This document shows, one piece after another, positions 1-29,976 of a stretch of DNA of 29,976 bases. The stretch comes from a virus. The position numbers were made by a program, and so were the translations under genes. A model generated the notes under the pieces. The model ran no database searches. It was given only the letters and a program-made list of their open reading frames with translations, and was not told where the DNA came from. The DNA lies in IMG/VR virus record IMGVR_UViG_3300005537_000053, positions 1-29,976 of that record; one strand, written 5' to 3'. How positions within the stretch are numbered: position 1 is the stretch's first letter; each line of letters opens with the position of its first letter.

Positions 1-14
1 TAACTCATCGGCAG

Positions 15-167
15 TTAGAACGCCTTGGCGAGGATGAAGCCGATCACCGCCGAGATCACGGCGATAAAGATCGTTGTGCGATGGGCTTTCACCCACGACT
101 CCGTAGCCACCTTGTCAGCGGCGTAGGTGGCCTCGCCTTTCTTCTTCAGGTCATCAAATGCGCTCAC
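15..167 (-). CDS. Small tail-anchored membrane peptide, 50 aa
   Basis: Last gene of the late operon. It starts at a GTG at 165-167 with a GAGG motif 5 nt upstream, directly after the holin stop (175-177). The N-terminal ~28 residues are charged and helical (FDDLKKKGEATYAADKVATE), followed by one hydrophobic segment at about residues 32-47 (TIFIAVISAVIGFILAKAF), so it is C-terminally anchored with the charged domain probably cytoplasmic. The shape recalls the ElaB/YqjD (DUF883) group of tail-anchored proteins, but the resemblance is architectural only. Its place after holin suggests a helper or modulator of membrane disruption (inference). It is real in form (SD, spacing, operon position); the function is unknown. 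Confidence 0.65.
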   Translation of the reverse strand: MSAFDDLKKKGEATYAADKVATESWVKAHRTTIFIAVISAVIGFILAKAF

Positions 168-174
168 GGGAACC

Positions 175-693
175 TCACTTTGCTGCGATGACTTTGTTGA
201 TCGCGTCGGTCTTGGCGGCCGAGCCGGCAGAGCTGCCGTAGTAGTAGCTCACGATCCCCGTCCACGCTGATCCGAGGGCGCCCACCATGACGAGCATGAC
301 GTCCCCTCCAGTCTGGGGCTTGCCGTAGATGATCAGGTACGCGAGCGTGCCGAAGAACCCCAGCGTGATCAGATAGGCCAGATAGCGCGGGGTGGAGTCG
401 TGTGTCGCGATCTCCAGCGCGCGGGCGTTGGCTCTATCGTCGAAGGTGAGCTTCTCCTCGCTGATGTCCAGGGCCTTCATCTGCGTCTGGAAGTCGCTAT
501 CGGCCTGTTTCAGCTTCAGCAGGATATCCGGATCGGTCGAGGTGATCGCCGCCTCCATCGCCTTGGGGTCGCTTGTGCCGAGGGCTTTAGAGAGCAGCGA
601 GCCCGCGAGGCCGCCGAAAGGGCCGCCGAGCGCGGTCCCAATCAGCGGGGCAACGGTAGCGAGAACGGATTTGGCGGTTTGACCGAAGTTCAT
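175..693 (-). CDS. Holin, three-TM (GTA-holin-like) type, 172 aa
   Basis: Predicted holin that permeabilises the inner membrane so the lysozyme encoded just upstream reaches peptidoglycan. Residues 10-37 form a Gly/Ala/Leu-rich hydrophobic segment. Residues 43-100 are a soluble helical stretch. Two clear TM helices follow at about 104-124 (YLAYLITLGFFGTLAYLIIYG) and 132-152 (VMLVMVGALGSAWTGIVSYYY), then a short basic tail ending AAK. This pattern matches the '3TM holin, gene-transfer-agent release' family as I recall it. I chose ATG 693 over an upstream start because it has AGGTG 5 nt before it and overlaps the lysozyme stop as ATGA; the longer frame would add 24 Arg-rich residues inside the lysozyme gene. 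Confidence 0.8.
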   Translation of the reverse strand: MNFGQTAKSVLATVAPLIGTALGGPFGGLAGSLLSKALGTSDPKAMEAAITSTDPDILLKLKQADSDFQTQMKALDISEEKLTFDDRANARALEIATHDSTPRYLAYLITLGFFGTLAYLIIYGKPQTGGDVMLVMVGALGSAWTGIVSYYYGSSAGSAAKTDAINKVIAAK

Positions 694-1097
694 ACTGCAC
701 CTGTGAGAAGGATCTTGGCGAGGGCGTCGTAGCGCTCTTTGAGCTCGGGATTCTCGACGTGGCACTCGGACTGCGCGGTGAGCCAGTCCTTGCGGGTGAG
801 GGCTGCGATCATGTTATGGAAGCCTAGGAGGCCGTGCAGGCCGTCGTTGAAGGCGATGTCCAGACATACCCCCTGGCGCACCGGATCGAGCCCTGCGTAC
901 CAGGCGTAGCCTGAGAGGGTCTCGTGCAACTCCTCCAGCTGGGATTGCAGGAGGGCCGCGGCGCTGCGGGGCGTGATGCCGGCCTCGATGTTCCAGCCAT
1001 ACCCAATGGTCAGATGGCCTTCGGTGTCGCGGTAGGGACGGGCCCGGAACCCCTCCTCTGTCCGGAGCCGCGGCAATACGTAGTCGATAGCCGTCAT
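690..1097 (-). CDS. Endolysin, T4-type lysozyme (GH24), 135 aa
   Basis: Muramidase cleaving the MurNAc-GlcNAc bond of peptidoglycan during lysis. The catalytic signature E-x8-D-x5-T is visible at E15, D24 and T30 (EEGFRARPYRDTEGHLTIGYG), followed by the usual TIGYGWN strand. The C-terminal half has the family's DIAFNDGLHGLLGF helix pair with FNDG in place of the more common FN.G variants. There is no signal peptide or SAR-type N-terminal TM, so export depends on the holin (693-175), whose ATG overlaps this stop. The start overlaps the end of the upstream spanin-like gene as ATGA. At 135 aa it is slightly short for the family but keeps the full active-site lobe. Confidence 0.9.
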   Translation of the reverse strand: MTAIDYVLPRLRTEEGFRARPYRDTEGHLTIGYGWNIEAGITPRSAAALLQSQLEELHETLSGYAWYAGLDPVRQGVCLDIAFNDGLHGLLGFHNMIAALTRKDWLTAQSECHVENPELKERYDALAKILLTGAV

Positions 1098-1348
1098 TCC
1101 AGCACCTGCTGCCGGCGCACGCGGTCCATCTCGAGCTTCTCGAACACGCTCTGGATCTCCATATCGTGGATCAGCAGATCGTTGTTGTGGCGATGGGAGC
1201 GCTTATGGACACCTTCCAGGCGCTCTTCCACCATCTCCATCTTGGTCTCCAGTTTCACGATGTTGACCTTGACGCCGACGTAGGCGCCAAAGACGCCGCC
1301 AATTACTGCGGCCAGGAGACTCAGGACGGGAATCATCTCAGGTGTCAT
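1094..1348 (-). CDS. Membrane-anchored coiled-coil protein, possible i-spanin, 84 aa
   Basis: One N-terminal TM helix at about residues 5-26 (MIPVLSLLAAVIGGVFGAYVG) is followed by a highly charged coiled-coil-like helix from about 28 to 82 (KLETKMEMVEERLEGVHKR...). This N-anchored, periplasmic-coil layout is that of Rz-type inner-membrane spanins, and it lies immediately before the lysozyme with an ATGA overlap. I see no nested or adjacent outer-membrane partner with a lipobox in the lysis block, so the spanin role is only inferred. An alternative is a small membrane protein unrelated to lysis. Its ATG overlaps the stop of the 48-aa gene upstream as ATGA. Confidence 0.7.
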   Translation of the reverse strand: MTPEMIPVLSLLAAVIGGVFGAYVGVKVNIVKLETKMEMVEERLEGVHKRSHRHNNDLLIHDMEIQSVFEKLEMDRVRRQQVLE

Positions 1349-1491
1349 GCTAGGATTCGCCCCTCAAAGGAGTCTGCCCATGGATAAACGGCATTGGCTC
1401 GTGCGAATACGTCGCTACTGGGCTGCGTATCTGCTGCGCTGGAAACGTGATAGCCAACGTAATGGCTGGTTTTATAATTACTGGTAGCCAT
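1345..1491 (-). CDS. Hypothetical protein, 48 aa, translationally coupled
   Basis: Not recognised. The ATG at 1489-1491 overlaps the tailspike stop as TGATG, and its TGA at 1345-1347 overlaps the start of the spanin-like gene as ATGA, so it fills the gap between them exactly in the style of the rest of the operon. The product begins MATSNYKTSHYVGYHV and ends FEGRILA. It is polar and Tyr/Ser-rich with no TM segment or Cys. Codons are typical of the phage (no AGA/AGG). Function unknown; possible roles include a small tail or host-takeover protein. A competing plus-strand ORF (1380-1487) is discussed under findings. Confidence 0.6.
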   Translation of the reverse strand: MATSNYKTSHYVGYHVSSAADTQPSSDVFARANAVYPWADSFEGRILA

Positions 1492-3068
1492 CAGATCACC
1501 GAAAACTCGATGCCATCGAGTGAGATATTGGTGGTCCCTGCTGGCACAGTCCCGATGAGCACACTGCCGGCAGTCGAGACCTGGAGGAATCCCACTGCAC
1601 TAGTAGTGCCGTTATCCGTGTAACAGGCGAAAAAGCGTGTGCTATCCGTAGGTCTGAAGCCAACTGGCAATGTCCCGATCGCAGTTCCACCGGTGATCGT
1701 GCCGCCATGCACCATGCCCTTGAGAACTACCTGGTTGCCGGAGCGGCTGTAAGCCGGGGGCGCGAATGAGCCAATGGCCCAACTGTTGAGCAACGGCAGG
1801 GCAACCGAAGGCTGATCCAATTGTTGCAGTCGGGTTGCGGTACCCGCATCAACGAGGGTTCCGGCCGCACTGGTGGCGGGAGTGCCGCCGCTGACTGGGA
1901 AGATCACTGCGATGTTGGTCGCTCCGGCCCAGACCTGATAGTTGACGTTGAAGCCCGAGATATCATTGGCCGGTCCCACTTCCGAATTGATGCCGCCGAT
2001 CCGCACGCCCCAGTGGTTGGCATGTAGCGAGCCTGTGATGGCAGTCGCAGAATTGTTACCGAAGATCTGGTTGCTGCTGATATTGGCTGCCGCCCCGCCA
2101 CCTCCATCGTCCCATATGCCTTGGCTCATGTTGCGACCGTGGTTGCACATGATGTGATACACGGTGCTGTTGGCCAGGTATACCATGCCGCCGTTGATGA
2201 ACCAGTTGTCCACGATGGAGATCGCAGTCACGGTCACGCACTGGATATGGTACTGGTTGATATCCGCATCCGAGACAATCGTGTAGGACGGGACGCCGAA
2301 TTTACACTTTGTGATGAAGTGATCGCACTCGACATTCTTTCCCTGCGCATAAATGTCAGAGAAGTAGTTCGCCTCGAAGTGGCATGCGATAATGTTCCAG
2401 TGGTTGTTTTCGTTCACCGAGAGATAGGGCAGGTGCAGGGGAGCCCAGTTGGCATGCCCTCCTCCCAAGGCTGCATTATCGCCGCAATAGATGAACTGGC
2501 AGTCGATGACTGAGCCATCCTGGGTTATCTCCGCGTAGATCGCGGGACCTTGGATCTCAATGAAGTAGACCTGACGGAAGTGAAACTCACTGAAGGAATA
2601 GACTTTGATCGCGGTGGTCGCCTGGCCACGGTTATTGCCATTGATCGTCAGCTTCTCGAACTGCAGATAGAAATTGCGCGTGGTGTTGGTGGAATCGCCA
2701 AATATAAACTGGCCGGCAGCGCTGAAGATCAGCGTCGTCATGCTGATGCCGGCACCGAATATCTCGATGTTGGCGCCGTTGAAGATCTGCTGTGTCTTGA
2801 TCGCGTAAGTGCCGGCGGGGATCTGAATCGTGCCGTTGCACTTCCATGCTATCTGAATCGCAGGACCACTATCAGCGCTTCCGGTGGGATCTGCTCCATA
2901 CCGCCTGACATCCCCCGGCGCATACACATAGTTGACCGGCGTCACCCCCGCTGCGATCTCGGCGGCGGTCAGTTTGAATGAGGTGATCGTGGAAAAGAGA
3001 TCCGAGTCCGGCAGCGCTGAGCAGCGCCGGTGCATGATCGAATCAATCTCATCCCGTACAGTAGCCAT
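1491..3068 (-). CDS. Tailspike with pectate-lyase-type beta-helix, 525 aa
   Basis: Receptor-binding tailspike, probably an exopolysaccharide/LPS-degrading depolymerase. Residues ~1-50 form an N-terminal adaptor region that would attach to the virion. At about 52-85 there is the classical start of a pectate-lyase-3 domain (DVRRYGADPTGSADSGPAIQ ... IQIPAGTYAI), followed by repetitive Asn/Gly-rich beta-helix rungs to ~350. The C-terminal ~150 residues (NSWAIGSFAPPAYSRSGNQVVLKG...) look like a separate beta-rich trimerisation/receptor domain. The ATG follows directly on the TAA of the fibre gene with no SD, so expression is probably by coupling. Catalytic residues cannot be assigned by eye. This is the gene most likely to vary with host surface. 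Confidence 0.85.
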   Translation of the reverse strand: MATVRDEIDSIMHRRCSALPDSDLFSTITSFKLTAAEIAAGVTPVNYVYAPGDVRRYGADPTGSADSGPAIQIAWKCNGTIQIPAGTYAIKTQQIFNGANIEIFGAGISMTTLIFSAAGQFIFGDSTNTTRNFYLQFEKLTINGNNRGQATTAIKVYSFSEFHFRQVYFIEIQGPAIYAEITQDGSVIDCQFIYCGDNAALGGGHANWAPLHLPYLSVNENNHWNIIACHFEANYFSDIYAQGKNVECDHFITKCKFGVPSYTIVSDADINQYHIQCVTVTAISIVDNWFINGGMVYLANSTVYHIMCNHGRNMSQGIWDDGGGGAAANISSNQIFGNNSATAITGSLHANHWGVRIGGINSEVGPANDISGFNVNYQVWAGATNIAVIFPVSGGTPATSAAGTLVDAGTATRLQQLDQPSVALPLLNSWAIGSFAPPAYSRSGNQVVLKGMVHGGTITGGTAIGTLPVGFRPTDSTRFFACYTDNGTTSAVGFLQVSTAGSVLIGTVPAGTTNISLDGIEFSVI

Positions 3069-3836
3069 TTAGAAGAAGGACTGGTTGATCTGAGTCAGTT
3101 TCATATAGCTGCCAGCGGCCAAGGTGGTGCCCGTTGCATTGGCAACCGCCTGTGCCCAGTACAAAGCTAAAATGCCAGCCGTTCCTGAGCCGGTTGCGAA
3201 GTACCCTTCAATCCGGTGCCAATCCCCCACCGCTTGGGCGCTGCTCAATACAACACCGCTCGGAGAGCCGCCCAAGGACACCTGCTGCTGCGCGAGCACA
3301 TAAGCGGCTCCATTGGCTCGTCCGTGTGCGATCCAACTGGAGTGGGTCGGATTCGGGTTGTTCAGGTTCAGACCGACCTGCAACCCGCCGGGGCTGCTAT
3401 TTCCAGCCAGCAACAACGCCTCGAATTGAAAGGTGGCCGGCGGCCCGAAAGTCGAGCTCTGTATGGCGGTGTCGATGACCGGGGTGGCTGAATTGGTCAC
3501 CGTCTGGGCGGTAGTCTTCTGCAAGAACTGGGGAACCGAGATTCCGCTGAGAGTCCCAGTGACCGCGACATTCCCGACGATAGTCGCATTGCCGGCCAAA
3601 AAGAGATTGCGCCAGCGCAGCGCGTTCTGACCGAGGTCGTAAGTATTGTCGGCTGAAGGCTGGAAGTGCGTGGCCATCTTGCCTTGACCATCACGGGTGA
3701 CCGCCAGCGTCAAGCCACCGGCGAACCCGTTATCTTCCGTGTCCATCCGGCTGGAGGTGATCGGGATGCCGTTTGTCTTGTCCTGGACCCAGCTGTAGGA
3801 TCGGACGAAGTTGCCATTGCCGTCGAATGCGCCCAT
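3069..3836 (-). CDS. Tail fibre / spike-attachment protein, 255 aa
   Basis: N-terminal residues 1-40 (MGAFDGNGNFVRSYSWVQDK) match the virion-attachment region commonly seen at the start of podovirus tail fibres. Residues ~60-100 hold a DNTYDLGQNALRWRNLFLAGNATI-type beta segment typical of short tail fibres, and the remainder is a beta-rich C-terminal module ending in INQSFF. It sits immediately upstream of the tailspike (zero spacing), which suggests a two-part receptor-binding apparatus with this as the base (inference). The SD is weak. The 123-nt gap before it, unusual in this operon, is filled by a plus-strand membrane gene whose ATG is only 2 nt from this one. Confidence 0.8.
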   Translation of the reverse strand: MGAFDGNGNFVRSYSWVQDKTNGIPITSSRMDTEDNGFAGGLTLAVTRDGQGKMATHFQPSADNTYDLGQNALRWRNLFLAGNATIVGNVAVTGTLSGISVPQFLQKTTAQTVTNSATPVIDTAIQSSTFGPPATFQFEALLLAGNSSPGGLQVGLNLNNPNPTHSSWIAHGRANGAAYVLAQQQVSLGGSPSGVVLSSAQAVGDWHRIEGYFATGSGTAGILALYWAQAVANATGTTLAAGSYMKLTQINQSFF

Positions 3837-3838
3837 TT

Positions 3839-4054
3839 ATGTCAACTCACGTGATTCTGTTGATTGTCGCTGCGGGCGCAGTCGTGGCTGCTGTCGTCAG
3901 CGGATTCTTGTGGATGGTGTGGCCACCCCTGGCCTGTCTTTTGATCGGTGGGCTATGGGTCATGGTGTTGCGCTCGCCTGACGCGGCAACCCTGTATAAG
4001 CGCCGACAACGGCGCCTGGCGAAAGCGGCACAGAAACGCGTGGTAGGGCGTTAG
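3839..4054 (+). CDS. Antisense-oriented small membrane protein, 71 aa (putative moron)
   Basis: Runs against the late operon. Two hydrophobic segments at about residues 5-25 (VILLIVAAGAVVAAVVSGFLW) and 28-46 (WPPLACLLIGGLWVMVL) are followed by a strongly basic tail (KRRQRRLAKAAQKR), fitting a two-helix inner-membrane protein with an inside C-terminus. It overlaps the 3' end of the ejection-protein gene by 95 nt on the opposite strand. Codons avoid AGA/AGG. The competing 38-aa minus ORF here uses AGA twice and AGG once, which favours the plus frame. No good SD or promoter is visible, and a perfect 8-bp inverted repeat follows the stop. The function could be superinfection exclusion or lysogenic conversion (inference). 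Confidence 0.45.
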   Translation: MSTHVILLIVAAGAVVAAVVSGFLWMVWPPLACLLIGGLWVMVLRSPDAATLYKRRQRRLAKAAQKRVVGR

Positions 4055-5756
4055 ACTGGCCCGGCCGACCCAGCGCGAGACTGCGGGCCAGATACCGTGC
4101 TGCCGGCACCGCAGCTGCTCCCGCAGCCCCCGCCACGCCCCAATGCTCTGGAAGATACTCATGCGCCGCGAGCGCAGCAGCCCCCAGGGAACCCCACAAG
4201 CCGAGATGACTCACCCCTGCACTGTTCGTCGGTTCGGCGAACGCACGCGGCGCCTGTCCTGCGGCCTGAGCGACCAGCCGCTGGTTTCCGGTCAACGGAG
4301 CGTCTTTGTTCAACGCGGCAACGAGCTTTCCAGCTACCACGTTGCCCGTAGAAGAATTCCGCGCATCCTCCAGCGTATTGATCTTGGCGAAGGTCTGACG
4401 GGAGGCGCGGTAACTCCCCAGCATGTCAGCCGCTGAGCCACCCTGTTGAGTCAGGGAATGGTCGATCGCGTCCTCAATGACCTTGGAAACGCCCCGATAG
4501 GCCGCCCCTACATTCGAATCTCCAGCGCGATAGGCGGATGAGGCTTTGTCGCGTAGCATTCCAATCGCGTCGATCGCATCACTGGCGTCGAAGCTTTTGG
4601 CGCCCTTCAGGTCCTCTACGATGTTCTCGAGTTGGGGATCACCTAGCCGCGCCGAGAGGCGGGACGCGCCCGCATTCTTGGAAAGCGCCGAATCCAGATC
4701 CGCGGTGAAACTCGGCGGAGGAGTGATCGTTCCGGCATTACGGATGTTGTTATAGCCGGGGGCGGCCTGAGTTTTGGCCTGAGCAATCTCCGCCTCTGTG
4801 ATAGCCCCTCCTCCTGCTTTCGGCAATCCCACATCCTCGCGCATCAGGTCGTTCGTCACGCCCTGGTTATTCACTGAGGCGTGCTGTTGGGTGGCTGCCT
4901 TGCCTGCGACCGTCTCCAGGATTCGATTGCCGGGACTGGGATTGGTAGTCGCCGGTGGGAATTCATACCCCGCCTGCTGGCCCGCGGTCACCGCATCATT
5001 CTTGATCTGGTTCTCCGGCAGGGGCGCGCCGCGCCCACGCGGCATCAAAGCCGTGACCAGTAGTTGGGCGCCGATGGAGGCGGCGTTATTGGCGGCATCG
5101 CTTTGGAAAGGACGCTTGTCGGCAACATACTGCCCGGCGACCGCTCCGGGAGCTGCTTGAGTTGTCCCGCGGATCAATGAGGGGATGGAGCCTCCAGATC
5201 CCGACGCCACCCCTGGGATGACACTGGCGCCCGCGGAGATGTACCGGCTGGCGGGATCGTCGGGCCGGTTGAGCTGCGTAGTGGTCACGGGCGAGCGATC
5301 CATCTGGCTCGTCAGCCACCCACCCACGGGGGAAGGTTGAGCATTCACGTCCAACGCGGATGGAATGTTCGTATGCGTCTGCGTGACCGGCTTGGAGCCG
5401 GCGGGGGGGGCATTCTTGGAATAAGTCTCGTTCCCCTGGGGATCGATGAAGTGATAGAGACCGCCCGGCGTTTTGCCGGGCAGTTCGGTCTGATCGGTAT
5501 GGGTCAGCCCATAACCGGCCCCCACTGCGGCGCGGCCCAGATTCACTGCGTTGGCCACCGCATCCGGAAGCGATGTTGCGAGGTACGCTGAGCCGCGGAG
5601 CACCCCTGACTCGCCGGCCTGCACGCGATCCGCCGCAGTCACAGGTTGAGCGGGCTTGTCGAACTGATCGAACGGGTTCGGCGCGGTAACGCCCGGCTGA
5701 CTCGTCACTACCGCGGGCGCATTGAACTGATCAAACGGATTAGGGGAGGTAGCCAT
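3960..5756 (-). CDS. Large internal virion / DNA-ejection protein, 598 aa
   Basis: Structural protein of the podovirus ejection apparatus by position and composition. It begins MATSPNPFDQF and repeats NPFDQF about 21 residues later, a tandem motif seen at the N-terminus of internal virion proteins. The middle is Gly/Pro/Ala-rich. Residues ~330-470 are long helices (AKTQAAPGYNNIRNAG..., DSALSKNAGASRL). Hydrophobic Ala/Gly-rich helices near 530-575 (GLWGSLGAAALAAHEYL, GVAGAAGAAAVPAARYLA) could insert into the membrane during ejection. I chose ATG 5756 because the family motif starts there and it overlaps the upstream gene's end by 17 nt. The exact role (channel, pilot) is not determined by sequence. 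Confidence 0.7.
   Translation of the reverse strand: MATSPNPFDQFNAPAVVTSQPGVTAPNPFDQFDKPAQPVTAADRVQAGESGVLRGSAYLATSLPDAVANAVNLGRAAVGAGYGLTHTDQTELPGKTPGGLYHFIDPQGNETYSKNAPPAGSKPVTQTHTNIPSALDVNAQPSPVGGWLTSQMDRSPVTTTQLNRPDDPASRYISAGASVIPGVASGSGGSIPSLIRGTTQAAPGAVAGQYVADKRPFQSDAANNAASIGAQLLVTALMPRGRGAPLPENQIKNDAVTAGQQAGYEFPPATTNPSPGNRILETVAGKAATQQHASVNNQGVTNDLMREDVGLPKAGGGAITEAEIAQAKTQAAPGYNNIRNAGTITPPPSFTADLDSALSKNAGASRLSARLGDPQLENIVEDLKGAKSFDASDAIDAIGMLRDKASSAYRAGDSNVGAAYRGVSKVIEDAIDHSLTQQGGSAADMLGSYRASRQTFAKINTLEDARNSSTGNVVAGKLVAALNKDAPLTGNQRLVAQAAGQAPRAFAEPTNSAGVSHLGLWGSLGAAALAAHEYLPEHWGVAGAAGAAAVPAARYLARSLALGRPGQSNALPRVSVPLSPGAVVGAYTGLPRQASATP
4056..4091. other. Perfect 8-bp inverted repeat after the plus-strand membrane gene
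   Basis: CTGGCCCG (4056-4063) and CGGGCCAG (4084-4091) are exact reverse complements separated by 20 nt, starting 2 nt after the TAG of the plus-strand membrane gene. It could be a 3' stabilising hairpin or factor-assisted terminator for that transcript; there is no T-tract, so it is not a canonical intrinsic terminator. It lies inside the coding sequence of the minus-strand ejection protein, where it could also be incidental. Confidence 0.35.
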
Positions 5757-7476
5757 ACTTCTGTTGGAATTGGCTCTTGAATTCAGGGTGCTGCTGCAGA
5801 TAGGCAATTGCCGCGGGAGGCGCGGCCGTGCGCTGAGTCACCGCCGGCCCCGTCTGGACTTTCTGCTGCGCGAACTGCGTGAGCGGGAAATTCTTGGAAT
5901 ACCAGGACTCGAACCGCAGCGGGTCGCCGCCTTGTTGGACGTATTTGCCGTAATCCTCGGCCCGCTGCTTCGCGTACTGCTGCTTGATGTCGTCCTGCTG
6001 CATGAGACTGTTGATCGCATCCGCCGTCATGGAGGTGGAGGGCGACAACTCTTCATGCTGCAACCGTACCTCCATCTGGGTCATGCGCGAGCCGAAAACT
6101 GATCGCGCCCCTTGGAGGGCGGATTGTTTCAGTTGCTTGTTGAGTTCCATCGTTGGCGTGATGGACCCGCTTCCTGGAATCAGTGAAGCCGGGACTCCCC
6201 ATTCCAGCAGCTTGGCGCGATTCTCGGTGAGCCATTCGGAGGACGGCCCCACCTCGGCCGTGCCCAGCACTTTACGAGCCTCAGCGTTGTATTGGAGCTT
6301 CTGATCCGCAAGATCTGCTTCCTTGCCATATTGGCTGGCCAGCTCGGCATCCTTGGCGCCGGCCGCTTTCAAACGCCCTTCCACGAAAGCATTCGGCGCG
6401 CCCACGGCGCCGGAGATCTGGAGCTTCGGCATGGTGTTCCACGGATTCTGTGGAGCACCTGGAGATGTGGTCGAACCCGTTGATTGTCCTTGAGTTCCTC
6501 CGGTTTTCGCAGGCGCTGTGCGTGGAACATTCTGTGTCTGTGGAGGTGCCGTAGGCCCCAATGCCGGGGGAGCCCCGATTAGAGTTCCCGGATAGCCGAC
6601 CGTGGATCCACCGCCCTGCGTCGGTACTGTCAGCGGAGTGTTGGCGACCTTGGCGCCAGTATTCAGCGCTTCTTGGCGGGCTGCCGCTTCTTGAGCTCCG
6701 GGGACCGGGGCTGCCTGTGGACCATTAGGTCCCCAAGTGGTCTGCACGCCATTTTGCGGCGCGGTGAAGATCGGCTGACGCGTGTTTGGGTCGACCAGTG
6801 TTCCACCCGGGCGCGCATCGATCGGGGCGATGTAGTTCGCCTTCGCGAGTGAAGCCTGTGCGATCTGCCGCCCCAGCTGCGAGCTGGGATCAATACCCGC
6901 AGCACGCATCTGGATCTCGATTTCAGCGGGCTTATACTGCGAGGCCAGCAGCTCGCCGTACTTTTCCGGTCCCATCATAGACAGCAATGCCTGCGCCTGG
7001 CCGCGCTGCATACCAGGAAGGACCATACCTCCACCGGTTGTGGGGGGCTGCTGTTGCGGAGGCGCGCCTCCGACCGCCTGCGAGAAAGACTGTCCGTTGC
7101 GCGCAATCAGCGGTTGAACGGACTGCTCGTTAGGATCGGCCGGAGGCGGCGCCAGAGAAGGCGGAGATGACTGGGCGCTCGCAGGAGAGGCCGGCGGTTG
7201 GCCACCACTGTAGAGGCCCGAGAAATACTGCGCCTGCGCCTGCTGTGCGTCCTTTGTGGCCTTGTTGGCCATCAACGCGGTGACCAGCGGCGCGACGTTC
7301 TGCAGAAGGCCACGCTTCGGCACGACCTTCATGGAGTCCCAGTCGGAGGGCGTCTGATTGCTCGACTGCAAAGAATTCATCAACATGGCGGCGACCGCGC
7401 TCTTGCGCTGTGCAGCCAGATAATCCGGGTATTGACTCGGATCCAGGTAGGGGGCCGGCAGGCCCGCGTCAGGCAT
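5740..7476 (-). CDS. Internal virion protein, Pro/Gln/Ala-rich, 578 aa
   Basis: Second large protein of the ejection block. The N-terminal ~110 residues are helical (LDPSQYPDYLAAQRKSAVAAM). Residues ~120-350 are low-complexity Pro/Gln/Gly/Thr-rich sequence interrupted by an ordered segment near 170-225 (LSMMGPEKYGELLASQY, IQMRAAGIDPSSQLGRQI). From ~370 to 545 it is mainly alpha-helical and charged. It ends EFKSQFQQKYGYLP, overlapping the next ejection gene. The start overlaps the small Gln-rich gene upstream. No enzymatic motif such as a transglycosylase Glu was recognised. Position between tail proteins and fibres and the composition support an internal, ejected structural protein (inference). 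Confidence 0.65.
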   Translation of the reverse strand: MPDAGLPAPYLDPSQYPDYLAAQRKSAVAAMLMNSLQSSNQTPSDWDSMKVVPKRGLLQNVAPLVTALMANKATKDAQQAQAQYFSGLYSGGQPPASPASAQSSPPSLAPPPADPNEQSVQPLIARNGQSFSQAVGGAPPQQQPPTTGGGMVLPGMQRGQAQALLSMMGPEKYGELLASQYKPAEIEIQMRAAGIDPSSQLGRQIAQASLAKANYIAPIDARPGGTLVDPNTRQPIFTAPQNGVQTTWGPNGPQAAPVPGAQEAAARQEALNTGAKVANTPLTVPTQGGGSTVGYPGTLIGAPPALGPTAPPQTQNVPRTAPAKTGGTQGQSTGSTTSPGAPQNPWNTMPKLQISGAVGAPNAFVEGRLKAAGAKDAELASQYGKEADLADQKLQYNAEARKVLGTAEVGPSSEWLTENRAKLLEWGVPASLIPGSGSITPTMELNKQLKQSALQGARSVFGSRMTQMEVRLQHEELSPSTSMTADAINSLMQQDDIKQQYAKQRAEDYGKYVQQGGDPLRFESWYSKNFPLTQFAQQKVQTGPAVTQRTAAPPAAIAYLQQHPEFKSQFQQKYGYLP

Positions 7477-7759
7477 TGCTGCCTCCCGGAATGGGCTGCT
7501 GATTCATCTGCTGAGGCAGCCCGTTGACGCCGCCCATCATGTTGGGCTGCAGCGGATTAGCCTGCGGAGGCTGACCTTGGGGCTGCTGGCGCAACGCCCG
7601 CATCAGCATGACCTGCTGCGCCAGTTGGCTCGCGGCCTGCATAGGCGAGGATTGGGCCTGCATCTGTGGTCCCGCTGCCCCTCCTCCGTAGCTTTGAGGA
7701 CTCTGCTGCATGAGCTTCTGTGTCAGCAGTTGTTGCATGGCCTGTTGGCTGGCGCTCAT
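7469..7759 (-). CDS. Small Gln/Met-rich virion-associated protein, 96 aa
   Basis: Not a recognised family. The first ~70 residues are an amphipathic Gln/Met/Leu helix set (SASQQAMQQLLTQKLMQQ; ASQLAQQVMLMRALRQQ) and the rest is Pro/Asn/Gln-rich. Such proteins sit in the ejection-protein cluster of podoviruses. ATG 7759 is preferred because it has GAGG 7 nt upstream; an in-frame TTG two codons earlier is the only longer option. It overlaps the start of the following 578-aa gene by 8 nt. Confidence 0.6.
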   Translation of the reverse strand: MSASQQAMQQLLTQKLMQQSPQSYGGGAAGPQMQAQSSPMQAASQLAQQVMLMRALRQQPQGQPPQANPLQPNMMGGVNGLPQQMNQQPIPGGSNA

Positions 7760-7768
7760 CGTCAATCC

Positions 7769-8794
7769 TCACGCTAAGGCGAATAGGGCCAGCATCGACG
7801 CGAGACTCGCGCCAGCCTGGGCATTCGCATTGTTGGTGGCGACACCGGCGTTGTAGCCGGCCAATTGGCCTTGGTACTGCTGCCCGAAAGCCCCTGAGAT
7901 GTCTGGCGTCGTGGCGGTCGCGGTCGCGCCCGGAGAGCCGTTCAGCGCGTTGAACTCATTAATCGGGGCCTGCTGCTGGGCAATCTGATCCTGAAGCGAC
8001 ATCGATCCCAGGCCATACAGGTTGTTGAGTTCCTGCTCTCCCGCTGTGACCGCACCACTGGCGGCCTGGGTATTCTCGAAAGTCTGTTGCCGACCCAACC
8101 GGGCCTGCTCATTATTCCAGCCCGCGGAGCCGGGCATCAGTCCTTCGGCCGAGAGTTGAGAGTTGAGCCCCTCGCTCTGCAAGGCTTCTTCGGGCGCGAG
8201 ATACCCCATCTGTTGATTGAAGACCGCATTGGCGGTCTCATTGGTCAAGGGCGTGAGGTTCTCGCCAGAAAGCTCCGGAATCCCGTTGGTGTTGATGCCC
8301 TTCTGGAGCAGGCTTTGGAACTGCGGGGCGAGCTGCGTAGTCTCGGTGTAAAGCGGTGCGCCGGAGCCGTACGACGTGCCACCGCCCAGGGAATAGGCGC
8401 CCGCATTGGGATACATTACTCCCGGCGCTCCTGCGCCGCCGATCAAGCCGGCAGCGGAGAGCGGATTCGGGTTCTGCTCCACCGAGCCGGTCGTCATCGG
8501 CACGCCTGAGCCACCCAGGCCGATCTGGGGCGTCCCACCGGGATTCACCGTGCCGTAGTCGGAAGGCGTGCTTGAAGGCTCTCCCGAGTAACCCGTGACA
8601 TTCCAGGTAGTCGATCCGAGCGGGTTGACCGTGTTGGGCCGGTTCAGGGCGGCATTGAATTCCGCCGTCCCCGTGGAAAGACCGTATTGCGCGGCGGCCT
8701 GCTGATAGGGGTCAACCGGCTGGGGCGCGGATCCGGAATCCTTCCGGTAAACCCACTCGCACGGCTGATCGAGCCCACGGAATCTCAGGGCCAT
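7769..8794 (-). CDS. Virion structural protein (tail/ejection cluster), 341 aa
   Basis: Begins MALRFRGLDQPCEWVYRKDSG, with Gly/Pro/Ser/Thr-rich, disordered-looking sequence to about residue 165. A helical region follows (ETTQLAPQFQSLLQKGIN; LAPEEALQSEGLNSQLSAEG; WNNEQARLGRQQTFENTQAA), and it ends in an Ala-rich hydrophobic tail (AGASLASMLALFALA). The helical region resembles the 'phage tail/internal virion' proteins that follow the GNAT gene in BPP-1-like phages. The start overlaps the acetyltransferase stop as TAATG. The hydrophobic C-terminus would suit membrane contact on ejection (inference). Precise role unknown. Confidence 0.6.
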   Translation of the reverse strand: MALRFRGLDQPCEWVYRKDSGSAPQPVDPYQQAAAQYGLSTGTAEFNAALNRPNTVNPLGSTTWNVTGYSGEPSSTPSDYGTVNPGGTPQIGLGGSGVPMTTGSVEQNPNPLSAAGLIGGAGAPGVMYPNAGAYSLGGGTSYGSGAPLYTETTQLAPQFQSLLQKGINTNGIPELSGENLTPLTNETANAVFNQQMGYLAPEEALQSEGLNSQLSAEGLMPGSAGWNNEQARLGRQQTFENTQAASGAVTAGEQELNNLYGLGSMSLQDQIAQQQAPINEFNALNGSPGATATATTPDISGAFGQQYQGQLAGYNAGVATNNANAQAGASLASMLALFALA

Positions 8795-9300
8795 TACGGT
8801 GGCCTCTTCAGAAACCGGCAGTTCCTCTTGAGCAGTCCCATCACGATTACATCGCCACCATCAGATGCGGCTTCGACCATCCGCCCTTCGACCCTAAATC
8901 CCACGTGTTTGCAAAACAACAGCGATTTCGCGTTCCATTCCTCGACGGTCGCGGTCAGCCGTGCCACCTTCAATTGCTCGAACGGGTACCAGAAGACGGC
9001 GTAAAGGAACCGGCGCGTCATGGGCTCCTCGAGCACGATAGAGGTCACCACATTGCGCGGTGAGGCATTCGTATAGATCACCGCCCCGACGATCTGCCCG
9101 GCCCGCTCCCGTCCGATCGCCTGGTAATAGCCATTCCAGCCGACGAAGCTCGGCATGCGCTCTTGCGCCCACCTCGCGACCCGCTCCGGCTCGTTGAAAA
9201 TGAGCCTAGAAGGGGCCGCCGATCTGAAAGACGTAATCGGTGGAATACCACTGGCAGATGACGCCTGAGATCTGCATGGAGATCCGGCCGGATGCGGCAT
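8794..9300 (-). CDS. GNAT-family acetyltransferase-like protein, 168 aa
   Basis: Looks like the GNAT-fold proteins commonly encoded between tail genes of this podovirus group. The core runs from SRLIFNEPERVARWAQERM through GAVIYTNASPRNVVTSIV (strands 2-3), VLEEPMTRRFLYAVFWYPFEQL (pyrophosphate loop/helix region) and ATVEEWNAKSLLFCKHVGFRVEGRMVEA (the late GNAT N-x-x-S..F-x-x-x-G-F motif). The substrate is unknown. The start is uncertain: ATG 9300 has an AGGAG 6 nt upstream but lies ~95 nt inside the preceding gene and adds about 30 non-core residues. No in-frame ATG, GTG or TTG sits at the natural core start. The stop overlaps the next gene as TAATG. Confidence 0.75.
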   Translation of the reverse strand: MPHPAGSPCRSQASSASGIPPITSFRSAAPSRLIFNEPERVARWAQERMPSFVGWNGYYQAIGRERAGQIVGAVIYTNASPRNVVTSIVLEEPMTRRFLYAVFWYPFEQLKVARLTATVEEWNAKSLLFCKHVGFRVEGRMVEAASDGGDVIVMGLLKRNCRFLKRPP

Positions 9301-10789
9301 AACCTTCTCCTGCAACGCCTTGCCAGTTCTTCACCGTAATGGACGGCGCTTGATCTCCCCACGGGGTGGTGTCCCAGGGAGACACATCCCAAAGAGAGGA
9401 AGCTCCCACTAGCAAAGGGATCGAGGTTGGCGCGTTGTTGGTGTAGTCGACGTTGAGCGTGATGATCGGTTGGACATTCGCGCTGGCCTGAAAGATCGGG
9501 CGCGCGAACTCGAAGACTTTGAGCTGACCCAGAATGTCGAAGTAGGAATAGGCCGGCAGGCAGTCGACTGTGATCGGGACACCAGCATCCGAGGTCCCAG
9601 TATCGGCTACGTACACCGTATTGAGACCACCGAAGTAGAGCGTATCCTGCTGCACTTCCCAGCAGTTGGCATTCCAGTTGCGGAAGCGACTCCATCCCCC
9701 ATCATCCTGGCGCACCGTGTTCTTGACCCACTGGTGCATGGTGGTGTTGGTCTGTTCCGGAACATTCAGGATCAACTTGTTGCCGATCGGATGCTCTAGA
9801 ACCTGCCAGCCGAAATTCCCGCCGTAGGTCTGGACATCACTGTTGATGTTGTTGAGGATCTTGTACGTGAGGTTGGTTTCTGGCTGGGTGCGATCGGTCA
9901 GCATGGCCTTCGACAGGGGTGTCAGGCCATCGGCGGTGATGCACAGTACGTCGGAGCCGAATTTCGTGATGCACCGCCGACCAATGGGGCGTCCGATCTT
10001 GAAGACGCCCACGAGCGACCACGTAGCCAGTTGGGAGGGATCGTAGCCCTGGTAGATCGCCACCTCACCTTCCGAAGTGATGAACGCGGCATAGGCGTTG
10101 ATGCCTTCCACGTTATCGATCGTCCATGAGGCCATCTGCATCAGAAAGCCACCACGGGTAAACAGCTGGCCTAGCGGGAACATGGTCAGCACACCCTGGA
10201 AAGCCTGACTCGTCGAGTACCAGACATTCATGGTGTTGTTTTCGATGTACCAGCAGCGCTGCTGATGCACCGTGACCGTGATGAGATTCGCCGGGACGAG
10301 CGCTCCGCTGGTAATCGGATTGGTGCCTGAGATCGTGGTTGCGGCCCACGTCGTGCCGTTGTACCACTGCGGCGCATCCACTCCATCCACCCAGATGAGA
10401 ATGTTGCCACTGCCAGAATTGAACATCGCGTGCTGAAGGCGCGAACTCGAAAGGCCCGTCACCAGGGCTGCGCCCACGGCCCCTTGAGCGGTGACGTCGT
10501 AGATCTTGCCCTGGCTGACGGCAAACACCTTGTTGCTGGCGCCAACCAAGGCGTTATACGCCATGACAGTCTCAACGGCCGCGGGGAGTCCTGTCCCCCA
10601 CGAGATACAGCCGTTTCTGACCGCCACATAGGAGGGCAGGCAGAACCAGTTGTCCATGATGATCGCATCCGTGGCGGGCATGTTGGCTAGCGCATCACGG
10701 GCGTTCACGCCTCCGACTGGAGCGGGAACTGATTTCGGCTCCGCCGCCTGCGAGCGGTCGGGGCGTTTCTTGCGCGTCACCCCTAACAT
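9206..10789 (-). CDS. Tail nozzle / DNA-stabilisation-type beta-propeller-like protein, 527 aa
   Basis: Large beta-rich virion protein. The N-terminal motif PVGGVNARDALANMPATDAI followed by MDNWFCLPSYVAVRNG is typical of podovirus tail-tube/nozzle proteins that recruit the adaptor. Repeating short blades follow (KVFAVSQGKIYDVTAQG; NILIWVDGVDAPQWYNGTTW; EVAIYQGYDPSQLATW; LYFGGLNTVYVADTG), suggesting a propeller. No enzymatic motif was seen. It lies immediately after the head-tail adaptor gene (3-nt gap) and before the GNAT gene, the usual order in BPP-1-like phages. The reading as nozzle rather than P22 gp10-like stabilisation protein rests on gene order. Confidence 0.75.
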   Translation of the reverse strand: MLGVTRKKRPDRSQAAEPKSVPAPVGGVNARDALANMPATDAIIMDNWFCLPSYVAVRNGCISWGTGLPAAVETVMAYNALVGASNKVFAVSQGKIYDVTAQGAVGAALVTGLSSSRLQHAMFNSGSGNILIWVDGVDAPQWYNGTTWAATTISGTNPITSGALVPANLITVTVHQQRCWYIENNTMNVWYSTSQAFQGVLTMFPLGQLFTRGGFLMQMASWTIDNVEGINAYAAFITSEGEVAIYQGYDPSQLATWSLVGVFKIGRPIGRRCITKFGSDVLCITADGLTPLSKAMLTDRTQPETNLTYKILNNINSDVQTYGGNFGWQVLEHPIGNKLILNVPEQTNTTMHQWVKNTVRQDDGGWSRFRNWNANCWEVQQDTLYFGGLNTVYVADTGTSDAGVPITVDCLPAYSYFDILGQLKVFEFARPIFQASANVQPIITLNVDYTNNAPTSIPLLVGASSLWDVSPWDTTPWGDQAPSITVKNWQGVAGEGYAASGRISMQISGVICQWYSTDYVFQIGGPF

Positions 10790-10792
10790 GGA

Positions 10793-11800
10793 TCAGCCGT
10801 TGGGATTGCCGGAGAGCGGCCAGCTCCCCGCAGGAACCACGACGCCGGGATAGATATCGCTCTGGGCGCCGGCCAGATTGAGCCGGGGCTTCGAGCCATC
10901 GCGCCCGATCGCATCCTGCACTGCGGCCTCGTAGGTATCCTGCGCCTCGGCGTAATCCAGCTTGTTCATCTGCTTGAAGCGCCAGATACACCCGAGGGTG
11001 AGCAACCGCTCATCCAGTACACCCACATCGGTATCAGCCTGGAACGAGGACTGCCCTGCGCCTCCCGCACTGGTACACCAGTACTTACTAATCCACTCGA
11101 AATAGATCTGAAAGCCGGGGGACGGCGATGGCAACATCAGAAGTTGGTTGCCCCGCAGGATGTACTGGATCCAGGGCCCCTGCATGAACTGGGCTTTGAG
11201 CTGCTGCCACTCAGCCGGAGACTTCGGACCAAAGACCGGGCGCCGCTGCGTGCGATTCCACATGGTCTCGTTCACAATGAAATTGAAATCCGGCCCGCAG
11301 ATGCTTTGGATCGTGCCCTGACTCTGCTGACCGACGATGCCAACCGACCCTATCCGGATCGTGAATCCCGATCCCGTGCCGCCCAGGTTGGAATTCGCCG
11401 CGGAGAGCGTATCGCCCGCCACATAACCCGATCCGGGATTGTCCTGGCTGATCGTCACGCTGGTGACAACGCCCGAGACAATGGCGACGGTGGCCAAGGC
11501 CCCTGATCCGGTACCGCCTGTCAACGGCACGAGGTTATAGGTGTTCGAGAACCCGCTGGCGTAGCCCGTTCCGCCGGTAAGAGTTCCGAAAGACAGTATC
11601 CCTCCGGTGAGACCGGAGGTTGTGAACGTTGCTTCCTTGCGAAGCGCTTGCCAGGTATGTCGGGAGGCCAGCTCCTGACCCTCCTCATTCGCGGCCTCGA
11701 CAAACTGGAGGGTCTTGGGATCAGCCGAGGACGCTGCGACCGTGGGTTTCACAGCCAGCACACGAATCGAGGCCGACTGAACCACGGTCAGCAGTGTCAA
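10793..11800 (-). CDS. Head-tail adaptor with inserted Gly-rich beta domain, 335 aa
   Basis: The helical ends resemble podovirus adaptor/neck proteins: residues 1-60 (LQFVEAANEEGQELASRHTWQ) and 165-320 (ICGPDFNFIVNETMWNRTQRRPVFGPKS; YFEWISKYWCTSA; DERLLTLGCIWRFKQMNKL). Between ~66 and 152 lies a distinct beta module with LTGGTGY, LTGGTGSGALATV and NPGSGYVAGDTLSA repeats, a type of surface domain found in many phage structural proteins. The start is a TTG overlapping the preceding stop as TTGA. It should bind the portal and seat the nozzle protein encoded next. The domain boundary and adaptor assignment are by pattern and position. Confidence 0.75.
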   Translation of the reverse strand: MTLLTVVQSASIRVLAVKPTVAASSADPKTLQFVEAANEEGQELASRHTWQALRKEATFTTSGLTGGILSFGTLTGGTGYASGFSNTYNLVPLTGGTGSGALATVAIVSGVVTSVTISQDNPGSGYVAGDTLSAANSNLGGTGSGFTIRIGSVGIVGQQSQGTIQSICGPDFNFIVNETMWNRTQRRPVFGPKSPAEWQQLKAQFMQGPWIQYILRGNQLLMLPSPSPGFQIYFEWISKYWCTSAGGAGQSSFQADTDVGVLDERLLTLGCIWRFKQMNKLDYAEAQDTYEAAVQDAIGRDGSKPRLNLAGAQSDIYPGVVVPAGSWPLSGNPNG

Positions 11801-12438
11801 GAATCGCTCTCCTCCATGATCGACTTCGGCGGACGACCGCGCCGCGGTGTCGCGACCTGCGCGGCCAACTCCGCCTTCAGCAGGGTCACGGATTCCGTCA
11901 AGGCCGCGATCTGCCGCGCCTGTTCCTCAATCTTCAGGTTTGAGTCCGCCAGCGCCCGGGCGTTAATGCCCTTGTCCTTAGCTTCCGCGATCCAGTTGCG
12001 GGCGAGATCACGCATGTATCGCGCGTCCGGGCCGATCATGCCAAGCCCGCTGTCCGGATGCTGTGCGAGATCCTCCACCGTTGTGATGCCGAGCGCTTGC
12101 AGACGTACGGCCTGCTCCTTGGTGAGCGCGCTCCACGTACGCACGGGCGTGCCTTCGCGTGGCAGCTCGTTCCCCTTCTTCCATTCGTCATAGGCGGCCT
12201 GGAAGTACTTGGCCCACTCCAACGGGTACTGTTGGCGCATCGCCTGATCGTGGATCTGGCGTAGCCACTCCTCCGCCACCTTCTCAAAGCGATCCTTTGA
12301 TCCCGCTGGCGTGATACAGGCCAGCGTGACCACCTTGGGGATGGGGCGACCGGCGATCTTGGTCGCCTCCTCGTTGATCCCCATTTCCCGCTCCTCGAAT
12401 TGCACGTAGGGCGGGCGCTTGTCCATGATGCCGATCAT
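11797..12438 (-). CDS. Coiled-coil protein with C-terminal AT-hook-like motif, 213 aa
   Basis: Unrecognised family in the head-completion region. The N-terminal 60 residues are mixed, followed by helices (AKYFQAAYDEWKKGNE). A helix-hairpin-helix-like segment at ~104-128 (ALTKEQAVRLQALGITTVEDL) is followed by a coiled coil at ~163-194. The C-terminus reads PRRGRPPKS (residues 198-206), containing the RGRP core of an AT-hook. ATG 12438 is chosen because it overlaps the upstream stop as ATGA; a longer frame would add His/Arg-rich residues. A role touching packaged DNA or head assembly is plausible but unproven. Confidence 0.65.
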   Translation of the reverse strand: MIGIMDKRPPYVQFEEREMGINEEATKIAGRPIPKVVTLACITPAGSKDRFEKVAEEWLRQIHDQAMRQQYPLEWAKYFQAAYDEWKKGNELPREGTPVRTWSALTKEQAVRLQALGITTVEDLAQHPDSGLGMIGPDARYMRDLARNWIAEAKDKGINARALADSNLKIEEQARQIAALTESVTLLKAELAAQVATPRRGRPPKSIMEESDS

Positions 12439-12803
12439 GCGGATTGACTCGCGATGTAGGTGAGAGGATCGACGCAGTACCAATCGCAGTACGGTGTCGC
12501 CGCGGCGATGGAGTAGCCAGCGTTGGTCCCGAGGCCGTTGATCTTTCCGCCCACGGGGGGATACAACAGCAGTGCGTTGGCGCCGCCGTTATAGACCGTA
12601 CCGGAATCCGCAGGATTGGCGGCCGGAATGATCGCTCCCGTTCCCGCGGCGACCGTCGTGAACTTGCAGATATCCGCCGGCAGCGGCAACGCGGTCGCCT
12701 GCGTGCTCCCCGCTCCCGTCAGGTTGTTGGCTGCGAGCCCTTGAGAGGCCTGCGCCTGAATGGCGGAAAATCCCGCGGCCACCATGCGAGCTGAAAGGCC
12801 CAT
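12435..12803 (-). CDS. Hypothetical beta-rich virion protein, 122 aa
   Basis: Residues 1-30 form a helix-like start (GLSARMVAAGFSAIQAQASQG). Then comes the pattern NGGANALLLYPPVGGKINGLGTNAGYSIAAATP, which recurs in small beta-rich phage proteins encoded near capsid genes. It was probably incorporated in the virion as a decoration or fibre-like accessory. Starts and stops overlap neighbours as TGATG and ATGA, so it is co-translated with the 272-aa protein upstream. No enzymatic or metal-binding motif. Confidence 0.6.
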   Translation of the reverse strand: MGLSARMVAAGFSAIQAQASQGLAANNLTGAGSTQATALPLPADICKFTTVAAGTGAIIPAANPADSGTVYNGGANALLLYPPVGGKINGLGTNAGYSIAAATPYCDWYCVDPLTYIASQSA

Positions 12804-13621
12804 CAGGTGATCCTCCCCTGGCAGAAGGGACGATTGATTTGCACGACGTTGTAGAAGTTCGTGCCGTCGTTGTACGTGCCGGTCAGCGTGATGCCGCCGG
12901 TGGCCGTGGCATTCAATGCCGCGCCAGCCACACCGGGGCCTGTCGACATGGTGAAGCGCCGGCCATCCGGATCGATCGTCTGCACCACGGCGTTCGCCGG
13001 AATACCGGTGCCCGACACCGCCACACCGATGAAGAGACCATCAATGGTGTTGTTGCCGGTGACCAGCACCACCGGAGAGTTGGCAGTGACGAGGACGTTC
13101 TTGGTGACTGTGGTGGTGGCCGGCAGAACCCCGATCAGGTTCTCGATTTCCTTGCCGGCGCTTGAGGCGCCTAACTGGCCCGCCGCCGTGATGCCCAGTG
13201 GAGTATCCGTGGCGACGGACGCGCCTGACAGCACAGGCACCAGACCGGAGACCGCGACCCAGCCGTACTGGCCCGCGGCCTGAGATGCGATCGACACTCC
13301 CAACGGGCGGGACTGGTTGGCCGTATTCGCCACCGCGGAGGCGACAAACACAAAGCGTCCGGTGACCAGTGAGACAGACGGCTTGATCGTGACTGGCGTC
13401 CAGGGAGGAACCGTGGAATTGAAGTAGCAGTACTGGAATTCCACCCCACCCCAGTAGTTGTCGTAGCCTGGGACGATGCAACCCGGCGGCATGAAGGGCG
13501 GGACCGAGCCGGGGCCGTTGTAGCCGGCGCCGAAGTCAGGGTTACCGACATCGTTGGCGCCGAGGAAGTATTCCTGCAGCGGTCGGGCGCCCGCGTAGGG
13601 GAACAGAGGACCGTAACGCAT
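12803..13621 (-). CDS. Capsid decoration / cement-like protein, 272 aa
   Basis: The gene follows major capsid closely. Residues ~70-165 resemble head-decoration proteins: PLGVSIASQAAGQYGWVAVSG then VLSGASVATDTPLGITAAGQL, the pattern seen in DUF2190-like cement proteins. The C-terminal half is Thr/Val-rich beta sequence (VLVTANSPVVLVTGNNTIDGL; TATGGITLTGTYNDGTN). The N-terminal 60 residues are Pro/Gly/Tyr-rich. GGAG lies 7 nt before the ATG. A GAAA-capped hairpin lies in the 42-nt gap to the capsid gene and may set relative expression. Assignment is by pattern and order. Confidence 0.6.
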   Translation of the reverse strand: MRYGPLFPYAGARPLQEYFLGANDVGNPDFGAGYNGPGSVPPFMPPGCIVPGYDNYWGGVEFQYCYFNSTVPPWTPVTIKPSVSLVTGRFVFVASAVANTANQSRPLGVSIASQAAGQYGWVAVSGLVPVLSGASVATDTPLGITAAGQLGASSAGKEIENLIGVLPATTTVTKNVLVTANSPVVLVTGNNTIDGLFIGVAVSGTGIPANAVVQTIDPDGRRFTMSTGPGVAGAALNATATGGITLTGTYNDGTNFYNVVQINRPFCQGRIT

Positions 13622-13638
13622 TCGAATTCTCCAGACAT

Positions 13639-13654
13639 CCCGGTTTTCACCGGG
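13639..13654 (-). other. GAAA-tetraloop RNA hairpin between capsid and decoration genes
   Basis: On the minus-strand mRNA, CCCGGT-GAAA-ACCGGG forms a perfect 6-bp stem closed by a GNRA tetraloop in the only untranslated spacer downstream of the capsid gene. Without a T-tract it is more likely an mRNA-stabilising, processing or attenuation element than a full terminator. Confidence 0.5.
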
Positions 13655-13663
13655 GTAGTCACG

Positions 13664-14665
13664 TTAGGACTTGAGGACACCTTGCAGAAAGCGCGCCGAG
13701 GACACGAGATTGCCCATCCACAACACGGGGATGACGACCGCGTCCTGGTTCACGCTCTTCAACTCCTCCATTACGGTCATGTCGGCATCGCGGTGAACCA
13801 CGAGCTCCAGATAATCCGTATTGACGAAGTAGCCGTGGACGGCGGGAATGCCGCCCGAAGAGTCGAAGAACACGGTCGCGTTCTTGTACTTCATGGTCAC
13901 GAAGCCGGCCGTCGCATCGTTCTCCGGGTCACCGCGCGCATCGTCGGTGTACCGCTTGAGTGAGGTCTGGCTCTGCTCGAAGTACGTGTAAAGATCGTCG
14001 GAGAAGACGATCATGTCGGGCTGATCAGTGCCACGGGTCAGCTTGATGTACAGCGCCAACATCAGTGACTCGATCGTGCTCGGGCCCAATGTGAGGGCCG
14101 AGCCGCCCTGCAATGGCGCTGCGGCGGACTGCACGAGGTTCTGCCAGAACGGGAAGGTGGACGAGTTGATCTGTCCGACCGTGCCGGTGCCGGTGTCCGC
14201 GATCAGGGCCTGAAGGCCGTTGATCTGGTTGGCCGCCGTGCCATCGGAGTAGATATCGCCGCTCATTCCGTTCTTGAATGAGTTCATGGCGTTGCGGATC
14301 TTCGCCTTGGTGAAGTTGATGATCCGGCTCTCACCCATGTTGGTGCGCAGCTCGAGACCGGAGGCCGCAACGTTCACAGCCACCTGACGCCAGGGGAATT
14401 CGGCCGCCGTCAGCACGTCCACCGCGTTGATATTCAGGGCATCAAAGCCCGAGTAACGCTGGTAGGTGGAGTTGGTGGCGTATTCCAGCGGGCAGACGAT
14501 CGACAGACCGCCGTCTTCGCGACGGACGCGCCCTTTGACGGTCAGCTTGCGGAACAGCGCATTGTGCTTGCTGACGTTATCGGCGACTTCGGTCTCATGC
14601 TTGCGATAGGTCGTGGCCGCAAGCTCGGTCCACGCCTGGAAAATCGAGGAAATGCCAGAGGGCAT
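13664..14665 (-). CDS. Major capsid protein (HK97-fold, podovirus type), 333 aa
   Basis: Main shell protein. It follows the scaffold gene. It begins MPSGISSIFQAWTELAATTYRKH with the N-terminal helix typical of BPP-1-like capsids, continues with KGRVRREDGGLSIVCPLEYATNSTYQRYSG (the E-loop-like region), a spine-helix region near 110-140 (MGESRIINFTKAKIRNAMNSF) and a C-terminal beta-rich P/A-domain part (AVHGYFVNTDYLELVVHRD). It has an excellent SD (AGGAG, 7 nt before ATG), unlike the coupled genes around it, as expected for the most abundant product. A hairpin lies directly upstream of the SD. No maturation protease is seen nearby. Confidence 0.88.
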   Translation of the reverse strand: MPSGISSIFQAWTELAATTYRKHETEVADNVSKHNALFRKLTVKGRVRREDGGLSIVCPLEYATNSTYQRYSGFDALNINAVDVLTAAEFPWRQVAVNVAASGLELRTNMGESRIINFTKAKIRNAMNSFKNGMSGDIYSDGTAANQINGLQALIADTGTGTVGQINSSTFPFWQNLVQSAAAPLQGGSALTLGPSTIESLMLALYIKLTRGTDQPDMIVFSDDLYTYFEQSQTSLKRYTDDARGDPENDATAGFVTMKYKNATVFFDSSGGIPAVHGYFVNTDYLELVVHRDADMTVMEELKSVNQDAVVIPVLWMGNLVSSARFLQGVLKS

Positions 14666-14676
14666 GGCGGACTCCT

Positions 14677-14693
14677 GCCCTCAACCGGAGGGC
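14677..14693 (-). promoter_or_regulatory. Hairpin immediately upstream of the capsid ribosome-binding site
   Basis: On the mRNA, GCCCTC-CGGTT-GAGGGC (6-bp stem, 5-nt loop) ends right before the AGGAG of the capsid gene, in the 30-nt scaffold-capsid spacer. It leaves the SD outside the stem and may insulate it from upstream structure or protect a processed 5' end. Seen directly; function inferred. Confidence 0.4.
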
Positions 14694-14695
14694 GG

Positions 14696-15880
14696 TTACG
14701 TGAGAAGACCCAGTTCGCGTGCGGTGTCTGCGATGGTGTCTTCCATCTTCCCGGGCTTTCCGGGAGAGGGAGTCGACGCCCTGCGCGGGACATTCACGGA
14801 AGCGGCTCGTCTGGCATCACGTACCCGGTCCTGGTTGACAGTCCGGCGCTCTGCTTCGGCGGCGCTCGCAGCCTGCTGCTGCAAGAGTGTGCGAATCTCG
14901 GGGTGAGCCCAGATCGCACGGTTGTAAGCCTCTTCTAATGCCTGAGCATTTGTCAAGTTGGGATTGGCCTCCTTGATCTGCGGAATCAACGCCGACATCT
15001 CACCGATGACATCGCTGATATACGGTCGCGTGGGATTGCCCTGCGCGTCTACCTCGTTCATCCAGCGATTGACGGTGGATTCCATTTCCGCCTGCGTGCG
15101 CTGCTGGCGCTCGGCCTCGGCGCGCTGGTTCTGCGCGAGCAACTGATCCACGCGCGGATCACGGAATTGGTGCTGAGTCGGCTGGGGCTGTTGTCCCTGT
15201 TGACCTTGAGGCTGCCCGAAGACGTGCAAGTCAATGCCGTATTGCTGGGCAATCCCTGCGACAGCCTGAAGCTTCTGTTCCGCGGTGCCTACCCGGAAAA
15301 TGGCGGCCGTGCGCAGTAAGGAGGCTACGGCGCGCTCCGGCGTCCCACCCTCCGCCTCGATGAGCATCCGATACGGCTCGATAACCTGGCGCAGACCCTT
15401 GCCGAGCTGGGCATCAGGGAGCAGCGCATTGTGGCCGTTGCTGAAATCCTGCTCACGGCGGTGGATCTCCGCTCTCAGGAGCGAGTCTTTGGGGAGCTTG
15501 TCGTATTCGGCGCGGGCAGCAGGTTTCCAACTGGAGGGCGCGCGCTCCAGGTTCGGCGCCGAGGACGGAGATGGATTTGGCGACGCACCAGACCCGCCCT
15601 CTGCGGGCGTTGCCGCGGCATCCGCAGAGCTTGCCTCCGTCGACGGCGTTTTCGGTTCGCGGGATCTGGCAATTTCCTTCGGCTGCTTGACGAACTTGCC
15701 GTCTTTATCGCGCGCTGGCTCGGCGCCTTTGACGGGTTCTTGCGCGGTTTCGGGTTCCGGCGCAACCTCGTGCTCCTCGACTGGCTCGAGAGGTGGCTCC
15801 TCAATCTCGACCGTGTGTTTCTCGCGGATTGCAGCCCAGTCAGCCGCCATGGTCTCATCGATGTCTTTGTCAGCCAGCAT
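14696..15880 (-). CDS. Scaffolding protein, 394 aa
   Basis: Highly charged, Glu/Pro/Ala-rich helical protein directly upstream of the capsid gene. Acidic N-terminus (EEPPLEPVEEHEVAPEPE), a disordered Ser/Ala/Pro stretch to ~115, then a helical body (SWKPAARAEYDKLPKDSLLR; REQDFSNGHNALLPDAQLGKGL), a Gln-rich linker near 225-240, another helix set and a C-terminus ending ADTARELGLLT. Composition and position fit podovirus scaffolds that are lost during maturation. SD AGGA overlaps the upstream TAG. It could be internal to the head rather than a classic scaffold. Confidence 0.75.
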   Translation of the reverse strand: MLADKDIDETMAADWAAIREKHTVEIEEPPLEPVEEHEVAPEPETAQEPVKGAEPARDKDGKFVKQPKEIARSREPKTPSTEASSADAAATPAEGGSGASPNPSPSSAPNLERAPSSWKPAARAEYDKLPKDSLLRAEIHRREQDFSNGHNALLPDAQLGKGLRQVIEPYRMLIEAEGGTPERAVASLLRTAAIFRVGTAEQKLQAVAGIAQQYGIDLHVFGQPQGQQGQQPQPTQHQFRDPRVDQLLAQNQRAEAERQQRTQAEMESTVNRWMNEVDAQGNPTRPYISDVIGEMSALIPQIKEANPNLTNAQALEEAYNRAIWAHPEIRTLLQQQAASAAEAERRTVNQDRVRDARRAASVNVPRRASTPSPGKPGKMEDTIADTARELGLLT

Positions 15881-15889
15881 AGGGTTGTC

Positions 15890-16234
15890 CTATTTTCCTC
15901 GGAATACTTTGCGGATGCGCTCGGGGGCTTGCTCCCACGCGCGATGGGCCATTTTCTCGGCCAGTTGATCCAACCGGCGCTCCTTCTCGGCAGCGGCCTT
16001 GGCGGCTTCTTTCTGCTCTTGCTCTCGACCCTCGTACGGACGGGAGTTGGTACGGCGCAGATCTTCACGGCGCTGACGCCGACCCTCCACCCACAAACCG
16101 GTGACCGGTGAGGTGTAGCCGGGCAGGTCATCCCAGATCTCGGGTGCTTCGGCGCGCGCTGGCGCATCGAGTGGGACATCCTCCATCTCTCGGGTGATTG
16201 GGTTGTAGCGTCGGCGCAAACGAACTCGACTCAT
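15890..16234 (-). CDS. Conserved-type phage protein between portal and scaffold, 114 aa
   Basis: Function unknown. It begins MSRVRLRRRYNPITREMEDV. A central PGYTSPVTGLWVEGRRQRREDLRR segment follows the pattern 'Y-x-S-P-V/I-D/T-G ... R-x-x-H/Q-R-E-x-L-R' seen in small proteins lying between portal and scaffold genes of many podoviruses. The C-terminal half is a charged coiled-coil helix (EQKEAAKAAAEKERRLDQL). The ATG overlaps the portal stop as ATGA. It may assist head assembly (inference). Confidence 0.65.
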   Translation of the reverse strand: MSRVRLRRRYNPITREMEDVPLDAPARAEAPEIWDDLPGYTSPVTGLWVEGRRQRREDLRRTNSRPYEGREQEQKEAAKAAAEKERRLDQLAEKMAHRAWEQAPERIRKVFRGK

Positions 16235-18375
16235 TGACGGATGCCTGCAATGGCCGTGGTATCAGCGGTGGGTTGAATCGCGGGATCGGCTTGTTTGGAA
16301 GCCGAGATGGTGGCCACGATGATCTTGACGGCGGCATCCAACTTCGCCTGCATGGTCTCGAAGGCTTCTTTGTGAGCCGTTCGCTGGGCCTCCATGGCCT
16401 GCTCCTGCGCATTCTGTTGGGCCTGGGCATGCTGTTGCATCTGAGCAACCTGCCCGTCGAGTTGCGCCTTGATCTTCGCGACCTCGATGTCCGTCTGGCC
16501 CTTGGCATGGATCTCCTGCAGGCGTCCTTGGGACTCCGCAGCCTTCGGATCTGGCGGCGGCTTCGGCGCCTGCATCTTGTCAAAGGCGTCCTCGACCGCA
16601 TTCCCGAGGCGCGCCCGACGGATCACGGCCATAACGATCTCTTTCGCCGCATCCACCGGAAGCGCCTGCGCCTGCACCAGCGGCGCCATCTCGGTAATCA
16701 CCTGGGAGATAGCCTTCAGCAGATTCGACAGCCCCGCCATGTCGGAATCGAGCGTCTGAGCGATGGTGGAATCGGTCTCCACGTCCACGCGGAACTGCCG
16801 CAAGGCGGGCGAATGCAGCAGCGTGAGAATGTCTTCCCACGTTGGCACCTGGAGCGCTGCCATCAGGTTGGGCGCTGGTGGCTGGCCCTGGGACTGCGCC
16901 ATCTGCATCTGCTGTTGCATCAGCGCTTTCTGCTGAGCGGTGGGGAACTTCAGATCCGTCATCGCCGCGAAGGTCTCTTGCGAGAACCGGCTGCTCATGA
17001 CCTGACTCGCCAGGCGCATGATCTGCTTCACGTAGCGCTGCACTTCCTTCTGCATGCGCGAGAGGCGGATCGAGTGGTAGTTGGCCTTGAGGCTTTGCGC
17101 CTGCGCGGTCTCGTTGGGATCCGTGGCGCCGCGGACAATATCGGAGACGCCCGTCAGCTCATCGATGATGGCTTTCTGCCTCTCCCGCGCGTCATAGAGC
17201 GCCACCAAAACCGCCTGGACCTTCTCCACCGGCATCCAGGCCAGGGCCTTGTCCAACCCACCGTCGCCCCACGCCTGAGCGTTCTGGACTGGCGTCATCT
17301 CGTTGTCGTCGCCGGTGAAGAGGTCGCCCATCTCCACCAGCTTCGAGTCGTACATGCCGCGCAAGCGGCAGATGTTGACGATCCGATCGATGCGAACCGA
17401 GATCTTGTCGAGCTCGTTCGCCTGATTCTCGTACAGCGTGAAAGGGCTGATCGGCATCCGCGAGCCGGTGTTCTCCACCATCGCCAGCGGCTCGGGGCAT
17501 GGGAAGAACCCTTCGAAATTCAACGGCGGCTCACCATCGGGATTGTCGACGGGGTACAACAGCGTCTCGAGATTCTCCTGGGTGAAGAAAACCTTCTGCC
17601 CGAGTTTGTCCCAGAACTCCCAGAACTCCGCGACCTTCGCCGTTTCCCCAACATCCTCGTGCCGATCGCCTTCATGAGCGGTGGGAACCGCAAACTCCAC
17701 TCCCGTAATGGCCTCGGCGCCAAATTTCTCTTCCGCGTCCTTGCGTGTCAGCTTGTGGCGGAACGATACCCAGGGGACCTCCTCCCAAGTGCGTCCGTAA
17801 CCTTCGCGGTAGTCTCGGAAATCCACGTGCTCGATCGTGACCTGCTCGTCCTCGACCTGCTCATAGGAGCCTTCGGCGTCCTCGTGCGGCTCGCTCGGGC
17901 CGGGACCAGCCTCATCGTCGCTGTCATCCTCATCGGCCTCGGCTGGCATCGTCTGGCCAGCCTCGGCGAGCTTGGGCACGTAGCGGATGCGGGAGACTCC
18001 GCGACCGCTCAGCAAGGAGTCCAGCAGATCATTCTTGATCGAGGCGTCCGGCTCATCCGCATCGAACAGCACGAAGAGAGAGCGCTCGAGTACTTCCCCA
18101 ACAGCCTTGCCGACAGGGTCGCTGTCCCGGAACCGGCGGCGCACATCAGGATTGGGCTTGGAGTTATAGATTGCCGGTCGCAACGTCTCGGTAGTGGCCC
18201 ACAGCACGTTGTACCGGTTGCGCTTCTTCTCCTCTCCCCGATACCGCTTGACGATCTTCTCGGCGTTGGCGAGCCAGTCCTTCTCGCGCTTGGTGGCGAG
18301 CGACAGCTCTTTCTTCCATTTGCGCGCATTGGTCTTCTCGACCTGCGACGCAACGTCTTTCGCGTTCGCGGCCAT
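16231..18375 (-). CDS. Portal protein with long C-terminal helical barrel, 714 aa
   Basis: Dodecameric DNA gate at the capsid vertex. It begins with a charged helix, then REKDWLANAEKIVKRYRGEE and NVLWATTETLRPAIYNSKPNP, a signature start for P22/BPP-1-type podovirus portals. An acidic low-complexity insertion (EADEDDSDDEAGPGPSEPHED) lies near 148-172. The clip/wing part is followed by the stem region (ISVRIDRIVNICRLRGMYDSK), and TGVSDIVRGATDPNETAQAQ marks the crown side. The last ~150 residues are Gln/Ala-rich coiled coil, like the P22 barrel. It overlaps its neighbours as TGATG and ATGA. A long open frame on the opposite strand is a composition artefact. Confidence 0.88.
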   Translation of the reverse strand: MAANAKDVASQVEKTNARKWKKELSLATKREKDWLANAEKIVKRYRGEEKKRNRYNVLWATTETLRPAIYNSKPNPDVRRRFRDSDPVGKAVGEVLERSLFVLFDADEPDASIKNDLLDSLLSGRGVSRIRYVPKLAEAGQTMPAEADEDDSDDEAGPGPSEPHEDAEGSYEQVEDEQVTIEHVDFRDYREGYGRTWEEVPWVSFRHKLTRKDAEEKFGAEAITGVEFAVPTAHEGDRHEDVGETAKVAEFWEFWDKLGQKVFFTQENLETLLYPVDNPDGEPPLNFEGFFPCPEPLAMVENTGSRMPISPFTLYENQANELDKISVRIDRIVNICRLRGMYDSKLVEMGDLFTGDDNEMTPVQNAQAWGDGGLDKALAWMPVEKVQAVLVALYDARERQKAIIDELTGVSDIVRGATDPNETAQAQSLKANYHSIRLSRMQKEVQRYVKQIMRLASQVMSSRFSQETFAAMTDLKFPTAQQKALMQQQMQMAQSQGQPPAPNLMAALQVPTWEDILTLLHSPALRQFRVDVETDSTIAQTLDSDMAGLSNLLKAISQVITEMAPLVQAQALPVDAAKEIVMAVIRRARLGNAVEDAFDKMQAPKPPPDPKAAESQGRLQEIHAKGQTDIEVAKIKAQLDGQVAQMQQHAQAQQNAQEQAMEAQRTAHKEAFETMQAKLDAAVKIIVATISASKQADPAIQPTADTTAIAGIRQ

Positions 18376-18620
18376 CAGGCCATGGCGACCATAAGAGTGG
18401 CCGTAGTCCCTGTGGCGTTGATCAATCCCTCATTCAGCTCGATGGGCAGAATTGAGCCGACCGGAGGAGCGGTGAACACTACGGCGGTGCCCCCGACCTT
18501 TGGAGTCACCGTGACATTGCCAGCGCCGCCAATGTAGATCGCGCGGCAGTTAATAGGCGTCGCGTCGGAAGGGGTGACGGCGGCGAAGCTCGAATAGGTG
18601 CCACCTTGCCAGTTTTGCAT
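18375..18620 (-). CDS. Small beta-rich virion-associated protein, 81 aa
   Basis: Begins MQNWQGGTYSSFAAVTPSDATPIN; then CRAIYIGGAGNVTVTPKVGGTAVVF and a Val/Leu-rich end. The pattern 'AIYIGGAGNVTV...GTAVVFTAPPVGSILPI' occurs in small proteins near portal/head genes that are probably surface or decoration modules. GGAG lies 7 nt before ATG, inside the end of the terminase gene. The stop overlaps the portal ATG as TGATG. Specific role unknown. Confidence 0.6.
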   Translation of the reverse strand: MQNWQGGTYSSFAAVTPSDATPINCRAIYIGGAGNVTVTPKVGGTAVVFTAPPVGSILPIELNEGLINATGTTATLMVAMA

Positions 18621-18621
18621 C

Positions 18622-20088
18622 TCAGCTCTCCGACAGGCGCCGCTCGCGGGCGCGCTTGAGCAACTCGTTGATGGTGAGGTCGGTCTCGAAGCGCCGCGGC
18701 TGGTCAGCAGGTCTGTTGCGCACTACTGGGCGGCTCATGCAGATGTACCTGAGCGTATCCGGCGCGTGATCCTCGCCTTCAGTATCCACATCCTCGGGAC
18801 GGTGCTTGTCATGTTGGAGCGCAGGCAATGTGCGGATGAGATGGGTACAGGTTGAGAAAATGACCATACCTGGCGTCTCGCTGCCATCCAACCGCGCCCT
18901 CACCTGATCCCAACCACCCATGTGACCGTTTCGCGCCGTGCGAGCGTTGTCCGCTCTGCGAAACCCTAAATCAAGGCGCTCGGCATAGCTAGGTCCTCCG
19001 CTGTTGTCGAAAGCCGAAGGATCCAGCACCGCGTCCGCGATCTTCTCGTCCTTCTCCAGATCCTTCACACCAAGCCCGATTTTCTCGGCTGGCATCTTAC
19101 AGCCGATGTTCGGCTCTCCATTCCAGCCGTACCATTCGCGGTAGATCACGAGCCAACCCCGCGGCACTTCGGGGATACTGCCGTCTGACACCGCAGCCCA
19201 CAGCACACAGAAGGGCTTCGCGGAACCCCAGTCCATTCCCCGGATCCGCGCCCAGTAGCTCGGAATCTCGAACGGCTGGACGACATGGCGGTCCAGGTTG
19301 AACTCCGGGAAGTAGGCGCCGGCAATGATCGACCAGTCGCCCTCCTTCAATGCGCGTACCAGCTGCGGCGAGCCGATACCTTCCATGCGGCGCTCATAGG
19401 TGGGGTCGTTCGCCACACCAATCCGGTTATCCCGCAGCCGAGCACGGATGAAAACGCGCTTCATGCCGGAGCCGTCATCCGCTTCAAAGACGTGGCTGCC
19501 AAACGGATACTCGTCGATCTTGAAATAGGCCCGCACCCAGTGATGCCCTGCCCCGCCCGGATTTGCCGAGGCACGGATGCGCTTGTTGGGAATATCCGCC
19601 TGAGCGCTACGCAGACGAGCCTTGAGCATCTTGTAGGCCGTGGGATTGGCCCACAGGGCGAGCTCGTCCCAGCCGATCCAGGTATAGGCGTGGCCCCAGT
19701 ACTCCTCCCAGTCGTTGTCAGAGTCCATGTGACGCATCTTCAGCGTCGCGCCGTTAGGCCAGATCCATGCTTTCTCGATCTCCTTGCTGCTGCCGGTCCA
19801 GCGACAGCCTGGAAACCAGCGGGGATAGATCTCCTTGGAGCGGTTGATCAGATCCTCTAGCTGCTTGTAGCTCTTGCGGAACAGGATGCCATGCCAGTAC
19901 TTGCCGTACGGCCGCGGCACATCTTGCGCGAAGTCACCGAGTAGAAAGTCGCTCTTGCCCCCGAATACCGCCCCGCCGTAGAGCAGCTCGTCAACTAGGT
20001 CGTGTTGAATGGCCGTTAGCTGCGGACCCGGCTGGGCTCGCCAGGGAATCAGAGGCTCGTTCCTCGACAGGGATAGGCTGGGCTTCAT
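18622..20088 (-). CDS. Terminase large subunit (ATPase and nuclease), 488 aa
   Basis: DNA-packaging motor. N-terminal WRAQPGPQ adenine-region motif, then a Walker-A variant GGAVFGGKS (38-46, Lys45), Walker B WIGWDE (D141/E142) and coupling motif ASANPGG (173-179). The C-terminal RNase-H-like nuclease carries acidic residues D286 (RGMDWG), D356 (AVLDPSA) and D444 (HAPDTLRY). The start is uncertain: ATG 20088 or ATG 20106, both without a strong SD and both inside the small-terminase gene (about 100-116 nt overlap), so coupling is likely. Family-typical length. The cut mechanism (cos or pac) cannot be read from this. Confidence 0.92.
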   Translation of the reverse strand: MKPSLSLSRNEPLIPWRAQPGPQLTAIQHDLVDELLYGGAVFGGKSDFLLGDFAQDVPRPYGKYWHGILFRKSYKQLEDLINRSKEIYPRWFPGCRWTGSSKEIEKAWIWPNGATLKMRHMDSDNDWEEYWGHAYTWIGWDELALWANPTAYKMLKARLRSAQADIPNKRIRASANPGGAGHHWVRAYFKIDEYPFGSHVFEADDGSGMKRVFIRARLRDNRIGVANDPTYERRMEGIGSPQLVRALKEGDWSIIAGAYFPEFNLDRHVVQPFEIPSYWARIRGMDWGSAKPFCVLWAAVSDGSIPEVPRGWLVIYREWYGWNGEPNIGCKMPAEKIGLGVKDLEKDEKIADAVLDPSAFDNSGGPSYAERLDLGFRRADNARTARNGHMGGWDQVRARLDGSETPGMVIFSTCTHLIRTLPALQHDKHRPEDVDTEGEDHAPDTLRYICMSRPVVRNRPADQPRRFETDLTINELLKRARERRLSES

Positions 20089-20347
20089 ACTGACCAATGA
20101 CACCATCTACTTTGGCGTCGACTGCAGAAAGCTTCGGATGCACGTACGGGGCCGCTTCTTTGGCAAATGGAACAGCCGCGACCGCTCCGCCTTCGTGATA
20201 CGCCTCTCGCATCGCCTCCAGTATGACTTCCAACGGAGTGGTGCCCTCCTGTAGCGCTTTCATCGCGACCTCCTGTCGTCGCTTCGTCTCGGGAGACCTG
20301 CTGCCCTTCTTTCGGCCAGCGCCCGGTCGTTTACCACCTCGCGCCAC
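19991..20347 (-). CDS. Terminase small subunit-like DNA-binding protein, 118 aa
   Basis: Recognises packaging DNA and recruits the large subunit. The N-terminus ARGGKRPGAGRKKGSRS is the basic arm common in these proteins. The middle contains EGTTPLEVILEAMREAYHEGG and the characteristic AKEAAPYVHPKLSAV. The C-terminal tail is polar. I chose GTG 20347 because AGGA lies 7 nt upstream and the protein then starts at the conserved basic arm; a TTG 48 nt further upstream would add 16 atypical residues. The overlap of over 90 nt with the large subunit is unusual in length. Confidence 0.8.
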   Translation of the reverse strand: MARGGKRPGAGRKKGSRSPETKRRQEVAMKALQEGTTPLEVILEAMREAYHEGGAVAAVPFAKEAAPYVHPKLSAVDAKVDGVIGQYEAQPIPVEERASDSLASPAGSAANGHSTRPS

Positions 20348-20378
20348 TTTGATTTCCTTTGAATCCAGTATCAGGAAA

Positions 20379-20609
20379 TCAAGATTTCTTCCCAATGCCC
20401 GGATACTTCGCTTTCACCTTGGCGCGGCCTTCCTGCTTCTCAGCTGGCGAGCCATTCTGAGCGACGCGAGACAGCGCATTGCGGGCGTGAGCCTTGTCAC
20501 TAATGGGATACGCGCCCTTCCCGGCGGGGTTGTCGGAGGTCTTCTTACCGGGAAGGGCGAAGTCCTTCTTCGGCATCGATTTGCGCTGTGCGTACGAATA
20601 CATGCCCAC
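20379..20609 (-). CDS. Small basic hypothetical phage protein, 76 aa
   Basis: Ser/Lys/Ala-rich protein with KKDFALPGKK...YPISDKAHARNALSRVAQNGSPAEKQEGRAKVKAKYPGI, a pattern recurrent in small phage and bacterial proteins (DUF6582-like as I recall) of unknown function. The start is GTG at 20607-20609 with a clear AAGGAG 7 nt upstream; the ATG two codons later would be too far from it. It lies before the terminase genes; overlap with neighbours is small. Basic charge would allow nucleic-acid contact, but no motif proves it. Confidence 0.65.
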   Translation of the reverse strand: MGMYSYAQRKSMPKKDFALPGKKTSDNPAGKGAYPISDKAHARNALSRVAQNGSPAEKQEGRAKVKAKYPGIGKKS

Positions 20610-20632
20610 GGTTCATCTCCTTGCGATCGACC

Positions 20633-20734
20633 CTAAATCAGGCGCGGTGCGCTGTCACGGGGACGCTTGCGCTTCCAGGGATGGTCACGGCGGTTCTTGT
20701 GCTGGCCCTTCACGCGTTTCTTCGGGACGGTCAT
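20633..20734 (-). CDS. Very basic 33-aa peptide
   Basis: ATG 20732-20734 with GGAG 7 nt upstream and TAG at 20633-20635. The product begins MTVPKKRVKGQHKNRRDHPW and ends in an Arg/Lys-rich segment, with 14 Lys/Arg among 33 residues. It was too short to be noticed by length-based calling, but SD, strand and spacing agree with the operon. Possible nucleic-acid-binding peptide (inference). The 81 bases upstream of it (20735-20815) hold no convincing gene. Confidence 0.5.
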   Translation of the reverse strand: MTVPKKRVKGQHKNRRDHPWKRKRPRDSAPRLI

Positions 20735-20815
20735 GACAGACTCCAGCGGGTCACGGGCACCCGCACCGTTTACATGAGTTGCAATATCGCCTGAGCCAAC
20801 TGGGCAACCAGCAGA

Positions 20816-21220
20816 TCAGGCGACAATAAAACCCGTTGGATTGCTGGGCTGCACGATCGGCACGGGTACCGAGAAAGGCGTCTCCGTGGCTCCCCATGAG
20901 CTGGTAGCGGACGCGCCATCCAACGTGTCGGTTTGCTGACCATTCAGCCAGTAATTGCCCGGTGCCAATGCGAAATTGCTCTGACCGTTGGCGGCACCAA
21001 TCGCGGCATTCAGAGCGGCAGGCGTCACGGACGCTGCGGGCGCGGCGATGATCGCCATGTACTGGTAGTTGCCAATGCCATGGGCGGCATCGCCGTCAGC
21101 GCGAACACCAATCACGGTGTCGGCAAGGGTCTCACCGATCGGCAATGGATTGCCGTTGGCGTCGGTCGTGGAATCGGTCCAGCTGATGGACTTCGTGAAC
21201 GGGGTAAATACGGTCGACAT
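20816..21220 (-). CDS. Hypothetical protein, 134 aa, structural-like
   Basis: Not recognised. Residues 1-40 contain MSTVFTPFTKSISWTDSTTD; then an Ala/Gly-rich middle (AALNAAIGAANGQSNFALAPG) and a Pro/Val-rich C-terminus ending PTGFIVA. No Cys or membrane helix. Three consecutive ATGs follow AAAGGAG; the third (21220) gives the best spacing (7 nt). It lies between the HNH gene and the packaging genes. The composition is like that of secreted or virion beta proteins. The HNH stop (21234) sits just before its SD. Confidence 0.6.
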   Translation of the reverse strand: MSTVFTPFTKSISWTDSTTDANGNPLPIGETLADTVIGVRADGDAAHGIGNYQYMAIIAAPAASVTPAALNAAIGAANGQSNFALAPGNYWLNGQQTDTLDGASATSSWGATETPFSVPVPIVQPSNPTGFIVA

Positions 21221-21233
21221 CATCATTCTCCTT

Positions 21234-21737
21234 TCACACAAGCGGTTGAACAATTTTTCGAGCATCGACGAGGCGTTGGTAATGCCGGCGCTGCTTCGCG
21301 CGGGCACAAGTTACACATAGGCGCGTGCCATCGGAAACAATTCGAAGATTCTCACCAGACAGCTCATGACCTTTTGCGCAGTGGGTTCGGGCTCGCTTAT
21401 TGGCATAAGCCCGATTTCTCCCCTCCTCGCTTATCTTCGTGCGTCCCTTCATGTGCCTGTCGCGATTGTTATCAGCCTTCGTTCCAAGAAAGAGATGGTC
21501 GGGACGCACACAGGCAGGGTGATCACATTTGTGACACACGCATAACCCCGGTGGGATTGGGCCAAATGCCATCTCCCAGGAAACACGACTGGCGATGGAA
21601 TTCGATTTTCTCCCTGGCAATTTCACGGAGCCATGTCCAAATTTCATTCGAGCCCCCATCCACTCCCAACATCCGTCGTCTGGAGCGCGGCTCACCTGAT
21701 CCCAAAACCTGCGCGGCCATGGGGCTTTAGTTTTCAA
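21234..21737 (-). CDS. HNH endonuclease with second zinc ribbon, 167 aa
   Basis: Free-standing HNH homing-type nuclease. RFWDQVSRAPDDGCWEWMGAR is the usual N-terminal recognition element of HNH_3-type phage nucleases. The core follows as CVCHKCDHPACVRPDHLFLGTKADN (C66, C68, H69, C71, H73, C76, H81), with the N-rich helix after it. A further C120-H124...C141-x2-C144 set suggests a C-terminal zinc ribbon. The start is a TTG (21737, GAGG 9 nt upstream) or a TTG at 21752; both overlap the rusA end. Such genes can be mobile (inference); it may instead serve packaging or recombination. Confidence 0.82.
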   Translation of the reverse strand: MKTKAPWPRRFWDQVSRAPDDGCWEWMGARMKFGHGSVKLPGRKSNSIASRVSWEMAFGPIPPGLCVCHKCDHPACVRPDHLFLGTKADNNRDRHMKGRTKISEEGRNRAYANKRARTHCAKGHELSGENLRIVSDGTRLCVTCARAKQRRHYQRLVDARKIVQPLV

Positions 21738-22089
21738 GAGCGGTGACCTCAATCACAGTTCGAACAGGGCCCTTGGAGCGGGCCAGTTGAGTCACGACGA
21801 GCTCGACATGCGCCGGGGAGTCGTCCACCAGCACATGGGCATAGCGCAGGGCATCCAGGATGGGCTTGGCGCTGCCGGTGAGGTTGTCCTGGTCCAACTC
21901 GCGCTTACCCTCACGGCGGATCGCCACACGGGCTTTCGGGAAGGGCTCAGCGGGTGTCAAACCGGCCTGGTGCAGGGCGTAATAGACCTCGTTCTGCCAG
22001 AGGTCTGCAGTGCGCTTGCGATGGCGCCAATGCTGGCCGATCTGGGAATTCAGGCTCGGCGCGACGCGGGGAATTTCGATGCGGATCAC
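21727..22089 (-). CDS. rusA: RusA-family Holliday-junction resolvase, 120 aa
   Basis: Resolves branched DNA before packaging. N-terminus IRIEIPRVAPSLNSQIGQHWRHR, then the catalytic acidic set D66/D68 in ELDQDN, K75 in SAKPILDAL and D89/D90 in VLVDDSP, aligning with the D70/D72/K76/D91 group of E. coli RusA, with the common longer loop between D68 and Lys. Length is typical. The GTG start overlaps the upstream stop as GTGA. It is downstream of the replication genes, as in lambdoid nin regions. Confidence 0.9.
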   Translation of the reverse strand: MIRIEIPRVAPSLNSQIGQHWRHRKRTADLWQNEVYYALHQAGLTPAEPFPKARVAIRREGKRELDQDNLTGSAKPILDALRYAHVLVDDSPAHVELVVTQLARSKGPVRTVIEVTALEN

Positions 22090-22301
22090 GTGCGCTCTCC
22101 CGGCAATGGCAGAGCGTCGATGACACTGTCGGTGATCGGATCGAATATCTGCCGTGCGCGCTCTTGAGCCTCGAAAAATCGCGGATGAATCTTGAGCGGG
22201 TCGCCGTCACACTCGCGCAGATCCTCGTTGACGATCTCGATGAACGGGCGCCCACAGGCTCGGCACCAGTCCATGTACAAATCGATGTCGTGTTTTCTCA
22301 C
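22086..22301 (-). CDS. Small CxxC protein, 71 aa
   Basis: Not recognised. DWCRACGRPFIEIVN has a Cys-x2-Cys pair, with a further Cys in LRECDGD, so a small metal site is possible. The remainder is helical (HPRFFEAQERARQIFDPIT). The GTG start and stop overlap neighbours as GTGA on both sides, placing it firmly in the operon between a 71-aa protein and rusA. Possible accessory to nucleic-acid processing, but no evidence beyond position. Confidence 0.65.
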   Translation of the reverse strand: MRKHDIDLYMDWCRACGRPFIEIVNEDLRECDGDPLKIHPRFFEAQERARQIFDPITDSVIDALPLPGERT

Positions 22302-22513
22302 GCGCGTCTCCGCAAAGACTCGAGGTAGCGCTCCCGATCCTCACAAACCTCGCGCGCCTCCTCAGCACTCGGCTTCGTGCCAAGGTCAATCCCCGTCGTC
22401 GCACCCAGCTCGTACGCCACGAAGTCCTTGCTGTTCGCCTCCACCACGCTGTAGCGACGGCCACCAGCACCGACGCCGTATTGGACGGAGCCGTCAACGG
22501 GGAGCCATTTCAT
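22298..22513 (-). CDS. Hypothetical protein, 71 aa
   Basis: No family recognised. An N-terminal beta part (MKWLPVDGSVQYGVGAGGRRYSVVEA) is followed by a charged helix (AEEAREVCEDRERYLESLRRRA). The ATG overlaps the helicase-loader stop as ATGA and its own stop overlaps the next GTG. The gene keeps host-like codon use and is clearly translated with its neighbours; function not inferred. Confidence 0.6.
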   Translation of the reverse strand: MKWLPVDGSVQYGVGAGGRRYSVVEANSKDFVAYELGATTGIDLGTKPSAEEAREVCEDRERYLESLRRRA

Positions 22514-23064
22514 GGCTGACTATCTCCGACTTTGGCCAGTAGGCTGCGCGCGGATTGCGGCCCCTGAAGACTGCGAGTGCCTGAATATGCGATCTCTGGA
22601 ACGGCTTCCCTGATATCAACCGAATCTGACATCGACTCGAAATGCTCGGCAAACCGACGCTCGAGAAAGTGTGTTGATTCGCTGTTTGACATCGCGATTG
22701 CATTCCAACCTCCAACCGCATTCACAGCTCTTTGTACCAACGGATCAGCCAGAGGACCGCGCAGATATCGCGGATCGACCGGAAAGTTTGGCGAGTATGA
22801 CGTGCGGGCAAATTTCAACACCGCTGCCCACGCCTCGCCCGAAGTTGCACGACCTGCTTTGCGCAGGTCCTCGAAATCCTTCGGCATCGGCATGAATTCG
22901 CACGTGCGAATCAGATGCTCCGCGGCCTTGCGAAAATCATCCAGAGACCAGGCTTGCATGGAACGCCAATACAACTCCAGCGCCGGCGCCGAGAGTTGCT
23001 TTCCCTTCAGCTCCGCGAATCCGATGATGACTTCAAGGAAGTCCTTGCGATCCGCTGGTGTCAT
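22510..23064 (-). CDS. Replication protein P-like helicase loader, 184 aa
   Basis: The N-terminal ~65 residues (DFLEVIIGFAELKGKQLSAPALELYWRSMQAW then DDFRKAAEHLIRTCEFMPMPKDF) match the phage replication/P-like family (DUF6475-like) that loads DnaB-type helicase; the mid part (GEAWAAVLKFART ... DPLVQRAVNAVGGW) is the usual continuation. The C-terminal ~40 residues are Ser/Glu-rich. It follows the O-like initiator with an ATGA overlap, the arrangement of lambda O-P. No Walker motif, so loader and not helicase. Confidence 0.75.
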   Translation of the reverse strand: MTPADRKDFLEVIIGFAELKGKQLSAPALELYWRSMQAWSLDDFRKAAEHLIRTCEFMPMPKDFEDLRKAGRATSGEAWAAVLKFARTSYSPNFPVDPRYLRGPLADPLVQRAVNAVGGWNAIAMSNSESTHFLERRFAEHFESMSDSVDIREAVPEIAYSGTRSLQGPQSARSLLAKVGDSQP

Positions 23065-23885
23065 GCGGCACCCGTGCGGCGCATGAATTCCTCGGCGGCC
23101 GACAGATTGCCGCTAAGCCGCGTGTCGGCCTTGGTTGCCGGCAGCGTCCAGGGCTCGAGGAAATGCTTGTCAGGACCGACGAACTTCGCGGCCTGCATGG
23201 TGAACTCCGTGTTGAGTTTTCCAGTGGCCACGACGAACGCGGCATAGCGCTGGGCGCCTGCGATGATCTCCTCCCACGAATGCCCTTCCGCGATCCTGGC
23301 GCCAATCGCCCTGAAGGCGCGCGGCCAGGGCTGTGAGCCGGCTCTCGGAGGGTACGCCAACTTGAATCGCGAGAACTCGGGGTCGATTGCGTTACGTGCG
23401 GGCCGCGTCGCGGCCGTGGGTTTATTCTTCTCTGAGTCTTGTCTTAGTCTTGTCTTGTCTAGGTCTGGTAACGTTACGGCGTTACGTGACGTAACGGCTG
23501 AATGTTTGTGTTTGTCACGGAATCTTTGTTGGCGTAACGCGTTACCGGATCGTGCTTTGGCCGTGCTACCATTATGTGCATGATAGTTCGGAAGTTTTAC
23601 CCTGTCGCCGTCGAGGATCTGAAGCCAGTCGTCTGGCAGGATCTCGCAGAATCCGTCGATCCCGATGAGCTTGTCTATCTGGTGAGTGTTGAGGGCAAGA
23701 ATGTCGTCCTCACCGATGTGAGTGTCTGCAATCATCCAGAGCCGCGTTACGCCGCCAATGAGTAACGTTGTGGCCGGTAACGCCGTAACGTTACTGTTCG
23801 CATAACGCTCCTCCAGCTCCATCGCTGCGGCCACGAACCGAGGATCGGTCAACAGATCCTTCTCGACTTTGATCCAACCGCTCAA
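23061..23885 (-). CDS. O-like replication initiator containing the putative origin, 274 aa
   Basis: N-terminal winged-helix-like domain (SGWIKVEKDLLTDPRF ... TLLIGGVTRLWMIADTHIGEDDILALNTHQIDKLIG) as in phage O-type initiators; a polar linker from ~110 to 165 encoded by the repeat-rich DNA; C-terminal domain (FSRFKLAYPPRAGSQPWPRAF, SWEEIIAGAQRYAAFV) that should recruit the P-like loader. I chose a TTG start at 23885 because it overlaps the stop of the 41-aa gene as TTGA; a farther TTG at 23915 is possible. GTAACG inverted repeats lie inside the gene, as ori lies inside lambda O. Confidence 0.8.
   Translation of the reverse strand: MSGWIKVEKDLLTDPRFVAAAMELEERYANSNVTALPATTLLIGGVTRLWMIADTHIGEDDILALNTHQIDKLIGIDGFCEILPDDWLQILDGDRVKLPNYHAHNGSTAKARSGNALRQQRFRDKHKHSAVTSRNAVTLPDLDKTRLRQDSEKNKPTAATRPARNAIDPEFSRFKLAYPPRAGSQPWPRAFRAIGARIAEGHSWEEIIAGAQRYAAFVVATGKLNTEFTMQAAKFVGPDKHFLEPWTLPATKADTRLSGNLSAAEEFMRRTGAA
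23390..23545. repeat. GTAACG palindromic cluster, predicted origin iterons (main)
   Basis: Contains CGTTAC (23390-23395), the palindrome GTAACGTTAC (23468-23477), the 8+1+8 inverted repeat CGTTACGTGACGTAACG (23480-23496) and the palindrome GTAACGCGTTAC (23534-23545). They sit inside the linker-coding part of the O-like gene next to a purine-rich (minus-strand) tract, matching the iteron-plus-easily-melted layout of lambda ori. Confidence 0.6.
23435..23456. repeat. Tandem 11-bp direct repeat beside the iterons
   Basis: AGTCTTGTCTT occurs twice head to tail (23435-23445, 23446-23456), continuing GTCT. On the minus strand the surrounding 23422-23462 is nearly all purine. It sits 12 bp from the first GTAACGTTAC palindrome and could be the unwinding element of the origin. 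Confidence 0.5.
23745..23794. repeat. Second GTAACG repeat cluster in the initiator gene
   Basis: CGTTAC (23745-23750), GTAACG (23762-23767), GTAACG (23777-23782) and the palindrome GTAACGTTAC (23785-23794). Same motif as the main cluster, ~200 bp upstream in the gene. It may be an extra initiator-binding array or an autoregulatory site. Confidence 0.5.
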
Positions 23886-24007
23886 GACAGCACGAGCCTC
23901 GCGACCACGACCCAAAACGCGATCACACCCAACAGCATCAGGCAGCGCACGTGGCCTACGGTCAGGCGCGGGCGCAACCGCGGGATGCGAAGCGGATGGG
24001 AGCGCAT
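23882..24007 (-). CDS. Arg-rich single-TM peptide, 41 aa
   Basis: The ATG overlaps the coiled-coil gene stop as TAATG and its TGA overlaps the initiator TTG as TTGA, so it fits tightly between two real genes. Residues 1-21 are basic (MRSHPLRIPRLRPRLTVGHV), residues 22-40 one hydrophobic helix (CLMLLGVIAFWVVVARLVL). Predicted inner-membrane peptide with a cytoplasmic Arg-rich N-terminus. Too short for length-based gene calling. Function unknown; it could tether replication proteins to the membrane or act in exclusion. Confidence 0.6.
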   Translation of the reverse strand: MRSHPLRIPRLRPRLTVGHVRCLMLLGVIAFWVVVARLVLS

Positions 24008-24330
24008 TAGAGCCGCTCCAGGCGGTTCAGGTTGTGATGGAGGGCTTCGACTAGTTGGTTAATGTCCTCGGCCGTCAGCTTGAGCCGATGGACCATGGGA
24101 GGCTCGCCCGTGCCCGCAATGCCTGCCGATGGCTTGGCGGTCGATGAAGGCTCGGGACCTAACAGCCGGTCCCCCAGCTGCGAAGCGCGATTGAGAGCAC
24201 CCTGCGTTCTGTCACGCAGGATCTGTAATCCCTGCAGCAGTTCTTCCAGTCGCGTTGTCTCGCGAGGTTGCTGCGCCTGTTGATTGGCCGCGTTGCCATA
24301 GACACTGATTTGTTGTTCGCCCGGATACAT
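24007..24330 (-). CDS. Coiled-coil protein, first gene of the replication operon, 107 aa
   Basis: Begins MYPGEQQISVYGNAANQQAQQ. Coiled coils at ~29-60 (TRLEELLQGLQILRDRTQGALNRASQL) and ~84-107 (LTAEDINQLVEALHHNLNRLERL), with a Ser/Pro/Gly linker between. The real ATG is 24330 (AGAGGT, 6 nt upstream); a longer frame from 24393 is Cys/His-rich and lacks support. No recognised family; perhaps a small regulatory or oligomerisation protein. It lies immediately after the divergent promoter gap 24331-24473. Confidence 0.6.
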   Translation of the reverse strand: MYPGEQQISVYGNAANQQAQQPRETTRLEELLQGLQILRDRTQGALNRASQLGDRLLGPEPSSTAKPSAGIAGTGEPPMVHRLKLTAEDINQLVEALHHNLNRLERL

Positions 24331-24420
24331 GGCTAGACCTCTAGGTGCGCCGCGGCACGCGTTATGCTGCGAGCAATGCGCGGTTGCGCACATACGGCAC
24401 AGCGAATGGTCAAAGGGGGG

Positions 24421-24448
24421 TTAAGCTCGGCGGTGATCAGCCGATAAC
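24421..24448 (+). promoter_or_regulatory. Candidate promoter for the lipoprotein
   Basis: TTAAGC (24421-24426), 16-nt spacer, GATAAC (24443-24448). Start of transcription would fall near 24455, leaving a ~20-nt leader with GGGAG. Matches are weak (3/6 and 4/6), so this is tentative. The rest of 24331-24473 shows no other clear signal. Confidence 0.3.
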
Positions 24449-24473
24449 TCGAACAACAGGGAGACCGCGATCT

Positions 24474-24689
24474 ATGAAAACCGCTATTTTCGCTATGTTG
24501 AGTGTGATGTTGGTCACGGGCTGCGTGAGTGAGAAGACCGCGCTCACCAACGCTGCAGGGCAACAAGTCCACTGCGACGCCTGGGGGTTCGGCCTGATCG
24601 GCGCCCCCGTCGCTATGGCATCGCACCATGACTGCATGGAGAAGGCCAAGGCGGCGGGGTATTCGGAGTTCCCCAAGGCTAGCCAGTAA
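24474..24689 (+). CDS. Small lipoprotein, likely lysogenic moron, 71 aa
   Basis: Signal peptide MKTAIFAMLSVMLVTG with lipobox VTGC, so it is lipidated at Cys17. The mature part is ~54 aa (CVSEKTALTNAAGQQVHCDAW; GLIGAPVAMASHHDCMEKAKAAGYSEF), with two further Cys that could pair. It resembles small outer-membrane lipoproteins of bacteria. It is transcribed against both flanking early genes, so it likely has its own promoter and could be expressed in the lysogen (Bor-like or exclusion protein; inference). GGGAG lies 10 nt before ATG. Ends 11 bp from the convergent gene's stop. Confidence 0.75.
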   Translation: MKTAIFAMLSVMLVTGCVSEKTALTNAAGQQVHCDAWGFGLIGAPVAMASHHDCMEKAKAAGYSEFPKASQ

Positions 24690-24700
24690 GCGAGGGACAC

Positions 24701-24973
24701 TCATCGGCGGCCTCCCTGCCGGCCGGCGCCGGCATGTGCCGCCGGGATCGCGGCTTCTACGGAGTCCTCGCCGAGCCAATCCGTCTGGGCTCCGTTCGCC
24801 TGCAAAAGCCGGTGTGCGACCTTGAAGGCATGAGCTTTACCCTTCGCCCATTCGTTGAGTGCGTCCCGCGCAACGGCAGCCTTGTCCTTGCCGGTGGCGC
24901 GCGCCTCGATTTCCAACCAAACGTCGGTGGCTTCGGGTATGGCGGTACGGCAGTCCTTCAGGGGGAGGCTCAA
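24701..24973 (-). CDS. Ribbon-helix-helix-like protein downstream of cro, 90 aa
   Basis: Residues 10-45 (TAIPEATDVWLEIEARATGKDKAAVARDALNEWA) fit a beta-strand, helix, turn, helix pattern as in small RHH-type DNA-binding proteins, followed by GKAHAFKVAHRLLQANG and a disordered Gly/Ala tail. It occupies the position of lambda cII (after cro on pR), but no CII-like homology is seen. TTG start at 24973, 3 nt after the cro stop, with GGGGAG upstream. Assignment to RHH is by pattern only. Confidence 0.55.
   Translation of the reverse strand: MSLPLKDCRTAIPEATDVWLEIEARATGKDKAAVARDALNEWAKGKAHAFKVAHRLLQANGAQTDWLGEDSVEAAIPAAHAGAGRQGGRR
24717..24734. other. GC-rich stem-loop at the convergent gene ends
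   Basis: TGCCGGC-CGGC-GCCGGCA (7-bp stem, 4-nt loop) lies ~28 bp after the lipoprotein stop and inside the 3' end of the RHH-like gene. No T-run on either strand. Possibly a bidirectional pause/stability element between convergent transcripts. Confidence 0.3.
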
Positions 24974-24976
24974 AGG

Positions 24977-25177
24977 TCAACTCCCCTTCCGGGTCGTATA
25001 GTCGTCAGGGTTGAAAGTCAGCGCGCCACCGGTCAGCTTCTCGAGGCGGGCTGCGTGGAGGGGTGGCACCCGGTTTGTCTTTTTCCACTTGGACACGGCT
25101 GCTTTGCCGACACCCAGCGCCCGAGCAACCGCTGACTGATTACCGTTGAACCACCTTATGACTACTTCGGCTTGCAT
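24977..25177 (-). CDS. cro: Cro-like HTH regulator (YdaS/Cro type), 66 aa
   Basis: MQAEVVIRWFNGNQSAVARALGVGKAAVSKWKK contains a classical helix-turn-helix (about 12-33); then RVPPLHAARLEKLTGG, the common end of YdaS/Cro proteins (family: E. coli YdaS, DicC, lambdoid Cro). It should bind the operators upstream and favour lysis. ATG 25177 is selected over a 12-codon longer frame because the pR promoter and operator lie in the extra stretch. Transcript predicted leaderless. First gene of the pR operon. Confidence 0.85.
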   Translation of the reverse strand: MQAEVVIRWFNGNQSAVARALGVGKAAVSKWKKTNRVPPLHAARLEKLTGGALTFNPDDYTTRKGS

Positions 25178-25182
25178 CTTTG

Positions 25183-25203
25183 AAGAGTATCGTATCCGAT
25201 ACC
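25183..25203. promoter_or_regulatory. Operator OR1 (21-bp, perfect copy at OL1)
   Basis: Carries the dyad GTATCG-TATC-CGATAC (25187-25202). The whole 21 bp recurs exactly in reverse orientation at 25742-25762. It lies between -35 and start of cro, so repressor bound here should block pR. Confidence 0.75.
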
Positions 25204-25213
25204 GACAAGGCAA
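25186..25213 (-). promoter_or_regulatory. Promoter pR (cro operon)
   Basis: On the minus strand: -35 TTGCCT (25213-25208), 16-nt spacer, -10 GATACT (25191-25186). Eight bases later is the cro ATG, so the mRNA should be leaderless or nearly so. The operator covers the spacer and -10. Confidence 0.6.
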
Positions 25214-25227
25214 GCATACGCTACCTA

Positions 25228-25246
25228 CGGATACTTATAGTGTCCG
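25228..25246. promoter_or_regulatory. Operator OR2 overlapping the cI promoter (pRM)
   Basis: CGGATAC (25228-25234) and GTGTCCG (25240-25246) form arms matching at 6 of 7 bp. Between them is TATAGT (25236-25241), a good plus-strand -10, 6 nt before the cI ATG. No decent -35 is seen for it, as for activator-dependent pRM in lambdoids. Likely autoregulation of cI. Confidence 0.6.
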
Positions 25247-25247
25247 T

Positions 25248-25544
25248 ATGGAAACATTCGGAAGTCGTATCAGGACCGCGCGCAAACTCCGGGGCTGGAG
25301 TCAGGAAGAGTTGGGGCGGCGCGTAGCCACCCTACTGGCGCGAGCGACCCCGCTTGGCAAGGCCGCCGTTCAGAAGTGGGAGGCAGGGGACACTCGCCTG
25401 CCCGAGGCGGACGTAGTGTATGCGCTCTCCATTATTCTGGACATGCCCCATGATCTGCTTATCTGGGGCGAAGATCGTAAGCCGCCAGGGATGCGCCGGC
25501 ATCCCGCGACGCCGGAACGCAAACCACCGTTCTCGCGCGAATAG
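25248..25544 (+). CDS. CI-like XRE repressor without autocleavage domain, 98 aa
   Basis: HTH region FGSRIRTARKLRGWSQEELGRRVA ... PLGKAAVQKWEAGDTRLPEADVVYALSIILDMPHDLLIWGED is a full XRE-type DNA-binding domain (residues 3-75). The last ~23 residues are Pro/Arg-rich (RKPPGMRRHPATPERKPP) with no peptidase or dimerisation domain, so it cannot be a RecA-cleavable S24 repressor. ATG 25248 follows TATAGT by 6 nt, with no SD, hence leaderless. It sits opposite cro, bounded by operators. Induction route unknown. Confidence 0.8.
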   Translation: METFGSRIRTARKLRGWSQEELGRRVATLLARATPLGKAAVQKWEAGDTRLPEADVVYALSIILDMPHDLLIWGEDRKPPGMRRHPATPERKPPFSRE

Positions 25545-25654
25545 CCCTCGGTATAGCGGCCGGAAATCCACGAAGATAATCTTGCCGAGCGCTACGGCGC
25601 GTATCGATTTCATGTCCGCCTGACCCCCTTCCCAATTCTGGCGCCTGTAGCCGC

Positions 25655-25705
25655 CTAGAGACATTTGGCGCCCGCGCCATTCGTCTTGGCCGTGAAGTTC
25701 ATCAC
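25655..25705 (-). CDS. Possible 16-aa leader peptide antisense side of pL
   Basis: GTG 25703-25705 with a strong GGAGGTG 5-7 nt upstream; product (M)MNFTAKTNGAGAKCL, stop TAG 25655-25657. It overlaps the ATG (25664) of an uncertain 110-aa antisense frame. The strength of the SD suggests that something is translated leftward from the OL region toward cI. Otherwise 25545-25721 holds no gene I can support. Confidence 0.3.
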   Translation of the reverse strand: MMNFTAKTNGAGAKCL

Positions 25706-25721
25706 ATTTTCACCTCCAATG

Positions 25722-25762
25722 GTATCCGTTAGTTGACTCAAGGTATCGGATACGATACTCTT
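25722..25762 (+). promoter_or_regulatory. Operator OL and promoter pL
   Basis: Half-site GTATCCG (25722-25728); -35 TTGACT (25733-25738); 21-bp operator (25742-25762) with -10 GATACT (25754-25759), 15-nt spacer (or TACTCT with 17). The ATG of the first left gene is at 25768, 8 nt after GATACT, so the transcript should be leaderless. The operator is the exact inverse of OR1. Confidence 0.7.
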
Positions 25763-25767
25763 GGTCC

Positions 25768-25971
25768 ATGGCAACCAAGAAAACTGAACGGGACCTGAAG
25801 GAACGCCCAACCGAGGATGAACGGTTCTGGCAGGCCGTATACAACGCTGCCGTCTGGCCGATCCTCCTGGCCCACGACGGACAACAGCTCACCCCGATCT
25901 CTGCGGCACATCTGTGTGCTGACTTCGCGGACGCCTCTCTCATTGAGCTCCACCGGAGGTTCCCGAAATGA
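25768..25971 (+). CDS. First gene of the pL operon, hypothetical, 67 aa
   Basis: Charged N-terminus (MATKKTERDLKERPTEDERFW) and a helical rest (QAVYNAAVWPILLAHDGQQL; ISAAHLCADFADASLIELHRRF). No recognised domain. The ATG comes 5 nt after operator OL1 and no SD is present, consistent with a leaderless early mRNA. It sits where lambdoid phages carry an early regulator (N position), but no Arg-rich antitermination motif is seen. Its stop overlaps the next ATG (ATGA). Confidence 0.7.
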   Translation: MATKKTERDLKERPTEDERFWQAVYNAAVWPILLAHDGQQLTPISAAHLCADFADASLIELHRRFPK

Positions 25972-26066
25972 CCTGCTCCCCGATCGAGCTGGCCCTGCTC
26001 TGCATTGCTGCTGGGGCAGTCGGCAGCATCCTCACCATCGTCTCGCTCTACAGGCGGATCCCATGA
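25968..26066 (+). CDS. Small single-TM peptide, 32 aa
   Basis: M-T-C-S-P-IELALLCIAAGAVGSILTIVSLYRRIP: a hydrophobic helix (7-27) ending in YRR, i.e. a membrane peptide with cytoplasmic C-terminus. ATGA overlaps both the gene before and the gene after. Too short for length-based calling, but the coupling on both sides supports it. Possible lambda cIII/Ral-like or membrane-effector position; no homology seen. Confidence 0.6.
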   Translation: MTCSPIELALLCIAAGAVGSILTIVSLYRRIP

Positions 26067-26230
26067 GTGACGTGCTGCTGCATTACCAGATGCTGGCTGC
26101 CGCGCGAGGCGCCGAGATCAAGCAGCTCCGCGATGACCTCACCGCCGTGACGCTGGAGCGCGATGCCCTGCGCGAGGAGCTTCGACAGATCGAACACATC
26201 ATCGAATCAAACAACAAGGAGCCGACGTGA
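26063..26230 (+). CDS. Coiled-coil protein, 55 aa
   Basis: MSDVLLHYQMLAAARGAEIK then a clear heptad helix (QLRDDLTAVTLERDALREELRQIEHIIESN). ATG overlaps the upstream stop (ATGA), and TGA overlaps the downstream GTG (GTGA). Likely a small oligomeric accessory or inhibitor; no family recognised. Leftward-operon early gene. Confidence 0.65.
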   Translation: MSDVLLHYQMLAAARGAEIKQLRDDLTAVTLERDALREELRQIEHIIESNNKEPT

Positions 26231-26481
26231 ACGCCGTCCCCCAACAGATCCTGATCCGCGCGATCGAGCGCCCTGTGTTTGACAACGCGAGCCTCGGCAA
26301 CTTCGGCGCCTGGGCGAACGAGAACGCCAACGCCCTCGCCCGCTACTGGCGGGATCAGGGCGTCGCACTGGGCATCACCAAGGAGGATGACGAGGAGTTC
26401 ACCTTTTGGCTTCGGGTCCAACATGACATTGAGGTCAGTGCCCAGCGTCGCGCACGGCTGCCTCATGGAGCCTCGCTGTGA
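26227..26481 (+). CDS. Hypothetical early protein, 84 aa
   Basis: GTG start (GTGA overlap). Sequence NAVPQQILIRAIERPVFDNASLGNFGAWANENANALARYWRDQG then acidic KEDDEEFTFWLRVQHDIEVSAQRRARLP. Mixed alpha/beta composition, no motif recognised. Ends LPHGASL. It lies before the annealing protein in the pL operon; it may be an inhibitor of host nuclease or a regulator by position only. Confidence 0.65.
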   Translation: MNAVPQQILIRAIERPVFDNASLGNFGAWANENANALARYWRDQGVALGITKEDDEEFTFWLRVQHDIEVSAQRRARLPHGASL

Positions 26482-26558
26482 AGATCGCTCAATTCAAAAC
26501 AGACCCTGGAAGTTACTGGAGTTATAACAGTTTCCTGCCCGCCGGCCCCTTGCAATAG
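26478..26558 (+). CDS. Possible 26-aa peptide before the annealing gene
   Basis: GTG overlapping the previous stop as GTGA; product KIAQFKTDPGSYWSYNSFLP-type, ending in AGPLQ at TAG 26556-26558. Only the coupling supports it; polar, no motif. The 53 bases after it hold the GGAGG of the ERF gene. Confidence 0.35.
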   Translation: MKIAQFKTDPGSYWSYNSFLPAGPLQ

Positions 26559-26611
26559 GGTCCATGCGGAAATCCCGGCATTTTAGGGCCGGCGGGTGGG
26601 TTGGAGGAACG

Positions 26612-27595
26612 ATGAGCAGTGTGATTGATTTGAGCAAGGTGAGCGACCACAAGGAGATCGCGCCAGCCACGGACTCCACTGCACTAGTGGCAGTCATCGA
26701 ACGTGCTGCCCGCGATCCCAACATCGACATCGACAAGATGGAGCGGCTGCTGGCGATGCAGGAGCGCATCTTCGCCCGCACTGCCGAAGCTGATTTTAAT
26801 GCAGCCATGTCGGCGTGTCAGGCAGAGATGCCAGTCATCAAGGCGACCTTCAAGAATGACCAGACCAACTCATACTATGCCGCGCTGGAAGAAGTCGATC
26901 GGATTGCGCGACCTATTTACACGCGACACGGATTCTCCTTGTCATTCGGAACGGCCGATTGCCCGATAGAGGGATGTTACCGGCAAACCTGCAAGGTCTC
27001 ACATCGCGGCGGCCACTCGGAAATGCGTCAAGCGGATCTGGCTACCGACATGGTGGGTCTGAAAGGGAATCCAAACAAAACGGCCATTCAGGGGTTCAGT
27101 TCCTCGATGACCTACGGGCAAAGGATCATCACACGCCTCGTGTTCAACATCGTCATCGGCGACGACAATGACGGCAATGGGCCTACCCTGAGCAAGGACC
27201 AGATCGCGACGATCGAGGCCAAGATGCGGGAGGCGGGCACGAACAAGGAGCAGTTCCTGGAGTTCTGGCGTGTCAAAAACCTGGAGATCATGCCGGCATT
27301 CAACTTCCCGGTGATCATGGACATGCTTGCCCGCAAGGCCGCTCGCGTCGATCCTCGGGGCGATCTATCCAATGTCGACACGACGCTGCGTGACAAGCGT
27401 GTCAGTGAGATCACCGACCTCCTCAATGAGTATGGCTCCGACGAGCAGCTCATGGCCGAGAAAATGCGCGAGTACCACGCCGAGTATCTGAATCCCTTCC
27501 CCGAGCTGTGGATGGCGATCAGCGACAAACTGGCGAAGGACGGCATTATCTCCAAGTCCGTCATGAAGAAGATCTTCGACGGACCCAAGCGATGA
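26612..27595 (+). CDS. erf: ERF-family single-strand annealing protein, 327 aa
   Basis: Recombinase that anneals complementary single strands. The core includes MERLLAMQERIFARTAEADFNAAMSACQAEMP, then KNDQTNSYYAALEEVDRIARPIYTRHGFSLSFG, and SSMTYGQRIITRLVFNIVIGDDNDGNG, the family's conserved order (x-A-Y-x-x-L-E-x-V and G-x-x-x-T-Y-x-x-R). It continues with a ~120-aa C-terminal region containing helices (SDEQLMAEKMREYHAEYLNPFPELW) of less certain role. ATG 26612 is chosen: GGAGG 4 nt upstream, rather than the ATG at 26564. There is no obvious partner exonuclease here. Confidence 0.85.
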   Translation: MSSVIDLSKVSDHKEIAPATDSTALVAVIERAARDPNIDIDKMERLLAMQERIFARTAEADFNAAMSACQAEMPVIKATFKNDQTNSYYAALEEVDRIARPIYTRHGFSLSFGTADCPIEGCYRQTCKVSHRGGHSEMRQADLATDMVGLKGNPNKTAIQGFSSSMTYGQRIITRLVFNIVIGDDNDGNGPTLSKDQIATIEAKMREAGTNKEQFLEFWRVKNLEIMPAFNFPVIMDMLARKAARVDPRGDLSNVDTTLRDKRVSEITDLLNEYGSDEQLMAEKMREYHAEYLNPFPELWMAISDKLAKDGIISKSVMKKIFDGPKR

Positions 27596-27768
27596 GCGAC
27601 TGGCAAATCATCGAGACCGCGCCGCGAGATGGCACGCCCGTCGATCTTTGGCATCGGGCCGGCGGTCGCATGACCGAGGTTTGGTGGGACGATGCGGACC
27701 ATTGTTGGTCCTGCGCGCTGCCCGATTCAGAGTTCACACATTGGATGCCGATCCCCATTCCGCCATGA
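27592..27768 (+). CDS. DUF551-type protein, 58 aa
   Basis: MSDWQIIETAPRDGTPVDLW ... WWDDADHCWSCALP ... THWMPIPIPP is the DUF551 pattern (W-x-x-I-x-x-A-P-x-D-G-T ... T-H-W-M-P-L-P). A common small protein in phage early operons with unknown function. ATG overlaps the upstream stop (ATGA) and it ends at the next ATGA. Confidence 0.8.
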   Translation: MSDWQIIETAPRDGTPVDLWHRAGGRMTEVWWDDADHCWSCALPDSEFTHWMPIPIPP

Positions 27769-28250
27769 ATTCGATCATCCTCAAGCGCGTGCCGCCCGGG
27801 GCGAAACAGCGATGCCTGGACATCGAGCGGGTAGTGCACGCGCTTGAGGGGCTCCCCGAGGGTAAGGCTTGGCGCGTGTCAATCGCGGAAGCCAAGAGCG
27901 AACGGTCCATCTCTCAGAACAACTACTACCATGGCGTGGTATTGGAGCGCATCTCGCAAGCCTGGGGTGTCGATCCAGAAGACGCCCACGAGTGGCTGTG
28001 CGGTGCCCGTTGGGGCTGGAGGGACAAGAAGGTCCCGAGGACGCCTCGCAATAAAGACGGTGTTGAATCCGTTCCGATCCGCACGACCACCACGGATGAG
28101 AACGGGGAGCGGTCGGTGCTCAAGACAATGGAGTTCGAGGAGTTCATCGAATTCGCGAAGCGCTTTGCCGCGCAGAAGCTGAACCTCTTCATTCCTGATC
28201 CGGACCCGAACTACCTCATGCATCGCGAGCGCGAGGAGAAAGCCGCATGA
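27765..28250 (+). CDS. NinB-like recombination protein, 161 aa
   Basis: Starts MNSIILKRVPPGAKQRCLDI; then SIAEAKSERSISQNNYYHGVVLERISQAWGVDPEDAHEWLC and the basic KKVPRTPRNKDG ... EFEEFIEFAKRFAAQKLNLFIPDPD. The QNNYYH segment and the C-terminal EEFIEFAKRFA...IPDPD pattern occur in NinB-type single-strand DNA-binding recombination proteins, but the assignment is moderate. It lies between DUF551 and an HNH nuclease, as in nin regions. ATGA coupled on both sides. Confidence 0.5.
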   Translation: MNSIILKRVPPGAKQRCLDIERVVHALEGLPEGKAWRVSIAEAKSERSISQNNYYHGVVLERISQAWGVDPEDAHEWLCGARWGWRDKKVPRTPRNKDGVESVPIRTTTTDENGERSVLKTMEFEEFIEFAKRFAAQKLNLFIPDPDPNYLMHREREEKAA

Positions 28251-28681
28251 TGAGCCGCAACTACGTCCGTGCGACTGCCGAGGAAGCGCGCCGCATCAAC
28301 CGGATGAAGGCGGAGATAGGCTGCATTTGCTGCCTGCTGCGCACGGGCGTGCCAAACTATCACGTCGAAGTGCACCACATTGTGCGAGGCAACAAGCGCC
28401 TCGGGCATCTATATACCCTTCCGCTCTGCCGCAGCCATCATCGGATTCGCGGAGTGGGCGGGATCTTCACATCGATCGCGGACGGCCGCAAAGCATTCAA
28501 CAAAATTCACGGCACCGAGTTAGATCTCTGGCTCAAGTGCCAACACATGCTGGAGTTACCGGATGATCTCCCAGCTACGAAAGTACTTCCTCGACGAATG
28601 GCACCTGCAGATCGCCAAGTGGTGGCTGAGACTGCGGTACAGCCCGAAGGCGCGGGACATTCTGGTGGAGAGATACTGTGA
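28247..28681 (+). CDS. HNH nuclease, Ref-like, 144 aa
   Basis: Pattern GCICCLLRTGVPNYHVEVHHIVRGNKRLGHLYTLPLCRSHHRIRGVGG ... RKAFNKIHGTELDLW resembles the P1 Ref / phage recombination-endonuclease group: C26, C28, C29, H43-H44, C61, H64-H65 as metal/active set, then the K-x-F-x-x-x-x-G-T-E tail. Residues beyond ~104 are not family-like and overlap a second ORF (28563-28709). ATG 28247 overlaps the stop of NinB-like; GAGGAG upstream. Role: recombination with ERF. Confidence 0.8.
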   Translation: MMSRNYVRATAEEARRINRMKAEIGCICCLLRTGVPNYHVEVHHIVRGNKRLGHLYTLPLCRSHHRIRGVGGIFTSIADGRKAFNKIHGTELDLWLKCQHMLELPDDLPATKVLPRRMAPADRQVVAETAVQPEGAGHSGGEIL

Positions 28682-28709
28682 GCACCCTCGACGTGCACCA
28701 AGCCGCTGA
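28563..28709 (+). CDS. Overlapping basic helical ORF, 48 aa
   Basis: ATG 28563 with GGAG 7 nt before it, TGA 28707-28709. Product MISQLRKYFLDEWHLQIAKW then WLRLRYSPKARDILVERYCE, amphipathic and basic, more protein-like than the same-position tail of the HNH frame. It overlaps the HNH gene by 119 nt and the excisionase by 32 nt in a third frame. Could be a genuine nested gene; no family recognised. Confidence 0.45.
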   Translation: MISQLRKYFLDEWHLQIAKWWLRLRYSPKARDILVERYCEHPRRAPSR

Positions 28710-29028
28710 GCGCGCGAAGTGCCATCCGGATACGATGCGCAAGCTCATGAAGGCGGGCGAAGCCCCCGGAACCAAGGTCGGGCGCGCCTGGGTGGTCCTG
28801 GAGACCGATTTCGATCAATGGCTGAGTGAACGATGCCGCTCTACAAACGCCCCGGGAGCCCTTTCTGGTGGGTCCGCATTGGCCGCCGAACTCGCCAGAG
28901 CACGGGAACAGCGGATAAAGCAAAGGCGCGAGAGTTCGAGGAAACCCTCAAAGACCGACTCTGGCGCCGGGACAAGCTCGGAGACCGTGGTGCCATTCCG
29001 TGGACCGAGGTCGCAGAGCGATGGCTGA
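28678..29028 (+). CDS. Excisionase / HTH protein (helix-turn-helix 17 type), 116 aa
   Basis: Residues 3-50 (LDVHQAAERAKCHPDTMRKLMKAGEAPGTKVGRAWVVLETDFDQWL) are a MerR/Xis-like winged HTH, typical of phage excisionases. The continuing part has CRSTN...GGSAL, a tail often seen in such phage HTH proteins, plus a basic C-terminus (QRIKQRRESSRKP). GTG start, in frame to 29028, so it overlaps the integrase gene (28833) by 196 nt. Its function should be to steer the integrase toward excision. Confidence 0.8.
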   Translation: MSTLDVHQAAERAKCHPDTMRKLMKAGEAPGTKVGRAWVVLETDFDQWLSERCRSTNAPGALSGGSALAAELARAREQRIKQRRESSRKPSKTDSGAGTSSETVVPFRGPRSQSDG

Positions 29029-29852
29029 CCGACTCCAAACGCGCGCGCAAGCGCGATCGGGAATTCCTGAAGTGGCTGGCGCCGCGGATCGGCACGCACG
29101 CCGTCAGCGCGGTGGCGGACCCGGATGCGCTCGAGGAGCTGCGCAAGGACGGACTGGCGGAAGGTTGGACTCATGCAACCGTCGACCGGCTCATGACCAC
29201 AGTGCGCTCCGTATTGCGCAAGGCATGGAAGTGGCGTTACCTGACTCAAGCACCGACCGTGCCGATGTATGGCGAGCAGGAGACCGAGCCGCGCTGGTTG
29301 ACGCACGCGGAGTTCGATGCGCTGGTGCGGGAGCTGCCTCCGCATCTGAAAGTGGCCGCGCGCTTCGCCGTACTCACACTCCTCCGGATGCGCTCGCAGA
29401 GTCGACTGACCTGGGATCGCGTGGACCTGCGCAACCGGATCGCCTGGATACCCGGAGCCCAGATGAAGGCCGGTCGCACACATGGCTTCCCGCTGTCGAC
29501 GGAGGCGGTGAAGGTGCTGCGCCTGGCCAAGACCCTCAATCCGACCGGCGAGCGTGTCTTCCAGTACGAGGGCCAGCCGGTCGACGACTTCAACACCGCG
29601 GCCTTCAGGAAGGCTATGGCGCGGGCTGGGATCAAGGGAGCGAACTGGCATACCCTGCGCCACACGGGCGCCTCCTGGGCCGTCCAGAACGGCGTGACGC
29701 TGCCCGAGCTCATGGTACTGGGGGGCTGGAAAAGCTATCGCATGGTCCTTCGGTACGCTCACCTTGCGCCCTCGAATGCGGCCTCGGCGGCCGAAAAGGT
29801 GGCACAAAGGGCGCACACCCCGAAACGGCGCACAACGCGAAAAGCCCTGTAA
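28833..29852 (+). CDS. int: Tyrosine recombinase integrase, 339 aa
   Basis: Integrates at the tRNA-Val attachment site. N-terminal beta motif (MPLYKRPGSPFWWVRIGRRTR), then an alpha-helical core-binding domain (~60-140) and a catalytic domain with R185 (LTLLRMRS), K212 (QMKAGRTHGF), H273-x2-R276 (NWHTLRH), W299 in the GGW position of the second His/Trp, and Y308 (RYAHL). All catalytic positions are intact, so it is likely active. The start codon lies inside the excisionase frame. attP lies just after its stop. Confidence 0.95.
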   Translation: MPLYKRPGSPFWWVRIGRRTRQSTGTADKAKAREFEETLKDRLWRRDKLGDRGAIPWTEVAERWLTDSKRARKRDREFLKWLAPRIGTHAVSAVADPDALEELRKDGLAEGWTHATVDRLMTTVRSVLRKAWKWRYLTQAPTVPMYGEQETEPRWLTHAEFDALVRELPPHLKVAARFAVLTLLRMRSQSRLTWDRVDLRNRIAWIPGAQMKAGRTHGFPLSTEAVKVLRLAKTLNPTGERVFQYEGQPVDDFNTAAFRKAMARAGIKGANWHTLRHTGASWAVQNGVTLPELMVLGGWKSYRMVLRYAHLAPSNAASAAEKVAQRAHTPKRRTTRKAL

Positions 29853-29856
29853 TTGC

Positions 29857-29906
29857 TGGTGCGCGCAGACGGGATCGAACCGCCGACATTCGCCTTGTAA
29901 GGGCGA
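29857..29906 (-). other. attP core: tRNA-Val(TAC) 3'-half
   Basis: On the minus strand: anticodon stem TCGCC, loop CTTACAA (anticodon TAC), GGCGA, variable loop, T-arm GGCGG-TTCGATC-CCGTC, then acceptor TGCGCGC and ACCA, next to the integrase stop. No D-arm or acceptor 5' strand precedes it, so it is a fragment, not a tRNA gene. It would restore the tRNA on integration. Confidence 0.85.
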
Positions 29907-29919
29907 CCGATTCTTCAAT

Positions 29920-29932
29920 AATCAATGACTTA
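29920..29932 (+). promoter_or_regulatory. IHF consensus site in the attP arm
   Basis: AATCAATGACTTA fits WATCAANNNNTTR fully, 14 bp beyond the tRNA core. The surrounding 29907-29976 is AT-rich for this genome and contains a small inverted pair GAGCC/GGCTC (29933-29937, 29946-29950). Probably bends DNA for the intasome. Confidence 0.6.
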
Positions 29933-29976
29933 GAGCCAACAAACCGGCTCAAAACGGCCCTATTTCGGGGGTGCCG

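Follow-up and report, generated by a model that had tools for sequence, protein, structure and literature searches.

The question raised by this locus is whether the dense cluster of GTAACG hexamers within the replication initiator gene of the window (the whole 29,976-bp stretch of viral DNA that was analysed) is an origin of replication. The cluster very probably forms an iteron-type theta origin that lies inside the gene of its own initiator and works in the manner of the lambda and SPP1 origins. The whole window contained 16 GTAACG or CGTTAC hexamers, whereas shuffled windows contained 5.5 on average and 12 at most. Exactly 12 of the 16 fell within the approximately 405 bp from 23390 to 23794, as counted in an earlier note on this DNA, and the remaining four were dispersed elsewhere. 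That note had put the chance expectation at about 0.2; the pro rata value is approximately 0.07. The candidate origin proposed there is well supported, because the density elsewhere in the window is not similar and because protein coding does not explain the pattern, and the surrounding gene matches replication families. GC skew was flat and provided no support for an origin.

The window also carries genes for a terminase, a portal protein, an ERF-type recombinase, NinB, an integrase, and Cro/repressor proteins, and the contig may be incomplete. A control and recombination region of a temperate phage extends from 24977 to 29852, in which a Cro/YdaS-like gene (minus strand) faces an HTH repressor, followed on the plus strand by ERF, NinB, RecA-dependent nuclease, and integrase genes. 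A small plus-strand ORF (24345-24689) separates the replication genes from the Cro/repressor region and, if started at 24474, would carry a lipoprotein-like signal (MKTAIFAMLSVMLVTGC).

The start of the initiator gene was chosen by alignment to relatives that begin with M/V/L-SGWIK; the start in the mechanical ORF list is 23915. In a profile search, the N-terminal part of the initiator (residues 12-170) matched phrog_2509 (replication initiation) with an E value of 2.9e-19, and the C-terminal part matched phrog_1701 and other DnaD/O-like replication families. AlphaFold models had a mean pLDDT of 82 for the full-length protein and 87.5 for the N-terminal domain, and neither model gave a significant Foldseek match in the PDB. 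Mapped onto these models, block A falls on the loop that follows the first main helix and on the beginning of the next one, and block B falls on the long basic helix (residues 107-131) and on a disordered linker. A solved relative of the next gene product was searched for and none was found; its position makes it a candidate helicase-loading partner. Feature coordinates are listed in Table 1.

Table 1. Features of the initiator gene and the putative origin (window coordinates)
Feature	Position	Strand	Description
Replication initiator gene	23061..23885	-	274 aa; TTG start at 23885
Block A	23745..23794	.	five GTAACG/CGTTAC sites: 23745, 23762, 23777, 23785, 23789; palindrome GTAACGTTAC at 23785-23794
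Codons of basic helix, aa 107-131	23493..23567	-	codon 119 (CAA, Gln) at 23529-23531
Block B, first part	23534..23545	.	palindromic pair GTAACGCGTTAC (12 bp)
Block B, second part	23468..23496	.	four sites in 29 bp; tract-side end is palindrome GTAACGTTAC
Candidate unwinding tract	23424..23467	-	about four 11-bp units AGAC(A/C)(A/T)AGAC(A/T)(A/C)
Outlying twelfth GTAACG	23390..23395	-	on the far side of the tract from block B
Next gene	22510..23064	-	184 aa; overlaps initiator stop; phrog_10105 (function unknown), sub-threshold DUF6475

The hexamers form the two groups described earlier, blocks A and B, plus one outlier. Block A codes for residues 31-47 and overlaps the modelled loop of residues 29-37. 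Block B consists of six sites (23468, 23472, 23480, 23491, 23534, and 23540); its first part lies within the G-N-A-L-R codons of the predicted DNA-reading basic helix, and its second part codes for what is modelled as a disordered linker. Sites are spaced 4-17 bp apart inside the blocks. The 10-bp palindrome in block A has a second copy at 23468-23477, and a 17-bp palindrome (CGTTACGTGACGTAACG) occupies 23480-23496. Palindromes of 10, 12, and 17 bp are thus present as claimed, but they are pairs of units, because the repeat unit in relatives is a single asymmetric hexamer or heptamer, often directly repeated at 11 bp. The window array is denser and less regular than those of the relatives and includes overlapping pairs at distances of 4 and 6 bp; similar overlapping pairs also occur in the nearest relative, L007, and in phi11. 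A consistent counterpart of the outlying site was looked for in the relatives and none was found; its role is uncertain and it could be a chance occurrence.

The minus strand immediately after the last block B site reads AGACCTAGACA, AGACAAGACTA, AGACAAGACTC, and AGAGAAGAATA, an 11-bp repeat, in agreement with the tandem purine-rich repeat previously reported beside the main group. This tract adjoins the last site directly and is T-poor (four T in 45 nt). In predicted duplex stability, 50-mers at the tract were among the easiest-melting 0.1% of the window, and the 40-mer immediately beyond the last site fell within the easiest-melting 5% of its locus in most relatives (weakest in L001 and L017). 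The tract therefore has the character of an unwinding element as judged by predicted duplex stability, and its A+T-richness is not constant. The last block B site leads directly into C(A/T)AGA in most loci, and repeats of AGACC, AGAC, or AGAGA come next, where the coding strand has hardly any T; a short gap separates site and tract in L003, L016, L020, L023, and L024. A near-perfect GC-rich inverted repeat (GGCCGCG-A-CGCGGCC) is located just past the window tract at 23401-23415. GC-rich inverted repeats were also found in some relatives, not consistently, and a hairpin after the tract was rejected as a general part of the origin.

Homologue scans of viral_contigs and genome_contigs yielded 17 distinct loci with long homologues, a count that leaves out duplicate contigs and two shortened ones (L012 and L026). 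A common layout was found in these 17 contigs and in ten named phages: block A lies early in the gene, at the location that it occupies in the window, and block B lies after the DNA-binding domain, where the location of its second part is conserved, and usually abuts a T-poor AGAC/AGAGA tract. The motif itself differs among the 17 loci (GTAACG, GTCACG, or GTAATG, and GTAACG/GTTACG in L023), whereas the two positions are the same. The named phages, with homologues that are approximately 25-30% identical, carry either GTAACG (CP2, Olaya, PAN70, CBW1004C, and ctnlZ23) or GCGGAC/GTCCGC (epsilon15, 66FD, SPN1S, BUCT711, and phiPSA1). Since the motif of each locus was picked from that same locus, the individual P values are optimistic and the shared positions are the stronger evidence. 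Site density was 3.4-14.5 per kb in the gene compared with 0-1.1 per kb in the flanks, and some relatives, including L001 and L011, had few sites (4-5). Across 23 loci, the commonest distance between neighboring sites was 11 or 12 bp, close to one turn of the helix. Conservation of the layout while its letters repeatedly change indicates that the DNA site itself is preserved, and not only the encoded protein. When this region of the window was used as a nucleotide query against the phage collection, nothing matched.

In one alignment (A3), the same N-terminal domain and origin were fused to several unrelated-looking C-terminal domains; the origin layout therefore travels with the N-terminal domain only. 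GJ44, which has the C-terminal domain alone in common and contains no sites, was rejected as a relative with this origin, as was Carin1, which lacks a GTAACG or GCGGAC array and has at most one TCCGCA block.

The initiator ends at 136 codons in L012 and at 132 codons in L026. Both loci contain four block B sites at approximately 11-bp steps and a CCAGACCTA tract, which together straddle and follow the stop codon, so that the first block B site overlaps the last codons and the other sites and the tract are non-coding for the initiator. Block A is missing in both and is therefore not universal. Perfect DnaA boxes (TTATCCACA) were observed in these two loci at +151 and +480 (L012) and at +151 and +471 (L026) from the gene start, as if replacing block A. 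Perfect boxes also occur near the putative origin, at approximately +443, in epsilon15, 66FD, and SPN1S. The window was searched for a perfect box and contained none, and DnaA boxes were rejected as a general part of this origin, as was a DnaA-dependent origin.

A total of 2.9 million viral contigs (viral_contigs) were scanned for the site-tract junction alone, without protein information. Junction CGTKACCAGAGAAGAGAAGA was found in at least 120 stretches, and a permuted control with the same tract and CGT changed to TGC gave no matches. Of 80 such stretches, 78 carried two or more GTAACG/GTCACG sites within the last 101 nt up to the junction, against a background rate of 0.15 per 95 nt. For 69 of the 80, the surrounding reading frame contained a W-[IVL]-K motif, located a median of 376 nt upstream; the junction occurred in all three phases. 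Junction CGTKACCAGACCNAGACC was found in 21 stretches, 16 with at least two sites and 14 in a W-[IVL]-K frame, and part of the remaining stretches may be chance matches. All initiator-type proteins recovered from the junction scan (83 of 83) matched the N-terminal domain profile. Sites, tract, and N-terminal domain are therefore tightly linked in many viral contigs.

The array might be a by-product of protein evolution, in which the hexamers arise incidentally from the codons of a loop and of a repetitive, disordered linker. A disordered linker is indeed the predicted product of block B and the tract, and the peptide words NVT, AVT, and LPDQ recur in relatives. However, every reading frame and either orientation is represented among the hexamers, and protein coding therefore fails to account for them; the encoded peptides are RNA, TLP, VT, AVT, ALR, GNA, TLL, ALP, NVT, and SNV. 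The 11-bp step places the next site in another frame, as in L005 (frames 2, 1, 0, and 2). In 20,000 synonymous-codon shuffles of the initiator gene, the mean was 2.18 hexamers and the maximum was 8, compared with the 12 observed. Codons used by the hexamers are scarce in the remaining window genes, where TTA accounts for 1% of Leu codons and GTA for 7% of Val codons, and third-codon-position conservation between the window and L007 was in the expected direction and weak (p 0.04). The sites located beyond the end of the shortened genes (L012 and L026) and the use of all three phases in the protein-blind set also argue against coding, which was ruled out as the sole explanation; a by-product of this kind has a negligible probability.

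An autoregulatory operator, bound by the initiator within its own gene so as to restrain transcription, with the origin located elsewhere, is unlikely. Binding in the early half of the gene could obstruct transcription, and one protein could serve both roles; an operator alone, however, leaves unexplained the easily melted tract beside the last site, the position of two blocks hundreds of bp 3' of the start codon, and the placement of block B and the tract at the gene end and beyond in L012 and L026. It is very unlikely that the sites serve a host or other phage protein (DnaA-like, a nucleoid protein, or a partition or recombination factor) instead of the initiator. The perfect DnaA boxes close by in L012, L026, epsilon15, 66FD, and SPN1S favor such a protein and indicate that other factors act in the region of some relatives. 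On the other hand, the window is devoid of a DnaA box, the junction occurs with this initiator domain, and motif type, for which the initiator tree shows a minimum of 11 changes, correlates with residues of the initiator's own basic helix.

For an intragenic origin, by analogy with lambda and SPP1 (PMC7466680, PMC5043065, PMC6316719), the initiator would probably act first at block B, assisted by block A, before the tract opens and the helicase is loaded. The N-terminal domain of the initiator, probably via its basic helix, would bind the GTAACG sites of block B, cooperatively if the lambda and SPP1 precedent applies. Block A sites may be bound by wrapping or looping and may assist the block B complex. 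The initiator-DNA complex would then strain and open the adjoining AGAC tract, and the C-terminal domain with a partner, perhaps the next gene product, would bring in the replicative helicase. The roles of block A and of the next gene are the least certain parts of this mechanism. One stretch of DNA would serve simultaneously as protein code, binding array, and melting element.

Origins within initiator genes are already well known from lambda, P22, Stx phages, and SPP1; one has been inferred within ORF20 of 80alpha (PMC5499656) and another proposed in the initiator gene of phage KIRK (PMC7924643). In lambda, the origin sits within gene O, where the stretch that separates the N-terminal from the C-terminal domain holds the iterons and then an unwinding region (PMC7466680). 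The window resembles lambda (as well as Stx phages, and P22 gene 18 as annotated) in having repeated sites and an unwinding region in the initiator gene, and the lambda iterons at gene nt 349-433 correspond to block B at approximately nt 340-417. Lambda has a single block, made up of four inverted-repeat iterons of 18-19 bp spaced approximately 20-24 bp apart (PMC5043065), whereas the window has two blocks of hexamers at shorter spacing, mostly 11-12 bp in relatives; the lambda tract is A+T-rich, whereas the window-type tract is T-poor and not always A+T-rich. A lambda ori proper was rejected on this geometry, and no N-terminal sequence match to lambda O was seen. Two separate blocks and one-turn spacing are thus valid contrasts with lambda; a palindromic motif, also claimed as unlike lambda, is not, because the lambda iterons are themselves inverted repeats (PMC5043065). 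SPP1 carries oriL in its replisome-organiser gene 38 (PMC6316719), a likeness drawn from the published description. Epsilon15-type initiators (Uetakevirus, and also phiPSA1) have a homologous N-terminal domain, the same two blocks, and a tract; they differ from the window in the motif (GCGGAC/GTCCGC) and the tract (AGAGA), and the epsilon15 C-terminal domain is DnaT-like. A description of this origin type was not found in the literature searched. In iteron plasmid origins and in B. subtilis oriC with its DnaA-trios, ordered double-stranded sites run into a strand-biased repeat at which opening begins. The window shares this order, whereas its sites are intragenic and are not DnaA boxes. TP901-1 rep and 80alpha gp20 are of other kinds and lack the window motif. 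Neither the arrangement of hexamers in two blocks beside a T-poor AGA tract nor its spread or motif switching was described in the literature searched, the main review lying outside it. GTAACG/GTCACG repeats that run into CCAGACC or CCAGAGAA provide a DNA signature for placing likely origins in uncharacterised phage genomes.

Among 87 distinct initiators, residue 119 was the best correlate of motif type: GTAACG was associated with V (52) and Q (11), and GTCACG with Q (14) and K (10). This residue of the basic helix may help to read the motif. A recognition code is offered as a hypothesis, because the independent-pair test of residue 119 against the motif has only three well-supported pairs. 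Phi11 orf15 carries the same GTAACGTTAC sites and an AGA-rich tract in the same place as the window, with weak sequence similarity to the window initiator in the basic helix region, and its relatives mostly have one block, whereas the window has two. Membership of the window protein in PF09681 (Phage_rep_org_N) was rejected, as it had no Pfam match even at E 10, compared with 1e-52 for phi11 orf15. Staphylococcal phages with PF09681 initiators have the same GTAACGTTAC sites and AGA tract. DNA identity between their GTAACG and GTCACG versions is 90-100% through approximately codon 100; divergence sets in at the basic helix and continues beyond it, with Q replaced by K at the position aligned to 119; a simple recombination boundary would give an identical pattern. 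Tentatively, the sites, the tract, and the codons of the site-reading helix could form one self-contained cassette of a widespread origin class, in which recognition would have switched many times among GTA, GTC, and other motifs, partly through residue 119 (V/Q with GTAACG, Q/K with GTCACG), with the staphylococcal Q-to-K change as a parallel. Such natural motif switches make initiator-origin recognition and its evolution directly testable. In the staphylococcal loci L080 and L112, the initiators are near-identical for approximately 100 codons and then differ in basic helix, iterons (GTCACG in place of GTAACG), tract, and C-terminal domain, an apparent cassette exchange as judged from sequence.

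Follow-up and report, generated by a model that had tools for sequence, protein, structure and literature searches.

Organization of the Switch Region

The virus record IMGVR_UViG_3300005537_000053 is 29,976 bases long, and the whole of it, called the window here, was analyzed. Its open reading frames fall into a long block on the minus strand, a divergent pair of cro- and cI-like genes, and a block on the plus strand. Family searches with eight of the proteins identified one gene for replication initiation or a DnaD-like protein, one for the annealing protein ERF and one for an integrase. Among named phages, 14 records matched the window, all in short stretches, 12 of which lie at the ERF gene and the other 2 at a piece of tRNA.

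The divergent genes belong to the Cro family (PF14549) and to the CI-like helix-turn-helix family (HTH_3) and are separated by 70 nt, which is the arrangement of a lambdoid switch (Table 1). The S24/LexA-like C-terminal autocleavage domain that characterizes SOS-cleavable lambdoid CI is absent from the 98-aa product, and no peptidase domain was reported in it by the family search at E 0.01. Induction by RecA-stimulated self-cleavage is therefore unlikely for a repressor predicted to be this short.

TABLE 1. Features of the predicted switch region, in window coordinates.
Feature	Position	Strand	Remarks
cro-like gene, 66 aa, start ATG 25177	24977–25177	-	P22_Cro, PF14549, E 1.3e-14
cro -10: GATACT (25186–25191) or TACTCT (25184–25189)	25184–25191	-	8 or 6 nt before ATG
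Operator-like 21-nt repeat, copy 1, overlapping cro -10	25183–25203		exact inverted copy at 25742–25762
Imperfect 21-nt palindrome ACGGATACTTATAGTGTCCGT, candidate OR3-like operator	25227–25247		8/10 positions pair
cI -10 hexamer TATAGT	25236–25241	+	6 nt before ATG 25248; same spacing as lambda cI
cI-like repressor gene, 98 aa, HTH only	25248–25544	+	HTH_3, E 2.4e-08
pL promoter, TTGACT-17-TACTCT (6 nt to ATG) or TTGACT-15-GATACT (8 nt)	25733–25761	+	from promoter scoring
Operator-like 21-nt repeat, copy 2, overlapping pL -10	25742–25762		exact inverted copy of 25183–25203
ORF67, first pL gene, 67 aa, ATG 25768, no SD	25768–25971	+	homolog in related locus L054

Two further features lie outside the switch genes. 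A lipoprotein-like gene (MKTAIFAMLSVMLVTGC...) with a Shine-Dalgarno (SD) pairing of -8.2 occupies 24474–24689 on the plus strand, opposite to the left early operon, and is a candidate lysogenic conversion gene; small genes with signal-like starts were seen by eye in a similar place in L052 (3000–3269, +) and L051 (2488–2775, +). Just after the integrase, 46 bases (29857–29902) match tRNA-Val of two Acinetobacter phage records at 91%. ARAGORN found no whole tRNA in the window, and this tRNA-like piece is probably part of the attachment site.

Promoter and Start Codon Geometry

Read along their own strands, the three switch genes begin as ...GGTATCGGATACGATACT-CTTCAAAG-ATG (25177) for cro, ...GGATACT-TATAGT-GTCCGT-ATG (25248) for cI and TTGACT...GGATACGATACT-CTTGGTCC-ATG (25768) for the first pL gene. 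Each has an ATG start codon, and at each a -10-like hexamer stands 6–8 nt before it. The first-pass annotation had proposed that all three mRNAs are leaderless, and direct reading of the sequence reproduced its hexamers, coordinates and spacings (cro 8 nt, cI 6 nt, pL 8 nt) exactly.

The cro and pL promoters carry a 21-nt block, GGTATCGGATACGATACTCTT, which is exact and inverted between them. GATACT is 8 nt from the ATG at both, and those 8 bases are partly different. Since the block is identical at the two promoters, the presumed operator and the -10 would form one shared cassette. The repeats are putative sites for binding by CI or Cro. Similar repeats are also found in L052, L055 and L062. 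The palindrome ACGGATACTTATAGTGTCCGT spans the cI -10 and reaches the cI ATG.

Promoters were scored with -35 and -10 weight matrices that are approximate E. coli sigma-70 frequencies and may not describe the promoters of the host. At pL, TTGACT-17-TACTCT (9.7) and the GATACT reading (8.2) are the best and second-best promoters, and the two -10 readings at cro score 7.1 and 7.7, TACTCT being about as good as GATACT. With either reading, the predicted 5′ ends of the cro and pL transcripts are no more than about 4 nt from the ATG. When each upstream region was shuffled 200 times with dinucleotides preserved, 13% of the cro shuffles and 7% of the pL shuffles had their best promoter at 4–10 nt from the start, and the observed score was reached at that distance in 2.5 and 0.5%. 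The cI gene is without a good -35; the best full promoter of its strand is elsewhere, and a weak site 47 nt upstream ranks above the near one. All the switch hexamers are poor matches to the consensus, and none was picked up by the consensus search described below.

The absence of an SD, also proposed for the three switch ATGs, was confirmed in the 20 nt upstream, where the best anti-SD pairing is -3.1 (cro), -3.3 (cI) and -3.1 kcal/mol (pL gene), at the level of the background (median -2.6 kcal/mol in 400 random 20-mers of the window). Good SDs had also been noted for the rest of the genome, and 32 of the 43 other genes do reach -5.5 kcal/mol or better; 11, the integrase among them, fall short in this count, which takes author-chosen ORFs and the best of several candidate starts per gene. 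Because of these 11 genes, a weak SD alone was dropped as a mark of the three switch genes. Within the window alone, the geometry and pairing lend moderate support to leaderless transcripts; with the relatives described below, it becomes strong at cro and fair at cI.

Spacing Upstream of cro in Relatives

Searches with cI, cro, ERF, the DnaD-like protein and the gene that follows cro supplied related loci, and further loci came from a sample of 369 genomes, 11 of which had a P22_Cro match. The upstream regions of relatives were then collected with 21 cro and 18 cI query proteins, chosen by the authors from both SD-type and short-spacing loci, and with a start picker that prefers ATG. For cro, 85 usable matches collapsed to 32 distinct upstream regions, the window included, and 5 more had no usable start. 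L006–L020 have no cro row of their own and were presumably collapsed into L050; L069–L071 have no row.

The best promoter lies 6–10 nt before the start in 19 of the 32 cro-like upstream regions, 20–35 nt before it in 12 and at 12 nt in one (L059). Pairing with the anti-SD fails to reach -5.5 kcal/mol in 19/19 of the near group against 3/12 of the distant group, a cut-off that was set after the table had been seen, with L051 close to it at -5.1. Thus, a good SD occurs in nine of the 12 upstream regions with a distant promoter and in none of the 19 with a near one, and in one of the three weak-SD distant cases (L097) the start was probably wrongly chosen. The association of spacing group with pairing (Fisher p 1e-5; Mann-Whitney p 5e-4) is indicative only, because the rows are related, the cut-off is post hoc and a near -10 leaves less room for an SD. 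In shuffles made row by row for 24 cro rows, the best promoter fell 4–10 nt from the start in 7–17%.

A profile search with the Cro alignment gave no result, the alignment being too divergent. The gene after cro has one relative in a cellular genome, L063, a MAG (Proteobacteria bacterium), in whose genome the Cro family was not found. In L051 (3160–3290), the best promoter is 6 nt from the ATG for both genes of a different cro/cI pair with the repeat ACTACCTTGGTAGTT, whose cro has a moderate SD match (-5.1). The layout thus recurs with an unrelated operator.

The cI Start in Relatives

All nine close cI relatives (L062, L067, L068, L088, L089, L090, L092, L093 and L094) carry TATGCT before the cI ATG, 6 nt away in five and 9 nt away in four, and the spacer between hexamer and ATG has nine different sequences in the nine. 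The corresponding -10s are TATAGT at 6 nt in the window, TACGCT at 6 nt in L052, TACCCT at 8 nt in L054 and TATCAT at 8 nt in L055. A hexamer kept while its spacer varies would be expected from selection acting on a -10 rather than on a ribosome site. The gap between cro and cI is 70–75 nt in 13/13 loci (the window and 12 relatives chosen by the authors as close), and outside this set it is 84 nt in L051 and 68 nt in L063.

The full cI promoter was not recovered in the same way. From 53 cI matches, collapsed to 27 distinct upstream regions (2 more had no usable start), the best full promoter lies 5–10 nt before the start in only three (L051, L055 and L076). The window cI is not among them, so that it must have an activated promoter or one at another site. 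The mostly missing good -35 would by analogy resemble lambda PRM, which is activated by CI.

A Small Gene Facing cI

Between the 3′ end of cI and pL, a small gene begins on the minus strand at an ATG at 25613 and runs to 25332, into cI and antisense to it. Near its start is a conserved motif of the type ...ENVTWVRF..., which in the window reads KSIRAVALGKIIFVDFRP. The gene was found in 13/13 loci examined (the window, L052, L054, L055, L062, L067, L068 and L088–L093), in 12 by pattern and in L092 by eye and then by analysis. Over nine codons around the motif, a stretch picked for protein similarity, codon positions 1, 2 and 3 differ at 0.28, 0.31 and 0.59, which suggests that the gene is coding. 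Five of the 13 proteins were searched against PHROGs and Pfam, where no family lay above the cut-off and the better of two weak Pfam matches had E 0.017. The product is possibly an unannotated accessory protein of the switch.

The First pL Gene and Its Start

A promoter-like copy downstream of cI was examined in 12 loci, in which the pL -10 was assigned by the authors as lying 17 nt after a TTGAC-type -35; this count leaves out L092 (no TTGAC in the 900 nt searched), L094 (which ends inside cI), L051, L063 and L064. L091 and L094 come from one sample and have the same cI start. An ATG follows the -10 by 6–8 nt in 5/12 loci (the window, L054, L062, L088 and L090), ATC takes that place in four (L067, L068, L089 and L093), and L052, L055 and L091 differ. 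The near ATG opens a gene with a homologous product in the window and L054 only. The L054 homolog of ORF67 (MATRKPEH..., pairwise E 4e-9) starts 6 nt after its own -10. ORF67 itself matched no database family below E 0.005 and no related loci in viral_contigs. By sequence reading, the ATG of L062 shares its frame with a later, SD-bearing GTG; that of L088 begins a frame of 13 codons whose end overlaps the next gene in a GTGA, and that of L090 opens an overlapping frame. In these three, the real pL gene may start further down. A leaderless pL gene is thus plausible in the window phage and is not a fixed trait among its relatives.

Conservation in relatives of the distance to the ATG, which had been suggested as a check of the leaderless reading, was therefore found for cro and for the cI -10 hexamer, was absent for the full cI promoter and was mixed for pL.

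The predicted pL transcript start has further sequence features. The pattern CCAT[GC] occurs there in 9/12 loci (window 25766–25770 and eight relatives). The codon in it is ATG in five of these loci and ATC in the other four, which looks like gain or loss of a leaderless start codon at a fixed place. The palindrome CTTGGT-CCATGGCA-ACCAAG around ATG 25768 was considered as an mRNA hairpin and dropped, because its 5′ arm would be untranscribed if the RNA starts at the ATG. In L052, L055, L062, L067, L068, L089, L090 and L091, a hairpin was seen by eye at the predicted RNA start, its 5′ arm formed by the first transcript bases and its 3′ arm holding GGAG- or GGGG-like bases that are the likely SD of the first gene in most of these loci. 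Folds computed from 4 nt downstream of the -10 end gave a partial hairpin in six of them, and L062 and L089 paired differently. No such hairpin was seen in L088 or L093. A hairpin of this kind could gate translation from the pL leader.

Interpretation and Alternatives

Taken together, the predicted spacing, the pairing at background level and the relatives point to a compact divergent switch in which cro and cI are leaderless (leader of about 0–4 nt) and the first pL gene very probably is as well, a reading to which we give a probability of about 0.77. Of the three leaderless mRNAs first proposed, those of cro and cI thus stand as the best reading, leaders of 1–4 nt included, and that of the pL gene as likely. 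RNA polymerase would start the cro and cI transcripts at the start codon or about 0–4 nt from it, so that both mRNAs would be translated by leaderless initiation, and the first gene of the pL operon would very probably be made in the same way in the window phage. In so small a switch, the operators would cover both promoter and start region, and the synthesis of the regulators would be set by the rate of transcription start, with no control borne by a leader. The 5′ ends, the promoter activity, the binding by CI or Cro and the leaderless initiation itself are all predictions from sequence.

The part that concerns pL is the one most exposed to a different account, in which leaderless initiation is confined to cro and cI. 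The pL transcript would still begin where proposed, but ORF67 would be a minor or non-functional ORF, and the first real pL gene would be the one at 25968. That gene has a strong SD (-10.2), and the pL operon opens with a leader in L052, L055, L067, L068, L089, L091 and L093. Against this stand the ATG kept at the pL start place in five of the 12 loci and the L054 homolog, similar at its N-terminus and in the same place after the -10, which is thin evidence since only one homolog was found. We hold this account to be unlikely, if a serious one. It is less probable still that the mRNAs start further upstream, for example at a cI establishment promoter, and that the genes are read from SD-less leaders. 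The cI start is without a strong promoter, and the database record of P22 notes an establishment promoter, RE, for c2; yet the -10 hexamer is kept beside the ATG in the relatives, and a search of 24900–26100 for consensus promoters (9 of 12 matches, spacer 16–18) found none. With no SD in the 20 nt before the cro, cI and pL ATGs either, an alternative promoter giving an SD-bearing leader, which would have spoken against leaderless transcripts, was not found. For cI, reading from an SD-less leader may coexist with the leaderless form.

The short spacing would be an artefact of gene calling if the true start codons were elsewhere, and in-frame TTG codons do exist upstream of cro (25213) and cI (25146). 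However, five relatives have starts that align with the cro ATG, and the METMGD-type start of cI relatives is also found in L095 and L096, in which this ATG is preceded by an SD of -7.1. Among upstream start candidates, the best SD for cro is -3.9 and none for cI is better than the -3.3 of the ATG, so we regard misplaced starts as very improbable.

A Possible Link to Ribosome State

The first-pass annotation had also suggested that leaderless initiation could link the switch to the state of the ribosome. Such a link is speculative, finds no support in the present results and is not implied by leaderless cro and cI. Because both opposing genes look leaderless, a change in leaderless initiation would scale both arms and be balanced out to first order; the CI:Cro ratio may then be protected rather than made sensitive. 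Lambda differs in this respect, its cro having a strong SD and its arms being unlike. According to the accessible text of a 2022 review, the regulation of leaderless translation known so far acts globally, e.g., through translation factors and initiator tRNA, and that of particular leaderless genes still needs research (PMC9031893). That this phage group has a wholly leaderless switch, with leaderless mRNAs for both opposing regulators and in some members for the first pL gene as well, in which SD-dependent initiation is bypassed and commitment responds to, or is balanced against, ribosome state, is a doubtful proposal.

Should the geometry correspond to real 5′ ends, doubly leaderless switches would be a recurrent design among phages with a P22-type Cro and a short CI, and the pL gene would show leaderless and leader forms side by side in relatives. 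Such pairs would offer a natural test of leaderless initiation in lysis-lysogeny under stress, cold shock and kasugamycin.

Comparison With Known Switches

Leaderless cI is a textbook case. In lambda, whose cI is called leaderless in the accessible text of two reports (PMC4488713; PMC8630535), our scoring placed TAGATT 6 nt before the cI ATG, with an anti-SD pairing of -3.0 and a weak -35 (TAGATA), so the window cI is like lambda cI at PRM in spacing, weak -35 and want of a good SD. Lambda cro is unlike the window cro, which looks leaderless: its -10 is 24 nt off and its SD is strong (-12.6). P22 Cro matches the window Cro (tblastn, 49% over 55 residues), but P22 cro has a spacing of 30 nt and an SD of -5.8. 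P22 c2 resembles the window cI in layout, with the -10-like hexamer TAAGAT 9 nt before its ATG and, in the database record, the RM 5′ nucleotide 4 nt before it; its best full promoter is elsewhere. By the same scoring, cro of phage yong1 has its promoter at 31 nt and an SD of -5.9, and cro of phage AL falls into neither class (44 nt, SD -3.0). The PY54 cro hexamer CATAAT was placed 6 nt before the ATG, and PY54 cI, leaderless by RACE, was missed by the promoter-distance criterion. The scoring is thus informative and imperfect.

In CP-933P of E. coli, the CI analogue PaaR2 is leaderless by RACE and N-terminal sequencing, and the paaR2/ydaS pair, in which YdaS is the Cro analogue, is likened here to the window by its description as having a short, 97-bp intergenic region; unlike the predicted window cro, ydaS is not called leaderless in the accessible part of that report (PMC8630535).

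The closest precedent is PY54, a Yersinia telomere phage, in whose immB region the cro and cI mRNAs both begin at the AUG by RACE, according to the accessible text of a 2015 report (PMC4488713). The two switches share the divergent cro/cI order, a Cro of the P22_Cro family (8.9e-14 for PY54) and a short distance from -10 to cro ATG, 6 nt in PY54 and 6 or 8 nt here, where the leaderless state is predicted. They differ in their proteins, with no BLASTP match between the Cro proteins and none meaningful between the CIs, and in the S24 peptidase domain, which PY54 CI has and the window cI lacks. A leaderless pL gene is not mentioned for PY54 in the accessible text (PMC4488713), whereas that of the window is predicted to be leaderless. 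Among the matches listed in the open-licence literature, no title or abstract opening described another leaderless cro. Leaderless cro and cI together are thus not new, and given PY54 they are less unusual than the first-pass annotation supposed. What appears new, as judged from the sequences compared, is that a layout predicted to be doubly leaderless, like that mapped in PY54, recurs in a group of environmental relatives of an uncultured temperate phage.
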